From assembly GCF_001553565.1 (NCBI RefSeq), contig NZ_CP014228.1:2976001-3040000 (forward strand): a stretch of DNA of 64,000 bases, read 5' to 3'. Position 1 is the first letter of the stretch. Each line of letters starts with the position of its first letter. The notes under the pieces are model-generated. The model made no database searches, was not told the DNA's origin, and saw nothing but the letters and a program-made list of their open reading frames with translations. This document shows, piece by piece, positions 1-64,000 of this stretch. Source of the DNA: Actinomyces radicidentis (lineage in GTDB: Bacteria > Actinomycetota > Actinomycetes > Actinomycetales > Actinomycetaceae). Position numbers and translations under genes: made by a program.

Positions 1-359
1 TCGACCTCGGAGACGTCCTCGAGCTCGGTGGACAGGCTGGCGACGCGTCGGGTGCCGGCGCGGGCCTCCCGCTCGAGGGCGCCGGCGTCGACGACGTCGC
101 GGCGCTCGTGCTCGCCGGCCGTGGAGGCCAGGGCCGTGCCGGTGCGCGACAGGATGCGGCTGACGATGTCCTCGGGGCTCGGCACCGGGGCTGACGGGGC
201 GGCGTCGTGCTCGCCGCTGGTCGCGCCGTCCTCAGCGGTGGCGTCGTCGGCGGACTGGTCGGGGTCCTGCGGGAGGTCCTCGTCGGCGGCGTCGGGGGCG
301 ATGCCCTCGGGCTCGGAGTCGTGGCGGACACGGGCGGGGGTGCGGTGGGCGTGGGCCAA
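1..359 (-). CDS. hflX: GTPase HflX, N-terminal part (cut by window edge)
   Basis: Only the first 119 codons are inside the window. HflX is a ribosome-associated GTPase that splits stalled or stressed 70S ribosomes. The visible part is an acidic, low-complexity leader followed near residues 100-119 by RRVASLSTELEDVSEV, which matches the conserved start of the HflX N-terminal domain in actinobacteria; the GTPase motifs lie outside the window. The start is a TTG at 359, chosen because AAAGGA lies seven bases upstream and no in-frame ATG or GTG fits. Finding hflX on the same strand beyond dapF and miaA agrees with the usual actinobacterial order. The identity rests on one motif plus context. Confidence 0.8.
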   Translation of the reverse strand, partial: MAHAHRTPARVRHDSEPEGIAPDAADEDLPQDPDQSADDATAEDGATSGEHDAAPSAPVPSPEDIVSRILSRTGTALASTAGEHERRDVVDAGALEREARAGTRRVASLSTELEDVSEV

Positions 360-562
360 GAAAGTTCCTTTGCGTATGCGTGCGGGGGTCCGGAGCGAGG
401 CTCGACGGACCCGCCCGGTCGGTGCCGGGCGTGGTGTCAGGGGGCGGCGCGGGCCGTCACCGGCTCAGCGCATACGGAGGATCCACATGAGGGGGATGGT
501 AGCGCCGGCGCCCGGCCCGGGCCAGCGCCCGTCCCCAGGGCCCGCACCGGTACGCTCACGGC
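360..562. other. hflX / MFS divergent intergenic region
   Basis: This 203-bp gap separates hflX (minus) from the MFS gene (plus). It holds a small inverted repeat at 412-431 (7-bp arms) in the hflX leader and the leaderless-type -10 of the MFS gene at 551-556. A GGAGG followed by ATG at 487 looks like a start but opens a frame that runs through the MFS gene out of phase. Confidence 0.5.
551..556 (+). promoter_or_regulatory. -10 element, leaderless start of MFS gene
   Basis: TACGCT lies six bases before the GTG at 563. The position predicts transcription starting at or next to the start codon. No clear -35 is seen. Confidence 0.55.
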
Positions 563-2017
563 GTGAGCAGCGGGGACGATCAGGCGCGGGCCGAGGGCAG
601 CGGCGCAACCACCGACGGCGAGCCCGTCGAGGGCCGCTCCTGCCCCGCGGGCACCACCGCCCCAGCTGTCTCGGTGCGCGCCGTCCTCACCACCCCGCTC
701 GGCCACCTCGCCCTCGCGATGCTCGTCGTCGAGCTGCTCGCCGGGATGCAGACCTACCTCAACCAGACGGTCCTTCCCCTCGTCGCCACCGACCTCGGCG
801 CGCGGGCCCACTACGGGCTCATCACCGGCGCCGCGATGGTGCCGACCTTCCTCACGATGCCGCTGGGCGGCGCGATGCTCGCCCGCTGGCGCGCCGACCG
901 GCTCATGACCGTGCTCACCGCGGTCCTCGTCGTCGGCGCCATTCTCGGGGCGACCGCTCCGGTCGTCGCCGTGTACGTCGCCGGAGAGGTGGTGCGCGGC
1001 CTGGCCTCCGGGGCGCTCGCGACCGTGACGGCCGGCGTCCTCGTCGCGGGACTGCCCGAGGCCTGGCGGCGCCTGTTCCTCGCGGCGTCCTCGGCGACGT
1101 GGATCGTCTCCTCGCTCGTCGGCCCGGTCTACGCGGCCGGCGTCTCCGCCGCCTGGGGCTGGCGGTGGGCGCTCGTCGTCTACGTCCCCGTCCTCGTGGC
1201 GGCACGTCTCGTCATGGCGTGCGAGATCCACGGGCTGAGGGTCACCGACGACGGCGAGGCGCGACCGCCCGTCGTGCCCGCGATCGTCATGGCGGCCGGC
1301 GTCGCCGTCATCGGGCTCGTGCCGGCCGGGACGGTCGGCTTCGCGGTCGCCGGGCCGGTGGGGCTCGCGGCCGTCGCCTGGGCCTGCCTGCGGGTGCTGC
1401 CCCGTGGCGTCGCACGGCTGGTCCCGGGACGGCCGACGGCGATCGCGACGCTCGCCTGGGTGTGCGGCGCCTACTTCGCGCTCGACTTCCTCGTCTCCCC
1501 CGCCGGGCACGACGTCCTCCGCCTGTCGGCCGGGTCGCTGGGATGGGCGCTCACGACTGCGGGCGTGCTGTGGAGCGCCGTCGCCCTGCACTGCGGGGCG
1601 CACCCGGCCCGCGAGCGCCGCGCCTACCTCGCGCGCACGAGCGCGGGCGGGCTGCTCTTCGCCGTCGGCGGTGCGCTCAGCGCCGGGGCCCTCGGTGGGC
1701 TCGTCCCGTGGTGGGGGCTGCACGCGGGTTGGGGGCTGGCGGGCCTCGGCATGGGTCTCACGCACCAGGACACGATCATCCGCTGCGTCACGGACCCGGC
1801 CGAGCTCGGCAACCCCGCGGACGGGATCTCCCAGGCGGCCGCGGCCACGTCTGTGACGGTGGCGGTGAACGCGGGCGGCGCCGCGCTCGGCACCCTGGTG
1901 ACGAGCCTCGTGGCGCCGACGTCGGCGGGGGTCCAGGCGGGGATCGTCGTGCCGACGGTCCTCGCCCTCACGGCGGCCCTCGCGGTCACGCCGCTGCTGG
2001 CGCGGCGCGCCGCCTGA
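563..2017 (+). CDS. MFS transporter
   Basis: This is a 484-residue membrane protein of the major facilitator superfamily, probably a proton-driven exporter of small molecules. A soluble N-terminal stretch of about 45 residues precedes twelve or more hydrophobic segments. LNQTVLPLVATDLG in the first membrane helix and the charged ARWRADR loop after the second helix resemble drug:proton antiporters, but no substrate can be named. The GTG at 563 is supported by TACGCT six bases upstream. The gene is divergent from hflX and 25 bp before the methyltransferase gene, which has its own -10 element. Confidence 0.75.
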   Translation: MSSGDDQARAEGSGATTDGEPVEGRSCPAGTTAPAVSVRAVLTTPLGHLALAMLVVELLAGMQTYLNQTVLPLVATDLGARAHYGLITGAAMVPTFLTMPLGGAMLARWRADRLMTVLTAVLVVGAILGATAPVVAVYVAGEVVRGLASGALATVTAGVLVAGLPEAWRRLFLAASSATWIVSSLVGPVYAAGVSAAWGWRWALVVYVPVLVAARLVMACEIHGLRVTDDGEARPPVVPAIVMAAGVAVIGLVPAGTVGFAVAGPVGLAAVAWACLRVLPRGVARLVPGRPTAIATLAWVCGAYFALDFLVSPAGHDVLRLSAGSLGWALTTAGVLWSAVALHCGAHPARERRAYLARTSAGGLLFAVGGALSAGALGGLVPWWGLHAGWGLAGLGMGLTHQDTIIRCVTDPAELGNPADGISQAAAATSVTVAVNAGGAALGTLVTSLVAPTSAGVQAGIVVPTVLALTAALAVTPLLARRAA

Positions 2018-2030
2018 GCGGAGCGACCGC

Positions 2031-2036
2031 TAGCCT
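2031..2036 (+). promoter_or_regulatory. -10 element, leaderless start of methyltransferase gene
   Basis: TAGCCT lies six bases before the GTG at 2043, in the 25-bp gap after the MFS gene. It suggests the methyltransferase has its own transcript in addition to any readthrough. Confidence 0.55.
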
Positions 2037-2042
2037 GGCGCC

Positions 2043-2651
2043 GTGAGCGAGCACTACTTCACCGCCTCCCCCGCGACGCCCGCCGAGGAGCGCAGCCACG
2101 TCTTCGAGATCCGCGGGCGCGAGCACCGGGTGACGACGGCTTCGGGCGTCTTCTCCGCGGATCGCCTCGACAAGGGCACGCAGGTCCTGCTCGGCCACGT
2201 CCCCGAGCCGCCCGAGTCCGGCACCCTCCTCGACCTGGGCTGCGGCTGGGGCCCGATCGCCCTGGCGCTGGCCGACGCCGCTCCGGCGGCGACGGTCCTC
2301 GCCACGGACGTCAACGAGCGCTCCCTCGTGCTGGCCGCGCGCAACGCCGCCGACGCCGGGCACAAGACGGTGCGCGCCGTCGAGGCCGGGGCCCTCCTGA
2401 CCGAGCTGCGCGAGTCGGGGCAGCGCCTCGACCTCATCTGGTCGAACCCGCCGGTGCGCGTCGGCAAGGAGGCCCTCCACCGGCTCATGCTGGACTGGCT
2501 GCCGCTGCTCGCCGAGGACGGCGAGGCCTGGCTCGTCGTCGGGAAGAACCTCGGGGCGGACTCGCTCACCACCTGGCTCGGCACCCAGGGCTACCAGGTG
2601 GAGAGGGCGGCCTCCTCCAAGGGCTTCCGCGTCCTGCGCGTCACCCGCTGA
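2043..2651 (+). CDS. RsmC/RlmG-type class I SAM-dependent methyltransferase
   Basis: This 202-residue protein corresponds to the C-terminal catalytic half of the 16S rRNA guanine-N2 methyltransferase family. DLGCGWGPIALALA near residue 63 is the SAM-binding motif I, and SNPPVRVGKE near residue 138 is the NPP(I/V/F/Y) catalytic motif typical of N2-guanine or N6-adenine methyltransferases. The N-terminal pseudo-methyltransferase half of enterobacterial RsmC is absent, as is normal for short actinobacterial homologues. Genes of this type often lie beside dapF and hflX in actinobacteria, which fits this position. The target base is inferred from the family. The GTG start is supported by a -10 element six bases upstream. 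Confidence 0.75.
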   Translation: MSEHYFTASPATPAEERSHVFEIRGREHRVTTASGVFSADRLDKGTQVLLGHVPEPPESGTLLDLGCGWGPIALALADAAPAATVLATDVNERSLVLAARNAADAGHKTVRAVEAGALLTELRESGQRLDLIWSNPPVRVGKEALHRLMLDWLPLLAEDGEAWLVVGKNLGADSLTTWLGTQGYQVERAASSKGFRVLRVTR

Positions 2652-2675
2652 CGGGGCCGCGGTCCCGGCCCAGGC

Positions 2676-4178
2676 TCACTCCCCCGGCGCGGGGATGCGG
2701 GGGCGACGGCGGTCGCGCCGCGCCGCGAGGATGTCGACGAGCGCCACGAGGGCGGCGAGCAGCATGATGACGGCGATGAGCTCGAAGGAGCCGATGAAGG
2801 CCCTCGCCCAGCCGTTGCCCGGGAGCACGGAGTACATGAGGTTCGTGATGGCGGCGACGCCGACGGCCGTCCCGATGCGCTGACCGGTCTGCATGACGCC
2901 GCCCGCGGCGCCCGCGTACCGCAGCGGCACGTCGACGAGGGTGAGCGTCTGGTTCGGGGAGACGACGAAGGCGCCGGCGGCACCGATGACGAAGGTGGAG
3001 GCGAGCATCCACCACTGGCTCCAGCCGGCCGTGTCGACCATGTGCACCACCCAGGCGGTCGAGAGGACGCCGAGGGCGACGCCGACCATGCCCCACATGA
3101 CCATAGGGCGGCCGAGGCGCAGGACGTGCCGCCCGAGCAGCGGGGAGATGACGGCGCCCGCGACCGCGGCCGGGATGCCCATGAGTCCGGACTTGAGTGC
3201 GGAGTCGCCGAGGCCGTTCTGGAGGTACTGGGCGATGACGAGCCACACGGAGGTCGAGCCCATGAAGTACAGGGCGATGAGGAGGGTGCCGTTGGCGAAG
3301 GACTTCTCGGTGAAGAGCTCGAGCGCCACCATGGGCTCGCGGCCGCGGCGCTCGTAGGCGCGCTCCCACAGGACCCAGCCGAGCAGGAGGAGCCCGGCGG
3401 CGGGCAGGGCGAGCCAGCGCAGGACGCTGTCCGAGGTCCCGATGAAGGGCATGAGGACGAGGAGGATGGTGACCCCGAGCAGCACCATGCCGACCGGGTC
3501 GAGGTCGAGGCGGCGGCGCCGGGGGCTGCCGGGCTCGGGCGCCTCAGCGGTCCCGGTCCAGGCGCTGGACGGGAGCACCTTCCAGGCGGCCCAGGCACCA
3601 CCCAGCGCGATGGGCACGTTGAAGAGGAAGCTCGTGCGCCAGCCCCAGTCGGTGCCGAGGACCTGGACGAGGAGCCCGGCGAGCACCGGCCCGAAGGCGA
3701 CCGACACGCCGACGACGCCTCCGAACATGCCGAAGGCCTTGCCGCGGACGACGCCGTGGTAGTACCGCTGGATCATGCCGGTGACCTGCGGGTTGAGGAG
3801 CCCCGAGCCGATGCCCATGACGACGCGCGCCATGTTGAGCAGGAGGATCGAGGGCGCCAGGCCGGCGCCCAGGGAGCCGAGCCCGAACAGGGTGAGGCCG
3901 ATGACGAAGAGCCTGGCGCGGCCGACGACGTCGCCGGCGCGTCCCGCGGGCACGAGGAGGATCCCGAAGACCAGCGTGTAGCCGGAGATGATCCACTGGA
4001 TGCCCGCGGTGGAGGCGTGCAGGTCCGTGCGCAGCGTCGGCAGGACGACGTTGATGCTGGAGACGGCCAGCAGCGCGACGAAGGTCGGGATGAGGAGCAC
4101 CGTGAGGACGCGCTTCTGCTCGCCGGTCATGGCGACGTCGCGGGAGGCCGCGGGCTGGGGCTGAGGGGGCGTGGGCAC
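2676..4178 (-). CDS. MFS transporter, DHA2 (14-helix drug:H+ antiporter) type
   Basis: This 500-residue protein has about fourteen hydrophobic segments, the layout of the DHA2 family of proton-coupled multidrug exporters. SSINVVLPTLRTDL in the first helix matches the family's D/N-x-x-x-VALP motif, and PAGRAGDVVGRARLF is the loop 2-3 signature. GPVLAGLL near residue 160 is antiporter motif C. A GTG at 4178 is chosen because TAGCCT lies seven bases upstream; an ATG sixteen codons later is the alternative. The gene converges with the methyltransferase gene with only 24 bp between the ends. No regulator sits next to it and no substrate can be named. Confidence 0.8.
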   Translation of the reverse strand: MPTPPQPQPAASRDVAMTGEQKRVLTVLLIPTFVALLAVSSINVVLPTLRTDLHASTAGIQWIISGYTLVFGILLVPAGRAGDVVGRARLFVIGLTLFGLGSLGAGLAPSILLLNMARVVMGIGSGLLNPQVTGMIQRYYHGVVRGKAFGMFGGVVGVSVAFGPVLAGLLVQVLGTDWGWRTSFLFNVPIALGGAWAAWKVLPSSAWTGTAEAPEPGSPRRRRLDLDPVGMVLLGVTILLVLMPFIGTSDSVLRWLALPAAGLLLLGWVLWERAYERRGREPMVALELFTEKSFANGTLLIALYFMGSTSVWLVIAQYLQNGLGDSALKSGLMGIPAAVAGAVISPLLGRHVLRLGRPMVMWGMVGVALGVLSTAWVVHMVDTAGWSQWWMLASTFVIGAAGAFVVSPNQTLTLVDVPLRYAGAAGGVMQTGQRIGTAVGVAAITNLMYSVLPGNGWARAFIGSFELIAVIMLLAALVALVDILAARRDRRRPRIPAPGE

Positions 4179-4185
4179 GAGTCGC

Positions 4186-4191
4186 AGGCTA
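4186..4191 (-). promoter_or_regulatory. -10 element, leaderless start of DHA2 transporter
   Basis: TAGCCT (minus strand) lies seven bases before the GTG at 4178. The 154-bp gap up to the brnQ stop is otherwise GC-rich with no gene. Confidence 0.5.
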
Positions 4192-4332
4192 TGCCTCGCC
4201 GTGTCCGGGGCCCCGGGCGCACCGTGGTGAGATCGGCGACCCGGCGCAGCCCCGGACGGGACCGAGCGGCGCGGGCGGAGGCGGAGCGTGCGGCCGGAGC
4301 AGTCCGCCCAAGGCCCCGCCGCCGCAGATCAG

Positions 4333-5736
4333 TCAGTCCATGCCGGCGACGGCGCGGGCGACGTCGCCGTCCGCGCCCGACAGGTCGGAGGCGGGCGTGC
4401 TCCAGCGCCCGGCGCGCACGTCCACGACGAGCGCGACGGCGCCGACGACGAGCGTCGGGACGATCCAGCCCGTCTGGTCGTTCCAGAGGCCCGTGGCGGC
4501 CAGGAGGTCGCTCGGCGCGTGCAGGCCGAGGTCGCTCAGCGCGGAGACCGCGCCGAGGAACCCGGCGCAGACGACCGGCCACACGTAGGTCGTGCACAGG
4601 TGCCCGGGGGCGGCGGCGTCGACCAGGGTGACGGCGACGAGAGTGATGGCCACCGGGTACAGCAGGAGCGTCAACGGCGAGACGATCGTGAGGATCGTCT
4701 GGAGCCCCAGGAGCGCCAGGGCGAAGGAGACCGCGGTGGCGCCGAGGAGCTGGGGGCGGTAGCCGGTGCGCGGCCAGGCCGTCGAGGCGTAGCCGGCCCA
4801 GGAGGACAGCAGCCCGACGGAGGTCGTGAGGCAGGCGAGCACGACGATCGCGGCGAAGACGACGACGCCCGTGCTGCCGAGAGAGGCCTGGGAGGCGGTG
4901 CGCAGGAGGGCGGTGCCGTCGGAGGGATCGGAGCCGGGGGTGCGCCGCCCGATGAGGGCGAGGCCGACGTAGACGGCGGCGAGGAGGACGGCTGCGAGCA
5001 GGCCGGCGAGGCTCGCGGACCGGGCCACCTCGCCCTGGGAGGAGCGGCCCTGCTCGCGCAGCGCGGAGATGACGACGATGCCGAAGACGCTGGCGGCCAG
5101 GACGTCCATCGTGAGGTAGCCCTGGGTGAGGCCGGTGTCGACCGGCGAGGCGGCGTACTCCGGGACCGGAGCGCGGTCGACGACGGCCTGGCCGTGGATG
5201 GTGACGGCGCACAGCACGGCGAGGAGCACGAGGAGGGCCGGGGTGAGCCACCGTCCGATCCGGTCGGCGAGGCCCGTGGGGCTCAGCGCGACGGCGATGG
5301 TGAGGCCGTAGAAGACGAGGCTGTGGACCGGCAGGGCCCATCCGCCGGGGTCGACGCCGAGGAGTGCGAGGACGGGGCGCGTGGCGAGCTCGTAGGAGAC
5401 GGTCGCGACGCGGGGCGCGGCGTAGAGGGGGCCGAGCGCGAGGTAGACGGCGAGCGGCATGACGACGCCGAAGCGCGGACCGACGCGCCGCGCGAGCCCG
5501 AGGATCCCCTCGCCGGAGGTGCACACCGCGATGACGGCGAGCAGCGGCAGGAGGACGCCGGTCGCGAGGAAGCCCGCCAGGACCGCGGGCAGGTGGTCGC
5601 CGGCGGAGGCTCCGAGGACGGGCGGGAAGATGAGGTTGCCCGCTCCGAAGAAGAGGGCGAAGAGCATGAGGCCCGTGGTGAGGGTGCCGCCGTGGGAGGT
5701 CCTCCCGGGGCGGGCGGCGTGGGTGTGGGAGGTCAT
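4333..5736 (-). CDS. brnQ: BrnQ-type branched-chain amino acid carrier (LIVCS family)
   Basis: This 467-residue polytopic membrane protein imports leucine, isoleucine and valine with sodium or protons. The diagnostic start LMLFALFFGAGNLIFPP is at residues 22-38, followed by about twelve hydrophobic helices; APRVATVSYE and SPLTLLLYP are further family positions. The ATG at 5736 is chosen because it places the signature near the N-terminus as in known BrnQ proteins; longer readings of the frame enter the dapF gene out of phase. It follows dapF by 28 bp on the same strand and is probably co-transcribed with miaA and dapF. No attenuator is visible before it. Confidence 0.9.
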   Translation of the reverse strand: MTSHTHAARPGRTSHGGTLTTGLMLFALFFGAGNLIFPPVLGASAGDHLPAVLAGFLATGVLLPLLAVIAVCTSGEGILGLARRVGPRFGVVMPLAVYLALGPLYAAPRVATVSYELATRPVLALLGVDPGGWALPVHSLVFYGLTIAVALSPTGLADRIGRWLTPALLVLLAVLCAVTIHGQAVVDRAPVPEYAASPVDTGLTQGYLTMDVLAASVFGIVVISALREQGRSSQGEVARSASLAGLLAAVLLAAVYVGLALIGRRTPGSDPSDGTALLRTASQASLGSTGVVVFAAIVVLACLTTSVGLLSSWAGYASTAWPRTGYRPQLLGATAVSFALALLGLQTILTIVSPLTLLLYPVAITLVAVTLVDAAAPGHLCTTYVWPVVCAGFLGAVSALSDLGLHAPSDLLAATGLWNDQTGWIVPTLVVGAVALVVDVRAGRWSTPASDLSGADGDVARAVAGMD

Positions 5737-5764
5737 GGAGGCTCGGGGTCGGGGAGGGCGGGCG

Positions 5765-6724
5765 TCAGGAGACGGTGACGCGCCCGGTGATCTCGGCGGG
5801 GCCGGTGAGCAGGACGGTGGCGCCGTCGGCCCAGGGGTCCTCGCCGACGTGGACGCCGATCTCGCCGCCGGGGACGAGGAGGCGGTAGTCGGTGGGCGCC
5901 TGGGGGCCGACCCACTCGTGGAGGGCGACGGCGACGGCGCAGCAGCCGGTCCCGCAGGAGAGCGTCTCCCCCACGCCGCGCTCGAGGACGCGCATGCGGG
6001 CCACGCCGATCCGCTCGCCGGTCTCCTCGTCGACCTCCTCGCCCAGCGGCACGACGAGCTCGAGGTTGGTGCCCTCGGGCGGGAGCGGCTCGTAGCCGGG
6101 GGCGTCGGAGTCGGTGAGGCCGGCGAAGAGGGCGGCGTCGAGCTCGTCCTCGTCGGCGAGGGCGACGACGGTGTGCGGGTTCGGCATCTCGATGCTGAGG
6201 GCGGCGCGCTCGCCGTCGAGGCCGGGGACGTCGACGGCCGTGTCCCAGCCCTCGGTGTCGACGTCGGCCTCGGCGCCGGCGGGGCGGGTGAGGCGGGCCG
6301 GCCCCATGTCGACGGTCCAGAGGTCACCGATCCGCGTGATGGTGCGGGCGCCGCCGCGGGTGCCGATGGTGAGGGACTCGCCGTCGGCGGTGGGGCGCAG
6401 GCCCTCGGCGTCGAGGACGGCGGCGAAGAGGCGCGAGGCGTTGCCGCACATCTCGGCGACGGAGCCGTCCGCGTTGTAGTAGTCCATGAACCACTCGGCC
6501 TCCGGGACCGCCTGCGCGAAGTCCTCGGCGCCGGGCAGGGCGGCGGTGCGCACGACGCGGACGAAGCCGTCGGCGCCGAAGCCGCCGTGGCGGTCGCAGA
6601 CGGCGGCGACGTCGGCCGGGGACACGGCGACCTCCCGCTCGGGGTCGACGAGCAGGAGGAAGTCGTTGCGCGTGCCGTTGCCCTTGATGAGCTCGTGGCC
6701 CACGAGGCCGGGGGCGGTGGTCAT
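5765..6724 (-). CDS. dapF: diaminopimelate epimerase
   Basis: DapF converts LL- to meso-diaminopimelate in lysine and cell-wall synthesis, using two cysteines as base and acid. The protein has 319 residues in two mirrored domains. The first catalytic Cys is in ADGSVAEMCGNASRLF (around residues 86-101) and the second in GETLSCGTGCCAVAVA near residue 265. KGNGTRNDF near the start and DYYNADGS are family signatures. The first motif reads MCGNAS where most family members have MCGNG, a small departure. The ATG at 6724 lies seven bases after TAGGCT, whose first three bases are the stop codon of miaA, so the gene may have its own leaderless start besides the operon transcript. Confidence 0.95.
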   Translation of the reverse strand: MTTAPGLVGHELIKGNGTRNDFLLLVDPEREVAVSPADVAAVCDRHGGFGADGFVRVVRTAALPGAEDFAQAVPEAEWFMDYYNADGSVAEMCGNASRLFAAVLDAEGLRPTADGESLTIGTRGGARTITRIGDLWTVDMGPARLTRPAGAEADVDTEGWDTAVDVPGLDGERAALSIEMPNPHTVVALADEDELDAALFAGLTDSDAPGYEPLPPEGTNLELVVPLGEEVDEETGERIGVARMRVLERGVGETLSCGTGCCAVAVALHEWVGPQAPTDYRLLVPGGEIGVHVGEDPWADGATVLLTGPAEITGRVTVS

Positions 6725-6731
6725 GGCGCTC

Positions 6732-6737
6732 AGCCTA
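6732..6737 (-). promoter_or_regulatory. -10 element inside the miaA stop codon (dapF)
   Basis: TAGGCT on the minus strand begins with the TAG stop codon of miaA and lies seven bases before the dapF ATG. Start and stop signals of neighbouring genes thus share bases. Confidence 0.45.
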
Positions 6738-7874
6738 GGCGTTCACGGCCGCGGGTCCGGCCCCGGCTCGTCCGGCGGTGGATGCGGCGTGCGCCTCGTG
6801 CTCGCCGTCGGCGTTCCAGGGGGCGGCCGGGAGGGGCTCGCCGGCGTCGGCGGCGGTGACGATCGCGAGGGCCTCGTCGGTGATCCGCTCGCGCTCGCCG
6901 GGCAGCCAGGCGCCGTCGGCGCTGACGCGGGGGCGGAGCCAGCGGATGCGGGGGTCGCGGCGGAACCACTTGATCTGGCGGCTGGCGAGCTTGCGGGTGG
7001 CCTGGGCGGTGTCGGCGACGGCCTGCTCGAGGCTGAGATCGCCGTCGATGACCCCGATCGCCTGGGCGTAGCCGATGGCGCGGCGGGCGGTGGCGCCCTC
7101 GCGCAGGCCGAGCTCGAGGAGGGCGCGCGTCTCCTCGACGAGGCCGGCGTCGAACATGGCGGCGGCGCGGGCGTCGATGCGGGTGTTGAGGGCGGCGCGT
7201 CCGGCGCCGGTGTCGCCGTCGGCGTCGACGGGGCGCAGGGCGAGGTGGGCGGTGGGGACGAGGTCCTCGTAGCGGGGCAGGGTGGCTGAGAAGGGCCGGC
7301 CGGTGACGGCGATGACCTCGAGGGCGCGGACGATCTTGCGGGTGTTGGCGCGGTCGATCCGGGCGCCGGCCTCGGGGTCGGCCTCGCGCAGCTCCTCCCA
7401 CAGGCGCCGGGTCCCCTCGGTCCCGGCGCGGTCCTCGAGGGCGGCGCGCACGGCGGGGTCGGCGCCGGGGAACTCGAGGGCGTCGGTGACGGCGCGCGTG
7501 TAGAGGCCGGAGCCGCCGACGACGAGCGCGCGGTTCCCGCGGGCTGCGACGGCGTCGAGGTCGGCGAGGGCGTGGGTCTGGTAGGCGGCGACGTTGGCCT
7601 CGTCGGTGACGTCGAGGACGTCGACCTGGTGGTGCGGGTAGCCGCGGCGCTCGGGCAGCGGCAGCTTGGCGGTGCCGACGTCCATGCCGCGGTAGAGCTG
7701 CGAGGCGTCGGCATTCAGGATCTCGGAGCTGACCTCGGCGCCGGATCCCATGGGCATCCCCTGCGCGGAGGCGAGGGCGTCGGCGAGGTCGAGGGCGAGC
7801 TCGGACTTGCCGGTGGCGGTCGGACCGACGACGGCGACCCGCACCGGGGGGCGCCCGGCGGTTCCGGTGCTCAC
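6735..7874 (-). CDS. miaA: tRNA dimethylallyltransferase
   Basis: MiaA adds a dimethylallyl group to N6 of adenosine 37 in tRNAs that read codons starting with U; MiaB, at 19489-21225, then methylthiolates it. The 379-residue protein has the P-loop GPTATGKSELAL at residues 16-27, the DASQLYRGMDVGTAK substrate region and VVGGSGLYTRAV. RAIGYAQ and RQIKWFRRDPRIRWL are later family signatures. The GTG at 7874 overlaps the TGA of the upstream YbjN gene by four bases (GTGA), which indicates translational coupling. A 15-residue insert near residues 37-50 and a 30-residue low-complexity tail make it longer than the usual 300-320 residues. Confidence 0.95.
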   Translation of the reverse strand: MSTGTAGRPPVRVAVVGPTATGKSELALDLADALASAQGMPMGSGAEVSSEILNADASQLYRGMDVGTAKLPLPERRGYPHHQVDVLDVTDEANVAAYQTHALADLDAVAARGNRALVVGGSGLYTRAVTDALEFPGADPAVRAALEDRAGTEGTRRLWEELREADPEAGARIDRANTRKIVRALEVIAVTGRPFSATLPRYEDLVPTAHLALRPVDADGDTGAGRAALNTRIDARAAAMFDAGLVEETRALLELGLREGATARRAIGYAQAIGVIDGDLSLEQAVADTAQATRKLASRQIKWFRRDPRIRWLRPRVSADGAWLPGERERITDEALAIVTAADAGEPLPAAPWNADGEHEAHAASTAGRAGAGPAAVNA

Positions 7875-8596
7875 AGCTCGGGCAGGAGCGGGCCGATGTG
7901 GGACAGAGCCTGCGTGCAGGCGGACAGCGCGGTGTCCAGGTGGAGGCGCAGCTGCTTGTCGCTCACCCCTGCGGTGAGGTCGGTGAGGTAGGTGGCCCGC
8001 ACGAGGGCGCCGGCGTCGGTGTCGACGATGGCGACGGTCGGGAAGAACTTGTCGCGGTTCCAGTCGTTGACGCTGGCGGCGATCTCGTCGCGCTCGCCCT
8101 CGCGGGCGGGCTCCTGCCAGTCGCCGGAGACGAGGAGCCAGCCCTCGTGCCCGTCGGGGACCTCGATGACGAAGGGGAAGCCGTCCCAGGTGCCGAGCAG
8201 GCAGGGGTGCCCGCCCTCGACGTGGCGCTGGACGCCGTAGCCGAGCGGGCCGGTGAGCATGGCCTCGACGCGGTCGAGGGTGAGCGGGGCGGTGAGGTCG
8301 GGGCGCTCGGCGCGGTTCGGTCGGGCGTCGCGGCCGACGGTGGCGAGGAGGTCGTGGACGGAGCCGCGGACGGTGACGACGTCGTCGTCCCCGAGGAGCT
8401 CCTCGTCGTTGGCCTCGACGCCGGCGCCGGGCTGGGGTCGCTCGGCCCCGTCGCGCGCGGCGCGGCCGGAGTCGGCGGTGGAGCGGTCCTCGGAGGCGGG
8501 GACGCGCTGGTCCCACTGCTTGCCGAGGAGTCGGGCGATGAAGGCGCTCAGGCCCGGGCGGCGACCGCCGGGGCTTCCGTTGCCTCGCTGGCTCAT
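7871..8596 (-). CDS. YbjN-domain protein (long copy)
   Basis: This 241-residue soluble protein carries a YbjN domain in its C-terminal two thirds (about residues 95-235), with conserved LGTWDGFPFVIEVPD and FPTVAIVDTDAGALVRATY. YbjN proteins are fold relatives of type III secretion chaperones; their molecular job is not established. The first 90 residues are charged and low in complexity, starting with an Arg/Gly-rich segment. The ATG at 8596 overlaps the stop of the shorter YbjN gene by one base, and its stop overlaps the miaA start, so the three form a coupled unit. Pairs of YbjN genes upstream of miaA are common in actinobacteria. Function unknown. Confidence 0.8.
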   Translation of the reverse strand: MSQRGNGSPGGRRPGLSAFIARLLGKQWDQRVPASEDRSTADSGRAARDGAERPQPGAGVEANDEELLGDDDVVTVRGSVHDLLATVGRDARPNRAERPDLTAPLTLDRVEAMLTGPLGYGVQRHVEGGHPCLLGTWDGFPFVIEVPDGHEGWLLVSGDWQEPAREGERDEIAASVNDWNRDKFFPTVAIVDTDAGALVRATYLTDLTAGVSDKQLRLHLDTALSACTQALSHIGPLLPEL

Positions 8597-9072
8597 CACG
8601 GCTCCAGGGCTCCGCGCAGGGGGTCGGGGAAGAGCTCCTCGGCCTCGCGCATGAGGGCGACGATGAGGCGGCAGCCGGTGAAGATGAAGTCGCCGAGCTG
8701 GGCGTCGGTCATGCCGGCCTCGAGGGGGTAGGTGACCTCGCCGTGGAGGCGGACGACGCCCCCGTCGGCGATGGTGAGGTAGGCCTTGGGGCCGATGCGG
8801 GTGGCGTTCCACTCCTCGACGAGGCGCCGCAGGGCGGCGAGGTGCTCGGTGTCGGCGATGCGGTGCCAGACGCCGCGCATCTGGAGGGCGCGGGTGTCCT
8901 GGAAGATGGCGTGGACGGTGACGTAGCGCCACGGGATGCCGAGGTCTCCCTCGTCGTCGAGGAAGAAGCGCAGACCGAGGTTGCGCACGCAGTCCATGAC
9001 GCGGTCGAGGTCGACCGGCGTGGGTGCGGCGGGGACGGGCGCGTCGAGGCTCGTCGGTTCGGTCTGGGGCAC
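8596..9072 (-). CDS. YbjN-domain protein (short copy)
   Basis: This 158-residue protein is almost entirely one YbjN domain: LGLRFFLDDEGDLGIPWRY near residues 33-51 and RLVEEWNATRIGPKAYL near residues 83-99 are family positions. It is a paralogue of the neighbouring longer gene, and the two may form a heteromeric chaperone-like pair; that is inference. The GTG at 9072 lies six bases after TAGGGT with no Shine-Dalgarno sequence, so this gene appears to lead the transcript that continues into the second YbjN gene, miaA, dapF and brnQ. Confidence 0.75.
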   Translation of the reverse strand: MPQTEPTSLDAPVPAAPTPVDLDRVMDCVRNLGLRFFLDDEGDLGIPWRYVTVHAIFQDTRALQMRGVWHRIADTEHLAALRRLVEEWNATRIGPKAYLTIADGGVVRLHGEVTYPLEAGMTDAQLGDFIFTGCRLIVALMREAEELFPDPLRGALEP

Positions 9073-9078
9073 GGGGCC

Positions 9079-9084
9079 ACCCTA
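9079..9084 (-). promoter_or_regulatory. -10 element, leaderless start of YbjN-miaA-dapF operon
   Basis: TAGGGT (minus strand) lies six bases before the GTG at 9072. It is the likely main promoter of the unit that runs to brnQ. Confidence 0.55.
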
Positions 9085-9195
9085 GCCAAGTGGGGCGGGG
9101 AGCCGTCATGGGCGCCGTCACGCGCTCACGGTGAGCGGAACCGGGAAGGCCTCCGGCGGCGGGGCCCGGATGGGCCGCGGAGGAGGCCGGGCGGC

Positions 9196-10266
9196 TCAGG
9201 CGCTCCGCCGGCGCAGGCGCTCGAGGCGAGCCGTGCCGGCCGCGGCGGAGGGAGCCGCGGCCGGTGCGAGGGCGTCGGCGAGGCGGTCCTCGACGTCGTC
9301 GGCGAGGGCGGTTCCGATGGCGACGAGACCCGTGGGAGGGTCGCTCACCGGTGAGGCGGCGGGCTCGGCGGTGAGGTGGACGCGCCCGGCGACGGCGTTG
9401 ACGACGTAGCGGCGCACGCGGTGCTCCCCTGCCGCCGGGCCGGCGACGTCGACGGTGCCCTTGAGCCGGTAGGCGCTGGCGGGCGGGGTCTCGAGGAGGT
9501 CGGCGAGGCGGCCGGCGTCGACGGGCGCGCCCGCCGGGACGCCGGCGGAGCGTGCGTGGACGTGGTCGTGGTGGTGCCCGCCGTGGTGCTCGTGCTGCTC
9601 GGCGCGGGCCTCGCGGACGAGCTCGGCGAGCGGGAGCTCACCGGGCGGGGTCGGGCGCTGCGCGACGTCGAGGACGAGGAGCGGGTCGAGGCGCCCGCCG
9701 GGGGCCTCGACGACGTGGGCGCGGCGGTTGCGGGCGGCGACGCGCTCGCGTACGCGCGCCATCTCGGTGTCGCGGTCCGCGGGCTCGAGGTGCTCGGTCT
9801 GGGTGACGGCGACGAGGGTGGCCGCGGCGTAGCGGGCGGGCGGCTCGGAGCCGGCGTCGATGGTGGTGGACTCGTGGAGGGCGTCGACGACCTCGATGAG
9901 ACCGGCGAAGCGGGTGGAGCGGGAGGCGGAGGAGCGCAGGAGGCGGGCGAGGTTCTCGGGCTCGGCGACGCCGGAGGCCTCGATGATGATGGCGTCGAGG
10001 TCGGCGCGGGCGCGCACGAGGCGAGCGAGGCTCGCGTCGATGCCGCCGGCGTCGGGCAGGCAGCACAGGCAGCCGCCGGAGATCCCGACGGGCTCGTCGA
10101 CCTCCCCGGCGACGAGGGCGGCGTCGACGTTGATGTCGCCGAAGTCGTTGATGATGACGCCGAGGCTCGCGCCGCGCGTGCGCAGGAGGTGGTTGAGGAG
10201 GGTCGTCTTTCCCGCGCCGAGGTACCCGGAGACGGCGATGACGGGGACGGGCCGGCGACTGCTCAC
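9196..10266 (-). CDS. CobW/ZNG1-family GTP-dependent metal chaperone
   Basis: This 356-residue G3E-family GTPase probably delivers zinc or another divalent metal to client enzymes. The P-loop GYLGAGKTTLLNH is near residues 14-26, the metal-binding CxCC motif is GGCLCCLPD near residue 62, and EASGVAEPENLARLL follows. A histidine-rich tract, EHHGGHHHDHVHAR near residue 235, links the GTPase and the C-terminal CobW domain and is a further likely metal site. The GTG at 10266 puts the P-loop at the expected distance. No leaderless -10 or strong Shine-Dalgarno sequence was found. No Zur-type operator is obvious upstream, so the metal remains open. Confidence 0.85.
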   Translation of the reverse strand: MSSRRPVPVIAVSGYLGAGKTTLLNHLLRTRGASLGVIINDFGDINVDAALVAGEVDEPVGISGGCLCCLPDAGGIDASLARLVRARADLDAIIIEASGVAEPENLARLLRSSASRSTRFAGLIEVVDALHESTTIDAGSEPPARYAAATLVAVTQTEHLEPADRDTEMARVRERVAARNRRAHVVEAPGGRLDPLLVLDVAQRPTPPGELPLAELVREARAEQHEHHGGHHHDHVHARSAGVPAGAPVDAGRLADLLETPPASAYRLKGTVDVAGPAAGEHRVRRYVVNAVAGRVHLTAEPAASPVSDPPTGLVAIGTALADDVEDRLADALAPAAAPSAAAGTARLERLRRRSA

Positions 10267-10354
10267 GGGCGCATGGTGCGACGCGGTGGCGGGCGCGGGC
10301 AAGACGGGTGAGCCCGACGTCCACGGCCGACCGGCCGCACCGGACGGCGCGTGC

Positions 10355-11116
10355 TCAGGCGCGGGCGCGCAGGAAGGTGAGGACGGCGCGCACACGGCGG
10401 TTGTCCTCGCCGGGCGGGAGGTCGAGCTTGGCGAGGACGTTGGCGACGTGCTTGGCGACGGCCCCGTCGGACAGGACGAGACGCTCGGCGACCTGCGCGT
10501 TGGACAGCCCCTCGGCCATGAGGGCGAGGACCTCCTCCTCGCGGGGCGTGAGGCGCGCGAGCAGCCGGGCGGCTGCGGGGTCGCCCGCGCCGGGCTCAGA
10601 AGCAGGTCTGCGGTCGGTGGGGACGCCGTCGTCGTCTCGGTCCTCCGCGTCGCTCGCCGGGCGGACGAGGCGCGCCATGACCTCGGGGTCGACGACGACG
10701 CCGCCGGCCGCGACCAGCTCGAGGCTGCGCAGGAAGTCGGCGACGCGCCCGACGCGCTCCTTGAGCAGGTAGCCCACTCCCCCGGCGCCGGCCGCGGCGG
10801 ACTCCCCGGCGCCGTCGAGCAGGTCGCGCAGGTAGGGGCCGGCGACGTAGGCGGACAGGACGACGACGGCGAGCCCGGGGTGCTCGGCTCGCAGGTCGAC
10901 GGCGGCGCGCAGGCCGTCGTCGGTGCCGGTGGGAGGCATGCGGACGTCGGTGACGACGACGTCGGGCAGGTCACCGGCGCTCGCGAGGCGGGCGACCTCG
11001 GCGCGCAGGGCGTCGGCGTCGGCGGCCTGGGCGAGGACCTCGTGCCCGGCGGCGGCCAGGAGGCTGGCGAGGCCCTCGCGCAGGAGGGCGACGTCGTCGG
11101 CGAGCACGATCCTCAT
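10355..11116 (-). CDS. NarL/LuxR-type response regulator
   Basis: This 253-residue DNA-binding regulator is the partner of the adjacent kinase. The receiver domain (residues 1-125) has acidic residues at DD near 7-8, the phospho-acceptor Asp in VVVTDVRMPP near residue 54, and the conserved Lys in YLLKERVG. The C-terminal helix-turn-helix (about residues 190-250) begins LTPREEEVLALMAEGLSN. The receiver domain and HTH are joined by an acidic, proline-poor linker of about 40 residues, longer than usual. Its ATG overlaps the kinase stop by four bases (ATGA), showing translational coupling. The likely target is the divergent ABC transporter operon. Confidence 0.9.
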   Translation of the reverse strand: MRIVLADDVALLREGLASLLAAAGHEVLAQAADADALRAEVARLASAGDLPDVVVTDVRMPPTGTDDGLRAAVDLRAEHPGLAVVVLSAYVAGPYLRDLLDGAGESAAAGAGGVGYLLKERVGRVADFLRSLELVAAGGVVVDPEVMARLVRPASDAEDRDDDGVPTDRRPASEPGAGDPAAARLLARLTPREEEVLALMAEGLSNAQVAERLVLSDGAVAKHVANVLAKLDLPPGEDNRRVRAVLTFLRARA

Positions 11117-12468
11117 GGGCGCATCCTCGCACCCGGCTCGGCGCTCTCCGGGGCGGCGCCGGAGCCGACCGCGGCCCACGGCGGGGTGAGGGGCGCGGTG
11201 ATGGTGAGGGTGGTGCCGAGGCCCCTCGGGGAGCTGAGGGTGAGGCTCCCGCCGACGGACTCGACGCGCTGAGCCATCCCGGCCAGGCCCGTGGAACCGG
11301 ACGCGTCCGGGTCGGCGCCGCCGACGCCGTCGTCGGTGACTCTCGCCGTGAGACCCGCCGGGACGACGTCGAGGCGGACGCGGGCGGTCGCGTCGTCGCC
11401 AGCGTGACGGGCGGCGTTGGTGAGGGCCTCGGAGACGGCGAAGTAGACGGCGGTGGCGACCGGGGAGGTGACGGCGTCGAGGTCGGCCGCGGCGCCCGTG
11501 ATCGTGACCTCCGTGGGCAGCGGGGCGCGCGCAGCGAGGTCGCGGAGGGCCGGTGCGAGGCCGCGCTCGGTGAGGACGGCCGGGCGGATGCCGTGGACGG
11601 TCTCGCGCAGGGCCCGCAGAGCGGTCTCCGCGCGGTCCTGGGCGGCGTCGAGGTCGGCGAGGAGGGCGGTGCGGGCGTCGTCGGCGCCGTCATCGGCCGC
11701 ACCGTCGGGCCTCGCCGCGGCGAGCCGCTCGGCGTGCAGGCGTGCCATGCCGATGCTCAGGGTGAGGGCGACGAGCTCCTGCTGGGCGCCGTCGTGGAGG
11801 TCCCGCTCGATGCGGGCCCGCTCGGCGTCGAAGGCGTCGACGAGGGTGGCGCGCCCGGCCGTGAGGTGCCCGACCTCCGCGGAGAGATCCTCGAGGCGCT
11901 CCTCGTCGTCGGGGCGGGACAGGGCGCGGGCCATGAGGGCGCGCAGCCGTCCGATCGCCAGGAGCAGCACCGCGGTCAGCGCGAGCACGAGCAGCCCGGC
12001 GGGGACGAGCCACCACACCTCGGCTCCGCCGACGGCCTCGTGGCGGTGAGGGCCGAGGTCCACGCTGACGGGGTGCTGCGGCGAGGCGAGGAAGGGGCTT
12101 GCGATCATCGTCGCGGCGCCCGCGAGCCCGACGCCGACGACGAGGAAGGAGCCGGCTCCGAGCAGCGCGCCGCCGAGGACGAGGGGCAGGTCCTGGCGCC
12201 AGAAGGCGGCCCGGGCGACACGCCCGGAGAGCCAGGGCCAGCGGTCCTCGTCCGGACGCCGTCCCGCGGGCGCCCCGGCCCCGGTCGCGCGGACGAGGGC
12301 GCGCTCGCCCTCGGCGAGGAGCGGCACTGCGAGGTGGAGGACGGGGATCGCGAGCCAGCCGACGACCGCGAGCGCGGCGATGGCGAGGGCGTGGAGGAGC
12401 TCGCTCGCGAGGGTCCTCCACGGTCGTGGGCGTCGCGCGTCTCCCTGCTGGTTCGGGGCCGTGGTCAT
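11113..12468 (-). CDS. NarL-family sensor histidine kinase
   Basis: This is a 451-residue membrane sensor with about four hydrophobic segments in the first 180 residues, then a HisKA_3 domain whose phospho-acceptor His is in RIERDLHDGAQQE near residue 230. The HATPase region has SEALTNAARHAG (N box), DDGVGGAD and GLAGMAQRV. The short extracytoplasmic loops argue for sensing within the membrane or through the partner transporter, as in bacitracin-type systems; this is inference. The ATG at 12468 lies seven bases after TAGGGT, so the kinase gene appears leaderless and leads the kinase-regulator operon. Confidence 0.9.
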   Translation of the reverse strand: MTTAPNQQGDARRPRPWRTLASELLHALAIAALAVVGWLAIPVLHLAVPLLAEGERALVRATGAGAPAGRRPDEDRWPWLSGRVARAAFWRQDLPLVLGGALLGAGSFLVVGVGLAGAATMIASPFLASPQHPVSVDLGPHRHEAVGGAEVWWLVPAGLLVLALTAVLLLAIGRLRALMARALSRPDDEERLEDLSAEVGHLTAGRATLVDAFDAERARIERDLHDGAQQELVALTLSIGMARLHAERLAAARPDGAADDGADDARTALLADLDAAQDRAETALRALRETVHGIRPAVLTERGLAPALRDLAARAPLPTEVTITGAAADLDAVTSPVATAVYFAVSEALTNAARHAGDDATARVRLDVVPAGLTARVTDDGVGGADPDASGSTGLAGMAQRVESVGGSLTLSSPRGLGTTLTITAPLTPPWAAVGSGAAPESAEPGARMRP

Positions 12469-12475
12469 GACGGCG

Positions 12476-12481
12476 ACCCTA
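12476..12481 (-). promoter_or_regulatory. -10 element, leaderless start of kinase-regulator operon
   Basis: TAGGGT (minus strand) lies seven bases before the ATG at 12468, in the 120-bp region shared with the divergent ABC transporter genes. Confidence 0.5.
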
Positions 12482-12588
12482 CGGTGGCGCGCGCACGCGC
12501 CGCACGGGTGCTGGCACCACCCTCGGCGCGCCCGTGACGGGCCCCAGGGCCAGTGACCGTGTGAGGGCCCAGCGGGTGGACTGCCGCC

Positions 12589-13428
12589 ATGACACCCGCA
12601 GCACGCACCGCACCGCACCGGGTCCCGATCCCCGATCACCCGCGTTCCGTCCCCGCCACGAGCCCCGCCACCGACGGCAGTCGTCCGCCCGCGATCGAGG
12701 TCCGCGCCCTGCGGCGAGACTTCACCGTCCCCGGGCGCCGCCGCGAGCGCGTCACCGCCGTTGACGGCGTCGACCTCGCCCTGCCCGCCGGGTCCTTCAC
12801 GGCCCTCGTGGGAGCCTCGGGCTGCGGGAAGTCGACGCTGCTGCAGTGCGTCGCCGGTCTGGACCGCCCGACCGACGGGGAGGTCCGGCTCCTCGGCGCC
12901 GTCACCTCGGCGCTGCGGCCCCGGGCGGCGGCCCGCTTCCGCGCGGACCACGTCGGCTTCGTCTTCCAGGACGACAATCTCGTCACCGCCCTGTCCGCGC
13001 GCGACAACGTGGCGCTGCCGGGCCGGCTCCGCCATCGTCCGCTCCCGCGCGCTGAGGTCGACGCGGCTCTGGAGCGCGTGGGCCTGACGGACCGGGCGCG
13101 GCAGCTGCCGGACCGGATGAGCGGTGGTGAGCGCCAGCGCGTGGCGGTCGCCAGGGTGCTCGCCTCGCGGCCCGGGCTCGTGCTCGCCGACGAGCCCACC
13201 GCGGCCCTCGACGTCGACGCCGGAGCCCGCGTCCTCACCTGGTTCCACGAGCTCACCCAGGCGGGCACGACGGTCCTCATGGTGACGCACGACGCGACGG
13301 CGGCTGCGAGCGCGGACGCGGTCCTCGTCATGGCGGCCGGCCGCGTCGTCGGCTCCGTGCCCGGCGGGGACCCGGACGCCGTCTCGCGAGCGGTGCTGGC
13401 GACGCGCCGCGGGGGTGAGGGCCGATGA
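12589..13428 (+). CDS. ABC transporter ATP-binding protein, MacB/FtsE-like
   Basis: This 279-residue ATPase powers the adjacent FtsX-type permease. Walker A is GASGCGKSTLLQ near residue 72, the Q-loop is FVFQDDNLV, the signature is MSGGERQRVAVA near residue 180, Walker B is VLADEPTAALD and the H-loop is MVTHD. The first 35 residues are low-complexity and could be an over-long N-terminus; later GTG codons are possible starts. Its stop overlaps the permease ATG by four bases (ATGA). The pair lies divergent from a two-component system, a layout typical of regulated antimicrobial-peptide or lipid exporters, but the substrate is unknown. Confidence 0.88.
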   Translation: MTPAARTAPHRVPIPDHPRSVPATSPATDGSRPPAIEVRALRRDFTVPGRRRERVTAVDGVDLALPAGSFTALVGASGCGKSTLLQCVAGLDRPTDGEVRLLGAVTSALRPRAAARFRADHVGFVFQDDNLVTALSARDNVALPGRLRHRPLPRAEVDAALERVGLTDRARQLPDRMSGGERQRVAVARVLASRPGLVLADEPTAALDVDAGARVLTWFHELTQAGTTVLMVTHDATAAASADAVLVMAAGRVVGSVPGGDPDAVSRAVLATRRGGEGR

Positions 13429-14804
13429 CTCGGTTGCTGCTCGCAGACCTGCGCCGTCACGCCTCCTCGTGGGCCTGGACGGTGGTCGTCGCTCTCATGG
13501 CGGGTGCCTGCGTGGCCGGTGAGCTGCAGGTCCTGCACGGCTCGCTGGCCTCCGCGGCCGGGGCTACGGGGACGACCTCCCAGGGCGCACCGGTGTCCGC
13601 TGACCTCACGGACGCGGCCCGGACCGTCTTCGGCTTCATCGTCACCGGGGTCGTCCTCGCCGCGGCGAGCGTGCTCACGGCGACGGCTTCGCTCGTCATC
13701 GAGTCCCGCGGCCGCGACCACGGGCTGTGGCGCGCGCTCGGGATGCGCCCCGGCGCGCTGCGCGCCCTCCTCCTGGGGCAGCTCGCGCTCGTCGGGGCCG
13801 TGGGCTCCCTCGGCGGGGTCGCGCTCGGTCGGCCGGTCGCGTCCCTCATGCTGCCGCTGCTCGTCGACCAGCAGGTCGCGCTGCCAGGCACGACACCCGA
13901 CTGGCAGCCGCTGGACCTGGCCTGGACGGCGCTCGTCGTCGCCGGCGCCGTCCTCCTGGGCGGCTGGAGCCCCGCGCGAAGGGCCTCCCGGGCCCCCGAG
14001 TCCGTGCTCCTCGCGGGCCGGTCCGGGCCCGTGGGCCGGGGCGCCGGCCGGGTGCTGGCGCTGCTCGCCCGGCTGGCGGTGGCAGCGGGCTGCGCGACGG
14101 GCCTCGTGGCCGCCGTCGTCGCCCTGCACCGCGGGACGCTCAGCGCCGAGAACACGGCGAACGCGGCCGTCGGCGGGGCCTTCACCGCGCTGACCCTCGT
14201 GTGCGTCCTCGCCCGCTGGCTCGTGCCCACCCTCGAGCGCCTGCTCGCGCTGCTGCCCGTCCCAGGGCCGTCCTGGCTCGTCGCGGCGAGGACGGCCGCG
14301 GTCGAGTCCCGGCGCTCCGCCGCCACGGTCCTGCCCTTCGTGGTCGCCATCGGGCTCGTCGCCGTCATGTTCGGCATCCGCTCGGCGGGAGTGGGCAACA
14401 TGCGCCTGTCCGGCTTCGTGTCCATGTTCGGGCTCGCCTTCGCGACCGCCTGGACGGGCGGCGTCGCCGCCATCGCGATGAGCGCGAGCCGTCGACGTCG
14501 CGACGCGGCGCTCCTGCGGGCCGCCGGGGCGCAGGAGCGGGACGTGCTCACCGCCCAGGTCCTCGAGGGAGTGCTCCACTCGCTGTGCGCGGTGGTGCTG
14601 GGCCTGGTGGTGTCAGTGGCGACGAGCACGCTGCTCGCGGCGGCACTGGAACGACCGACGGGCGTCGTGGTCCGTCAGGGGCCGTGGGCCGCGCTCGGCG
14701 TCGTCGGGGCGATGACCGTCGTGACGACCTGCCTCGCCGTACTCCTCTCCGCGCGCGCCGGGGGCGGAGAGAGCGTCGGGGAGGTGCTGCGCGGCCGGGA
14801 CTGA
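13425..14804 (+). CDS. FtsX-like ABC transporter permease
   Basis: This 459-residue membrane protein has about eight hydrophobic segments and carries FtsX-type regions after each half: ESRGRDHGLWRALGMRPGAL near residue 90 and SASRRRRDAALLRAAGAQER near residue 355, each the cytoplasmic coupling segment before a hydrophobic helix. The large extracytoplasmic domain of true MacB is missing, which places it nearer to short exporter permeases. It is translationally coupled to the ATPase gene upstream. With the divergent kinase and regulator it probably forms a sensed-export module. Confidence 0.82.
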   Translation: MTRLLLADLRRHASSWAWTVVVALMAGACVAGELQVLHGSLASAAGATGTTSQGAPVSADLTDAARTVFGFIVTGVVLAAASVLTATASLVIESRGRDHGLWRALGMRPGALRALLLGQLALVGAVGSLGGVALGRPVASLMLPLLVDQQVALPGTTPDWQPLDLAWTALVVAGAVLLGGWSPARRASRAPESVLLAGRSGPVGRGAGRVLALLARLAVAAGCATGLVAAVVALHRGTLSAENTANAAVGGAFTALTLVCVLARWLVPTLERLLALLPVPGPSWLVAARTAAVESRRSAATVLPFVVAIGLVAVMFGIRSAGVGNMRLSGFVSMFGLAFATAWTGGVAAIAMSASRRRRDAALLRAAGAQERDVLTAQVLEGVLHSLCAVVLGLVVSVATSTLLAAALERPTGVVVRQGPWAALGVVGAMTVVTTCLAVLLSARAGGGESVGEVLRGRD

Positions 14805-14887
14805 GGCCTCCCCGGCGCGAGCACGGTGCGCCGTCGACAGCCCGACCGCATACTGGGAGCACCAGACCGCGACCCGAGGAGGACGCC

Positions 14888-15099
14888 GTGCCCGCACCGC
14901 GCTGCGACAAGTGCCGCAGGAGGATCCGGGGGGGAAGGTCTACCGCTCCCCCATGGCGCAGCCCCTGTGCGCCGACTGCCACACGCGGGTCAACGGCCAG
15001 ATCTCCGGCTACATGACCGGCGGCTACAAGGGCGCGCTCGCCGGCCCGGGCATCCTGTCCTGGATGCGCAAGGCCATAAGCTGCGACGATGCGAAGTGA
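14888..15099 (+). pseudogene. small double-CxxC zinc-ribbon protein, frame broken in a G7 tract
   Basis: Two reading frames complement each other here. From the GTG at 14888 the first frame gives CDKCRRRIRGG; the second, read from the G7 tract at 14928-14934 to the TGA at 15099, gives KVYRSPMAQPLCADCH and continues for some 47 residues. Adding one G to the tract joins them into a protein of about 70 residues with paired CxxC motifs, a plausible zinc ribbon. The present sequence therefore has a one-base deletion, or is a slippage site, or is a sequencing error in a homopolymer. A shorter product starting with the GTG at 14911 is possible but lacks the first CxxC. Its end overlaps the VOC gene start. 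Function unknown. Confidence 0.55.
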
Positions 15100-15619
15100 G
15101 CGTCCTCCCGTGGCCTCCTTCCACCACGTCGAGATCTGGCTCGAGCACCCGGCCGCCGAGCTCCTCGCCTGGCGCTGGCTGCTGGACGCCATCGGGCTGA
15201 CGCTCGAGGCGCGCTGGGACGAGGGCGAGTCCTGGGCGACCGCCGAGGACGGCTACCTCACGCTCACCGCGTCGCCGAACACGCGGCCCGGTGGTCACGA
15301 CCGCCGTCGCCCCGGCGTCAACCACGTCGCCTTCGCCCTCGGGGAGGCGGACGCCGTCGACGCCGTCATGGAGGCGGCACCGGATCACGGTTGGCAGCCG
15401 CTCTACCAGGAGCGCTACCCGTGGGCGGGCGGCCCCGACCACTACGCCGGCTGGTTGGAGAACGCGCAGGGCTTCAAGATCGAGCTCGTCGCCAAGCGGG
15501 CTCCTCGCCATCATCGGAGCGGCGCTGCTGCCGCGCTGACCGGGGAGCCTCCGTCCGGCTGCGCAGGAGGCCCAGGAGCCGTCACAGCCTCACGGAGCGC
15601 AGCCGCGCTGCGTTGCTGA
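15089..15619 (+). CDS. VOC-family (glyoxalase-like) protein, C-terminal frame uncertain
   Basis: The first 135 residues form a vicinal-oxygen-chelate fold: [11 protein letters not shown] at the start, [20 protein letters not shown] near residue 72, and [19 protein letters not shown] near residue 118, with His and Glu residues at metal-ligand positions. Such proteins are small metal-dependent lyases, dioxygenases or resistance proteins; this one cannot be assigned. After ELVA at about 15493 the third-position GC bias disappears in this frame and moves to the +1 frame, which ends at 15539. The true end may therefore be 15539 and the annotated tail, which overlaps the 3' end of the copper ATPase gene by 38 bp, may be spurious. 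The start could also be the GTG at 15110. Confidence 0.6.
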
Positions 15620-17966
15620 TGACGCTCACGCTGGACAGCGCCATGGCGAGCGCGGCCAGCATCGGGGAGAGCAGGACCCCGAGCCACGGGTAGAGGACGC
15701 CCGCGGCCACCGGGATCCCGATCGCGTTGTAGATGAAGGCGAAGACGAGGTTCTGGCGGATGTTGCCCATCGTCGCCCGCGACAGGCGGCGGGCGCGCGC
15801 GATGCCGGTGAGCTCGCCGGACAGGAGGGTCACGCCGGCCGACTCCATGGCGACGTCGGTGCCGGTGCCCATGGCGAGGCCGACCGCGGCGGCGGCGAGC
15901 GCGGGGGCGTCGTTGACGCCGTCACCCGCCATGGCCACGACGTGCCCGGCACGGGTGAGCTCGGTGACGACGTCGGCCTTGTCCTGGGGACGGACGTCAG
16001 CGCGGACCTCGTCGATGCCGAGGCGCTCAGCGACGGCGCGGGCCGTGGCGGCGTTGTCGCCGGTGAGCATGACGACGTGGACGCCCTCGTCAGCGAGGTC
16101 CGAGAGGGCCTGCGGGGTGGACTCCTTGACCGGGTCGGCGATGGCGAGGATCGCGGCGGGGGCGTCGTCGACGGTGAGGAAGACCGCGGTGGCGCCGGAG
16201 GCGCGCAGGGCGTCGGCCCGCTCCTGCAGCTCGGCCCGCTGGGCGTCGTCGGAGGCGGCCAGAGCGAGTCCGGCGTTGCCGACGGTGACGGCACGACCCT
16301 CGACGGTGGCGGTGACGCCGCCGCCGGAGGTGGAGGCGAAGTCGGTCGAGGCGGGGACGTCGAGGCCGGCGTCGGCGGCCGCCTCGACGACGGCGCGGGC
16401 GAGCGGGTGCTCGGAGCCGCGCTCGACGGCGGCGGCCAGCCGCAGGGCATCATCGCGAGTCGTGTCACCGAGGGTGACGACCTCGGTGACGGTGGGGCGC
16501 CCCTCGGTGAGGGTGCCGGTCTTGTCGACGACGAGGGTGTCGACCTTCTCGAGGGTCTCGAGGGCCTCGGCGTCGCGGACGAGGACGCCCTCCTTCGCGC
16601 CGCGGCCCACGCCCACCATGATCGACATGGGGGTGGCGAGGCCCAGCGCGCAGGGGCAGGCGATGATGAGGACGGAGACGGCGACGACGAGGGCGTGGGC
16701 GAGGCGCGGCTCAGGCCCGACGGCGAGCCAGATCGCGAGGGCGAGGAGCGCGATGCCGATGACGACGGGGACGAAGACGGCCGAGACCTTGTCGACGAGG
16801 CCCTGGATGGGGGCGCGAGAGCGCTGCGCGGAGGCGACGAGGTCGACGATCTGGGAGAGCATCGAGTCGCTGCCGAGCTTCTCGGCGCGCACGAGCAGCG
16901 AGCCGGAGGCGTTGACGGTGCCGCCGACGACCGCGTCACCCTCCTCCTTGCTCACGGGCAGGGACTCGCCGGTCACCATGGACTCGTCGACGCTGGAGCG
17001 GCCCTCGGTGACGGTGCCGTCCACGGGGATCTTGTCCCCGGGGCGGACGCGGACGACGTCGCCGGGGACGAGCTGCTCGACGGGCACCTCGGACTCGGTG
17101 CCGTCCTCACCGACGCGGATCGCGGTGGCCGGGGCGAGGTCCATGAGGGCGCGGATGGCGCCGGAGGTGGTCTCGCGGGCGCGCAGCTCGAGGACCTGAC
17201 CGAGGGCGACGAGGGCGACGATGACGGCGGCGGCCTCGAAGTAGACCTCGACGCGACCGTCCTCGCGCATCGACGCCGGGAAGAGGCCGGGGGCGAGGAG
17301 ACCGACGAGGCTGTAGAGGTACGCGGCCGCGACACCGAGCGAGACGAGGGTGAACATGTTGAGCGAGCGGTGACGCACGCTGGCGACGCCGCGCTGGAAG
17401 AAGGGCAGCGCGGCCCACAGGACCACGGGGGTCGCGAGGGCGAACTGGATCCACTGCGAGACGGCGGCCGGGATGGCGGCGTCCCAGGCCGGGACGAAGG
17501 GCACGAGCATCGTGAGGACGAGGATCGGGACCGCGAGGGCCGCGGAGATCCACATGCGGCGGCGCATGTCGGCGAGCTCGGGGTTGGGGCCGTCGTCCGA
17601 GCTGGGGGCGATGGGCTCCAGCGCCATGCCGCACTTCGGGCAGGAGCCCGGGTGGTCCTCACGGATCTCGGGGTGCATGGGGCACGTGTAGACGACGCCC
17701 TCCACGGCCGGCGTGGCGACTGTGGGCTCCCCCGTGCCGGTGTCGTGCTGGTGGGCATGGTGGTGAGCGTGGTCGTCACCGGGGTGGTCGTGGTGGGCGT
17801 GCTCACCGTGCGAGTGCGAGCCGGGGGCGGCGGCCTCGTCAGCGGGAGCCAGGTTCATGCCGCACTCGGGGCACTGCCCGGGGCCGTCCTGCCGCACCTC
17901 CGGGTGCATCGGGCAGGTCCACACCTCCGGCGTCGGTTCGTGGTGGGCGTGCGAGTGGGTGCTCAT
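15582..17966 (-). CDS. copA: copper-translocating P1B-type ATPase
   Basis: This 794-residue ATPase exports copper from the cytosol. Its N-terminus carries two heavy-metal-binding domains ([20 protein letters not shown] at residues 18-37 and [20 protein letters not shown] near residues 94-113) joined by a His-rich linker, instead of the usual CxxC HMA domains. The transmembrane metal site is [11 protein letters not shown], the phosphorylated Asp is in DKTGTLTEG, and TGDN and [10 protein letters not shown] follow. The ATG at 17966 is preceded by GAAGGAG with six-base spacing; an earlier GTG ten codons upstream is rejected. A CsoR-like operator overlaps the promoter just upstream. No copZ or csoR gene is adjacent. 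Confidence 0.92.
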
Positions 17967-17994
17967 GCGGTACTCCTTCGGTCGTTGGACAACC

Positions 17995-18000
17995 ACTATA
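17995..18000 (-). promoter_or_regulatory. copA -10 element
   Basis: TATAGT on the minus strand lies 28 bases before the copA ATG, leaving a short leader with a strong Shine-Dalgarno sequence. The operator at 18005-18021 fills the spacer upstream. Confidence 0.5.
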
Positions 18001-18004
18001 ACCC

Positions 18005-18021
18005 CTACCCCCTACGGGTAT
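18005..18021 (-). promoter_or_regulatory. CsoR-like copper operator
   Basis: The minus strand reads ATACCCGTAGGGGGTAG, an ATACCC-N4-GGGGTA pseudo-palindrome of the kind bound by the copper-sensing repressor CsoR. It lies directly upstream of the -10 of copA, so a bound repressor would block RNA polymerase. The regulator gene is not in this window. Confidence 0.6.
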
Positions 18022-18101
18022 ATTCCCGAGCGATCCGCCTGACGCGACGGCGGCGTCGTCACCCGGCGCGGGTGGCGGCGCCGCCGTCGAAGGACCCGTA
18101 C

Positions 18102-18602
18102 TCAGCCGATGGCGTCGACCTCGTGACAGCCGTTGGCGCGGAAGATCGCGCGCATCGCCTCGTTGCGAGGGTCGGTGGAGTCGACGTAGCGCTCGGCCTT
18201 GACGGCGCGCAGGCGCCCCATGCCCCAGCGGTGAAGACGGCGCCCAGCGCCCTGCCCGCGCCGCTCGGGGACGACGCCGAGGTAGAAGATCGTGCCGGTC
18301 TCGGGATGCCCCGGGAAGGTCTGAGGCAGGACGACGCCGATCTCGCCGTCGTCGTCGGAGAGGACGACCCAGCGCTCGGCGACGAAGGCCGGCCCGGCCG
18401 CCTCGATGAGCTCGCGCAGGTCCGAGACCGCGGACTCCGGCGTGCTCGTCTCGAAGGGGTCTCCCTCGCTCGCGCGGAGCATCACGCCGGAGAATGCCTC
18501 CTCGCCGAGCTCGGCGAGGCTGGTCGTGCGCCAGCCCGCGGGAAGCGGCTCGAAGTCGGGCAGGTGGGCGATGGAGCGCTCGACGCGGATCTTCTCAGTC
18601 AT
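18102..18602 (-). CDS. GNAT-family N-acetyltransferase
   Basis: This 166-residue enzyme transfers an acetyl group from acetyl-CoA to an unknown amine. GTIFYLGVVPERRGQGAGRRLH near residues 109-130 contains the acetyl-CoA-binding R/Q-x-x-G-x-G/A motif (shown here as RRGQGAG), and a C-terminal DPRNEAMRAIFRANGCHEV matches motif B. The ATG at 18602 is chosen from family length; an ATG three codons upstream is equally possible and neither has a clear ribosome site. The gene lies 55 bp after the hydrolase gene on the same strand and may share its transcript from miaB. Confidence 0.78.
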   Translation of the reverse strand: MTEKIRVERSIAHLPDFEPLPAGWRTTSLAELGEEAFSGVMLRASEGDPFETSTPESAVSDLRELIEAAGPAFVAERWVVLSDDDGEIGVVLPQTFPGHPETGTIFYLGVVPERRGQGAGRRLHRWGMGRLRAVKAERYVDSTDPRNEAMRAIFRANGCHEVDAIG

Positions 18603-18657
18603 CGCACCCATCGTCGGCGGGGGCGCGAGCCCGGTCAAGCCGGGCGCAGCAGGACCG

Positions 18658-19470
18658 TCAGAGGATGCCCGTGCGCGCGAGGTGGGCGCGGGTCGCGGCG
18701 AGCGCCGTCGCGAGGTCGGTGGCGTGGAAGCCGTGCTGGGCGCCGTTGACGCGCAGGAGCCGCGCGTCCGGGATGACGTCCGCGGCCCGCTCGGACCACG
18801 TGAGCGGGACGAGCGGGTCGTGCGTGCCGTGGACGAGGAGCGTGGGCGCGGTGACGCGGGCGAGCTCGGCGTCGACGTCGAGGTCCCAGACGTCCGCGGC
18901 GTAGCGGCGTCCGAGGAGCTGCCCCATCCAGGTGAAGGTCTCGCCGACGGCGTCGAGGGAGCCCAGGCCCCGGTGGAGGTCGTCGGTGATGCACAGGGCC
19001 GGGTACCAGGCGACGACCGAGGCGACGGACTCGGGCCGCCGCGCGGCCGTGTACAGGCTGACGGCGCCGCCCTGCGACTGACCGACCAGCGCGAGCCGGG
19101 TCGCGTCGACGGCGCCCCACTCACCCTCGCCGGAGGCGGAGCCGGCGAGCGCGGCGTCGATGACGTCCGCGAGGTCGGCGATCTCGGTGAGGACGGACAT
19201 GCCGGTCATGTCACCCGCGGCGGAGCCGCCGCGGAAGGTGAAGCGGTAGGTGGCGGCGCCGGCCTCCGCGAGGTCGTCGGCGACCGGCTGGGTGCGGGTG
19301 AGGTCGGAGCGGAAGCCGTGGCTGACGACGACGAGCGGCGGGCGTGCGCCCGACGGCGCGGCCACCGCGTCCTCGCCGGTGAGCGCCAGCTCGGCCGGGC
19401 GGCTGAGGACGCCGTCGAGGACGCCGCCCTCGCGGGTGGGGACGGTGAGCGGGACGCGGAGGACGGGCAC
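18658..19470 (-). CDS. alpha/beta hydrolase
   Basis: This 270-residue serine hydrolase has the nucleophile elbow GQSQGG near residue 138, an acid in LLVHGTHDPLVPL near residue 218 and the catalytic His in GAQHGFHA near residue 247. VVVSHGFRSD supplies the oxyanion hole. No signal peptide is seen, so it acts in the cytosol. The set is typical of BAAT/acyl-transferase-like or dienelactone-hydrolase-like esterases; the substrate is unknown. It begins 18 bp after the miaB stop on the same strand and is probably co-transcribed. Confidence 0.82.
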   Translation of the reverse strand: MPVLRVPLTVPTREGGVLDGVLSRPAELALTGEDAVAAPSGARPPLVVVSHGFRSDLTRTQPVADDLAEAGAATYRFTFRGGSAAGDMTGMSVLTEIADLADVIDAALAGSASGEGEWGAVDATRLALVGQSQGGAVSLYTAARRPESVASVVAWYPALCITDDLHRGLGSLDAVGETFTWMGQLLGRRYAADVWDLDVDAELARVTAPTLLVHGTHDPLVPLTWSERAADVIPDARLLRVNGAQHGFHATDLATALAATRAHLARTGIL

Positions 19471-19488
19471 GGAGGGTCTCCTCCGCGC

Positions 19489-21225
19489 TCAGATGGTGCG
19501 GGGCTCGGACAGGGCGGTGCGTCCGCCCATGTCCGGGGCGCCGACGCGCAGGGTCGGCAGGCCCAGGCTCACCGGGGCGGAGTCGGGCTCCGGGGTCGCG
19601 CAGGCCTCGGCCTGGTGGCGTTCCCAGGCGTCGCCGGCGCGGGTGCGGCGCACCTCGAACAGGGCCGGGCCGTCGTCGTACCAGACGCGGTCGCCGGCCT
19701 TGAGGGCCTCGTTCGCTGCGCGCTCCTCCTCGCTCAGCGCGGTGCCGCACAGGGCGGAGTCGGCGATGAGATTGTGCGGGGCGCCGTGCGTGACGCGCAC
19801 GGTCACCATGTCGCCGGGGCGCGGGGCGCCGCCTGCGTAGTCCTCGGCGTCGAGTCCGGCCGGAAGGGCGACGTGGACGAGGCGGTTGTCGGCGGCGCGG
19901 CCCGAGACGCGCGCGGTCGTGGCGTCACGGCGGCCCTCGCCCTCGGCGACGAGCACCTCGACGACCTTGCCCTCCTGCTTGACGTTCTCCTCGTGCGTGA
20001 TGCGGCGGACGAGCTCGTCGAGACGGCGGTAGCGGTCCTTGACGACGTCGACGGGGACGGGCGGCAGGTCGGCGGCGGGAGTGCCGGGGCGCGGGGAGTA
20101 CTCGAAGGTGAAGGCGGAGGCGAAGCGGGCCTTCTCGACGACGTCGAGCGTGGCCTGGAAGTCCTCCTCGGTCTCGCCGGGGAAGCCGACGATGATGTCG
20201 GTCGTGATGGCGGCGTCGGGCATGGCAGCGCGGACGTCGTCGAGGATCCGCAGGAACTTGGCGGAGCGGTAGGAGCGGCGCATGGCGCGCAGGACCCGGT
20301 CCGAGCCGGACTGCAGCGGCATGTGCAGGCTCGGCATGACCTCCGGGGTCTCGGCCATGGCGTCGATGACGTCCTGGGTGAAGGCGGCCGGGTGGGGGCT
20401 GGTGAAGCGGACGCGCTCGATGCCCTCGACGCCGCCGGCGGCGCGCAGGAGCTTGGCGAAGGCGCCGCGGTCGCCGAAGCCGACGCCGTAGGAGTTGACG
20501 TTCTGGCCGAGCAGGGTGACCTCGACGGCGCCCTGGTCCGCGACGGCCTCGATCTCGGCGAGGACGTCGCCGGGGCGGCGGTCGCGCTGCTTGCCGCGCA
20601 GCGAGGGCACGATGCAGAAGGTGCAGGTGTTGTTGCAGCCCACGGCGATGGAGATCCAGGCGGCGTAGACGGACTCGCGGCGGGTCGGCAGCGTGGACGG
20701 GAAGACCTTGAGGGACTCCGCAAGCTCGACGGCGGCCTCCGCGTTGTGGCGGGCGCGCTCGAGGAGCGCGGGCAGGACGTCGAGGTTGTGGGTGCCGAAG
20801 ACGACGTCGACCCACGGGGCCTTCTCGACGATCCCCTCGCCCATCTGCTGGGCGAGGCAGCCGGCGACGGCGATCTGCATGCCGGGGCGCTCGCGTTTGA
20901 CCGCGGCGAGCTGACCGAGGTTGCCGAAGAGGCGGGTGGCGGCGTTCTCGCGCACGGAGCAGGTGTTGATGATGACGACGTCGGCGCCGCTGTCACCGGC
21001 CTCGGTGGCTCGGGCGGCCGCGGCGGGCACGTCCTCGACGCGGCTGTAGCCGGCACCCTCGAGGAGACCGGCCATGTGCTCGGAGTCGTGGACGTTCATC
21101 TGGCAGCCCAGCGTGCGCACGTGGTACGTGCGGGGCAGGGCGCCGGCGGTCCCCGCGGCGGCGCCGTCCGTCGTCGCGGGGAGAGTCTCGGTCAGCGCGG
21201 TCGGAATCGTCTCAACGGTCGTCAT
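19489..21225 (-). CDS. miaB: tRNA-2-methylthio-N6-dimethylallyladenosine synthase
   Basis: MiaB is a radical-SAM enzyme that methylthiolates the A37 modified by MiaA. The 578-residue protein has an N-terminal UPF0004 domain whose three cluster cysteines are in [16 protein letters not shown] and VAGCLAQQM, a radical-SAM site [18 protein letters not shown] near residue 200, and a TRAM domain. About 85 residues extend beyond TRAM, including [18 protein letters not shown], which accounts for the length above the usual 440-510. The ATG at 21225 follows TAGACT by eight bases and is divergent from the aminotransferase gene. It is separated from recX and miaA by inserted metabolic genes. Confidence 0.95.
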
Positions 21226-21233
21226 CGCTAGGC

Positions 21234-21239
21234 AGTCTA
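21234..21239 (-). promoter_or_regulatory. -10 element of miaB
   Basis: TAGACT (minus strand) lies eight bases before the miaB ATG, which leaves at most a one- or two-base leader. No Shine-Dalgarno sequence is present. Confidence 0.45.
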
Positions 21240-21336
21240 GGGTTCGCGCCCCGGCGCCCCGAAGTCCCGGGGCACGAGACCTCGCCCACGCGGTCCCGCG
21301 GGCACGATCGGGGGGGCGGCCGCGGGCGCTCCGCCC

Positions 21337-21342
21337 TAGGAT
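21337..21342 (+). promoter_or_regulatory. -10 element, leaderless start of class IV aminotransferase
   Basis: TAGGAT lies six bases before the ATG at 21349. Confidence 0.55.
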
Positions 21343-21348
21343 CGGAGC

Positions 21349-22278
21349 ATGAGCAAAGACGCTTCCCTCATCCTCATCGACGACCCGGTGCGGCACGGCG
21401 ACGGCGAGGACGCGCGCTGCCCGGAGGGCCGCCGCCTTCGCCACGTCCCCTTCACGGAGCCGGCCCTCACCGTCCTCAACCTCGGCCTCGTCCGCGGCGA
21501 CGGGATCTTCGAGACCGTGAGCGTCGTCGACGGGGCCATCCAGGCCGCCGACGCCCACCAGGCGCGGTTCCTTCGCTCGGCGCGGATGCTCGACCTGCCC
21601 GAGCCGGACATCGAGGTCTTCCACAGCGCCGTCCTCACGGCCGCGGAGGACCTCGAGCACGTCACCGCCGACACGCAGGTGCTCGTCAAGGTCGTCATGA
21701 CCCGCGGCCTGGAGCCCCTCGACCCGGCCGGCCCTCCCCCGGCGCCGGTCGGCTGGGTGCTCGCGTGGGTCCCCGAGGGGCTCGAGGGGCCACGTGTGAG
21801 CGGACGCGACCTCGTCACCCTCAACCGGGGCCTCCCGCTCGGCGTCGGCGAGTCCGCGCCGTGGCTCCTCGTGGGCGCGAAGACCCTCTCCTACGCCGTC
21901 AACCAGGCGGTCACGCGCGAGGCCCGGCGCCGCGGCGCCGACGACGCCCTCCTCGTCACCTCCGACGGCTACGTCCTCGAGGGGCCGACGTGGAACGTCG
22001 TCCTCCTCATCGACGGCGTCGCCGTGACGCCCCGCCCCGAGGGCGGCCTCCTGCCGGGCACCACCCAGCGGGACCTGTTCCGGGTGCTCGAGGCGCGCGG
22101 GCTGCGCACCGAGCAGCGTGACGTACGCGTCGAGGAGCTCGAGCGGGCGAGCTCGGCGTGGATGACGGGCTCGGGGATCTACGCCGTCCCGGTGCGGCAC
22201 CTCGACGGGCGCGAGCTCGTCGTCGACGACGCGCTGACGGCGGGGCTCAACACGGCCCTCGCGGCGCGGCGCTCCTGA
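21349..22278 (+). CDS. class IV PLP-dependent enzyme, aminodeoxychorismate lyase-like
   Basis: This 309-residue fold-type IV PLP enzyme is either 4-amino-4-deoxychorismate lyase (PabC, folate synthesis) or a branched-chain/D-amino acid aminotransferase relative. [16 protein letters not shown] near residue 43 is the family entry motif, the Schiff-base Lys is in [14 protein letters not shown] near residue 182, and [13 protein letters not shown] holds the conserved Glu that contacts the cofactor nitrogen. The PabC assignment is preferred from the GDGIFET motif and a non-branched-chain active site, but is not proven. The start is fixed by TAGGAT six bases upstream. The gene is divergent from miaB; no other folate genes are near. 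Confidence 0.75.
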
Positions 22279-22485
22279 GCGCTCGGGACAGGCGGGGCGC
22301 CGCCCCGGGGCCCGGGCCGATGACGGCCCCGGTGGGGGCCAGGACGGGTCCGCCGGGGCCGTCCCGGCCCAGCCCGGAGGCCGGCGACGGGCGCCTGCGG
22401 AGCCTTGCACGGGACCCCGCAGGTGATTAGTTTTGCCCCGGAAAGAACTCGGCGGAGCCCGCCGACACCCCACGGAGGAACACCG
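22279..22485 (+). other. pabC-like / alpha-galactosidase intergenic region
   Basis: This 207-bp gap begins with several overlapping GC-rich inverted repeats (22300-22370) that may end the upstream transcript. It ends with a candidate promoter (22405-22433) and a GGAGGA ribosome site just before the ATG at 22486. Confidence 0.4.
22405..22433 (+). promoter_or_regulatory. candidate promoter of alpha-galactosidase gene
   Basis: TTGCAC and TAGTTT are separated by 17 bases, a sigma-70-like arrangement, with an AT-rich patch unusual for this region. The start codon lies 52 bases further down. No sugar-regulator operator was recognised. Confidence 0.4.
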
Positions 22486-24684
22486 ATGCCCCTCGCCCAC
22501 CTGCGTGCCGCCGGCACCTCCCTCGTCCTCGACCTCCTCGAGGACCGCCTCCCCGTCGTGCGCCACTGGGGCGCCGACCTCGGGGACCTCAGCGCCGAGG
22601 CCCTCGCCGACGTCGCCACCGCCTCCCGCACCGCCCTGGACGGCAACGCCCAGTGGATGGCCAACGACCTGCCCGTCCTCCCCCTCGCCTCCCTCGGCTG
22701 GTCCGCCCGCCCCGCCGTCGCCGTCGCCCGCGAGGACGGGTCCGGCACCTCCCCGCACCTCGGCGCCGTCACCCACGAGGTCACCGCCGAGGAGGGCCCG
22801 GCCGGCACCGTCCAGATCGTCCGCTCCTCCGGCACCGACGAGGCCGACGCCATCACCCTGTCCACCGAGATCCGCCTCGAGCCTGGCGGCCTCGTCCGCG
22901 TGCGCGCCGCCGTCACCGACGAGCGCCCCAGCACCGACGCCGCCACCCCCTTCGGCGGGCACGGCGACCTCCTCGTCACCGAGCTCACCCCCTACCTGCC
23001 GGTCCCCGACGCCGCCGACGAGCTCCTCGACATGGCCGGGCACCACATCTACGAGCGCCACCTCGTGCGCTCCGCCTTCGTCTCCGGCACGCACCTGCGC
23101 GAGTCCTGGGAGGGCCGCCCCGGGCACGACGCCGCCACCTGGCTCGCCGCCGGCCGCACCGGCTTCGGCTTCCGCACCGGCACCGTCCACGCCGTCCACC
23201 CCGCCTGGAGCGGCAACACCCGCTTCGCCGCCCTCAACCCCATGCAGGGCCGCCGCCTCCTCGGCGCCGGCGAGGCGCTCCTGCCCGGCGAGATCGTCCT
23301 CGGCCCCGGCGAGACCTACGAGACCCCCTGGGTCGCCTTCTCCTGGGGCGAGGGCCTCGACGCCGTCTCCCACCGCTCCCACGACTACCTGCGCAGCCTC
23401 CCCGCGCACCCGACCACCCCGCGGCCCGTCATCCTCAACACCTGGGAGGCCGTGTACTTCGACCACGACCTCGACAAGCTCAAGGCCCTCGCCCACCGCG
23501 CCGCCAGGGTCGGCATCGAGCGCTTCGTCCTCGACGACGGCTGGTTCGGCTCCCGCCGCGACGACACCTCGGGCCTGGGTGACTGGCAGGTCTCGGAGGA
23601 GATGTGGCCCCAGGGCCTGGAGCCCATCGCCTCCTACGTGCGCGACCTCGGCATGGAGTTCGGCCTCTGGTTCGAGCCCGAGTCCATCAACGTCGACTCC
23701 GAGCTCGCCCGCCGCCATCCCGAGTGGATCCTCTCCGACGGCGGCGAGGGCACCCCCGAGCACCGCCAGCAGCGCATCCTCGACCTCAACGCCCCCGGCG
23801 CCCTCGACTACCTCCTGGGCGAGATCTCCGACCTCGTCGAGCGGGTCGGCATCGACTACATCAAGTGGGACCACAACTCCCCCGCCGTCGGCGTCTCCCA
23901 CATGGTCGAGCCGCGCTCGGTGCGCCACGGCCGCAGCGGCGCCTCCGCCGTCCACGAGCAGACCCTCGCCCTCTACGAGCTCATGGACGCCCTGCGCGAG
24001 CGCCACCCCGGCCTCGAGATCGAGTCCTGCGCGGGCGGCGGCGGCCGCATCGACATGGGCGTCCTCGAGCACAGCCAGCGCGTGTGGACCTCGGACTCCA
24101 TCGACGCCCACGACCGCCAGGACATCCAGCGCGGCACCGTCCTCCTCATCCCGCCGGAGGTCATGGGCACCCACGTCGGCACCGCCCGCGCCCACACGAC
24201 CCTGCGCGACCTCGACGTCACCTTCCGCGCCGGCACCGCCCTGTGGGGCCACATGGGCGTCGAGTGGGACCTCACGAGCGCCGACGACGCCACGCTCGAC
24301 CTGCTCACCTCGATCATCGCCCTGCACAAGGAGCACCGCGACCTCCTGCACTCCGGGCGCACCGTCCACGCGGACACCGCCGTCGACGACGCGCTGCGCG
24401 TCGAGGGCGTCGTCGCCACCGACGGCTCGGAGGCGCTCTACGAGCTCGCGGCCATCGGCCAGACGGTCGCCTGGCCGGCCTCGCCGCAGCCCCTGCCCGG
24501 CCTCGACCCCGAGCGCAGCTACCGCGTCGAGCTCGCAACCCCGGCCTACCCGGAGCTGAACAGGCCCGCCGGATGGATGGCCGAGGGCGTCACGCTGCCG
24601 GGCGCCTACCTCACGACGGTCGGCATCGGCCTGCCCGGTCTGCACCCGGACCACCTCGTCCTCGTCCGCGCGACCGCGGTCTGA
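22486..24684 (+). CDS. alpha-galactosidase, glycoside hydrolase family 36
   Basis: This 732-residue enzyme hydrolyses terminal alpha-1,6-galactose from melibiose or raffinose-type sugars. An N-terminal beta-sandwich (to about residue 320) is followed by the catalytic barrel. [14 protein letters not shown] is near residue 347, the nucleophile Asp is in [10 protein letters not shown] near residue 463, and the acid/base Asp is in [13 protein letters not shown] near residue 532. There is no signal peptide, so the enzyme is cytosolic and depends on sugar uptake encoded elsewhere. The ATG at 22486 has GGAGGA seven bases upstream. No transporter or regulator lies next to it. Confidence 0.93.
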
Positions 24685-24792
24685 CCCCGCCTGCGGGGAC
24701 CGCTCCGAAGGCGGGGCGCCGGTGCCGCCGTCGGGTCGGGCCCGCGAGCGCCGCGGCCTCACCGCCGGTCCCGCCCTGCCTGGCCACGCCGG

Positions 24793-24820
24793 GACGGCGC
24801 GCATCCTTATGCGCGCCGTC
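24793..24820 (+). terminator. hairpin after alpha-galactosidase gene
   Basis: A perfect 12-bp stem (GACGGCGCGCAT and its complement) closes a CCTT loop, 108 bases after the stop codon. No long T tract follows, so it may terminate weakly or act with Rho. Confidence 0.6.
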
Positions 24821-24870
24821 GCAGCGTTTCCCAGGTGCGTCACCTGTCACACGGAGGACATGTCCGACCT

Positions 24871-24876
24871 TAGGAT
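24871..24876 (+). promoter_or_regulatory. gcvP: candidate -10 of gcvPTH operon
   Basis: TAGGAT lies 32 bases before the gcvP ATG, leaving a leader of about 25 bases that contains the GGAGG ribosome site. A 10-bp palindrome, GGACATGTCC (24856-24865), sits just upstream and could bind a regulator. No glycine riboswitch fits in this short leader. Confidence 0.4.
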
Positions 24877-24908
24877 GTGACCCGGTTCATCCCCGACCGG
24901 AGGTCACG

Positions 24909-27900
24909 ATGGCACACCCCGCCACCCCGCACGCCCCGTTCGCCAGCCGCCACGTCGGAGCCCACCAGGCCCTCCACGACGCGTCCGGCGCCGGTGCCGG
25001 CACCCGCTCAGCCTCGCCGATCCTCGGTGTCCTCGGCGTCGGCTCCCTCGAGGAGCTCGCCGACGCCGTCGTCCCGGCCGGCCTGCCCCGTCTGGATCCC
25101 GCCGCGCACGAGACGCCCGAGGAGCGCCGGGCCCCCACCGGCGGGCTCTCCGAGGCGCAGGCCATCGAGACCCTGCGCCGCCTCGCCGCACTCAACGACC
25201 CCCACACCGAGATGATCGGCCGCGGCTACCACCCGACCGTCACCCCGGCCGTCATCGTCCGCGACGTCCTGTCCGACCCCGCCTGGACCACCGCCTACAC
25301 CCCCTACCAGGCCGAGATCAGCCAGGGCCGCCTCGAGGCGCAGCTCCTCTTCCAGACGGTCGTCTCCGACCTCACCGGCCTGCCGGTGGCCTGCACCTCG
25401 CTGCTCGACGAGGCCACCGCCGTCGCCGAGGCCGTCCTCCTCATCCACCGCGGCGTGCGCAGGCCCGAGGGCCGCGCCATCGTCCTCGACGAGGGCCTCC
25501 ACCCCCAGTGCCTCCAGGTCGCCGAGGCGCGCTGCGAGAGCCTCGGCCTGCCGACCGTCCGCGCGAGCGCCCAGGCCGTCGCCGCCGGCACCGCCCTGCC
25601 CGAGGGCTCCGCCCCGGTCCTGGGCGCCGTCCTCGCCCACACCACCACGCGCGGCGCCGTCCAGGACCTCGCCGCCGCCGTCGCCGCCGTCCACGAGGCC
25701 GGCGGACTCGTCGCCGTCGACGCCGACCCGCTCGCCCTCACGCTCCTCACCGAGCCGGGCGCGATCGGCGCGGACATCGCCGTCGGCTCCGCCCAGCGCC
25801 TCGGCGTCCCTCTGTTCTTCGGCGGCCCGCACCCCGGCTTCATGACCGTCACCACGACGCTCCAGCGCCAGATCCCCGGTCGCATCGTCGGCGTCTCCCA
25901 CGACGCCGAGGGCCACGAGGCCTACCGCCTCGCCCTCCAGACCCGCGAGCAGCACATCCGCCGCGAGAAGGCCACCTCCAACATCTGCACCGCGCAGGCG
26001 CTCCTCGCCGTCGTCGCCGCCTTCACGTGCGTCCACCACGGCCCCGAGGGCCTCACCGCCATCGCCGAGCACGTCCACCGCCAGGCCGCGAGGATCGCCG
26101 TCGGCGCGAAGGACGCCGGGCTCGCCCTCGAGCACGAGTCCTTCTTCGACACCCTCAGCGTCGTCGTCCCCGGCGGGGCCGAGGCCGCCGTCGCCCGCGC
26201 CGCCGAGCGCGGGCTCAACCTGCGTCTCCTCGACGCCGACCACGTCGGCCTGTCCACGAACGAGACGACGACGGGCACCGACGTCACCACCGTCATCGAG
26301 GCCCTGGCCGGCCTGCGCCCCGGCGAGCTCGAGTGGGAGCCCACCGACGAGCAGGCCGAGAACCTCCCCCTCCCGGCCGGACTGGCCCGCACGAGCGGGT
26401 TCCTCACCCACCCGTCCTTCCACGCCTACCGCTCCGAGCCCGCCCTCGTGCGCTACATCCGGCGCCTCGGGGACCGCGACCTCGCCCTGGACCGCACGAT
26501 GATCCCGCTGGGCTCGTGCACCCTCAAGCTCAACGCGGCGGCCCAGTCCGCCGTCTGGCTCGAGCCGGCGCTCGCCGGGATCCACCCCTACGCCCCCGCC
26601 GAGCAGACCATCGGCTGGCGGCTCATCCTCACCCAGCTCTCCGAGCGCCTCGCCGCCCTCGCCGGCTACGACCGCGTCACCCTGCAGCCGGCCTCCGGCG
26701 CCCAGGGCGAGCTCACCGGCCTGCTCGCCATCAAGCACTACCTGCACGAGAACGGCCAGGGCCGGCGCGACGTCTGCCTCGTGCCCGCGAGCGCGCACGG
26801 CACCAACGCCGCCTCCGCCGCCGGCGCGGGCCTCGCCGTCAAGGTCGTCGCCACCGCCGAGGACGGCTCCATCGACGTCGAGGACCTCAAGGCCACGCTG
26901 GCCGAGCTCGGGGACCGCGTCGCCGCCATCATGCTCACCTACCCCTCGACCCACGGCGTCTTCGAGCCGCAGGTCACCGAGGTGACGCGCCTCGTCCACG
27001 AGGCCGGCGGCCAGGTCTACATCGACGGCGCCAACCTCAACGCGCTGACCGGGCTGCTGCGCCCGGGCGACCTCGGTGGCGACTGCTCCCACCTCAACCT
27101 GCACAAGACCTTCGCCGTCCCGCACGGCGGCGGCGGCCCGGGCGTCGGCCCGGTCGCAGTCAAGGAGCACCTGGCCCCCTACCTGCCCGCCGGCCCCGAG
27201 GGCTCGGCCCTCCCCGACGAGGACGACCCCGACGCCGGCTTCGGCGGCGCCCCCGTCATGGGCACCCGCTTCGGGTCGGCCGGCGTCATGCCCCTGTCCT
27301 GGACCTACCTGGCCCTGCTCGACGACGCCGACCTGCGCGAGGTCTCCCTGTCCGCGATCGCCAACGCGAACTACGTCTCGCGCGAGCTGGCGGAGGCCTT
27401 CCCGACCCTCTACACGGGTCCGGGCGGCTTCGTCGCCCACGAGTGCATCCTCGACCTGCGCGAGCTCACCGCCGCCACCGGGGTGACCGCCGAGGACGTC
27501 GCCAAGAGGCTCATCGACTACGGCTTCCACGCCCCGACGCTCTCCTTCCCGGTGCCCGGCACCCTCATGGTGGAGCCCACCGAGTCCGAGCCCCTCGAGG
27601 AGCTCGACCGCTTCATCGCCGCCATGCGCGCCATCCGCGCCGAGATCGACGAGGTCGCGGACGGCCTCGACCTCGAGCAGTCCGTGCTGCGCCGCGCCCC
27701 GCACACGCTCGCGCAGGTCGCCGGCGACGAGTGGGACCGCGTCTACCCGCGCTCCAAGGCGGCCTTCCCGTTGCCGGGGATGGATCGCGACAAGTACTTC
27801 GCCCCGGTCGGCCGCATCGACAACGCCTGGGGCGACCGCAACCTCATGTGCACCTGCCCCGCCCCGAACGCCTTCGAGGACGCCGAGGCAACGACCACCA

Positions 27901-27920
27901 CCAGCGCGAAGGAGAGCTGA
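24909..27920 (+). CDS. gcvP: glycine dehydrogenase (decarboxylating), P protein
   Basis: The P protein decarboxylates glycine with PLP and passes the aminomethyl group to the lipoyl arm of GcvH. At 1003 residues it is the fused, homodimeric form. The PLP Lys is in SHLNLHKTFAVPHGGGGPG near residue 730, and the N-terminal half has YTPYQAEISQGRLE. RDLALDRTMIPLGSCTLKLN opens the C-terminal half. The ATG at 24909 follows GGAGG with a normal spacing. It is the first gene of gcvPTH, one base before gcvT. The N-terminus carries about 25 residues of Ala/His-rich extension. Confidence 0.97.
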   Translation: MAHPATPHAPFASRHVGAHQALHDASGAGAGTRSASPILGVLGVGSLEELADAVVPAGLPRLDPAAHETPEERRAPTGGLSEAQAIETLRRLAALNDPHTEMIGRGYHPTVTPAVIVRDVLSDPAWTTAYTPYQAEISQGRLEAQLLFQTVVSDLTGLPVACTSLLDEATAVAEAVLLIHRGVRRPEGRAIVLDEGLHPQCLQVAEARCESLGLPTVRASAQAVAAGTALPEGSAPVLGAVLAHTTTRGAVQDLAAAVAAVHEAGGLVAVDADPLALTLLTEPGAIGADIAVGSAQRLGVPLFFGGPHPGFMTVTTTLQRQIPGRIVGVSHDAEGHEAYRLALQTREQHIRREKATSNICTAQALLAVVAAFTCVHHGPEGLTAIAEHVHRQAARIAVGAKDAGLALEHESFFDTLSVVVPGGAEAAVARAAERGLNLRLLDADHVGLSTNETTTGTDVTTVIEALAGLRPGELEWEPTDEQAENLPLPAGLARTSGFLTHPSFHAYRSEPALVRYIRRLGDRDLALDRTMIPLGSCTLKLNAAAQSAVWLEPALAGIHPYAPAEQTIGWRLILTQLSERLAALAGYDRVTLQPASGAQGELTGLLAIKHYLHENGQGRRDVCLVPASAHGTNAASAAGAGLAVKVVATAEDGSIDVEDLKATLAELGDRVAAIMLTYPSTHGVFEPQVTEVTRLVHEAGGQVYIDGANLNALTGLLRPGDLGGDCSHLNLHKTFAVPHGGGGPGVGPVAVKEHLAPYLPAGPEGSALPDEDDPDAGFGGAPVMGTRFGSAGVMPLSWTYLALLDDADLREVSLSAIANANYVSRELAEAFPTLYTGPGGFVAHECILDLRELTAATGVTAEDVAKRLIDYGFHAPTLSFPVPGTLMVEPTESEPLEELDRFIAAMRAIRAEIDEVADGLDLEQSVLRRAPHTLAQVAGDEWDRVYPRSKAAFPLPGMDRDKYFAPVGRIDNAWGDRNLMCTCPAPNAFEDAEATTTTSAKES

Positions 27921-27921
27921 G

Positions 27922-29226
27922 ATGACCACCGCCGACACGATCACCGCCGTTGAGAACGCACCGCGCCGCACCGCCCTCCACGTCGTCCACGAGGCCCTCG
28001 GCGCCTCCTTCACGGACTTCGGCGGCTGGGACATGCCGCTGCGCTACGCTTCCGACCTCGCCGAGCACCACGCCGTGCGCCGCTCCGCCGGCATCTTCGA
28101 CCTCTCCCACATGGGCGAGGTCAAGGTGACCGGCCCGGGCGCCGCCGCCGCGCTCGACCACGCGCTCGTCGGCACGATCTCCAAGGTCGGCCTCGGACGG
28201 GCCCGCTACACCATGATCGTCGCCGAGGACGGCGGGATCCTCGACGACCTCATCGTCTACCGCGTCGGCGACGAGGAGTACCTCGTCGTCCCCAACGCCG
28301 GCAACCGCGAGCGCGTCGCCGCCGCCCTCGCCGAGCGCTGCGCCGGCTTCGAGTGCGAGGTCGAGGAGATCTCCCTGCGCACGAGCCTCATCGCCGTCCA
28401 GGGGCCGCGCGCCGAGGAGATCCTGCGCGGCGTCGTCGAGTCCGGCGCCGCCATCCCGGCCGCCCTGCGGCCCGTCGAGGGCGGGGACGCCGACGGCGAC
28501 TGCGGCCCCGACGTCCTGTGCGGGGACGGGATCCTGGCGCGCCTGCGCTACTACGCCGCGGTGCGCGCCACGGCCGCCGGCCACTCGATCCTCCTGGCCC
28601 GCACCGGGTACACCGGTGAGGACGGCTTCGAGCTCTTCTGCGGCTCCGAGGACGCCGAGGACCTCTGGCGCGTCATCACCGAGCACGCCGCCACCCTCCC
28701 GCCCACCCCGGGCGAGGAGGGCGCCGGCCCCGACGCCGCCGAGCTGCCGGCGCTCACGCCCTGCGGACTGGCCGCCCGAGACTCCCTGCGCCTCGAGGCC
28801 GGGATGCCGCTCTACGGCCACGAGCTCACCGAGGGCATCACGCCCTTCGACGCCTCGCTCGGCGCCGTCGTCAAGCTCGACAAGCCCGAGTTCGTCGGCC
28901 GCGAGGCCCTGGCCGCCCGCGCCGAGCGCGAGGGCGAGCCGGGCACGCGCGTCCTCGTGGCCCTGACCGGCGAGGGCCGCCGCGCCGCCCGCGCGGGCTC
29001 CACGATCCTCGTCGAGGACGGCGAGGCCGGGACCCGCGAGCTCGGCGCCGTCACCTCGGGCCTGCTCTCCCCCACGCTCGGCCACCCGGTCGCCCTGGCT
29101 CTCCTCGCCCCGTACTCGGGCGACGAGCCGACCTGGCCGGTCGGCACGGTCCTCGCCGCGGACGTGCGCGGGAAGCGCCTGCCGATGACCGTCGTCGCCA
29201 CCCCGTTCTACAAGCGGGCGCGCTGA
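27922..29226 (+). CDS. gcvT: aminomethyltransferase, T protein
   Basis: The T protein moves the one-carbon unit from GcvH-bound aminomethyl-lipoate to tetrahydrofolate, releasing ammonia. The 434-residue protein has [13 protein letters not shown] near residue 30, the folate-region [14 protein letters not shown], and [14 protein letters not shown] near residue 230. [12 protein letters not shown] is another family signature. It is longer than the usual 365 residues, mainly because of a loop around residues 180-200 and a Pro/Gly/Glu-rich insert near 260-275. The start lies one base after the gcvP stop, with GGAGAG upstream inside gcvP. Confidence 0.96.
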
Positions 29227-29271
29227 GCGCACCGCCCCCTCCACCAGCCCCACGAGAGAAGGACACCACCC

Positions 29272-29661
29272 ATGGCACAGCCCATCCGCCCCGACCTGCG
29301 CTACTCCGTCGACCACGAGTGGCTCTCCGCCGAGCAGCCGCCGCGCGTCGGCATCACCGCCGTCGCCTCCGACGCGCTCGGCGAGATCGTCTTCGTCGAC
29401 CTGCCCGAGGTGGGCGCCGAGGTCGAGGCGGGCGAGCCCTGCGGCGAGCTCGAGTCCACGAAGTCCGTCTCCGACCTCGTCTCCCCGGTGACGGGCACCG
29501 TCGTCGAGGTCAACGAGGCCGTCGTGGACGAGCCCGGCACGATCAACGCCGACCCGTACGGCGCCGGCTGGCTCTTCACCGTCCAGGTCGCCTCCGAGGG
29601 CGAGCTCCTCTCCCCCGAAGACTACGCCGCGAAGTTCGACGCGGAGATCGTCGCGGGCTGA
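29272..29661 (+). CDS. gcvH: glycine cleavage system lipoyl carrier, H protein
   Basis: This 129-residue carrier shuttles the aminomethyl group between P, T and L proteins on a lipoyl arm. The modified Lys is in ELESTKSVSDLVSPVTG near residue 64, with YSVDHEWL at the start and the conserved LPEVGAEVEAGEPCGELES before it. AGAGAAGG stands a few bases before the ATG. It closes the gcvPTH operon and is followed by a strong bidirectional terminator. The L protein and lipoylation genes are not in the window. Confidence 0.96.
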   Translation: MAQPIRPDLRYSVDHEWLSAEQPPRVGITAVASDALGEIVFVDLPEVGAEVEAGEPCGELESTKSVSDLVSPVTGTVVEVNEAVVDEPGTINADPYGAGWLFTVQVASEGELLSPEDYAAKFDAEIVAG

Positions 29662-29724
29662 GCCTGCGGCCCCGGGGCCCGCCGACGAGGTGGTCACCCG
29701 CGGGCTCCCGAGCACGACGCAACG

Positions 29725-29766
29725 CGGGCGGGGCCCGCACGGATCGCTCCGTGCGGGCCCCGCCCG
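29725..29766. terminator. bidirectional terminator between gcvH and nirD
   Basis: A perfect 19-bp inverted repeat with a TCGC loop lies between the convergent gcvH and nirD genes. Its strength and position suggest it ends both transcripts. Confidence 0.8.
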
Positions 29767-29800
29767 TCGTCGTGCCGTCCCGGGCGCTCCCGGGACCGCC

Positions 29801-30241
29801 TCAGTGGTCCGAGCCGAGGTCCGGCTCGATGGTGGGCTCGGGGTCGACGAGGACCCGGCCGTCGCTCACCTGCGCGGTGAAGACGGCGATCGGGTGCTCT
29901 CCTCGGCCGGCGGTGTCGATGACGGCGCCGGTGTCGAGGTTCCAGACCTGCTTGTAGATCGGCGAGGTGAGGATGAGGACCTCCGTGCCCTCGCCCTCGG
30001 TCTCGCCGGGCAGCCAGTGGGTGCCGACGATCCCGCGGGAGAGCACGTTGGCGCCCGCGTAGGGGTCGTGGAGCTGGACGACGCGGACCGAGTCGTCGGA
30101 GAGCCGGAAGACGGCCACCTGGTGGGGTCCGACGAGGGCCCCGGCGCCGCGCTCGACGCCGAGGTCGGTGAGGGCGCAGACGTTGACGAGGCCGTCGGCG
30201 GTCGGCGTGGCGTAGGTGTAGGTCGTCGTGGGGGCGGTCAT
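29801..30241 (-). CDS. nirD: nitrite reductase (NADH) small subunit
   Basis: NirD is the Rieske-fold partner of NirB in assimilatory nitrite reduction to ammonia. The 146-residue protein contains VAVFRLSDDSVRVVQLHDP and SRGIVG near residues 40-75 and SPIYKQVWNLDTG near residue 95. The cysteine/histidine cluster ligands of true Rieske proteins are missing, as is normal for NirD. The ATG at 30241 lies three bases after the nirB stop, so the two are co-transcribed and probably coupled. Confidence 0.9.
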   Translation of the reverse strand: MTAPTTTYTYATPTADGLVNVCALTDLGVERGAGALVGPHQVAVFRLSDDSVRVVQLHDPYAGANVLSRGIVGTHWLPGETEGEGTEVLILTSPIYKQVWNLDTGAVIDTAGRGEHPIAVFTAQVSDGRVLVDPEPTIEPDLGSDH

Positions 30242-30244
30242 GTC

Positions 30245-32914
30245 TCAGTCCTCCTGGGCGCCGGCGAGCGCGGGGGCGGGGACGCGCACGTCGGGGCGTC
30301 CAGGGGCGGGGTAGGAGCCGTCGGCGAGGCCGAGGGCGCGGGCGCGGCGCAGGTCGTGGTCGACCGCGGCGTCGCCGTCCTGGGCGGGGCGGACCTGCCC
30401 GCGCTCGGGGGCGAAGGCGAGGTCGGGGTCGGCCAGGCCGGGGGCGTTGACGTAGGCGACGAAGCGGGAGAGCTTCTCCGGGTCGGCGAGGGTGTCGGCC
30501 CACTCGTCGGAGTAGTTGACGACGTGCTCGTCCATCTGCTTCTCGAAGCCCTCGGCCAGTCCCAGGGAGTCGTTGACGATGACCTCCCGCAGGGCGTCCA
30601 TGCCGCCGGGGTACTCCTCGACCCAGCGGGCCGTGCGCTGCAGGCGGTCGGCCTCCTGGATGTAGTACATGACGAAGCGGTCGATGTAGCGCACGAGGGT
30701 CTCGTCGTCGAGGTCGGAGGCGAGGAGCTGAGCGTGGGCGGGGGTCATGCCGCCGTTGCCGCCGACGTAGAGGTTCCAGCCCTTGTTCGTCGCGATGACG
30801 CCGATGTCCTTGCCCTGGGCCTCCGCGCACTCGCGCGCGCAACCGGAGACGCCGAACTTGAACTTGTGGGGGCTGCGCAGGCCGCGGTAGCGCATCTCGA
30901 GGCGCACGGCCATCGAGGTGGAGTCCTGAACGCCGTAGCGGCACCAGGTGCGTCCCACGCAGGTCTTGACCGTGCGCAGGGACTTGCCGTAGCCCTGGCC
31001 GGACTCGAGTCCGACGGCGATGAGCCGCTTCCAGATCTCGGGGAGCTGGTCGAGGCGGGCGCCGAAGAGCGCGAGGCGCTGGCCGCCGGTGACGCGCAGG
31101 TACAGGCCGTACTCCTGCGCCACCCTGCCGATCTCGATGAGCTGCTCGGGCAGGACCTCGCCGCCGGGCATGCGCGGGATGACGGAGTAGGTGCCGTTCT
31201 TCTGCAGGTTCGCCATGACGTGGTCGTTGGTGTCCTGCAGGGAGCCGGTCTCGCCATCGAGGACGTGTCCGCGGCCGAGGGTGGCGAGCACGGAGGCGAT
31301 GGTCGGGCGGCAGATGGCGCAGCCGCGGCCCTTGCCGTGCTTGGCGATGATCTCGGAGAAGGCGGTGAGGCCCTCGTCGCGGATCGTCTTGTAGAGCTCG
31401 GAGCGGGTCATCTCGAAGTGCTCGCACAGCGCGGAGGAGACCTCGATGCCGGCCTTGGTGAGCTCGGTGTTGAGGGTCTTGGTGACGCTGGTGACGCAGG
31501 AGCCGCAGACGGTGCCGGCCTTCGTCGTGGCCTTGATGTCGCCGACGGTGTGGGCGCCGCCCGCGATGGCCTCGCGGATGGTGCCGGCGGTGACGTTGTT
31601 GCAGGAGCAGATGACGGCGTCGTCGGGGGCCTCGAGGTCGACCGCGCCGGCGCCCTCCGGGGCGATGAGGGCCGAGGGGTCGGCGCCGAGCGGGCGGCCG
31701 AGGAGCGGGCGCAGCTGCGGGTAGAGGTCGATGTCGCCGACGAAGACGCCGCCCAGGAGGGTCTTGGCGTCGTCGGAGACGACGAGCTTGCGGTAGAGGT
31801 TGTGGACCGGGTCGACGAAGGTGACCTCGAGGGCGCCGGGGGCGACGGCGTTGACGTCGCCGAAGGCCGCGGCATCGACGCCCACGCCCTTGAGCTTGGT
31901 GGAGGCGTCGGAGGGCTTGTGGACGCGGGACGAGCCGAGCCAGCGGGCGACGACCGTGCCCGCCATGTCGTTGCCGGGCGCGATGAGGCCGGCGCAGCGG
32001 CCCTCGTAGGAGGCGCACTCGCCGATGGCCCACACGAGCGGGTCGGAGGTGTGACAGGTGTCGCCGACGACGACGCCGCCGCGCTCGGCGATGGCCAGGC
32101 CGGCCTCGCGGGCGAGGCGGTCCCGGGGGCGGATGCCGGTGGAGAAGATGACGACGTCGATGGGCAGCTCGGAGTCGTCGGAGAGGTGGGCGCGGCCGAT
32201 GGCGCCGTCGCCGGCGGGCGTGAAGCGGGTGGCGCCGACGCCGGTGCGCACCTCGATCCCCATGCCCTCGATGAGGCGGCGCAGGACCTCGCCGCCGCCC
32301 TGGTCGAGCTGCACGCTCATGAGACGGTCGGCGAACTCGACGACGGTGGTCTCGGCGCCGAGGTCCCTCAGGGCCGCGGCGGCCTCGAGGCCGAGGACGC
32401 CGCCGCCCACGACCATGCCGCGCACGGGGCGGCCGAGGACCTTGCCGCGCAGCTCGACCCACTCGGCGATGGCCTCGACGTCGGCGAGGGTGCGGTAGGA
32501 GAACGAGCCCGGCAGGTCCTTGCCCTCGGCGCGCGGCGCCCAGGCCCAGGAGCCGGTGGCGAGGACGAGGCGGTCGTAGCCGACCTGGCGCCCGGAGGCG
32601 AGGGTGATCTGCTGGTTCTCGCGGTCGAGGGTCTCGGCGGCGTCGCCGGTCACGAGCGTGAGGCGCGGGTCGTCCCAGACGGTGGGGTCCATCTCGAGGG
32701 CGGCCGGGTCGCGGTGCTCGAACCACTCGGAGAGGTGGACGCGGTCGTAGGGGCGCTCGGGCTCGTCCCCGATGACGGTGAGGGACCAGGCGCCCTCGGG
32801 GTCCTGCTCGATGAGTCGGGAGGCGAACCGGTGCCCGGTCATGCCTCCTCCGACGACGACGATGTGCTGTCCCGTCAGGTCCTGCCTGGTGCGGACTGGC
32901 ATCGTGAGTGGCAT
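30245..32914 (-). CDS. nirB: nitrite reductase (NADH) large subunit
   Basis: NirB reduces nitrite to ammonium with NADH, using FAD, Fe-S clusters and siroheme. The 889-residue protein begins with a Rossmann FAD/NAD domain (GQHIVVVGGGMTGHRFASRL), continues with a BFD-type [2Fe-2S] domain (CSCNNVTAG, CGSCVTSV) and ends with the siroheme/[4Fe-4S] half, whose ligands are in KTCVGRTWCRYG and SGCARECAEAQGKD. The ATG at 32914 is preferred over one four codons later because GGAGGA stands just before it. A palindrome lies 27 bases further upstream. No nitrate reductase, transporter or siroheme gene is adjacent. Confidence 0.95.
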   Translation of the reverse strand: MPLTMPVRTRQDLTGQHIVVVGGGMTGHRFASRLIEQDPEGAWSLTVIGDEPERPYDRVHLSEWFEHRDPAALEMDPTVWDDPRLTLVTGDAAETLDRENQQITLASGRQVGYDRLVLATGSWAWAPRAEGKDLPGSFSYRTLADVEAIAEWVELRGKVLGRPVRGMVVGGGVLGLEAAAALRDLGAETTVVEFADRLMSVQLDQGGGEVLRRLIEGMGIEVRTGVGATRFTPAGDGAIGRAHLSDDSELPIDVVIFSTGIRPRDRLAREAGLAIAERGGVVVGDTCHTSDPLVWAIGECASYEGRCAGLIAPGNDMAGTVVARWLGSSRVHKPSDASTKLKGVGVDAAAFGDVNAVAPGALEVTFVDPVHNLYRKLVVSDDAKTLLGGVFVGDIDLYPQLRPLLGRPLGADPSALIAPEGAGAVDLEAPDDAVICSCNNVTAGTIREAIAGGAHTVGDIKATTKAGTVCGSCVTSVTKTLNTELTKAGIEVSSALCEHFEMTRSELYKTIRDEGLTAFSEIIAKHGKGRGCAICRPTIASVLATLGRGHVLDGETGSLQDTNDHVMANLQKNGTYSVIPRMPGGEVLPEQLIEIGRVAQEYGLYLRVTGGQRLALFGARLDQLPEIWKRLIAVGLESGQGYGKSLRTVKTCVGRTWCRYGVQDSTSMAVRLEMRYRGLRSPHKFKFGVSGCARECAEAQGKDIGVIATNKGWNLYVGGNGGMTPAHAQLLASDLDDETLVRYIDRFVMYYIQEADRLQRTARWVEEYPGGMDALREVIVNDSLGLAEGFEKQMDEHVVNYSDEWADTLADPEKLSRFVAYVNAPGLADPDLAFAPERGQVRPAQDGDAAVDHDLRRARALGLADGSYPAPGRPDVRVPAPALAGAQED

Positions 32915-32940
32915 CGTTCCTCCGCGGCTGCGACGTCTTG

Positions 32941-32958
32941 TCACGGTAGGTTCCGTGA
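32941..32958 (-). promoter_or_regulatory. palindrome upstream of nirBD
   Basis: TCACGG-N6-CCGTGA is a perfect six-base inverted repeat 27 bases before the nirB start. It is a candidate regulator site; it does not match the CRP/FNR or GlnR consensus well. The rest of the 338-bp gap down to the ndh stop contains the ndh terminator and no gene. Confidence 0.4.
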
Positions 32959-33193
32959 AAGCTCCGGGGCCCATCCTCCGGGTCCCGGGACTGCTCGCGG
33001 AGGACGATAGTCCCGGGGGATGACGGGACAACGCGAGGGCGGTGCGACGCCGCCGCGGATCGCGCGATCGCGCCCCTGCGGGGCGACGGCGCCGCCCGCC
33101 TCGCCCACCGCGGGCGACGCGCATTCCGTCGCGCTCCCCTCACTGATTCCCGCCCTGCGACGGGGAGGACCCCGTCGGCTCCCCGGGACGACG

Positions 33194-33232
33194 CGACGGG
33201 GCTCCCGCGGCAGCGCCGAGGGAGCCCCGTCG
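33194..33232 (-). terminator. terminator of type II NADH dehydrogenase gene
   Basis: A 13-bp perfect inverted repeat with a 13-base loop begins 20 bases after the ndh stop codon. No T tract follows on the minus strand. Confidence 0.65.
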
Positions 33233-33252
33233 ACCGTGAGGAACCGGTCCGC

Positions 33253-34767
33253 TCAGCCCTGCTGCGCGGCGCGGTGGCGCTCGGCGAGGCGGGCGTCGTT
33301 GCTGGCGGCCTTGGCGAAGGCGGCGCCGGGCTCGGCGACCGATCCGAAGGAGGCGAGGTCGCGGCCGAAGACGACGGCCGCGAACCAGTCCATCATGATG
33401 CGGGTCTTCCGCTCGAGTGTCGGCATCGCGTAGACGTGGTAGCCGCGGTGCGCGGTCCAGGCGGCGAAGCCGCGCAGGTTGACGCCCATGATGTGGGCGA
33501 CGCCCTTGGAGATGCCGAGGGAGGCGACCGTCCCCATGTTCTCGTGCTCGTAGCTCGTCAGCGCCGGGGCGGCGCCGTCGGCGGTGAGGACGGCGGCGAG
33601 GTTGTCGGCGAGGACCTTCGCCTGGCGCACGGCGTGCTGGGCGGTCGGGGCGCAGGTGGCGTCGGCGTCCTCGCTCGTGAGGTCCGGGACGGCGGCGTTG
33701 TCGCCGGCGGCCCAGGCGTTCTCGACGACCTCGCCGTCGCGGGCGACCTGGAGGGTGGCGAGCGTGGTGACGCGGCCGCGGCCCTCGATGGGCAGGTCGG
33801 AGTCGGCGAGGACGGGGGCAGCCTTGACGCCGGCGGTCCACACGATGGTGTCGGCGTCGAGCTCGGTGCCGTCGGAGAGGACGACGTGCCCGTCGACGCA
33901 GGAGTTGAGGAAGGTGTTGAGGCGGACGTCGATGCCGCGCTCGCGCAGCTGCTCGAGGCCGTAGCCGGAGAGCTCCTCGGTGAGCTCGGGCAGGATGCGG
34001 CGCGAGCCCTCAACGAGGATGAAGCGGACGTCCTCCTGGTCGACCGAGGGCATCCTGGTGACCTCGGCGCGGGCCATGTCCTCGAGCTCGGCGATGGCCT
34101 CGACGCCGGCGAAGCCGCCTCCGACGAAGACGAAGGTGAGGAGGCGGCGACGGCGCTCGGCGTCCCAGGTGGAGGCCGCGTCCTCGATGCGGGTGAGGAC
34201 GCGGTTGCGCAGGGCGAGGGCCTCCTCGACGTTCTTGAAGCCCATGGCCTGCTCGGCCAGTCCCGGGATCGGCAGGGTACGGGCCTCGGCGCCGAGGGCG
34301 AGGACGATGTGGTCGTAGCTGAGCTCGTAGGGCTCGGGGACCTCGTGCGTGGACTCGGGGACGGGCGGCGTGATGGTGAGGGTGCGCGCGGCGTGGTCGA
34401 TGCCGGTGACGGAGCCGGTGAGGACGGTGACGCCCTCGAGGTTGCGGCGGTGCGAGGCGATGACGTGGCGCGGGTCGATGGAGCCGGCGGCGACCTCGGG
34501 CAGGAAGGGCTGGTAGGTCATGTAGGGCCGCGGGTCGACGACGGCGATCTCGACCTCGTCGGTGTCGAGGCGGGCGCGCAGGGCGCGGGCCGTGCAGAAG
34601 CCGACGTAGCCGCCGCCGACGATGACGACGCGCGGGGGCCGGGTGCCGCCGAACTCGGAGGACACGGCGGGCACGTGGCGGTGGGCGGGGCGCGACGCCA
34701 GGGCGAGCGCGGCGCCGGCGGCGGTGAGGCCGGCGGTCGTGAGGGCGATGGCGTTCTTGCGAGTCAT
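33253..34767 (-). CDS. ndh: type II NADH:quinone oxidoreductase (NDH-2)
   Basis: NDH-2 passes electrons from NADH to menaquinone at the membrane without pumping protons. The 504-residue flavoprotein has an FAD-binding PPRVVIVGGGYVGFCTAR near residue 44 and an NAD-binding TFVFVGGGFAGVEAIAEL near residue 210. TYQPFLPEVAAGSI and NAWAAGDNAAVPDL are family signatures. The hydrophobic N-terminus (residues 6-25) could be an anchor. The ATG at 34767 lies six bases after TACGAT, with GTGACC seventeen bases further upstream and a palindrome between them. It follows nirBD on the same strand but has its own signals. Confidence 0.92.
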   Translation of the reverse strand: MTRKNAIALTTAGLTAAGAALALASRPAHRHVPAVSSEFGGTRPPRVVIVGGGYVGFCTARALRARLDTDEVEIAVVDPRPYMTYQPFLPEVAAGSIDPRHVIASHRRNLEGVTVLTGSVTGIDHAARTLTITPPVPESTHEVPEPYELSYDHIVLALGAEARTLPIPGLAEQAMGFKNVEEALALRNRVLTRIEDAASTWDAERRRRLLTFVFVGGGFAGVEAIAELEDMARAEVTRMPSVDQEDVRFILVEGSRRILPELTEELSGYGLEQLRERGIDVRLNTFLNSCVDGHVVLSDGTELDADTIVWTAGVKAAPVLADSDLPIEGRGRVTTLATLQVARDGEVVENAWAAGDNAAVPDLTSEDADATCAPTAQHAVRQAKVLADNLAAVLTADGAAPALTSYEHENMGTVASLGISKGVAHIMGVNLRGFAAWTAHRGYHVYAMPTLERKTRIMMDWFAAVVFGRDLASFGSVAEPGAAFAKAASNDARLAERHRAAQQG

Positions 34768-34773
34768 GGCGCC

Positions 34774-34802
34774 ATCGTATTGGGACCTCAGTCCCGGGTC
34801 AC
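34774..34802 (-). promoter_or_regulatory. ndh promoter with internal palindrome
   Basis: On the minus strand GTGACC and TACGAT are 17 bases apart, and the -10 is six bases before the ATG. The palindrome GGGAC-N4-GTCCC (34782-34795) fills the spacer, a typical repressor position. The regulator is unknown; the site does not resemble the Rex consensus. Confidence 0.5.
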
Positions 34803-34851
34803 GCGGGGTTCCGCCGGTCGGGCGCGGCGTCCCTCACAGAGCTCCGGGCTC

Positions 34852-36720
34852 TCAGCGCAGGTTGAGGATCTCGCCGGTGTCGACGTCGACGTCGATGCGC
34901 TCGGCGGCCGGGCGGCTCGGCAGGCCGGGCATCGTCGAGATGGACCCGCAGACCGCGTAGACGTACCCGGCTCCGGCGGCCAGGCGCACCTCCCTCACGG
35001 GCAGCCGCCAGCCGGTGGGCACGCCCTTGAGGGCGGGGTCGGCGGACAGCGACAGCGGCGTCTTGGCCACCACGACGGCGAGGCCGCCGTAGCCGTCGGC
35101 CTCGAGCCGGTCGAGGAAGCGGGCGGCGGCGGGCGCGTAGTCGACGCCGTCGGCGCCGTACATCGCGGCCACCTTCCCGATCTTGGTGCGCAGGTCGTCC
35201 TCGGGCTCGTAGAGGGGGCGCCCCACCGCCGACGGGGAGCCGCTGCCCCGCCGCACCCCGGTGCAGGCGGCGACGACGGCGTCGGCGAGCCCGGTGCAGC
35301 CGGGGCCACCGTCGGTGACGGGGCGGACGGCGGCGACCTTGGCACCGGCCGCGCGGGCGATGCGCTCGACCTCGGCGACCTCGGAATCGTGGTCCGTGGG
35401 GAAGACGTTAACGGCGACGACGGGCTCGAGGCCGAAGCCGCGCACGATCTCGAGGTGCCGGAGCATGTTGCCGGCGCCGGCGCGGACGTCGTCGAGGTTC
35501 TCCTCGAGCATCCCGGCGGGCAGGTCCTTGCCGGAGACGACGCGGTAGCGGCCGGAGTGGGCCTTGAGGGCGCGGACGGTGACGACGAGGACGGCCGCCT
35601 CGGGGCGCATGCCGGAGACGCCGCACTTGAGGTCGAAGAAGCGCTCGAGTCCCATGTCGGCGCCGAAGCCCGCCTCGGTGAGGACGTAGCCGGGCCCGGT
35701 CGCGCGCCCGTCGGCGTCGGAGCGGGGCGTGTCGGGATCGGCGGTGCCGCCGGTGCCGCCGGCGAGCCCCCGGGCGGCGACGAGGTCGGCGATGACGGAG
35801 GAGCAGCCGGTGGCGATGTTGCCGAAGGGGCCCGTGTGGATGAGGGCCGGGGCACCCTCCCCGGTGCGCAGGAGGTTGGGCTCGAGGGCGTCCCGAAGGA
35901 CGGCCGCCATGGCACCGGCGGCCCGGAGGTCCTCGGCGGTGACCCACCGGCCGTCGAGGTCGCGGGCGACGACGATGCGCCCGAGGCGGGCGCGGAGGTC
36001 GGCGAGGGAGGTGGCGAGCGACATGATGACCATGACCTCGCTGGCCGGGGTGATGTCGAAGGTGGACTGCCGGGTGACGCCGTCGGTGGCGCCGCCCAGC
36101 CCGATGATGACGTGCCGCAGAGCGCGGTCGTTGACGTCGAGCACGCGGGGCCAGGTGATGGTGCGCTCGTCGATGCGCAGGGCGTTGCCGTGGTGGAGGT
36201 GGTTGTCGAGGACGGCGGCGAGGAGGTTGTGGGCGGCGGTGATCGCGTGGAAGTCGCCGGTGAGGTGGAGGTTCATGCGCTCCGCGGGCAGGATCCGGGC
36301 GCGACCGGAGCCGCCGGCGCCGCCCTTGATGCCGAAGGTGGGGCCCATGGCGGACTGGCGCAGGGTGAGCAGGGGGCGTTCGCCGCGCACGGCGAGGCCC
36401 TGGGCGAGGCCGATGGCGACGGTGGACTTGCCCTCGCCGAAGGAGGTGGGGGTCATCGCGGTGATGACGACGTAGTGGGCGGGCTCCCCGGTGGGAGGCG
36501 GCCCGTCGAGGGCGGTGAGGTCGATCTTGGCGACGTCGCGGCCGTAGGGGATGACGTGCTCGGCGGCGATGCCGGCGCGTGCGGCGAGGGCTGCGAGGTC
36601 GACGTGCTCGTCCTGCTCGGGCGACGGGGGCCGACTCGGCGCCTCCTCGGAGGCGGGCGGCTCCGCTGAGACGTGCGACGGCGTGGTGGGAAGGGCCGAC
36701 TCTCCGTTGAGCTCACTCAT
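34852..36720 (-). CDS. fhs: formate-tetrahydrofolate ligase
   Basis: This ligase makes 10-formyl-tetrahydrofolate from formate, ATP and THF. The 622-residue protein has the ATP loop ITAMTPTSFGEGKSTVAIGL near residue 87, LRQSAMGPTFGIKGGAGG near residue 120 and LTGDFHAITAAHNLL near 155. HTGPFGNIATGCSSVIAD confirms the family. It is longer than the usual 555-560 residues because of an acidic, Pro/Ser-rich extension of about 40 residues and a Gly/Asp-rich insert near residues 318-340. The ATG at 36720 is fixed by TAGGCT six bases upstream. It lies near gcvPTH, in line with one-carbon metabolism. Confidence 0.94.
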   Translation of the reverse strand: MSELNGESALPTTPSHVSAEPPASEEAPSRPPSPEQDEHVDLAALAARAGIAAEHVIPYGRDVAKIDLTALDGPPPTGEPAHYVVITAMTPTSFGEGKSTVAIGLAQGLAVRGERPLLTLRQSAMGPTFGIKGGAGGSGRARILPAERMNLHLTGDFHAITAAHNLLAAVLDNHLHHGNALRIDERTITWPRVLDVNDRALRHVIIGLGGATDGVTRQSTFDITPASEVMVIMSLATSLADLRARLGRIVVARDLDGRWVTAEDLRAAGAMAAVLRDALEPNLLRTGEGAPALIHTGPFGNIATGCSSVIADLVAARGLAGGTGGTADPDTPRSDADGRATGPGYVLTEAGFGADMGLERFFDLKCGVSGMRPEAAVLVVTVRALKAHSGRYRVVSGKDLPAGMLEENLDDVRAGAGNMLRHLEIVRGFGLEPVVAVNVFPTDHDSEVAEVERIARAAGAKVAAVRPVTDGGPGCTGLADAVVAACTGVRRGSGSPSAVGRPLYEPEDDLRTKIGKVAAMYGADGVDYAPAAARFLDRLEADGYGGLAVVVAKTPLSLSADPALKGVPTGWRLPVREVRLAAGAGYVYAVCGSISTMPGLPSRPAAERIDVDVDTGEILNLR

Positions 36721-36726
36721 GGGAGA

Positions 36727-36732
36727 AGCCTA
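36727..36732 (-). promoter_or_regulatory. -10 element, leaderless start of fhs
   Basis: TAGGCT (minus strand) lies six bases before the fhs ATG, in the 108-bp gap after recX. Confidence 0.55.
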
Positions 36733-36828
36733 GGCCGGGCGCAGCGCCCCCGCCGGGCTTCTGAGGGCTGCCCGGGGCTCGGCTCCTGCGCGCCGCGGCG
36801 CCGTGGTGCCACCGGCCGAGGCGGTCCC

Positions 36829-37344
36829 TCAGGCGCCGTCGGCCTCCTCGCCTCGCTCCTCGGCGAGGGCGCGCTCGATGGCGCGCATGGCGACGCCGCT
36901 GGAGTAGCCCTTGCGGCCGAGCATCGCGGCGGTGCGGCGCTTGCGGACGAGCGGGTCGAGCCGCCGCGTCGAGGCGAGCTTCTTCCTGGCGAGGGCGAGG
37001 GCGGCGGCGTCCTCGTCCTCGGCGTCGATCTGGTCGAGCGCGGAGGCGATGGCGGCCTCCCCCAGCCCCTTGCGGCGCAGCTCGTCGGCGATGGCCCGGC
37101 GGGCGGCGCCCTTCTCGGCGAAGCGGGTCCGGGCGACGACGGCGGCGTAGGCGGCGTCATCGATGAGGCCCGCGGACTCGAGGCGGTCGAGGACCTCCTC
37201 GGCGACGCGGGGGTCGACCTCCTTGCGGGCGAGGAGCTCGGCGAGGGCGGCGCGCGGCGCCGCCGACCGGTCGAGGCGGCGCAGGACGATGTCCCTCGCC
37301 GCCTCGACCTCGGCCTGGTGCTCGTCGGGCGTGAGCCAGGGCAT
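36829..37344 (-). CDS. recX: regulatory protein RecX
   Basis: RecX binds RecA filaments and limits their growth. The 171-residue protein is built of three-helix repeats; ARDIVLRRLDRSAAPRAALAE and YAAVVARTRFAEKGAARRAI are the first two. KRRTAAMLGRKGYSSGVAMRAI forms the last repeat. Its ATG overlaps the recA stop by one base (TGATG), so it is translated from the recA mRNA and induced with it during DNA damage. Confidence 0.92.
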   Translation of the reverse strand: MPWLTPDEHQAEVEAARDIVLRRLDRSAAPRAALAELLARKEVDPRVAEEVLDRLESAGLIDDAAYAAVVARTRFAEKGAARRAIADELRRKGLGEAAIASALDQIDAEDEDAAALALARKKLASTRRLDPLVRKRRTAAMLGRKGYSSGVAMRAIERALAEERGEEADGA

Positions 37345-38534
37345 CAGAAGCCGCCGGCCTCCTCGCCGAAGGCGGCGTCGATCTCCTCGTCACCGGCCTT
37401 CTTGCGGCCCTTGGCCGCCTTGAGGGCGCCGGTGGCCGCGCCGTCGGAGGCGCCGGAGGCGGCCTTGTTCGCCTTCGCGGCGGCCTCGGCCTCCGCGGCC
37501 TCCGCCTCCTCGCGGGCCTTGCGGCCGGGCTCGCCGATGCCGAGGGCGGCGAGGATCTTGTTCTCGATCTCGTCGGCCAGCTCGGGGTTGTCCTTGAGGA
37601 ACTGGCGGGAGTTCTCCTTGCCCTGGCCGAGCTGATCCGTGCCGTAGGTGAACCAGGCGCCGGACTTGCGGACGATGCCGTTCTCGACGCCGAGGTCGAG
37701 CAGGCCGCCCTCGCGGGAGATGCCCTGGCCGTAGAGGATGTCGAACTCGGCCTGCTTGAAGGGCGGGGCCATCTTGTTCTTGACGACCTTGGCGCGGGTG
37801 CGGTTGCCGACGGGCTGGTCCCCGTCCTTGAGGGTCTGGATGCGGCGGACGTCGATGCGCACCGAGGCGTAGAACTTGAGGGCCTTGCCGCCGGTGGTGG
37901 TCTCGGGGCTGCCGAAGAAGACGCCGATCTTCTCGCGGAGCTGGTTGATGAAGATGGCGGTGGTGCCGGTGGCGGACAGGGCGCCGGTGATCTTGCGCAG
38001 GGCCTGGCTCATGAGGCGGGCCTGGAGGCCGACGTGGGAGTCGCCCATCTCGCCCTCGATCTCCGCCTTGGGCACGAGGGCCGCGACGGAGTCGATGACG
38101 ATGATGTCGAGGCCGCCGGAGCGGATGAGCATGTCCGCGATCTCGAGAGCCTGCTCGCCGGTGTCCGGCTGGGAGACGAGGAGGTTGTCCGTGTCCACGC
38201 CGAGGGCCTTGGCGTAGACCGGGTCGAGGGCGTGCTCGGCGTCGATGAAGGCCGCGTTGCCGCCGGCCTTCTGGGCGTTGGCGACGGCGTGCAGGGCGAC
38301 GGTGGTCTTACCGGAGGACTCGGGGCCGTAGATCTCCACGACGCGGCCGCGGGGCAGACCGCCGATGCCGAGGGCGACGTCGAGCGCCGTCGACCCGGTG
38401 GGGATGACGGAAACCGGCGGGCGGGTGTCGTCGCCCAGACGCATGACGGAGCCCTTGCCGAAGGACTTGTCGATCTGGGCGAGGGCGGTGGCCAGGGCCT
38501 TGGAGCGGTCCTGGGTCTGGCTGGCTGCGGGCAT
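37344..38534 (-). CDS. recA: recombinase RecA
   Basis: RecA forms filaments on single-stranded DNA for homologous recombination and triggers LexA cleavage. The 396-residue protein has Walker [10 protein letters not shown] at residues 70-78, [21 protein letters not shown] after it, and the DNA-binding loop [21 protein letters not shown] split over L2. The C-terminus is an Ala/Lys/Glu-rich tail of about 50 residues ending in an acidic stretch. No intein is present. The ATG at 38534 has GAGG nine bases upstream. Transcription starts about 160 bases further up from a promoter overlapped by a LexA box. Confidence 0.98.
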
Positions 38535-38703
38535 GTGTCTACCTCGGTGCTCGGGCGGCTCTCGGCCGCGACGGATGGACTGGTCCTGTCGGCGAGGTCC
38601 CCTCTCCGGGGCTCGCGGACGACGCTATGCCGGACCACCGACACGAACTCGAGTCCCTTGCGCCCCTGTGGAGGAGGGGGCGCAGGAGCGTCGTCCGTGG
38701 AGC

Positions 38704-38733
38704 ACTGTATCCGAACACCTGTTCGACGCCCAA
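38704..38733 (-). promoter_or_regulatory. recA: SOS-controlled recA promoter
   Basis: On the minus strand TTGGGC and TACAGT are 18 bases apart. The LexA box lies inside this spacer, so repressor and polymerase exclude each other. Confidence 0.6.
38712..38725. promoter_or_regulatory. LexA (SOS) box
   Basis: CGAACACCTGTTCG is a palindrome with arms CGAAC and GTTCG, matching the actinobacterial and Gram-positive LexA consensus CGAAC-N4-GTTCG exactly. Confidence 0.85.
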
Positions 38734-38849
38734 TCGGCTCACGGCGTGTCCCGGCCGGTCGATCGGCGGTCCCCGTCGGCGGTTCACCCGGGCTCGCGGG
38801 CCCGCCACGGGCGCCGGCGCGAGGACCGGCAGCCCTCAACGACACGGAG

Positions 38850-39074
38850 TCAGCGGCGCCGACGGGTGTCGTCGCGGAAGACCCAGCGGTCGGCGTCGGA
38901 GCGGTCGGTCTCGTCGCACAGGGCGCCCCAGACGTCGCGGGGCGCGACGCCGGCCTCGAGCGCGTCGACGCTCGTCATCCCGATGCCGGGCAGGACGAGG
39001 TCCTGGGTGAGGGAGCGGCCGTAGCCGGAGCCGAAGACGGTGTCGACGGCGCTCCAGAACTCCGAGTGCTTCAC
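38850..39074 (-). CDS. DUF3046 family protein
   Basis: This 74-residue protein of unknown function starts KHSEFWSAVDTVFGSGYG after the initiator, and continues with TQDLVLPGIGMTSVDALEAG and an acidic region ending in an Arg run. Those features match DUF3046, which is almost always found between clgR and recA in actinobacteria, as here. The GTG at 39074 has AGGAGG six bases upstream. The position next to recA suggests a link to DNA metabolism but nothing is proven. Confidence 0.88.
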   Translation of the reverse strand: MKHSEFWSAVDTVFGSGYGRSLTQDLVLPGIGMTSVDALEAGVAPRDVWGALCDETDRSDADRWVFRDDTRRRR

Positions 39075-39170
39075 GGCGCCCCTCCTCTGCTCGGCTCCTC
39101 GCGGCTGGGTCCGCAGCCGCCGGGGCGCGCCGCGCGCCCTCGGGGCGAGGGTGCCCCGATCCGTCCGGGA

Positions 39171-39209
39171 AAGCAAAGGCCCCGGCCCGCACGTCGCGGA
39201 GCCGGGGCC
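39171..39209 (-). terminator. intrinsic terminator of clgR-like gene
   Basis: Nine-base arms (GGCCCCGGC and its complement) are followed on the minus strand by TTTGCTTT, a Rho-independent layout 22 bases after the stop codon of the regulator gene. Confidence 0.75.
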
Positions 39210-39231
39210 GGAGCCTGGTGGCCGGTGCGCG

Positions 39232-39555
39232 TCAGCGCTGCGGCATGCGCTGCTGACGGACCAGCTCGTCCGGGACGGTGTCCGGGACGGTGACACCCTC
39301 GGTGAGGGCGATGCGGTCGGAGACCTCGCGCAGGACCGCGGAGAGCGGCGCGTCGAGGGCCTGGCAGATCGAGGCGAGGAGCTCGGAGGAGGCCTCCTTC
39401 TGGCCCCGCTCGACCTCGGAGAGGTAGCCCAGGGAGACGCGGGCCTGCGAGGAGACCTCGCGGAGCGTCCGACCCTGGTGCTGACGGACGGAACGGAGCA
39501 CCTCGCCGATCTCGCGGCGCAGGAGGACGTTCTCGGGCTTGGTCGTGGTGTCCAC
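39232..39555 (-). CDS. clgR: XRE-family regulator, ClgR-like
   Basis: This helix-turn-helix regulator resembles ClgR, which activates Clp protease and chaperone genes under stress. [20 protein letters not shown] opens the DNA-binding domain, and [20 protein letters not shown] is the helix-turn-helix, followed by [20 protein letters not shown]. The GTG at 39555 gives 107 residues, the usual family length; GGAGG stands about 13 bases upstream. In-frame ATG codons at 39591 and 39651 would add 12 or 32 residues and cannot be excluded. The place between DUF3046 and cinA is the conserved one. Confidence 0.82.
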
Positions 39556-39874
39556 GGTCGCACGGTACCCCTCCGCGGATGCCTGGCGCATCGGGGTCCG
39601 GTTCGCCGGACGTGCGGGGCGGGTGGTGCGGGGGTGAGTCGCGTTGTTCATCGTTCGCCACAACCATTCACTACGAGGATTCATTCCCGCGATCGGTCGT
39701 CTCCGTCCGATCACGTGAGGTGATCCTCACCCGGAAGTCTGGGAGGAACCTTGGAACCGCCCCATCACGGGCGCTGAGCCCGCCCACCGTGGCCGGATCG
39801 TGAGGTGGGCGCGGGCCGGTCACCGGGTCCGCCGCCGCTCCCGCAGACCGGCGCGTCGAGCACCCCGCACCGGG
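39556..39874 (-). other. clgR / cinA intergenic region (319 bp)
   Basis: The part next to the regulator may encode extra N-terminal codons if an upstream start is used. A single GTTCGC half-site near 39652 recalls ClgR operators but lacks its partner. Nothing else is recognised between 39670 and the cinA stop. Confidence 0.4.
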
Positions 39875-40411
39875 TCAGCGCGCCGAGGCTGCGTCGAGGA
39901 CGGCGACGGCGAGGGCCACGACCGCCGTCGTCGTGGCCTCGCGCACCGCCTCGCGGTCACCCTCGAGGTGCAGCTCGCGCTCGACGGTCCCCCACGGGGA
40001 GGCCACGGCGACGTGCACGGTGCCGGCCGGGTGGCCGTCGGCCGGTCCGGGGCCGGCGACGCCGGTGGTCGCCAGGCCGAGGTCGGCGCCGAGCAGACGG
40101 GCGACGCCCTGGGCCATCGCGCGCGCGACCTCGCCGTCCACGGGCCCGGTGCGCTCGAGGCGGGCGGCGTCGACGCCGAGGACCTCCGCCTTGACGCGGG
40201 TCGCGTAGGCGACCACTCCCCCGACGACGACGGCCGAGGCGCCCGGGACGCTCACGAGCGTGGAACAGACCTCGCCACCCGTGAGGGACTCGGCGACGGC
40301 GAGGGTGAGGCCGCGCTCCTCGGCGGCGGACAGGAGGAAGCGGGCGGCGTCGACCTGGGTCGAGGCGGCGGGGACCTCCTGGGCCTCCGCCTGCGGGCTC
40401 TGCTCGGCCAT
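39875..40411 (-). CDS. cinA: CinA-type nicotinamide-nucleotide amidohydrolase
   Basis: This 178-residue stand-alone CinA C-terminal domain deamidates nicotinamide mononucleotide in NAD recycling. The catalytic Ser/Lys region is LAVAESLTGGEVCSTL near residues 37-52, followed by GGVVAYATRVKAEVLGV and the loop GVAGPGPADGHPAGTVHVA. The N-terminal molybdopterin-binding half of long CinA proteins is absent, as usual in actinobacteria. GAGGAG precedes the ATG at 40411. It starts ten bases after the pgsA stop and is co-transcribed with it. Confidence 0.92.
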   Translation of the reverse strand: MAEQSPQAEAQEVPAASTQVDAARFLLSAAEERGLTLAVAESLTGGEVCSTLVSVPGASAVVVGGVVAYATRVKAEVLGVDAARLERTGPVDGEVARAMAQGVARLLGADLGLATTGVAGPGPADGHPAGTVHVAVASPWGTVERELHLEGDREAVREATTTAVVALAVAVLDAASAR

Positions 40412-40421
40412 GCGTGTCTCC

Positions 40422-41060
40422 TCAGCGGTTCTCGCGCGCGATGCGTCGCGCCTGCAGGCAGTAGTCGACGCCGGTGACGACCGTGACGACGAGGGCCGCG
40501 CCGATGACGGCCCAGCCGAGCCAGGTCAGTGCCGTGCCGACGGCGCCGGGCAGGAACATCGTCCACGGGATGAGCATGAGGACCAGGCCGGAGATCTGGA
40601 GGACCGTCTTGAGCTTCCCACCGCGGGAGGCCGCCATGACGGCCCGGCGCAGCATGACGAAGCGCAGGAGCGTGATGTCGAGCTCGCGCACGAGGATGAC
40701 GATGGTGACCCACCACCACAGCCGTCCGGCGACCGACAGGAGGATGAACGCGGACAGCGTGAGCGCCTTGTCGGCGATGGGGTCGGCGATCTTGCCGAAG
40801 CTCGTGATGAGGTTGCGCGATCGCGCGAGCTGTCCGTCGAGGCGGTCGGTGATGGCGGCCACGATGAAGACGAGCGCGGCGGCCAGGCGCGCGGGATCGC
40901 CGTCGCGCAGCATGAGCCCGATGAAGACGGGCACGAGGACGAGGCGCAGGACCGTCAGCGCGTTCGCGATGTTGAGCAGCGGCGCCTCCTGCTCGGGGGC
41001 CCCGGGGGCGCTCCCGCCGTCGGGGACCGGGTCGGGGCGGGTGTCGGACACTGCGTTCAT
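40422..41060 (-). CDS. pgsA: CDP-diacylglycerol-glycerol-3-phosphate 3-phosphatidyltransferase
   Basis: PgsA makes phosphatidylglycerol-phosphate, the precursor of phosphatidylglycerol and cardiolipin, at the membrane. The 212-residue protein has the CDP-alcohol phosphotransferase motif with four Asp residues spread over DRLDGQLARSRNLITSFGKI and ADPIADK (residues about 71-98), and five to six membrane helices. The ATG at 41060 lies seven bases after TAGGCT and has no ribosome site, so the gene was leaderless. An IS481-family element now sits 15 bp upstream, directly against that -10 element, and has replaced everything beyond it. Confidence 0.93.
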   Translation of the reverse strand: MNAVSDTRPDPVPDGGSAPGAPEQEAPLLNIANALTVLRLVLVPVFIGLMLRDGDPARLAAALVFIVAAITDRLDGQLARSRNLITSFGKIADPIADKALTLSAFILLSVAGRLWWWVTIVILVRELDITLLRFVMLRRAVMAASRGGKLKTVLQISGLVLMLIPWTMFLPGAVGTALTWLGWAVIGAALVVTVVTGVDYCLQARRIARENR

Positions 41061-41067
41061 CCCGGCA

Positions 41068-41073
41068 AGCCTA
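41068..41073 (-). promoter_or_regulatory. pgsA: pgsA -10 element at the IS junction
   Basis: TAGGCT (minus strand) is seven bases before the pgsA ATG. It overlaps the duplicated target CCTAAC (41070-41075), so the -10 survived the insertion while the native upstream region was displaced by 1.1 kb. Confidence 0.55.
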
Positions 41074-41075
41074 AC
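41070..41075. repeat. target-site duplication, left copy
   Basis: CCTAAC directly flanks the left IS end and recurs at 42179-42184 beside the right end. Confidence 0.85.
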
Positions 41076-41101
41076 TGTACTGATCGGGGAGGTTGGTTGA
41101 A
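41074..41101 (-). promoter_or_regulatory. possible hybrid promoter across IS end and target
   Basis: On the minus strand TTCAAC inside the IS and TACAGT, four bases from the IS end plus two from the target, are 16 bases apart and point at pgsA. Transcription would begin about six bases before the pgsA ATG. Confidence 0.35.
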
Positions 41102-42178
41102 GGACTGCGATCGGCTCGTGTGAGGTGAGGAGAGCACCGGGTGCTGGCAGGGTGGGGCTTGCGACAGTCTCACCGAGCAGTACGAGAGGTGCTCTCCTAA
41201 TGTCCCACGCTAACGCAGCCCTGACCCCACACGCCCGGCAGCGGGTGGCCCGCCTTGTCGTTGAGGAGGGCTACCCCATCAGCGAGGTCGCCGCCCGATT
41301 CCAATGCTCATGGCCCACCGTCAAACGCTGGGTGGACCGCTACCGCGCCGGGGAGGCGATGACCGACCGCTCCAGCCGCCCCCACTCCAGCCCCAACCGC
41401 ACCCCCAACGCCGTGGTACGCCGGGTGGTCAGCCTGCGCAGCCGCCTGCGGGAGGGCCCCGTCCAGCTCGCCGCCCGCACCGGCATCGCACCCTCGACGG
41501 TGCACCGCATCCTCAACACGGCCAGGCTGAACCGCCTCTCCTACCTCGACCGCGCCACCGGGCAGGTCGTACGCCGCTACGAGCACGAGAGCCCCGGTTC
41601 CCTGGTCCACGTCGACGTCAAGAAGGTCGGCAACATCCCCGACGGCGGTGGCTGGAGGTACGTGGGACGCACCCAGGGTGACCACAACCGCCAGACCACC
41701 GACGGCGCCAGGCGCAGGCACGGTCAGCCTCGTCTGGGGTGGGCCTACGTCCACTCCGTGCTCGATGACCACTCGCGCGTGGTCTACTCCGAGGTCCACG
41801 ACGACGAGAAGGCTGCCACCGCCGTGGGTGTCCTGCAGCGGGCGGTGGCGTGGTTCGCCGCCCGCGGGGTGGTCGTTCAGCGGGTGCTGTCCGACAATGG
41901 GGCCGCCTACAGGTCACGGGCCTGGACCCAGGCCTGCGAGCGCCTGGGGGTCAAGGCCCGCTACACCAGGCCCTACCGGCCTCAGACCAACGGGAAGATC
42001 GAGCGGTACCACAGGACCCTGGCTGATGGGTGGGCCTACGCCCGCCACTACGCCAGTGAGGCCGAGCGCCGCGCCGCACTGCCGGCATGGACCCACTTCT
42101 ACAATCACCACCGCCCCCACACCGCCACCGGCGCCCTCCCACCGATCACGAGGTTGACCAACCTCCCCGATCAGTACA
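41076..42178 (+). mobile_element. IS481-family insertion sequence (1103 bp, intact)
   Basis: The element has perfect 22-bp terminal inverted repeats (41076-41097 and 42157-42178) that start TGTACTGATCGGGG, encodes one DDE transposase, and is flanked by 6-bp target duplications CCTAAC. All parts look functional, so the insertion is probably recent. It lies in the divergent promoter region between pgsA and the CapA gene. An 11-bp inverted repeat (41128-41138 with 41188-41198) precedes the transposase start. Confidence 0.93.
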
Positions 42179-42183
42179 CCTAA
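41200..42183 (+). CDS. IS481-family transposase
   Basis: This 327-residue DDE transposase moves the element. Residues 1-60 form a helix-turn-helix (ARQRVARLVVEEGYPISEVA, then CSWPTVKRWVDRY). The catalytic residues are the Asp of VHVDVKKVG near residue 135, the Asp of LSDNGAAY near residue 232, and, 35 residues later, the Glu of NGKIERYHRTL, the exact DD35E spacing of the family. RPHTATGALPP closes the domain. The ATG at 41200 gives the family length. The last sense codon and the TAA at 42181-42183 lie partly or wholly in the duplicated target, so the element supplies no stop of its own. Confidence 0.92.
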   Translation: MSHANAALTPHARQRVARLVVEEGYPISEVAARFQCSWPTVKRWVDRYRAGEAMTDRSSRPHSSPNRTPNAVVRRVVSLRSRLREGPVQLAARTGIAPSTVHRILNTARLNRLSYLDRATGQVVRRYEHESPGSLVHVDVKKVGNIPDGGGWRYVGRTQGDHNRQTTDGARRRHGQPRLGWAYVHSVLDDHSRVVYSEVHDDEKAATAVGVLQRAVAWFAARGVVVQRVLSDNGAAYRSRAWTQACERLGVKARYTRPYRPQTNGKIERYHRTLADGWAYARHYASEAERRAALPAWTHFYNHHRPHTATGALPPITRLTNLPDQYT

Positions 42184-42184
42184 C
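42179..42184. repeat. target-site duplication, right copy
   Basis: CCTAAC matches 41070-41075. Its TAA is used as the transposase stop codon. Confidence 0.85.
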
Positions 42185-42246
42185 GGTGCCGTCACGGTGA
42201 CGCGCCCGACTCGTGCCCCCCGGGCTCCTGCGACCGCCTGCCACGT

Positions 42247-42252
42247 TAGATT
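42247..42252 (+). promoter_or_regulatory. -10 element, leaderless start of CapA-like gene
   Basis: TAGATT lies seven bases before the ATG at 42260. The sequence around this start, GTTAG through ATGA, resembles that of the divergent pgsA start. Confidence 0.5.
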
Positions 42253-42259
42253 GCCCGGC

Positions 42260-43807
42260 ATGAGCGCCGGTTCCCCCCGCCCCCCGCACGATCCCAGGCA
42301 CCGCCGCCCGGACCGCCCGACCTCGCACCGCCAGGCCGCGAGCCGGGTCGAGCTCCGCAGGCGCGCGGCGCGCCGGCGCCGGACCCGATTCATCGCCCTC
42401 GGCGCCGCCTTCGTCGTCACCGTGGGCGCCGGTACCGGGGTCGCCGCCCTCATGGGTCGTGACGACGGGGTGGCGGCCGCGGTCGCCACCGGGTCGTCCG
42501 CCGCCTCCGGGGCGATGACCGAGGCCGCTACGGCCACGGCCGGCCCGACGGCCACGCCCAGCGCCACCGACGACGGCACCGCCGAGACGAGCGTCGCCCC
42601 CGGCGCCCCGGTCACCCTCACGATCGGCTACGCGGGCGACGTCCTCATGCACGACTCCGTCTACAAGAAGACTCCCGGCGGCGACGGCGACATCTCCTCG
42701 ATGGTGGCGGCCGAGAACCCGTGGGTGCAGGGCGTCGACCTCGCCCTGTGCGGCATGGAGGTGCCCGTCTCGCCCGACGGCGTCTACTCCTCCTACCCCG
42801 TCTTCGGCTCCCCGGCCGGCGTCGTCCCGGCGCTCAAGGAGGTCGGCTGGGACGGGTGCACGACGGCGTCCAACCACTCCCTCGACCGCGGCATGGCCGG
42901 GCTCGACGCCACCCTCGACGCCTTCGACGCCGCCGGACTCGGCCACGCCGGCACCTACCGCAGCGCGCAGGGCGCCGAGCAGGGCTACCAGCTCTACGAC
43001 CTGGAGCGCTCGGGCCGGACCATCACCGTCGCCCAGATCGCCTCGACCTACAACCTCAACGGCTTCACCGACGCCCAGCCGTACACGGGCGACAACGTCG
43101 AGATCAACGACGCCGAGCGCATCACCGAGCAGGCCCGCGCCACGCGGCGGGCGGGGGCCGACGTCGTCGTCGTCCAGGCGCACCTGGGCACCGAGTACAC
43201 CGACGAGCCGACCGCCGAGCAGGAGGACTTCGCCCGGGCGATCGCCGACGGCGGCCAGGTCGACCTCCTCCTCGACGGCCACCCTCACGTGCCCCAGACC
43301 GACGAGCACCTCGACGGAGGGCCCAACGGGCAGGGGATGTGGGTCTCGCACTGCGCCGGCAACTACATCTCCGCCCAGTCCGAGAGCGTCCAGGGGACCC
43401 TGTCCACCGTCGGCACCTTCGTGTGGGCCGACGTCGCCGTCGACGCCGAGGGCGCCGTCTCCGTGACGGGCCTGCACTGGCACCCCTTCACGATGGACAC
43501 GACGGCCGGCAGCATCGTCCGCGACCTCACGGCCCTCCACGACGGCGATGAGCCGGACGGCCTCGAGCTCACGGAAGCGACGATCGAGCGGCGCTGGGAC
43601 ACGCTCATGAGCGTCATGGACCAGAGCACCTACGACGCCGACGCTCCGAAGACGACGGGCGACGCCCCGAAGGTCGTCGCCTACGAGGACCCGGAGGACG
43701 CGGCGAACGCGACAGCCTCCGCGCGCCCCGAGGCCACGGGCACCCCGTCGACCACCGCGGGCGCGACGGCCACGGCGTCCGCGACGGCGAGCGCCACGGC
43801 CCGCTGA
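42260..43807 (+). CDS. CapA-family (PGA synthesis) cell-surface metallophosphatase-like protein
   Basis: CapA proteins have a calcineurin-like fold and are linked to poly-gamma-glutamate or other envelope polymers. The 515-residue protein has a basic N-terminus, one membrane segment (about residues 43-65), a Thr/Ala-rich linker, then IGYAGDVLMHDSVYK near residue 129, TTASNHSLDRGMAGLDAT, VVVQAHLGTEYTDEP and DLLLDGHPHVPQTDEHLDGG, all family positions. The tail of about 50 residues is Ala/Thr/Ser-rich. It is probably anchored with the domain outside. CapB and CapC partners are not present, so a polymer is not implied. The start is set by TAGATT seven bases upstream. Confidence 0.83.
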   Translation: MSAGSPRPPHDPRHRRPDRPTSHRQAASRVELRRRAARRRRTRFIALGAAFVVTVGAGTGVAALMGRDDGVAAAVATGSSAASGAMTEAATATAGPTATPSATDDGTAETSVAPGAPVTLTIGYAGDVLMHDSVYKKTPGGDGDISSMVAAENPWVQGVDLALCGMEVPVSPDGVYSSYPVFGSPAGVVPALKEVGWDGCTTASNHSLDRGMAGLDATLDAFDAAGLGHAGTYRSAQGAEQGYQLYDLERSGRTITVAQIASTYNLNGFTDAQPYTGDNVEINDAERITEQARATRRAGADVVVVQAHLGTEYTDEPTAEQEDFARAIADGGQVDLLLDGHPHVPQTDEHLDGGPNGQGMWVSHCAGNYISAQSESVQGTLSTVGTFVWADVAVDAEGAVSVTGLHWHPFTMDTTAGSIVRDLTALHDGDEPDGLELTEATIERRWDTLMSVMDQSTYDADAPKTTGDAPKVVAYEDPEDAANATASARPEATGTPSTTAGATATASATASATAR

Positions 43808-43861
43808 GCCGCGGCGCCGGCGCGCGACCGCGTCGCCGGGGAGGGCCTCAGCGGAGGGCGC

Positions 43862-46783
43862 TCACCAGGAGGCGCCGCGACCGGTGAGGCTCCAGGCGTC
43901 CTCGGAGTCCTCCTCGGCGTCGAGGTCCTCCCAGGACTCCGACTCCGGGATCCCGCGGTCGGCCTCGAGCGGGTCGGTCGCGTAGCGGTCGGTGACGGCG
44001 GCGGCCGGCGCGGCGGCGTCCTCGGGCGTGCCCGCCGAGGAGGCGGAGCCGGGGGCCGCGCCGTCGCCCTTGATCCAGGCGAGGGTCTCCTCGAGCTGCT
44101 CGGGCTGGACGAGGACCTCACGGGCCTTGGAGCCCTCGGAGGGGCCGACGACCTCACGGGTCTCGAGCAGGTCCATGAGACGTCCCGCCTTGGCGAAGCC
44201 GACGCGGAGCTTGCGCTGGAGCATCGAGGTGGAGCCGAACTGGCTGGAGATGATGAGCTCGGCGGCCTGCAGGAGCAGGTCCATGTCGTCGCCGATCTCC
44301 TCGTCGATCTGCTTCTTGACCTCGGGGACGATGACGTCCTCGCGGTACTCGGGCTCGAGCTGGCCCTTGACGTGGGCGACGACCTGGCGGATCTCGGACT
44401 CGGTGACCCACGAGCCCTGGACGCGGACCGGGGCGGAGGCGCCGGGGCCGAGGTAGAGGGCGTCGCCCTGGCCGGTGAGGGTCTCGGCGCCGTTCTGGTC
44501 GAGGATGACGCGGGAGTCGAGCTGCGAGGCCGTGGCGAAGGCGAGGCGCGAGGGGACGTTGGACTTGATGAGTCCGGTGACCACCTGCGCGACCGGCCGC
44601 TGGGTGGCCAGGACCAGGTGGATGCCGGCGGCGCGGGCCAGCTGCGTGATGCGCTGGATGGAGGCCTCGACGTCCTTGGGGGCCGTCATCATGAGGTCGG
44701 CGAGCTCGTCGACGACCACCAGGAGGTAGGGGTACGGGGCGAGGACCCGCTGGGAGCCCTCGAGGGGCTGGACCTCACCCGCGCGCACGGCCTTGTTGAA
44801 GTCGTCGATGTGCTTGAAGCCGAAGGAGGCGAGGTCGTCGTAGCGGGCGTCCATCTCGCGCACGACCCACTCGAGGGCCTCGGCGGCCTTCTTGGGACTC
44901 GTGATGATGGGCGTGATGAGGTGCGGGATGCCCTCGTAGATGGTGAGCTCGACGCGCTTGGGGTCGACGAGGACCATGCGGACCTCCTCCGGCGTCGCCC
45001 GCATCATGATCGAGGTGATCATGGAGTTGACGAAGGAGGACTTACCGGAACCGGTCTGACCGGCGACGAGCATGTGCGGGGTCTTGGCGAGGTTGGTGAC
45101 GACGTAGTCGCCCTCGACGTTCTTGCCCAGGCCCACCACCAGCGGGTGCGTCTGCTTCTTGGCGGCGCCGGACCGCAGGACGTCGCCGAGCTTGACCATC
45201 TCGCGGTCGGAGTTCGGGATCTCGACGCCGATGGCGCTCTTGCCGGGGATCGGGGTGAGGAGGCGGATCTCGTCGGAGCCCACCGCGTAGGCGATGTTCT
45301 TCTCCTGGCTCGTCACGCGCGAGACGTTGACGCCGCGGCCCAGGTGGACCTCGTAGCGGGTGACCTGCGGGCCGCGCGTGTAGCCGGTGACGGTGGCGTC
45401 GACGTTGAACTCGGTGAAGACGTCCTGGAGCTTGTCGACGATCGCGTCGTTGGCCTCGGTGCGGGTGGCGTGGCCGGGGCCGGGCTCGAGGAGGTTCTCG
45501 GGAGGCAGGGAGTAGCTGGAGCCGTCGGGCAGCTCCATCGCGCGCATGGCGATCTCGTCGTCGAGGTCGGGCCCGGCGTCGAGGGCCGGGGTCTCCTCGG
45601 TGACGGCGTCGGGCTCGGTCGGCGGGACGGGGCGCTCGTCCTCGGCGAGCGGCGTCGTGGCGCCTCGCCTGCCCTGCTTGGAGGACTTGCGCGGGCGCAC
45701 GGCCGGCGGCTCGAGCTCCTCGTCGGGGGCCGAGGCGGACAGGGACTCGTCGACTGCCATCGGGTCGTCGAGGGAGAGCTGCTCGGTGGCGAGCTCGTTG
45801 CCGTCGGGGCCGATCGGGATGTCGACCTCGTCCGCGCTGGGACGGCGCGAGCCGCGGCCCCGGCCGCGCCTGGAGGAGGCGGGCTCGAGGACGGTGGTGG
45901 CGGAGTCGTCGCCCTCGCCGGCGAGCTCGGCGTCGACGGCGGACATGTCCGAGGTGTCGTAGGAGGGGGTGGTCGAGCGACGGCGGCGACCGTTGCCGCG
46001 CGGGCGCTCGTCGGTCTCGATGGCGGAGCGGAAGGCCTCGTCGCCGTCGTAGGAGTCGATGCCGGACTCCTCGTCCCAGTCCGCGTCGCGGCCGCCGATC
46101 TGGCGGGCGCGCCCGAGGAGGCGGGTCGCGAGGGTGTCGCCGGGCTCCCCCGGCTCGCGCCCGGCCTCGGCGTCGGCGCGCTCGCGCCGCTCGGCGAGGG
46201 AGTCGCGCATGTCGGCGACGGTCCGCCCGGAGATGACGATGACGGAGAAGACGATGAGGAGGACGAAGAGGATGACGGCGCCGACCGGGCTGAAGAGCGC
46301 GGCGAGCGGGTAGCCGATGACCCAGCCGAGCAGGCCGCCGGCGCGTTCGAGGACGTCGATGCCGTCGCCGAAGGCCGGGTTGCCCTCGACGACCTGGATG
46401 ATGCCCGTGACCCCTGCGAGGACGCCGAGGCTGCCGACCGTGATGCGGGCGTGGACGCCGTCGGCCTCGTGGACGCGCAGCATGAGGACGCCGGCCGCGG
46501 CGAGGAGGAGCGGCACGAGGACGCCGAGGACGCCGACGGGGCCGGCGGCGAGGTGGTGGAGCAGGGCGCCGGCGGCGCCGGAGACCCCGAACCACTCGCG
46601 CAGTCCGGTGACGACGGCGAGGGCGAGGAGGACGAAGGCCCAGCCGGTGCGCCGGTAGCGACCGCCGCGGGGCGTCTCGACGACGTCGGCGCCGCGCGGG
46701 GCGCGGCCGCCCTGGGACCCGCCGGATCGTGACCGGGAGGAGCCCTGGGTGCGGGTGCTGGTGGAGGTACGACGGTTGGGCAT
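43862..46783 (-). CDS. ftsK: DNA translocase FtsK
   Basis: FtsK anchors at the septum and pumps chromosome ends apart before division, activating XerCD. The 973-residue protein has four to five membrane helices within the first 220 residues, an acidic and Pro-rich linker, the RecA-like motor with Walker [17 protein letters not shown] and Walker [14 protein letters not shown], and a C-terminal gamma winged helix ([20 protein letters not shown]). A short Ala/Glu-rich tail follows. The ATG at 46783 lies ten bases after TAGCGT; longer upstream reading has no coding character. It converges with the CapA gene with 54 bp between ends. Confidence 0.95.
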
Positions 46784-47008
46784 GATGTCTTCGACGCTAC
46801 CGGCCAGACCCTGCCGAACCCGCGGCGCCACGCCGGAAAGCGCGGGCGGCGTGGGCCACGCCTCAGGGTCCCGAGCGGCGTTCGGGGCTCCCTGGAGGAG
46901 CGCTCCCCCGTCCCGGTCGGGCGGCCCGCGAGGGCTGGCGCCGGCCCGCCGCCGCCCATGGCACAAGGAACCATGCGCGCCGGTCGCTGCGCGCGAGGCG
47001 GTGCGGGA
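46784..47008 (-). other. ftsK / PfkB intergenic region
   Basis: This 225-bp gap holds TAGCGT ten bases before the ftsK ATG (46794-46799) as a candidate -10. Nothing else is recognised, and no clear terminator follows the kinase gene. Confidence 0.4.
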
Positions 47009-47944
47009 TCAGTCCCGGGGGCCGGCGTCCTGGGTGAGGAGCGCGTCGATCTCGTCGCGGCGCGGTGCGCGGGCGGGCCCGAGACGGGAGACGGCCTCGG
47101 CGGCGGCGGCGTTCGCGCGCCGCGCCGCGGTGACGGGGTCGAGCCCCTCCATGAGGCCGGCGACGAGGACGCCGGTGTGGGTGTCCCCCGCGCCCGTCGT
47201 GTCGACGACGCCGCGGGCGAAGCCGGGCACCTCGATCCGCTCGCCGGTCGCGAGCCAGAGCACGCAGCCGTGGACGCCGGTGCGGCGCACGATGAGCGCG
47301 TCCGGGCAGGCCTCGCGCAGGGCGACGGGGCTGCCGAGCCGGGCGTGGAGCTGCGTGATCTCGAGATGGTTCCCGGTCAGGAGCGTCGTCCGGCGCAGGA
47401 TCGCGGAGAGGACGTCGTCCTGGACCTCGGTCTGCACGGGGCCGAGGTCGATGACGAGGCCGACGCCCTCGGGCAGCGAGAGCAGCCAGTCCGGGATGAT
47501 GGCGCGGCTGGCCGGGTGGACGAGGTCGTAGCCGGTGGCGTAGACCCAGTCCCCCTCCAGGAGGTCGAGGCTCTCGAGGTCCTCGAGCTGGGGCTCGGCC
47601 TCGACGCCCTGGGTGGTGATGAAGGTGCGTCGGCCCGAGGGCTCGATGAGGGTCGTGCAGGTGCCGATGTCGCCGACGAGCTCCTCGACGAGGACCTGGA
47701 CGCCGTCGAGCGCCATCTGGTCGCGGACCTGACGGGAGTTCGGGCCGGTGCCGAGCGTCGCGGCGAGCGCCGCGGCCTGCCCCTGGCGGGCGACCGCGGA
47801 GACCACCGTGTAGCCGCCGCCGACGGTCGGCCCGGAGGAGACGGCCGTGACGGCGCCGCCGGGCTGGGGCACGCGGCCCACGCGCAGCGGCAGGTCCATG
47901 AGGACGGACCCGGTGGAGATGAAGCAGGCCGGCCGACGGGTCAT
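47009..47944 (-). CDS. PfkB-family carbohydrate or nucleoside kinase
   Basis: This 311-residue ribokinase-fold kinase phosphorylates an unknown sugar or nucleoside. The C-terminal signature GVVDTTGAGDTHTGVLVAGL near residue 245 carries the catalytic Asp and anion hole. The N-terminal signature region reads PTVGGGYTVVSAVARQG where most members have an Asn after the GG pair (GGxxxN); that Asn is replaced, so substrate binding may differ. The ATG at 47944 lies 11 bases after the RNase J stop with GAGGGA upstream, so the two genes are co-transcribed. Confidence 0.82.
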   Translation of the reverse strand: MTRRPACFISTGSVLMDLPLRVGRVPQPGGAVTAVSSGPTVGGGYTVVSAVARQGQAAALAATLGTGPNSRQVRDQMALDGVQVLVEELVGDIGTCTTLIEPSGRRTFITTQGVEAEPQLEDLESLDLLEGDWVYATGYDLVHPASRAIIPDWLLSLPEGVGLVIDLGPVQTEVQDDVLSAILRRTTLLTGNHLEITQLHARLGSPVALREACPDALIVRRTGVHGCVLWLATGERIEVPGFARGVVDTTGAGDTHTGVLVAGLMEGLDPVTAARRANAAAAEAVSRLGPARAPRRDEIDALLTQDAGPRD

Positions 47945-47955
47945 CGCGCGGTCCC

Positions 47956-49641
47956 TCAGGCCTCGATGACCACCGGGACGATCATCGGGCGGCGCTTGAG
48001 GCGGCGGCCGACGAAGCGTCCGACGGTGCGGCGCATGACCTGCTGGAGGGAGTGGGCGTCCTGGTTGCCCTTGTCGAGGGCCTCCTGGAGGGCCTTGGTG
48101 ACGTCGGGGAGGATCTCGCCGAGCACCTCGTCGTCCTCGGCGACGCCGCGGGCCTGGATGTCCGGGCCGGCGAGGATCGTGCCGGTCTTGGTCTCGACGA
48201 CGGCGTAGACGGAGATGAAGCCCTCCTCGGAGAGGATGCGGCGGTCCTTGAGCTCGGTCTCGTCGATCTCGCCGACGGAGGAGCCGTCGACGTAGACGTA
48301 GCCGCAGGGCACGGCGCCGGCGATGCGGGCGCGGCCGTCGACGAGGTCGACGACGACGCCGTCCTCGGCGAGAACGACGTTCTTCGGGTTGACGCCGGTC
48401 TTGACGGCCAGCGCCCCGTTGGCGACGAGGTGGCGGATCTCGCCGTGGATCGGCATGACGTTCTCAGGGGCCACGATGTTGTAGACGTGGAGGAGCTCCT
48501 CGGAGGAGGCGTGCCCGGAGACGTGGACCTTGGCGTTGCCCTGGTGGACGACGCGGGCGCCGAGGCGCATGAGCTGGTTGATGACGCGGTAGACGCTGTT
48601 CTCGTTGCCCGGGATGAGGGAGGAGGCGAAGATGACGGTGTCCCCCGGCTCGACCGTGACGGAGCGGTGCTCGCCGTGGGCCATGCGGGACAGGGCGGCC
48701 ATCGGCTCGCCCTGGGAGCCGGTCACCATGAGGACGCGCTCGTCGTCGGGGACGGAGTTGACGTCGCGGGCGTCGATGAGGACGCCGTCGGGGACCTTGA
48801 GGTAGCCGCGCTCGGCGGCGATGCCCATGTTGCGGACCATGGAGCGGCCGACGAGGGCGACCTTGCGGCCGTGGAGGGCGGCGGCGTCGAGGACCTGCTG
48901 GACGCGGTGCACGTGGCTCGAGAACGACGCGACGATGATCTGCTGGTCGGACTCGGCGAAGACGTTGTCGAGGACGGGGCCGATCTGGGCCTCGTGGCCG
49001 ATCATGCCGGGGACCTCGGCGTTGGTGGAGTCGACGAGGAAGAGGTCGACGCCCTCGTCGGCGAAGCGCGCGAAGGAGCGCAGGTCGGTGATGCGGCCGT
49101 CGATCGGCAGGGAGTCGATCTTGAAGTCGCCCGTGATGAGCGCCTTGCCGGCCGCGGTGCGGATGAAGCAGGCCATCGCGTCCGGGATGGAGTGGTTGAC
49201 GGCGACGAACTCGAGGTCGAAGGGGCCGTAGGAGACGCGCTCGTGCTCGCGGACGACGCGCAGGCTGGGGCGGATGCGGTGCTCCTTGAGCTTGGCCTCG
49301 ACGAAGGCGAGAGTGAGCTGGGAGCCGACGATCGGGATGTCGTCGCGCAGTCGCAGGAGGTAGGGGACGCCGCCGATGTGGTCCTCGTGCCCGTGGGTGA
49401 GGACGAGGCCGACGACGTCGTCGATGCGGTCCTCGATGGAGGAGAAGTCCGGGAGGATGAGGTCGACGCCGGGCTGGTCCTCCTCGGGGAAGAGGACGCC
49501 GCAGTCGACGACGAGGAGCTTGCCGTCGACCTCGAAGACGGTCATGTTGCGCCCGACCTCGCCGAGGCCACCCAGCGGGGTGATGCGCATCGCGCCGTCG
49601 GGGATCGGACCGGGGGCCTTGAGCGTGGGGAAGTTCGTCAC
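47956..49641 (-). CDS. rnj: ribonuclease J
   Basis: RNase J is a metallo-beta-lactamase/beta-CASP nuclease with 5'-exonuclease and endonuclease activity in RNA decay and rRNA maturation. The 561-residue protein has the zinc motif LTHGHEDHIGGVPYLL near residue 80, VAVNHSIPDAMACFI near 150, GDFKIDSLPIDGR, and in the beta-CASP domain SGHASSEEL and MPIHGEIRHL. The C-terminal domain ends in RLKRRPMIVPVVIEA. The GTG at 49641 is fixed by TACACT six bases upstream. The place next to ftsK is usual in actinobacteria, although dapA, often between or beside them, is missing here. Confidence 0.95.
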   Translation of the reverse strand: MTNFPTLKAPGPIPDGAMRITPLGGLGEVGRNMTVFEVDGKLLVVDCGVLFPEEDQPGVDLILPDFSSIEDRIDDVVGLVLTHGHEDHIGGVPYLLRLRDDIPIVGSQLTLAFVEAKLKEHRIRPSLRVVREHERVSYGPFDLEFVAVNHSIPDAMACFIRTAAGKALITGDFKIDSLPIDGRITDLRSFARFADEGVDLFLVDSTNAEVPGMIGHEAQIGPVLDNVFAESDQQIIVASFSSHVHRVQQVLDAAALHGRKVALVGRSMVRNMGIAAERGYLKVPDGVLIDARDVNSVPDDERVLMVTGSQGEPMAALSRMAHGEHRSVTVEPGDTVIFASSLIPGNENSVYRVINQLMRLGARVVHQGNAKVHVSGHASSEELLHVYNIVAPENVMPIHGEIRHLVANGALAVKTGVNPKNVVLAEDGVVVDLVDGRARIAGAVPCGYVYVDGSSVGEIDETELKDRRILSEEGFISVYAVVETKTGTILAGPDIQARGVAEDDEVLGEILPDVTKALQEALDKGNQDAHSLQQVMRRTVGRFVGRRLKRRPMIVPVVIEA

Positions 49642-49647
49642 GCGGGC

Positions 49648-49653
49648 AGTGTA
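49648..49653 (-). promoter_or_regulatory. -10 element, leaderless start of rnj
   Basis: TACACT (minus strand) lies six bases before the GTG at 49641. Confidence 0.55.
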
Positions 49654-49732
49654 GCCAGTGGGGCCGACCGCGGCGCCGCGGCTCCGCTGGGCGCGAGCGC
49701 GGGTGGGGCAGGCCCGCAGCGGGGAACGAGAA

Positions 49733-49760
49733 GAGCCCGACCGCTGGCGCGGTCGGGCTC
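49733..49760 (-). terminator. intrinsic terminator of tRNA cluster
   Basis: A perfect 12-bp stem (GAGCCCGACCGC with its complement) and TGGC loop are followed on the minus strand by TTCTCGTT. It lies ten bases after the last tRNA-Glu. Confidence 0.75.
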
Positions 49761-49770
49761 CTGGTGGTGG

Positions 49771-49842
49771 TACCCCGTGCCGGATTTGAACCGGCGCTGC
49801 CGCCGTGAGAGGCGGTGTCCTGGGCCGCTAGACGAACGGGGC
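49771..49842 (-). tRNA. tRNA-Glu(CTC) variant with 1-nt anticodon-arm deletion
   Basis: This 72-nt copy matches its two neighbours across the acceptor stem, D arm and T arm but lacks one C at the base of the anticodon loop. With a full five-pair stem (CCGCC/GGCGG) the loop has six bases, TCTCAC; a four-pair stem restores a seven-base loop. The T stem carries a G-C pair where the others have A-U, a compensated change that argues against simple decay. It is the only copy followed by an encoded CCA. Confidence 0.7.
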
Positions 49843-49905
49843 TCAGAGGCTCTGAATGAGCAGAGGCTGTGTTCAGTTTCTCCTGGACCGGACGAGCCGG
49901 AACCG

Positions 49906-49978
49906 TACCCCGTACCGGATTTGAACCGGTGCTGCCGCCGTGAGAGGGCGGTGTCCTGGGCCGCTAGACGAACGGGGC
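49906..49978 (-). tRNA. tRNA-Glu(CTC)
   Basis: This is a complete cloverleaf of 73 nt: acceptor GCCCCGT/ACGGGGT, anticodon loop CTCTCAC giving anticodon CTC, and a T loop TTCAAAT. CCA is not encoded. Confidence 0.93.
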
Positions 49979-50013
49979 CTTGAACCAGCATCCGCCTGAG
50001 ACGGTGCTGCTCG

Positions 50014-50086
50014 TACCCCGTACCGGATTTGAACCGGTGCTGCCGCCGTGAGAGGGCGGTGTCCTGGGCCGCTAGACGAACGGGGC
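50014..50086 (-). tRNA. tRNA-Glu(CTC)
   Basis: This 73-nt gene is identical in its cloverleaf to the copy at 49906-49978, with 35 bp between them. CCA is not encoded. Confidence 0.93.
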
Positions 50087-50170
50087 TCCCAAGTGGATTC
50101 ACTTGTGGCGGGCAAAGAAATCATGCAGATCGAATTCGGGAGAATGTCGTCCGAATTCCTTCGCTCTCCG

Positions 50171-50242
50171 CTGGGGTACCAGGACTCGAACCTAGAATGG
50201 ATGAACCAGAATCACCTGTGTTGCCAATTACACCATACCCCA
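50171..50242 (-). tRNA. tRNA-Gln(CTG)
   Basis: This 72-nt cloverleaf has acceptor TGGGGTA/TACCCCA, an anticodon loop TTCTGGT giving CTG, and discriminator G. It is the first gene of the tRNA cluster; CCA is not encoded. Confidence 0.92.
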
Positions 50243-50412
50243 AATGAATGGTGCGTCCCCGGCCAGCAGTGCCGTCCGGATCAGCGGGTAGTAACTTACA
50301 CGCCCCCACCCGCGCTGCCAAATCCACGGCGCGTGAGTGCGGACACAAGCCTGCGCCACCACGGCCCCGCGCCCCCGAGGAGGACCCGCCCGCGCTCGTC
50401 CAGCCGGGAGCA

Positions 50413-50464
50413 CGACGGCGCCCACCGCCCCGCCGCAGTGGGCGGGAGGCGGCGGGCGCCGTCG
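50413..50464 (-). terminator. hairpin after gltX
   Basis: Nested inverted repeats, with an 11-bp outer stem (CGACGGCGCCC and complement), begin nine bases after the gltX stop codon. No T tract is present. Confidence 0.55.
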
Positions 50465-50472
50465 TCGGAGGC

Positions 50473-52047
50473 TCAGGCCAGGCGCGCTCGCAGCGAGCGC
50501 AGGCGGGCCAGGGAGGACTCGGCGCCGAGGATCTCCATGGACTCGAAGAGCGGCGGGGAGACCTGGCGGCCGGTGACGGCGACGCGCAGCGGGCCGAAGG
50601 CGAGGCGCGGCTTGATGTCGAGGCCCTCGACGATGGCCTCGCGGAGGACCTCCTCGAGGCGCTCGTGCTGCCACTCGCCCACACCGAGGGCGGCCAGGGA
50701 CTCGATGGCGGCGTCGAGGACGGCCGGGGCGGAGTCCTTCAGCTTCGCCACGGCCTTCTCGTCGAGCTCGAGGGCGTCGTCGGAGACGAAGAGGAAGCCG
50801 AGCATGTCGCGGGACTCGCGCAGCAGCTGGACGCGGGTCTGGATGAGCGGGGCGGCGGCGGTGAGCACGTCCTGCTCGCGCTCGGAGAGCTCCGCGAAGG
50901 AGTCGGCGGAGACGAGGGGCTGCGCGGTCCACTCGAGGTCGGCCGGGTCGGCGAAGGCGTCGGCGAGGTAGGGCACGAGGCGGTCGCGGAAGTCCTCGGG
51001 GGCGAGGAGGCGGACGTGCTCGGCGTTGATGGCCTCGCACTTCTTGGGGTCGAAGCGCGCCGGGTTCGGGTTGACGTCGTGGACGTCGAAGGCGGCGAGC
51101 ATCTCCGCGGCGGAGAAGACGTCCTCGTCCTTCGACAGGGACCAGCCGAGCAGCGCGAGGTAGTTGAGGAGGCCCTCCGGGATCATGCCGCGGTAACGGT
51201 GGATAAGGAGGTTGGACTCGGGGTCGCGCTTGGAGAGCTTCTTGTTGCCCTCGCCCATGACGTAGGGCAGGTGGCCGAACTCGGGGATGAAGTCGGCGCG
51301 CCCGATGGCGACGAGGGCGCGGTAGAGGACGACCTGGCGCGGGGTGGAGGACAGGAGGTCCTCACCGCGCAGGACGTGGGTGATGCCCATGGCGGCATCG
51401 TCGACGGGGTTGACGAGCGGGTAGAGCGGGTCCCCGTTGGCGCGCACGACGACGTAGTCGGGCACGGAGCCGGCCTTGAAGGTGATGGGTCCGCGGACGA
51501 GGTCGGTGAAGGTGACGTCCTCGTCGGGCATGCGCAGGCGCAGGACGGGCTTGCGGCCCTCGGCCTCGTAGGCGGCCTTCTGCTCGGCGGTGAGCTCGCG
51601 GTCGTAGCCGTCGTAGCCGAGCTTGGGGTCCTCGCCCTTGGCGCGGTGGCGCTCCTCGACCTCCTCCGGGGTGGAGTAGGACTCGTAGAGGTAGCCGGCC
51701 TCGAGGAGCTCGGCGGCGACCCGCCTGTAGAGGTCCATGCGCTCGGACTGGCGGTAGGGCTCGTGCGGGCCGCCCTTGCCGACGCCCTCGTCCCAGTCCA
51801 TGCCGAGCCAGCGCAGGGAGTCGAGGATGTCGTTGAATGACTCCTCGGAGTCGCGGGCGGCGTCGGTGTCCTCGATGCGGAAGACGAAGGTGCCGCCGGT
51901 GTGGCGCGCGTAGGCGTAGTTGAAGAGGCAGGTGCGGACCATGCCGACGTGGGGGGTGCCGGTCGGCGAGGGGCAGAAGCGGACGCGGACGTCGGCGGAG
52001 CCGACGGCGGGCAGGGCCGACGCGGGGGTCGAGGCGTTCTCAGTCAT
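50473..52047 (-). CDS. gltX: glutamyl-tRNA synthetase
   Basis: GltX charges tRNA-Glu and, in organisms without GlnRS, also tRNA-Gln for later amidation; the latter role is inference. The 524-residue class I synthetase has [19 protein letters not shown] near residue 24 with the HIGH-type motif HVGM, and [12 protein letters not shown] near residue 264 as the KMSKS-type loop. [21 protein letters not shown] lies between. The ATG at 52047 follows TACGCT by nine bases. The tRNA-Gln/Glu cluster lies 230 bp downstream on the same strand, behind a hairpin. Confidence 0.96.
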
Positions 52048-52056
52048 GATGGGGCA

Positions 52057-52062
52057 AGCGTA
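52057..52062 (-). promoter_or_regulatory. candidate -10 of gltX
   Basis: TACGCT (minus strand) lies nine bases before the gltX ATG. The spacing is longer than for the leaderless set, so a short leader is likely. Confidence 0.4.
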
Positions 52063-52106
52063 GCGCCCAGCCCTTCGGGCGCCGCGGCGCCGTCGTACCC
52101 CCTTCG

Positions 52107-52112
52107 TAGAGT
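52107..52112 (+). promoter_or_regulatory. -10 element, leaderless start of PatB-like gene
   Basis: TAGAGT lies six bases before the ATG at 52119. It argues against the GTG two codons upstream as the start. Confidence 0.55.
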
Positions 52113-52118
52113 GTGCCC

Positions 52119-53366
52119 ATGACCACCAGCACGCGTCTCCTCACTCCCCTGCCCGACGACCTGCGCGCCGCCTACGACGCCCTCACGCCCGAGGCACTCC
52201 GCGCTCGGGGCTCCCTCAAGTGGTCGCAGTACGGGGACGCGATCGGAGCCTGGGTGGCGGAGATGGATCTCGGCACCGCGCCCGCCGTGACGCGGGCGCT
52301 GCGCGGCGCCGTCGACGACGCCGCCTTCGGCTACATGCCGCCCGCCTTCGCCCAGTCGGCCCGAAAGGCCACCGCCGCCTACCAGGCCGACTCCTTCGGC
52401 TGGGACGTGCCCGTCGAGGACGTCTCCCTCCTGCCGGACGTGCTCTCCTCGCTGCGCGCCGTCATTCAGCACTTCACGGCGCCGGGCAGCACCGTCATCG
52501 TGCCGACGCCCGCCTACATGCCCTTCCTGTCCATCCCCGGCGAGTACGGGCGCGAGCTCCTCGAGGTCCCGGCGCTGCGCGCGGAGGCCGACGCCATCGC
52601 GGCCGGGGCACCCGAGTGGTCCCTCGACCTGGGCGCCATCGAGACTGCCATGGCGAACGGGGCCGGGCTGCTGGTCCTGTGCAACCCGTGGAACCCGGTC
52701 GGCCGGGTCCTCACCGCCGACGAGCTCGACGCCGTCGCCGCCCTGTCCTCCCGCTACGGCGTCCCTGTCTTCGCCGACGAGATCCACTCCTGCCTCGTCC
52801 TCGAGGAGGGGCTCACGCACGTCCCCTATGCCTCGCGCCCGGGTGCGGACCCCGCGCTCACGTGGACGGCGACCGCCGCCTCCAAGGGCTGGAACCTGCC
52901 CGGGCTGCGCTGCGCGCAGCTCATCGCCTCCGGCCCGGCCCGTGAGGCCTGGGAGGCGCAGCCCCTGTGCCAGCACCTCGCCTTCGAGGCCGCAGGCATC
53001 GGTGCGCTCGCCACCGCTGCGGCGCTCAGCCCTGAGGGGCGGGCGTGGAACGAGGGGGTGCGCGCCTACGTCCGAGGCAACCGCGACCTGGTGGCGGCGC
53101 GGCTCGCAGACGTCAAGGGCATGCGCTTCACGGCTCCGGCCGGCACCTACCTGTCCTGGCTCGACTGCTCCGGGCGTGCCTTCCCCGGGGGCGTCTCCCC
53201 CATGAAGCACCTCCTGCGCGAGGCGGGCGTCGCCACGAACGACGGCGCGAGCTTCGGCGCGGGCTACGAGTCCTTCGTGCGCCTCAACCTGGCGACCGGA
53301 CGGGGCGTCGAGCAGGAGACGGTCTCCTGCATCGCGACGGCGCTGGAGGCGCTGCCACTTCGATGA
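52119..53366 (+). CDS. PatB/MalY-type PLP enzyme (cystathionine beta-lyase-like)
   Basis: This 415-residue fold-type I PLP enzyme probably cleaves cystathionine or cysteine-S-conjugates, releasing homocysteine or thiols, or transaminates. [20 protein letters not shown] near residue 32 is the PatB/MalY opening motif, [14 protein letters not shown] near residue 188 and [10 protein letters not shown] hold PLP contacts, and the Schiff-base Lys is in [15 protein letters not shown] near residue 256. The ATG at 52119 is chosen because TAGAGT lies six bases upstream. The gene is divergent from gltX and converges with the FAH-family gene across a shared terminator. Confidence 0.88.
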
Positions 53367-53367
53367 G

Positions 53368-53401
53368 CGCGGGCCCGCCCCGGTGATGGGGCGGGCCCGC
53401 G
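53368..53401. terminator. bidirectional terminator between PatB-like and FAH-family genes
   Basis: A perfect 14-bp inverted repeat with loop GGTGAT begins one base after the aminotransferase stop and lies between two convergent genes. Confidence 0.75.
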
Positions 53402-53421
53402 GGCCGTTCGAACGGCTGGGA

Positions 53422-54246
53422 TCAGCGGCGCACGACGGGGTTGCCGAAGCCGCCGATGCCCTCGACCTCGACCTCGACGCGCTGACCGGCCTTGATCTCG
53501 CCGACGCCGGCGGGCATGCCGGTGAGGATGACGTCGCCGGGCAGGAGCGTGAAGATCCGCGAGACGTAGGCGATGAGCTCGGGGACGCCGCGGATCATGT
53601 CCGCCGTCGTGCCCTCCTGGACGACGACGCCGTCCAGGTGCGTGCGCACGACCGCGTCGGAGTGGTCGAAGGCGCCCTCCTTGCCGGGCTCGGGGACCTC
53701 GATCCACGGGCCGATGGGGCAGGAGGTGTCGAAGGCCTTCGCGCGGACCCAGCCGACGTCGTTGCGCTGGGCGTCGCGGGCGGAGACGTCGTTGGCGACG
53801 GTGTAGCCGAAGACGACGGACTCGGCCTCGCGGGCGGGCACGTCCTTCGCGAGGGTCTTGATGACGACGGCAAGCTCGCCCTCGTAGTGGACCTCCTGCG
53901 TCCACTCGGGAAGGACGATCGGGGCGTCAGGGCCGATGACGGCGGTGTTGGGCTTGAGGAAGATGATCGGCTCGGCAGGCGGCTCGCCCCCCATCTCGCG
54001 GGCGTGGGCGCCGTAGTTCTTGCCGATGCCGATGACCTTGGAGCGCGGGATGACAGGCGAGAGGAGGCGGGCGTCGGCCAGGTCGACGACCTCGCCGGTC
54101 GCCTCGGGGACGGAGTACAGGGGGTCGCCCTTGAGGACGAGGATGTGGCCGGAGGACTCGCCCGACGGGGCGGCCTCGCCCTCCGGGAGGCCCTGGACGA
54201 TGCCGTAACGGGGCTCGTCCCCCGTGGAGAAGCGTGCGATCTTCAT
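53422..54246 (-). CDS. fumarylacetoacetate hydrolase (FAH) family protein
   Basis: This 274-residue metal-dependent enzyme belongs to the FAH superfamily of C-C hydrolases, decarboxylases and acylpyruvases. SKVIGIGKNYGAHAREMGG near residue 69, EVHYEGELAVVI near residue 117 (metal ligands Glu and Glu), GYTVANDVSARDAQRND and LLPGDVILTGMPAGVG near residue 232 are the family's core. A short N-terminal domain is present. The substrate cannot be told; oxaloacetate decarboxylase or acylpyruvase activity is common for such proteins. The ATG at 54246 is fixed by TAGGCT six bases upstream. No catabolic operon surrounds it. Confidence 0.88.
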   Translation of the reverse strand: MKIARFSTGDEPRYGIVQGLPEGEAAPSGESSGHILVLKGDPLYSVPEATGEVVDLADARLLSPVIPRSKVIGIGKNYGAHAREMGGEPPAEPIIFLKPNTAVIGPDAPIVLPEWTQEVHYEGELAVVIKTLAKDVPAREAESVVFGYTVANDVSARDAQRNDVGWVRAKAFDTSCPIGPWIEVPEPGKEGAFDHSDAVVRTHLDGVVVQEGTTADMIRGVPELIAYVSRIFTLLPGDVILTGMPAGVGEIKAGQRVEVEVEGIGGFGNPVVRR

Positions 54247-54252
54247 GCCCCG

Positions 54253-54258
54253 AGCCTA
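54253..54258 (-). promoter_or_regulatory. -10 element, leaderless start of FAH-family gene
   Basis: TAGGCT (minus strand) lies six bases before the ATG at 54246. Confidence 0.55.
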
Positions 54259-54386
54259 GCCACTCCCCCGCCGCGCCCAGGCACTCGCAGCGCCGCTACC
54301 GCACCAGCGGCGCGGGCCGGGACCGTCCCCGGTCCCGGCCCGCGCCGGTGGTGCTGCCCCGCTCGGGGACGTGGGAGCGCGCCGCG

Positions 54387-55931
54387 TCAGCGCTGCTCGA
54401 CGGCGACGCCGCCGTTCGTGGCGGAGGCGGAGCCGTCCCAGACGTCGCCGGGGACGTCGCGGGGAAGGTTCGGGTTGCCGGTCCCGACGAAGCGGATGAC
54501 GTCGATCTCACCGCGCTTCTGCGCCTCGCGCTGCTGCTCCCAGTCGCGCAGGGCGCCGAAGGCCCACTTGCCGAGCAGCGCGATGGAGACGATGTTGATC
54601 GTCGCCATGCAGCCCATCGCGACGTCGGAGAGGTTCCAGACGAAGGTCAGCGAGGCGACCGAGCCGATGAAGGTCGCCACGAGGATCATCGTGCGCAGCA
54701 GGTAGTGCTTCGACTGGCCCTTGCGGATGAAGTCCATGTTGACCTCGGCGTACGTGAAGTTACCCAGCAGCGAGGAGTAGGCGAAGACGAAGAGGATGAA
54801 GGCCATGAGGTACTGAGACCACGAGCCGAGCTGCGAGGTCACGGAGGCGGTCGTGAGGACGCCGGCGGTGTCCGCGTCCGCGCCAGCCGGGGTGTAGACG
54901 CCTGAGAGCAGGACGATGAGCGCGGTCGCGGTGCACACGACGATGGTGTCGACGAAGACGCCCATGGACTGGATGAAGCCCTGGTTGACCGGGTGCGAGG
55001 TGGTCGCGGTGGCGGCGGCGTTCGGGACGGATCCCTCACCGGCCTCGTTGGAGAACAGGCCTCGCTTGATGCCGTTGATAGCGGCGGCGTAGAGACCGCC
55101 GGACAGGCCGGCGAAGGCCTGGTTGAGGCCGAAGGCGCCCTCGAAGATCTCCTTGATCGCCAACGGGATGGCGCCGAGGTTCATGACGAGGATGACGATC
55201 GCGATGAGCGCGTACAGCAGGGCCATGAAGGGGGCCATCCACTCGGCGACGCCGGCGACGCGCTTGATGCCCTTGAAGATGATGGGCGCGGTGATGACGA
55301 CGAGGACGATCGCGGTGACCCACGGCTCGACGCCGAAGGTGTCGTGCGCGGTGGCGGCGATGGTGTTGGCCTGGGTGGCCTCGTAGGCGAAGCCGAAGAC
55401 GAAGGTGATGACGACGGCGAAGACGGAGCCCCAGGTCCGCGAGCCGAGGCCGCGGGTGATGTAGTAGGCGGGGCCTCCGCGGAAGGTGCCGTCGTGGTGG
55501 CGGACCTTGAAGATCTGGGCGAGCGTGGACTCGATGAAGCCGGTGGCCATGCCGACGGTGGCGACGAGCCACATCCAGAAGACGGCGCCGGGTCCGCCCA
55601 TGGTGATGGCGATGGCGACGCCGACGATGTTGCCGGTGCCGACGCGCGAGGCCAGGCCGATCGCGAAGGCCTGGAAGGAGGAGATGCCGCCCTCGTGCTC
55701 GTCGGCGGAGGATCGCGAGCCGGTGATCTCCTTGACCATGTCGCCGAAGTGGCGGAACTGGACGCCGCGGGAACGGATCGTGAAGTACAGGCCGGCGGCG
55801 ATGAGCACCCAGGCGAGGAACTGACCGTAGAGGTGGTCCGAGACGTTGGCGAGCGAGTCCGCCGCCGAGTCGAGGACCGAGCTCGGGGCCGCGGCTGCGG
55901 CGAGCACGGAGGCGCTGAGGAGTGTGGACAT
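54387..55931 (-). CDS. sodium:alanine/glycine symporter, AGCS family (copy 1)
   Basis: This 514-residue carrier imports alanine, glycine or a related small amino acid with sodium. GGISSFQAFAIGLASRVGTG near residue 83, GGPGAVFWMWLVATVGMA near 113, the N-terminal half ending at FRGGPAYYI, and SNEAGEGSVPNAAATATTSH near residue 290 are AGCS signatures; ten to eleven membrane helices are seen. The soluble tail carries FVGTGNPNLPRDVPGDVW, shared with the other three copies. The ATG at 55931 has GGAGG five bases upstream. A strong terminator separates it from copies 2-4, so it is transcribed on its own. Confidence 0.92.
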   Translation of the reverse strand: MSTLLSASVLAAAAAPSSVLDSAADSLANVSDHLYGQFLAWVLIAAGLYFTIRSRGVQFRHFGDMVKEITGSRSSADEHEGGISSFQAFAIGLASRVGTGNIVGVAIAITMGGPGAVFWMWLVATVGMATGFIESTLAQIFKVRHHDGTFRGGPAYYITRGLGSRTWGSVFAVVITFVFGFAYEATQANTIAATAHDTFGVEPWVTAIVLVVITAPIIFKGIKRVAGVAEWMAPFMALLYALIAIVILVMNLGAIPLAIKEIFEGAFGLNQAFAGLSGGLYAAAINGIKRGLFSNEAGEGSVPNAAATATTSHPVNQGFIQSMGVFVDTIVVCTATALIVLLSGVYTPAGADADTAGVLTTASVTSQLGSWSQYLMAFILFVFAYSSLLGNFTYAEVNMDFIRKGQSKHYLLRTMILVATFIGSVASLTFVWNLSDVAMGCMATINIVSIALLGKWAFGALRDWEQQREAQKRGEIDVIRFVGTGNPNLPRDVPGDVWDGSASATNGGVAVEQR

Positions 55932-56232
55932 GTCGACCTCCAGGGCCGGGGCGGCGTCGACGGCGCGCGCCGTCGACGTTCCGCCGGGTCGGGACGCGGT
56001 CTGGCCGGGGGTCGAGCGGGGTCTGCTCGGGCAGGGCGCGCCATGGTAACGCTGCACCTTAAGGAGCGGATGTGGCGACGAGGTACTGCCTATGTTTCCG
56101 ACGTGTGACAGCGGGGTGCGGGGCACGTCACGTCCAGCTGCCTGCCGTCGCCCCGGCAGGGCCACGCGCTGCGCCGTCCTGCCCCGGCCGCCCGCCGCGG
56201 GATCGCGGCGGGCGGCCGGGGCAGCCGGGACC
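55932..56232 (-). other. gap between symporter copies 1 and 2 (301 bp)
   Basis: The upstream end contains the 20-bp terminator stem at 56179-56224. The region 55940-56170 should hold the promoter of copy 1. It includes the AT-richest bases of the area around 56040-56100, but no convincing -35/-10 pair was identified. No gene is supported. Confidence 0.5.
56179..56224 (-). terminator. terminator of symporter operon (copies 4-3-2)
   Basis: A perfect 20-bp inverted repeat with loop GGGATC lies nine bases after the stop of copy 2. It is the longest stem in the window; no T tract follows. Confidence 0.75.
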
Positions 56233-57717
56233 TCACCGCACGGGGGCGGTCTCCCGGGAGTCCGTCCGCTCCCCGGCCCAGACGTCGCCCTCGAGCTCGC
56301 CGGGCAGGTAGCGGTTGCCGGTGGCGACGAAGCGCGGTGCCTCGACGCCGGCGGCCCGCTGGGCCTCCCAGTCCCGCAGCGCCCCGCCCACCCAGCGCGA
56401 CAGGGCGACGATGGCGATGAGGTTGAGGATCGCGCCGGCGCCCAGGAGCACGTCGGCGAGGGTCCACACGGTGGTGAGGGCCGCACCACCGCCCACGAAG
56501 GAGCAGACGACGGCGGCCGCGCGCAGCGCCGTCGGCGCCCAGGAGCGCTTCGTGAGGTAGTCGAGGCTGACCTCGGCGTAGGAGAAGGCCCCGAGGATCG
56601 TCGAGTAGGCGAGGACGAGGATGAGGAGGGTCATCGGCCAGCTCGTCCAGCTCCCGAGCAGGTGCGCGATGGCCCGCTGGGTGAGGGTGCCGGAGACGTC
56701 GACGCCGTCGGCTCCCGTGACGCCGGGCGTGTAGACGGTGCCGTCGTCGGCGCTGGCGATGAGGATGGCCAGCGCCGTCGCCGTGCACACGAGCATGGTG
56801 TCGACGAAGACGCCGAAGGCCTGGATGAAGCCCTGCTGCGCCGGGTGGGCGACAGTGGCCGAGCCCGAGGCGCAGGCGGCTCCGCCCAGACCGGCCTCGT
56901 TGGAGAAGAGGCCGCGGCGCACGCCGTTGAGGACGGCGGCGGCCACTCCCCCGGCGGCTCCGGCCAGCCCGGCCCGCAGGCCGAAGGCGCCGGCGACGAT
57001 CTGCCCCAGGGCGGTACCCGCCTGCTCGGGGTGGGTGACGATGATGAGCAGGACGAGGACGATGTAGGCGATCGCCATGATCGGCGCCATCCACTCGGTG
57101 ACGCTCGCGATGGAGCGCAGGCCGCCGAGGAGCACCGGTGCCACGAGCACCGCGACGATCGCGGCGCCCCACCAGGGGTTGAGCCCGGCGGAGGACTCGA
57201 GGGCCGCGGTCATGGCGTTGGCCTGCACCATGGGCATCGCGAGCCCGTTGGCGACCATGAAGACGACGGCGAAGACCGCGCCGATGACGGGCCAGTGCAG
57301 GCCGCGGGCGAGGTAGTAGGCGGGGCCGCCGCGGAAGGTGCCGTCGCCGCGGCGCACCTTGAAGACCTGGCCGAGGGTGGCCTCGCAGAAGGCGGTCGCC
57401 ATGCCGACGAGGGCGACGACCCACATCCAGAACACGGCGCCCGGCCCGCCGAGGACGAGGGCGAGGGCGACGCCGACGACGTTGCCCGTGCCGACGCGGC
57501 AGGCGAGACCGACGGCGAAGGCCTGGAAGGAGGAGATCCCGCCCTCCGCCCCGGATCGCGAGCCGGCGACGGCGCGCAGCACGGAGCGGACGTGACGGAG
57601 CTGGACGGCGCGGGTGCGCCAGGTGACGAAGGCGCCGACTCCGAGGAGGAGCCAGACGAGGACCGTGCCGAAGAGCCAGTTGGACAGGGTGGACAGGACG
57701 GTGTCGACGATGCTCAC
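56233..57717 (-). CDS. sodium:alanine/glycine symporter, AGCS family (copy 2, divergent)
   Basis: This 494-residue AGCS carrier has GGISSFQAFAVGLACRVGTG near residue 60 and GGPGAVFWMWVVALVGMATA near 90. Its normally conserved substrate-region motif reads SNEAGLGGAACASGSATVAH where the other three copies have G-S/T-x-PNAA, so its substrate may differ. The tail ends FVATGNRYLPGELEGDVW. The GTG at 57717 lies three bases after the stop of copy 3, and it is the last gene of the three-gene unit, before a strong terminator. Confidence 0.9.
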   Translation of the reverse strand: MSIVDTVLSTLSNWLFGTVLVWLLLGVGAFVTWRTRAVQLRHVRSVLRAVAGSRSGAEGGISSFQAFAVGLACRVGTGNVVGVALALVLGGPGAVFWMWVVALVGMATAFCEATLGQVFKVRRGDGTFRGGPAYYLARGLHWPVIGAVFAVVFMVANGLAMPMVQANAMTAALESSAGLNPWWGAAIVAVLVAPVLLGGLRSIASVTEWMAPIMAIAYIVLVLLIIVTHPEQAGTALGQIVAGAFGLRAGLAGAAGGVAAAVLNGVRRGLFSNEAGLGGAACASGSATVAHPAQQGFIQAFGVFVDTMLVCTATALAILIASADDGTVYTPGVTGADGVDVSGTLTQRAIAHLLGSWTSWPMTLLILVLAYSTILGAFSYAEVSLDYLTKRSWAPTALRAAAVVCSFVGGGAALTTVWTLADVLLGAGAILNLIAIVALSRWVGGALRDWEAQRAAGVEAPRFVATGNRYLPGELEGDVWAGERTDSRETAPVR

Positions 57718-57720
57718 GGC

Positions 57721-59247
57721 TCAGGCCTCCCCACCGGCGGCGGGCGCCTGGGACGACGTCGTGGCGGCGCGCTCGGGGCGGGGCTCCCAGACGCCGTCGG
57801 CGGTGTCTCCGGGCAGGAGCGGGTTGCCGTGCCCGACGAAGACCGGGTCGGCGACGCCGACGGCCCGCTGCGCCTCGAAGTCGCGCAGGGCGCCGAGGGC
57901 CCAGGGGGCGAGGCGCACGATGGCGACGAGATTGAGCAATCCCATGAGGCCCAGGGCGATGTCCGTGAGGGCCCAGACGATGGGCAGGGTGAGGACGGTT
58001 CCGGCGAAGGCCGCTGCGGTGAGCAGGACGCCGAGGACCTGCTCGGCACGGAGCTCCCCGCCCAGGAAGTTCACGTTGACCTGTGAGTACGAGTAGCAGC
58101 CGAGCACGGTGGAGAAGACGAGGATGAAGATGAGGACGACCATCGGCCAGGTGGTCCACTCCCCCAGGTGCTCGACGACGGCCTGCTGGGTGAGGACGGC
58201 GCCCACGAGGCCCTGCTTGCCGGGCTGGTAGGTGTCCGTGGCGAGCAGGATGAGGAGTCCGGTCGCGGTGCACACGAGGATCGTGTCGACGAAGACGCCG
58301 AAGGACTGGATGAGGCCCTGCCTCACGGGGTGCGTCGTCGTCGCGGTGCCCGCGGCGTTCGGAGCGGTGCCGAGACCGGCCTCGTTGGAGAACAGGCCTC
58401 GGCGCACGCCGTTAAGGACGGCGGCGAAGAGGCCGCCGGCGACGCCGTAGAGCGCCTGGTCGGCACCGAAGGCGCCGCGGAGGATCTCGGCCAGGACGTG
58501 CGGGAGCTGACCGAGGTGCATGCAGATGACGACGATCGTCATGACGACGTAGACGAGCGCCATGAGGGGTGCCATCCACTCGGCCGCGCGGGCCACGGCG
58601 TGGAGACCGCCGAGCACGATCGGGAGGGTGAGGACGATGAGGACGACGCCGACCATCCACGGCTGGACGCTGGGGACGGTCGCGTTGATGATGCCGGCCA
58701 GGGAGTTCGTCTGGACCATGACGACCGTGAGGCCGACGGCAACGATGCACAGGACGGCGAAGACGCCCGACCAGAAGCGCGAGCCGAGCCCGTGCCGGAT
58801 GTAGTACGCGGGGCCGCCGTGGAAGGTGAGGCCGCGGCCGCGGACCTTGAAGACCTGGGCGAGGGTGGACTCGATGAAGGCGGTCGCCATGCCGAGGACC
58901 GCGACGACCCACATCCAGAACAGGGCGCCCGGTCCGCCGGCGACGACGGCGAGGGCGACGCCGGCGACGTTGCCGATGCCCACGCGGGCGGCGAGCCCGA
59001 CGGCGAAGGCCTGGAAGGAGGAGATCCCGCCCTCCGCGCCGGAGCGGGAGGAGGTGATGGTCCGCAGCATCGTGCCGAGGTGGCGCAGCTGGACGCCGCG
59101 GGTGCGGACGGTGAAGTACAGGCCGCAGGCGATGAGGAGGACCGCGAGGACGTAGGTGTAGAGGCGGTCGTCGATGGTGTTGAGGGCAGCCTCGACGTCG
59201 GCGGCGCTGAGGGCCGGGAGGGCGGCGGCCGTGAGGATCGTGCTCAT
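57721..59247 (-). CDS. sodium:alanine/glycine symporter, AGCS family (copy 3)
   Basis: This 508-residue AGCS carrier has GGISSFQAFAVGLAARVGIG near residue 75, GGPGALFWMWVVAVLGMATA near 105 and SNEAGLGTAPNAAGTATTTH near 285. Its tail carries FVGHGNPLLPGDTADGVW and ends in a Ala/Ser-rich stretch. The ATG at 59247 overlaps the stop of copy 4 by four bases (ATGA), so the two are translationally coupled. About eleven hydrophobic helices are seen. Confidence 0.92.
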   Translation of the reverse strand: MSTILTAAALPALSAADVEAALNTIDDRLYTYVLAVLLIACGLYFTVRTRGVQLRHLGTMLRTITSSRSGAEGGISSFQAFAVGLAARVGIGNVAGVALAVVAGGPGALFWMWVVAVLGMATAFIESTLAQVFKVRGRGLTFHGGPAYYIRHGLGSRFWSGVFAVLCIVAVGLTVVMVQTNSLAGIINATVPSVQPWMVGVVLIVLTLPIVLGGLHAVARAAEWMAPLMALVYVVMTIVVICMHLGQLPHVLAEILRGAFGADQALYGVAGGLFAAVLNGVRRGLFSNEAGLGTAPNAAGTATTTHPVRQGLIQSFGVFVDTILVCTATGLLILLATDTYQPGKQGLVGAVLTQQAVVEHLGEWTTWPMVVLIFILVFSTVLGCYSYSQVNVNFLGGELRAEQVLGVLLTAAAFAGTVLTLPIVWALTDIALGLMGLLNLVAIVRLAPWALGALRDFEAQRAVGVADPVFVGHGNPLLPGDTADGVWEPRPERAATTSSQAPAAGGEA

Positions 59248-60752
59248 CGCTCGGCCCCCGTCGCGGCGGCGGGCTGGGTGGTCTCGGGGACGCCGCTCCA
59301 GACGTCGCCGGGCACGTCGGCCGGGAGGAAGCGGTTGCCGGTGCCGCGGAAGACGGGCTCGGCCACTCCGGCGGCGCGCTGGGCCTCGTAGTCCTTGAGG
59401 ACGCCGACGCCCCAGCGGGACAGGGCGATGAGGGCGACGAGGTTGGTGAGGGTCATGATCGCCATGGCGATGTCGACGGCGTTCCAGACGACGTCGAGGG
59501 ACAGGACGGCGCCCGCGGTGGCGGACAGGGCGCTCACCCAGCGCACGATCCAGCTCGCCCACTTCCTGCCGCCCGTCAGGAAGGACATGTTGACGTCGGA
59601 GTAGACGTAGGCGGCGATGATCGAGGAGTAGGCGAGGACGAAGATGAGGACGGCCATGGGGGCCACGGTCCAGCCGCCGAGCTCGTGGGAGATGGCGAGG
59701 GTCGTGAGGTTGGCGGGGTTGGCGCCCTCCGCGGTCCAGGTCTCGGGGCCGGCGATGAGGATGACGAAGGCGGTCGCGGTGCACACGACGATGGTGTCGA
59801 TGAAGACGCCGAGCGACTGGATGAAGCCCTGCTGGACGGGGTGCGTGACGGTGGCGGTGGCGGCGGCGTTGGGGGCGGTGCCCTGGCCGGCCTCGTTGGA
59901 GAACAGGCCGCGCTTCGTGCCGTTGACGACGGCGGCCATGATCCCGCCGCCGAGGCCTCCGAGGATCGGCTGCGGGGCGAAGGCGCCGCGGACGATCTGG
60001 CCGAGCACGTCGACGAAGGAGGCGAGGTTGGTGAGGCAGATGAAGAGGACGAGGGCGACGTAGATGAGCGCCATGATCGGCGCCATCCACTCGGTCACGC
60101 GGGCCACGGAGCGGATCCCGCCGAAGACGACGACGGCGGTGAGGACGAAGGTGAGCGCCGCGACGACGAGCTGGGCGGCGGTGAGACCGCCGAAGCCGGG
60201 CAGGGCGGACTCGCCGGAGCCGAAGGCCTCGACGAGGGTGCCGGCGAAGGCGTTGGACTGCACCGAGGTGATGACGAAGCCGCAGGTGAGGACCGTGATG
60301 ACGGCGAAGGTGCCGCCGAGGGCCTTGGAGCGCATGCCGCCGGCCATGTAGAAGGCGGGGCCGCCGCGGAAGGTGCCGTCGGCGGCGCGCGCCTTGAAGA
60401 CCTGGGCGAGAGTGGCCTCGAAGAAGGCGGTCGCCATGCCGACCAGGGCGACGACCCACATCCAGAAGATGGCGCCGGGCCCGCCCATGAGGAGGGCGGC
60501 GGCGACGCCGAAGACGTTGCCGACGCCGACGCGGGCGGCGAGCGAGATCGCGAAGGCCTGGAAGGAGGAGATCCCGCCCTCAGCGCCCGAGCGCGAGCCG
60601 GCGACCTGCCGGACCATGTCGGGCAGGTGGCGGACCTGGACCGCGCGGGTGATGACCGTGAGGAAGAGACCGGTGGCGATGAGGACCCACATGGTGACGT
60701 GGGCCGTGATCCAGTCGGCGACCGTGAGGAGGTTGGCTGCGAGGGCGTCCAT
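59244..60752 (-). CDS. sodium:alanine/glycine symporter, AGCS family (copy 4)
   Basis: This 502-residue AGCS carrier is the first gene of the three-gene unit. GGISSFQAFAISLAARVGVG near residue 60, GGPGAIFWMWVVALVGMATA near 90 and SNEAGQGTAPNAAATATVTH near 285 mark the family; the tail carries FRGTGNRFLPADVPGDVW. The ATG at 60752 has no strong ribosome site. Two near-identical 12-base repeats stand 47-72 bases upstream and may bind a regulator. Substrate choice among alanine, glycine, serine or glutamine cannot be told from sequence. Confidence 0.92.
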   Translation of the reverse strand: MDALAANLLTVADWITAHVTMWVLIATGLFLTVITRAVQVRHLPDMVRQVAGSRSGAEGGISSFQAFAISLAARVGVGNVFGVAAALLMGGPGAIFWMWVVALVGMATAFFEATLAQVFKARAADGTFRGGPAFYMAGGMRSKALGGTFAVITVLTCGFVITSVQSNAFAGTLVEAFGSGESALPGFGGLTAAQLVVAALTFVLTAVVVFGGIRSVARVTEWMAPIMALIYVALVLFICLTNLASFVDVLGQIVRGAFAPQPILGGLGGGIMAAVVNGTKRGLFSNEAGQGTAPNAAATATVTHPVQQGFIQSLGVFIDTIVVCTATAFVILIAGPETWTAEGANPANLTTLAISHELGGWTVAPMAVLIFVLAYSSIIAAYVYSDVNMSFLTGGRKWASWIVRWVSALSATAGAVLSLDVVWNAVDIAMAIMTLTNLVALIALSRWGVGVLKDYEAQRAAGVAEPVFRGTGNRFLPADVPGDVWSGVPETTQPAAATGAER

Positions 60753-60798
60753 GGGAAGAGGACCTTCGGGGCTCGTCGGGGCGGGGAACGGCGGGATC

Positions 60799-60824
60799 GT
60801 CTCATAACCCGTGTGTCATGACCC
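60799..60824 (-). promoter_or_regulatory. direct 12-mer repeats upstream of symporter operon
   Basis: GTCTCATAACCC (60799-60810) and GTGTCATGACCC (60813-60824), plus-strand reading, agree at 10 of 12 bases with a 14-base period. TTATGAG on the minus strand inside the first unit is a possible -10. They are a candidate operator. Confidence 0.35.
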
Positions 60825-60857
60825 TTACCGTTCGTCCCATGGCCTGGGACCGAGGTC

Positions 60858-61363
60858 CGTTCCGACGGCGTGCTCGCCGGTCATCGGGGCGCTGCGCGAC
60901 GCGGCCCTCCAGGTCCCGGACGGCTGCCAGGCGTGCGGGCCGGTCCCCTTCACGGACGGCACGTACCAGTCGGAGAACGGCGCCGGCTACCTCGGCATGA
61001 TGATGAGGGACGCCGGGAAGGCCATCGACCCGAGCGCCGTCGACGCGCTCACGAGCCAGGACCTGCCCATCGAGGGCACGTCCTCCGCGGGCCGCCTCTC
61101 CACGATGAGCGTCACGGACACCTCGACCTGCCAGTCCGTGGAGGACTCGGCGGCCGCCGCCTCGAGCGACCCGGCGGCGACGACGACCTTCGTCTGCACG
61201 ATCTCGGGCGGGGACCACGGCCGGCTCGGGGTCTCGGCGACCGCGCGCCGTGACGCCCCCGGCGAGTACGTCCTCACCTACCTCCATCAATCACCGGGTG
61301 ACCGGGTCGGCCGTGCCCGTGCCCGGGCCGACGGCGTCGGCGTCGGCGTCGGCGTCGGGCTGA
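60858..61363 (+). pseudogene. broken secreted-protein-like gene (no start, one frameshift)
   Basis: A stretch with strong third-position GC runs from about 60858 (reading VPTACSPVIGALRDAALQVP) to codon CTC at 61282-61284. It then loses the bias, while the +1 frame from 61286 regains it as INHRVTGSAVPVPGPTASAS and ends at TGA 61361-61363. One extra C at 61284-61285 explains this. The region upstream of 60858 has no coding bias, start codon or signal peptide in frame, so the N-terminus is missing. Four Cys residues and a Thr/Pro/Ala/Ser tail suggest an exported protein. It matches no family I can name. Confidence 0.55.
61332..61355 (+). repeat. hexanucleotide tandem repeat
   Basis: Four perfect copies of CGGCGT lie in the tail of the broken gene and would encode Ala-Ser repeats in its restored frame. 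Confidence 0.6.
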
Positions 61364-61406
61364 GGCGCCCCGCGAGGGCGTCGTGGTCGTGTGGGAGCAT
61401 GACGCC

Positions 61407-64000
61407 ATGCCCTCCACCTCCGGTTCCTCCGCGACCCCGGCGCTCAACGCCCTGCTCGACTCGCTCATCCCGGTCGACGACCCCGAGCGCGTCCCGGAGC
61501 CCGAGGAGGTCTACCTCGCCTTCACCGAGTGGGCCGAGTCGACGGGCCGTTCCCTCTACCCCCACCAGGACGAGGCTCTCTCCGAGATCCTCGCCGGGCA
61601 CCACGTCATCGCCGCCACCCCGACCGGCTCGGGCAAGTCGATGATCGCGCTCGCGGCGCACACAGCCTCGCTCGCCCGCGGCGGGCGCTCCTACTACACG
61701 GCGCCCCTCAAAGCCCTCGTGAGCGAGAAGTTCTTCGAGCTCGTGCGTCTCTTCGGCGCGGAGAACGTCGGCATGGTCACCGGCGACACCTCGATCAACG
61801 GCGGCGCCCCCATCATCTGCTGCACGCAGGAGATCCTCGCCAATCAGTCGCTGCGCGAGGGCGAGGACATGGACGTCGACTCCGTCGTCATGGACGAGTT
61901 CCACTACTACGCGGACCCGCAGCGGGGCTGGGCCTGGCAGGTGCCGCTCCTCGAGCTCCCCCAGGCGCAGATGGTCCTGCTCTCGGCGACCCTCGGAGAC
62001 GTGTCCTTCTTCGTGCGCGATATCGAGGAGCGCACGGGTCGGGAGGTCGCCGTCGTCGACGACGCCGTCCGCCCGGTCCCCCTGGAGATGGAGTACGTCG
62101 TCGAGCCGATCGCCGAGCTCCTCAAGCGTCTCGTCCAGCAGGACAAGGCCCCGGTGTACGTCGTCCACTTCTCCCAGAAGGAGGCCGTCGAGCGGGCGAC
62201 CTCCCTGCTCTCCGTGGACCTCGTGAGCAAGGAGCGCAAGGCCGCCGTCGCCGAGGCGCTCGGCTCCTTCCGCTTCGGCAGCGGCTTCGGCGCGACGCTC
62301 TCGCGGCTCCTGCGCGCGGGCATCGGCGTCCACCACGCCGGGATGCTGCCGCGCTACCGGCGCCTCGTCGAGCGACTCGCCCGCGCCGGGCTCCTCGCCG
62401 TCATCTGCGGCACGGACACCCTCGGCGTCGGCATCAACGTGCCGATCCGCTCCGTCGTGCTGACCAGTCTCGTCAAGTTCGACGGTGCCAAGGAGCGCCA
62501 CCTCACGGCCCGTGAGTTCCACCAGATCGCGGGGCGCGCGGGCCGCGCCGGCTTCGACACCCGCGGCTACGTCTCCGTCCAGGCGCCGGAGCACGTCATC
62601 GAGAACGCCAAGGCACTGGCCAAGGCGGGCGACGACGAGCGCAAGCGCCGCAAGATCGTGCGGAAGAAGGCTCCCGAGGGCCGCGTCAACTGGACGGACA
62701 AGACCTTTGAGCGCCTGCGCGACGCCGCCCCGGAGACCCTCACGAGCCAGTTCCAGGTGACGACCACGATGGTGCTCAACCTCATGGAGCGCGGCGGGGA
62801 CCCGGTGGCCGCCATGAGCGACCTCCTCGACCGCGTCCACGAGCCCGCCGCCCAGCGCCGGCTCCACGTGCGCCGCGCCGTCAAGATCTACCAGTCCCTG
62901 CGCACCGCCGGCGTCCTCGAGCACGTCTCCTCCGCGCAGGCGGCGCAGGACGGTCGTCCGCGCCTGCGCCTCGCCGTCGACCTGCCCGACGACTTCGCCC
63001 TCAACCAGCCGCTCGCCCCCTTCGGCCTGGCGGCCATGGACCTGCTCAACCTCGAGTCCCCGGAGCACACGGTCGACGTCGTCAGCGTCATTGAGTCCAC
63101 CCTCGACGACCCGCGCCCGCTCCTCTACGCCCAGCAGCGCCAGGCACGCGGCGAGGCCATCGCCGCGATGAAGGCCGAGGGCCTCGACTACGACCAGCGC
63201 ATGGAGGCCCTCGAGGAGGTCACCTGGCCCCAGCCGCTGCGCGAGCTCCTCGAACCGGCCCTCGAGATGTACAAGAAGTCGAACCCGTGGATCGCGGAGT
63301 ACGAGCTGCGACCGAAGTCGGTCGTGCGCGACATGGTGGAGTCCGCCATGACCTTCTCCGACCTCGTCTCCCGCTACGAGCTGGGGCGCAGCGAGGGCGT
63401 CGTCCTGCGCTACCTCACCGACGCCTACCGGGCGCTGCGTCAGGTGGTCCCCGAGGAGCACCGCACCGAGGACGTCGAGGCCGTCATCGAGTGGCTGGGC
63501 GCCCTCGTGCGCGCCGTCGACTCCTCGCTCCTGGACGAGTGGGAGGCGCTCGGCGCCGCCCAGAACGGCGACGCCGAGGCCGGGGCCGCGCTCCTGGAGG
63601 GTGACCGTCCCAGCGAGGACGACTCGGCGGGCGTCGAGCGGGCGTTCGGCGCGGACGCCGACGGGCACGTCGCCTTCTCACGCAACCTCCACCGCTTCCG
63701 GGTCGCCGTGCGCCGCGAGATGTTCCGGCGCGTCGAGCTCATGGCGCTCGACGACGTCGAGGGCCTGGGTCGGCTGGACGCCTCGTCCGGCTGGAGCGAG
63801 GACCGCTGGGACGAGGCGCTGGGCCGGTACTGGGACGAGTACGACTGGGTCGGCACCGATCAGGCCGCGCACTCGACGTCCCTCGCGCCGCTCGACGAGT
63901 CCCCGGACGCCACCGCGCTGGCCGCCGCCGGCGTCTCCGAGCGCCTCATCGAGGGCCTGGAGAGGTCCGGACGCAAGGTCTGGCTCGCCACCCAGGTCAT
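61407..64000 (+). CDS. DEAD/DEAH-box helicase with DUF3516 region (runs off window)
   Basis: The first 864 codons of a superfamily 2 helicase are present and no stop is reached. Residues about 55-75 hold Walker A AATPTGSGKSMIALAA, TAPLKALVSEKFFE is motif Ia, VVMDEFHYYADPQRGWAW is motif II (DEFH instead of DEAH), VLLSATLGDVSFF is motif III, and HQIAGRAGRAGFDTRG is motif VI. The region after about residue 470, with VNWTDKTFERLRDAAPETL and KSNPWIAEYELRPKSVVRDM, matches the actinobacterial DUF3516 extension of Mtr4/Ski2-like helicases. The role is probably RNA or DNA unwinding; the substrate is unknown. The ATG at 61407 begins an open frame with steady codon bias. Confidence 0.9.
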   Translation, partial: MPSTSGSSATPALNALLDSLIPVDDPERVPEPEEVYLAFTEWAESTGRSLYPHQDEALSEILAGHHVIAATPTGSGKSMIALAAHTASLARGGRSYYTAPLKALVSEKFFELVRLFGAENVGMVTGDTSINGGAPIICCTQEILANQSLREGEDMDVDSVVMDEFHYYADPQRGWAWQVPLLELPQAQMVLLSATLGDVSFFVRDIEERTGREVAVVDDAVRPVPLEMEYVVEPIAELLKRLVQQDKAPVYVVHFSQKEAVERATSLLSVDLVSKERKAAVAEALGSFRFGSGFGATLSRLLRAGIGVHHAGMLPRYRRLVERLARAGLLAVICGTDTLGVGINVPIRSVVLTSLVKFDGAKERHLTAREFHQIAGRAGRAGFDTRGYVSVQAPEHVIENAKALAKAGDDERKRRKIVRKKAPEGRVNWTDKTFERLRDAAPETLTSQFQVTTTMVLNLMERGGDPVAAMSDLLDRVHEPAAQRRLHVRRAVKIYQSLRTAGVLEHVSSAQAAQDGRPRLRLAVDLPDDFALNQPLAPFGLAAMDLLNLESPEHTVDVVSVIESTLDDPRPLLYAQQRQARGEAIAAMKAEGLDYDQRMEALEEVTWPQPLRELLEPALEMYKKSNPWIAEYELRPKSVVRDMVESAMTFSDLVSRYELGRSEGVVLRYLTDAYRALRQVVPEEHRTEDVEAVIEWLGALVRAVDSSLLDEWEALGAAQNGDAEAGAALLEGDRPSEDDSAGVERAFGADADGHVAFSRNLHRFRVAVRREMFRRVELMALDDVEGLGRLDASSGWSEDRWDEALGRYWDEYDWVGTDQAAHSTSLAPLDESPDATALAAAGVSERLIEGLERSGRKVWLATQV

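Follow-up and report, generated by a model that had tools for sequence, protein, structure and literature searches.

Departures from the standard loop sizes are very rare among tRNAs according to one review, which names few exceptions, among them a mitochondrial tRNA of yeast that has one base too many, phage tRNAs, and a sponge mitochondrial tRNA (PMC5009743). The tRNA-Glu gene of Actinomyces radicidentis described here shares with these tRNAs an anticodon loop that is not seven bases long. It can also be compared with damaged tRNA copies (tRNA pseudogenes), including a truncated gene in the related genome G022, with which it has in common a single disabling-looking change, intact sister copies, and non-conservation; unlike a tRNA pseudogene, its cloverleaf scores well over the Rfam cut-off (46.7 versus 29 bits), and it shows no more decay. 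A further likeness is to the ordinary tRNA-Glu(CUC) of the Gln-Glu-Glu-Glu array between gltX and rnj, which it matches in position, order, sequence, and fold; it differs from the intact copy 3 of that array in the closest relative (G011) in lacking one C at positions 30-32 and in having a six-base loop. We consider it probable that a recent loss mutation has hit the redundant last gene of a tandem row of tRNA-Glu(CUC) copies. The short copy most likely represents either a damaged spare or a sequencing slip, rather than a tRNA of a new kind.

The array and its short copy

The window is the whole stretch of DNA that was analyzed, 64,000 nt in length. On its minus strand, the order of features is gltX, tRNA-Gln(CUG), tRNA-Glu(CUC), tRNA-Glu(CUC), the short tRNA-Glu, a strong hairpin, and a gene of the RNase J family, with the following coordinates and sources of assignment:

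50473..52047, minus strand: gltX, glutamate--tRNA ligase, upstream of the array (TIGR00464 over its cut-off)
50171..50242, minus strand: tRNA-Gln (CUG), first gene of the array (ARAGORN, Rfam RF00005)
50014..50086, minus strand: tRNA-Glu (CUC), intact copy 1, T-stem pair 49-65 A-U, without a CCA after it (ARAGORN, RF00005)
49906..49978, minus strand: tRNA-Glu (CUC), intact copy 2, identical to copy 1 (ARAGORN, RF00005)
49771..49842, minus strand: short tRNA-Glu copy 3, 72 nt, six-base loop UCUCAC, pair 49-65 G-C (ARAGORN, RF00005, folding)
49811..49812, minus strand: site of the missing base in the short copy, CC versus CCC at positions 30-32 (comparison with the other copies and G011)
49768..49770, minus strand: encoded CCA of the short copy (sequence)
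49731..49762, minus strand: 14-pair hairpin just 3' of the array, with a weak T tail; likely a terminator (folding, z -6.28)
47956..49641, minus strand: RNase J family gene, downstream of the array (TIGR00649 over its cut-off)

The original prediction held that the third tRNA-Glu copy is short by one C at the anticodon arm, giving a six-base loop or a four-pair stem, and that the other two copies are identical to each other; both statements were confirmed, the former in coordinates as well as in sequence. The gene (read from 49842 to 49771) has only two of the three Cs that the other copies carry at positions 30-32, and the plus strand accordingly has GG instead of GGG at 49811-49812. ARAGORN found four tRNAs in the window and labeled the short copy "tRNA-???" with the anticodon "ctca" and no isotype. 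RF00005 matched all four, giving the short copy 46.7 bits compared with 56.9 bits for each of its Glu neighbors, and the short copy aligns to this family with a single gap, which falls in the 5' half of the anticodon arm. The predicted minimum fold keeps the cloverleaf and has a five-pair anticodon stem with the six-base loop UCUCAC, in which U33 before the CUC and A37 after it are both retained; taking a seven-base anticodon loop as the mark of a functional tRNA-Glu, the short copy falls outside, at six bases. The G-C at the outer T-stem pair 49-65, in place of A-U, and the CCA immediately 3' of A73 are likewise present as described.

A scan for consensus promoters and terminators found no site; the hairpin listed above came from folding. 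A family search of eight neighboring proteins returned gltX, RNase J, a PfkB-family kinase, and FtsK, among others, and left one of the eight without a family match. Farther along, the window has several tandem copies of related sequence from about 54400 to 60700, with cross-matches to copies in G011 at about 68 to 72% identity.

The genome is a single contig of 3,051,613 bases with 51 tRNA-family matches above the cut-off. ARAGORN was run on all 51 loci; 50 received a triplet anticodon, and the short copy alone did not (1/51). There are four glutamate tRNA genes, three with CUC (the short one counted) and one with UUC, and when tested for redundancy the short copy was found to have two identical intact CUC sister copies.

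Two other tRNAs of this genome have unusual shapes. One, at 2629829-2629902, is a 75-nt tRNA with a CAA anticodon (Leu according to ARAGORN) that is without a long variable arm, an arm usual for tRNA-Leu. The other, at 2311528-2311620 on the plus strand, is a 93-nt tRNA with a UAU anticodon and a long variable arm; DNA matches of 92 to 100% identity to it occur in 49/49 genus genomes, the anticodon having been read in the A. radicidentis genome only. This genome has only two CAU tRNAs, and PF01171, the domain of TilS, had no match in it at E 0.001, while the same search was positive in 14/14 control genomes. The presence of the UAU tRNA, the two CAU tRNAs only, and the lack of a PF01171 match suggest that AUA is read by an oddly shaped UAU tRNA-Ile without lysidine. 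UAU tRNAs are known in bacteria without tilS, e.g., Mycoplasma mobile (PMC4013482). This side result may matter more than the short tRNA-Glu.

Relatives and public collections

The array was read in 46 of the 48 genus relatives; G040 and G044, with one weaker match each and in which the array was not found, were left out. In this comparison of copies across relatives, which had been proposed as a check on the original prediction, every one of the 110 Glu(CUC) copies (110/110, 46 relatives) has the normal seven-base loop. A pattern for the deletion matched 1/49 genus genomes, its own, and therefore 0/48 relatives; it also matched 1/396 sampled genomes of the order, again its own, the sample including just five other members of the genus. 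For scale, 31/49 genus genomes matched a strict intact-loop pattern, and 22/198 genomes of the phylum matched a looser one; these pattern counts are valid for this stem only, since a genome whose anticodon stem or D arm differs escapes them.

The stem-specific deletion pattern was also run on genomes of 84,980 species, a collection that may leave out close neighbors of the window's genome, and a single record matched, in an rRNA operon of Vibrio salinus DNF-1. ARAGORN gave no isotype for this tRNA-Glu (L039:2917-2988), and Rfam reported no tRNA there at its cut-off; it looks short at further places compared with the usual tRNA-Glu, seemingly by several bases, and perhaps reflects faulty assembly of this public genome. 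A literature search on six-base anticodon loops returned nothing under such phrases and one review otherwise, which is weak evidence; a search combining deletion, tRNA-Glu, and pseudogene returned no bacterial case among titles and the beginnings of abstracts.

The compensated T-stem change and the encoded CCA had been put forward as signs that the short copy is not a product of random decay. Both turned out to be ordinary: the outer T-stem pair 49-65 is G-C in 51 and A-T in 59 of the 110 copies from the 46 relatives, and a CCA follows the last Glu copy in 19/46. Since the pair and the CCA are normal variation among relatives, they are no argument for special selection, and we rejected the T-stem change as a sign of selection on the short copy, the allele being this common. 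What stands of the earlier argument is that the gene is otherwise free of decay. In G011, all three Glu copies are intact and carry G-C at 49-65, and the last is followed by a CCA. The T-stem allele is uniform per genome in all 44 relatives with at least two copies (44/44); the A. radicidentis array, with A-U in copies 1 and 2 and G-C in the short copy, is the sole mixed one of the 45 multi-copy arrays read (44 relatives and its own). As it alone is mixed, copy 3 seems to have escaped homogenization with copies 1 and 2, which appear to have been homogenized without it.

Everything that sets the short copy apart from its two neighbors (the lost C, the T-stem pair, and the CCA) lies from the anticodon arm onward, and integrases often recombine in the anticodon arm; the short copy could thus be the remnant of an integration in which a mobile element crossed over there and replaced the 3' half of the gene. 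We give this reading hardly any credence. The intact copy 3 of G011 has the same T-stem pair and CCA within colinear flanks, the hairpin and the RNase J gene directly adjoin the short copy, and no integrase is among the eight neighboring proteins searched; the colinear intact relative by itself largely refutes integration. A phage origin was also considered and rejected, as the best match in the phage collection, MT835574.1, with Gln-Glu-Glu in the same order, looks like host DNA. The matching part of this record (84373-84654), which is named "Bacteriophage sp." and has no annotated features, holds a host-like Gln-Glu-Glu and could come from a bacterium or from the flank of a prophage. Neither the short pattern nor the normal one had any match among viral contigs (0 each), and this collection thus says nothing.

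A possible sequencing error and the age of the loss

Of 29 relatives compared, G011 is the closest, at 92.3% identity to A. radicidentis over the 3 kb that surround the array. Its copy 3 has the full CCC and is equal to the short copy at 72/72 aligned bases; the test for further decay elsewhere in the short copy accordingly found none. Between the two genomes, the spacer between copies 2 and 3 has 10/63 differences and the three spacers pooled have 12/182. Counting half of the spacer differences on the A. radicidentis branch, about 6 neutral changes (2-3 spacer) or about 2.4 (pooled spacers) would be expected in 72 bases since the split from G011, against 0 observed. The absence of further changes suggests that the loss is probably very recent, that the copy is still functional, or that the sequence is in error; the argument is weak, since the pooled spacers predict so few changes.

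If sequencing or assembly went wrong here, the consensus would have dropped one of three Cs and the gene would be a normal 73-nt tRNA-Glu. We regard such an error as possible, if on the unlikely side; a sequencing error was also among the options of the original prediction. An error would leave things as they are found here, with a short copy otherwise identical to its intact G011 counterpart, and the sole match in the large collection, that of V. salinus, may itself be such an error. Furthermore, single bases are absent relative to G011 at three places of the array in the window (49811, 50000, and 50111). Of these losses, those at 50000 and 50111 sit in spacers and are probably ordinary divergence. 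Runs of only three bases are not where homopolymer errors typically arise, which is a point against an error at 49811.

We also looked for frame breaks using 47 mechanically called ORFs from the matching 80 kb of G011, taking those that matched the window at 75% identity or more. All 32 testable ORFs match the window in one frame (32/32; 15,011 residues), which speaks against the error; 15/47 ORFs fell short of that identity and were left out, and breaks near gene ends could be missed. Zero frame breaks in about 45 kb give an upper 95% limit near 7e-5 per base. The two spacer losses therefore look real, since an error rate giving three losses per about 500 bp would break many genes. A cruder frame count from DNA alignments gave 11 off-frame runs in 7/40 gene calls over 39,148 coding columns, some of them maybe counted double; inspected by eye, these runs fall where alignments end, close to gene starts that are uncertain, or among the repeated genes at 54-58 kb, and two window-side one-base gaps, at 56034 and 56037, are part of one of them. 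The frame test argues against an error-rich assembly and is compatible with one single error.

Spare copies and the possible fate of the last gene

Between species, the number of Glu(CUC) copies per array ranges from 1 to 4, a range in which draft assemblies may have collapsed repeats; as copy number varies in this way, copies of the array look dispensable. In G022 (L092:568-709), copy 3 of four is without its 3' acceptor end and overlaps copy 4. Judged by its sequence, this truncated gene is an independent damaged spare and the second such damage in the same array.

Damage to a redundant last copy, the reading that we prefer, would have come about by a one-base slippage deletion in the three-C run, and the base would then be truly missing in the organism. 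The loss would be tolerated because glutamate decoding goes on with the two intact CUC genes and the one UUC gene. Transcription of the array probably still yields the short RNA, which may take up a cloverleaf fold with its loop of six bases. Its decoding should be poor or absent, since position 32 (the partner of 38) is gone; we infer that GluRS and the ribosome would handle it poorly, and the RNA would presumably not be useful. Given its RF00005 score and lack of decay, the short copy would have to be a very fresh pseudogene, if the deletion is real.

Evidence against damage comes from the rest of the gene, which shows no decay, and from the intact predicted fold and CCA. These same features, together with the predicted five-pair stem and six-base loop and the sequence U33-CUC-A37, would suit a working non-standard tRNA that reads GAG with altered accuracy, shifts by -1, or acts outside decoding as a Glu donor or regulatory decoy, and a search found a GluTR domain encoded elsewhere in the genome. 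We consider a working tRNA of any such kind improbable; that it is a lineage-specific six-base-loop tRNA-Glu, transcribed, charged, and kept for reading GAG in the -1 register or as a non-decoding Glu-tRNA donor, strikes us as very improbable. Glu-tRNA can come from the two intact CUC copies, no indel calling for a frame shift was seen in the 32 tested ORFs of the window, and no specialized partner is among the eight neighboring proteins searched. The special roles offered by the original prediction (non-decoding tRNA, frameshift suppressor, or use in tetrapyrrole or peptide synthesis) lose ground in that a tRNA kept by selection might be expected in relatives as well and the deletion pattern occurs in 0/48 of them, but a role new to the lineage would look alike. 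Tetrapyrrole use is possible in view of the GluTR domain, but the two normal Glu copies can serve it. Lanthipeptide dehydratase, a user of Glu-tRNA, had no match in the genome; the control likewise matched nowhere, so this search says little.

If the missing base is an error, the locus is a reminder to compare single-base tRNA anomalies with relatives before inferring function. If the deletion is real, the gene would be a freshly damaged tRNA copy caught early and a natural six-base-loop test molecule, as well as an example of an array copy that has escaped homogenization.
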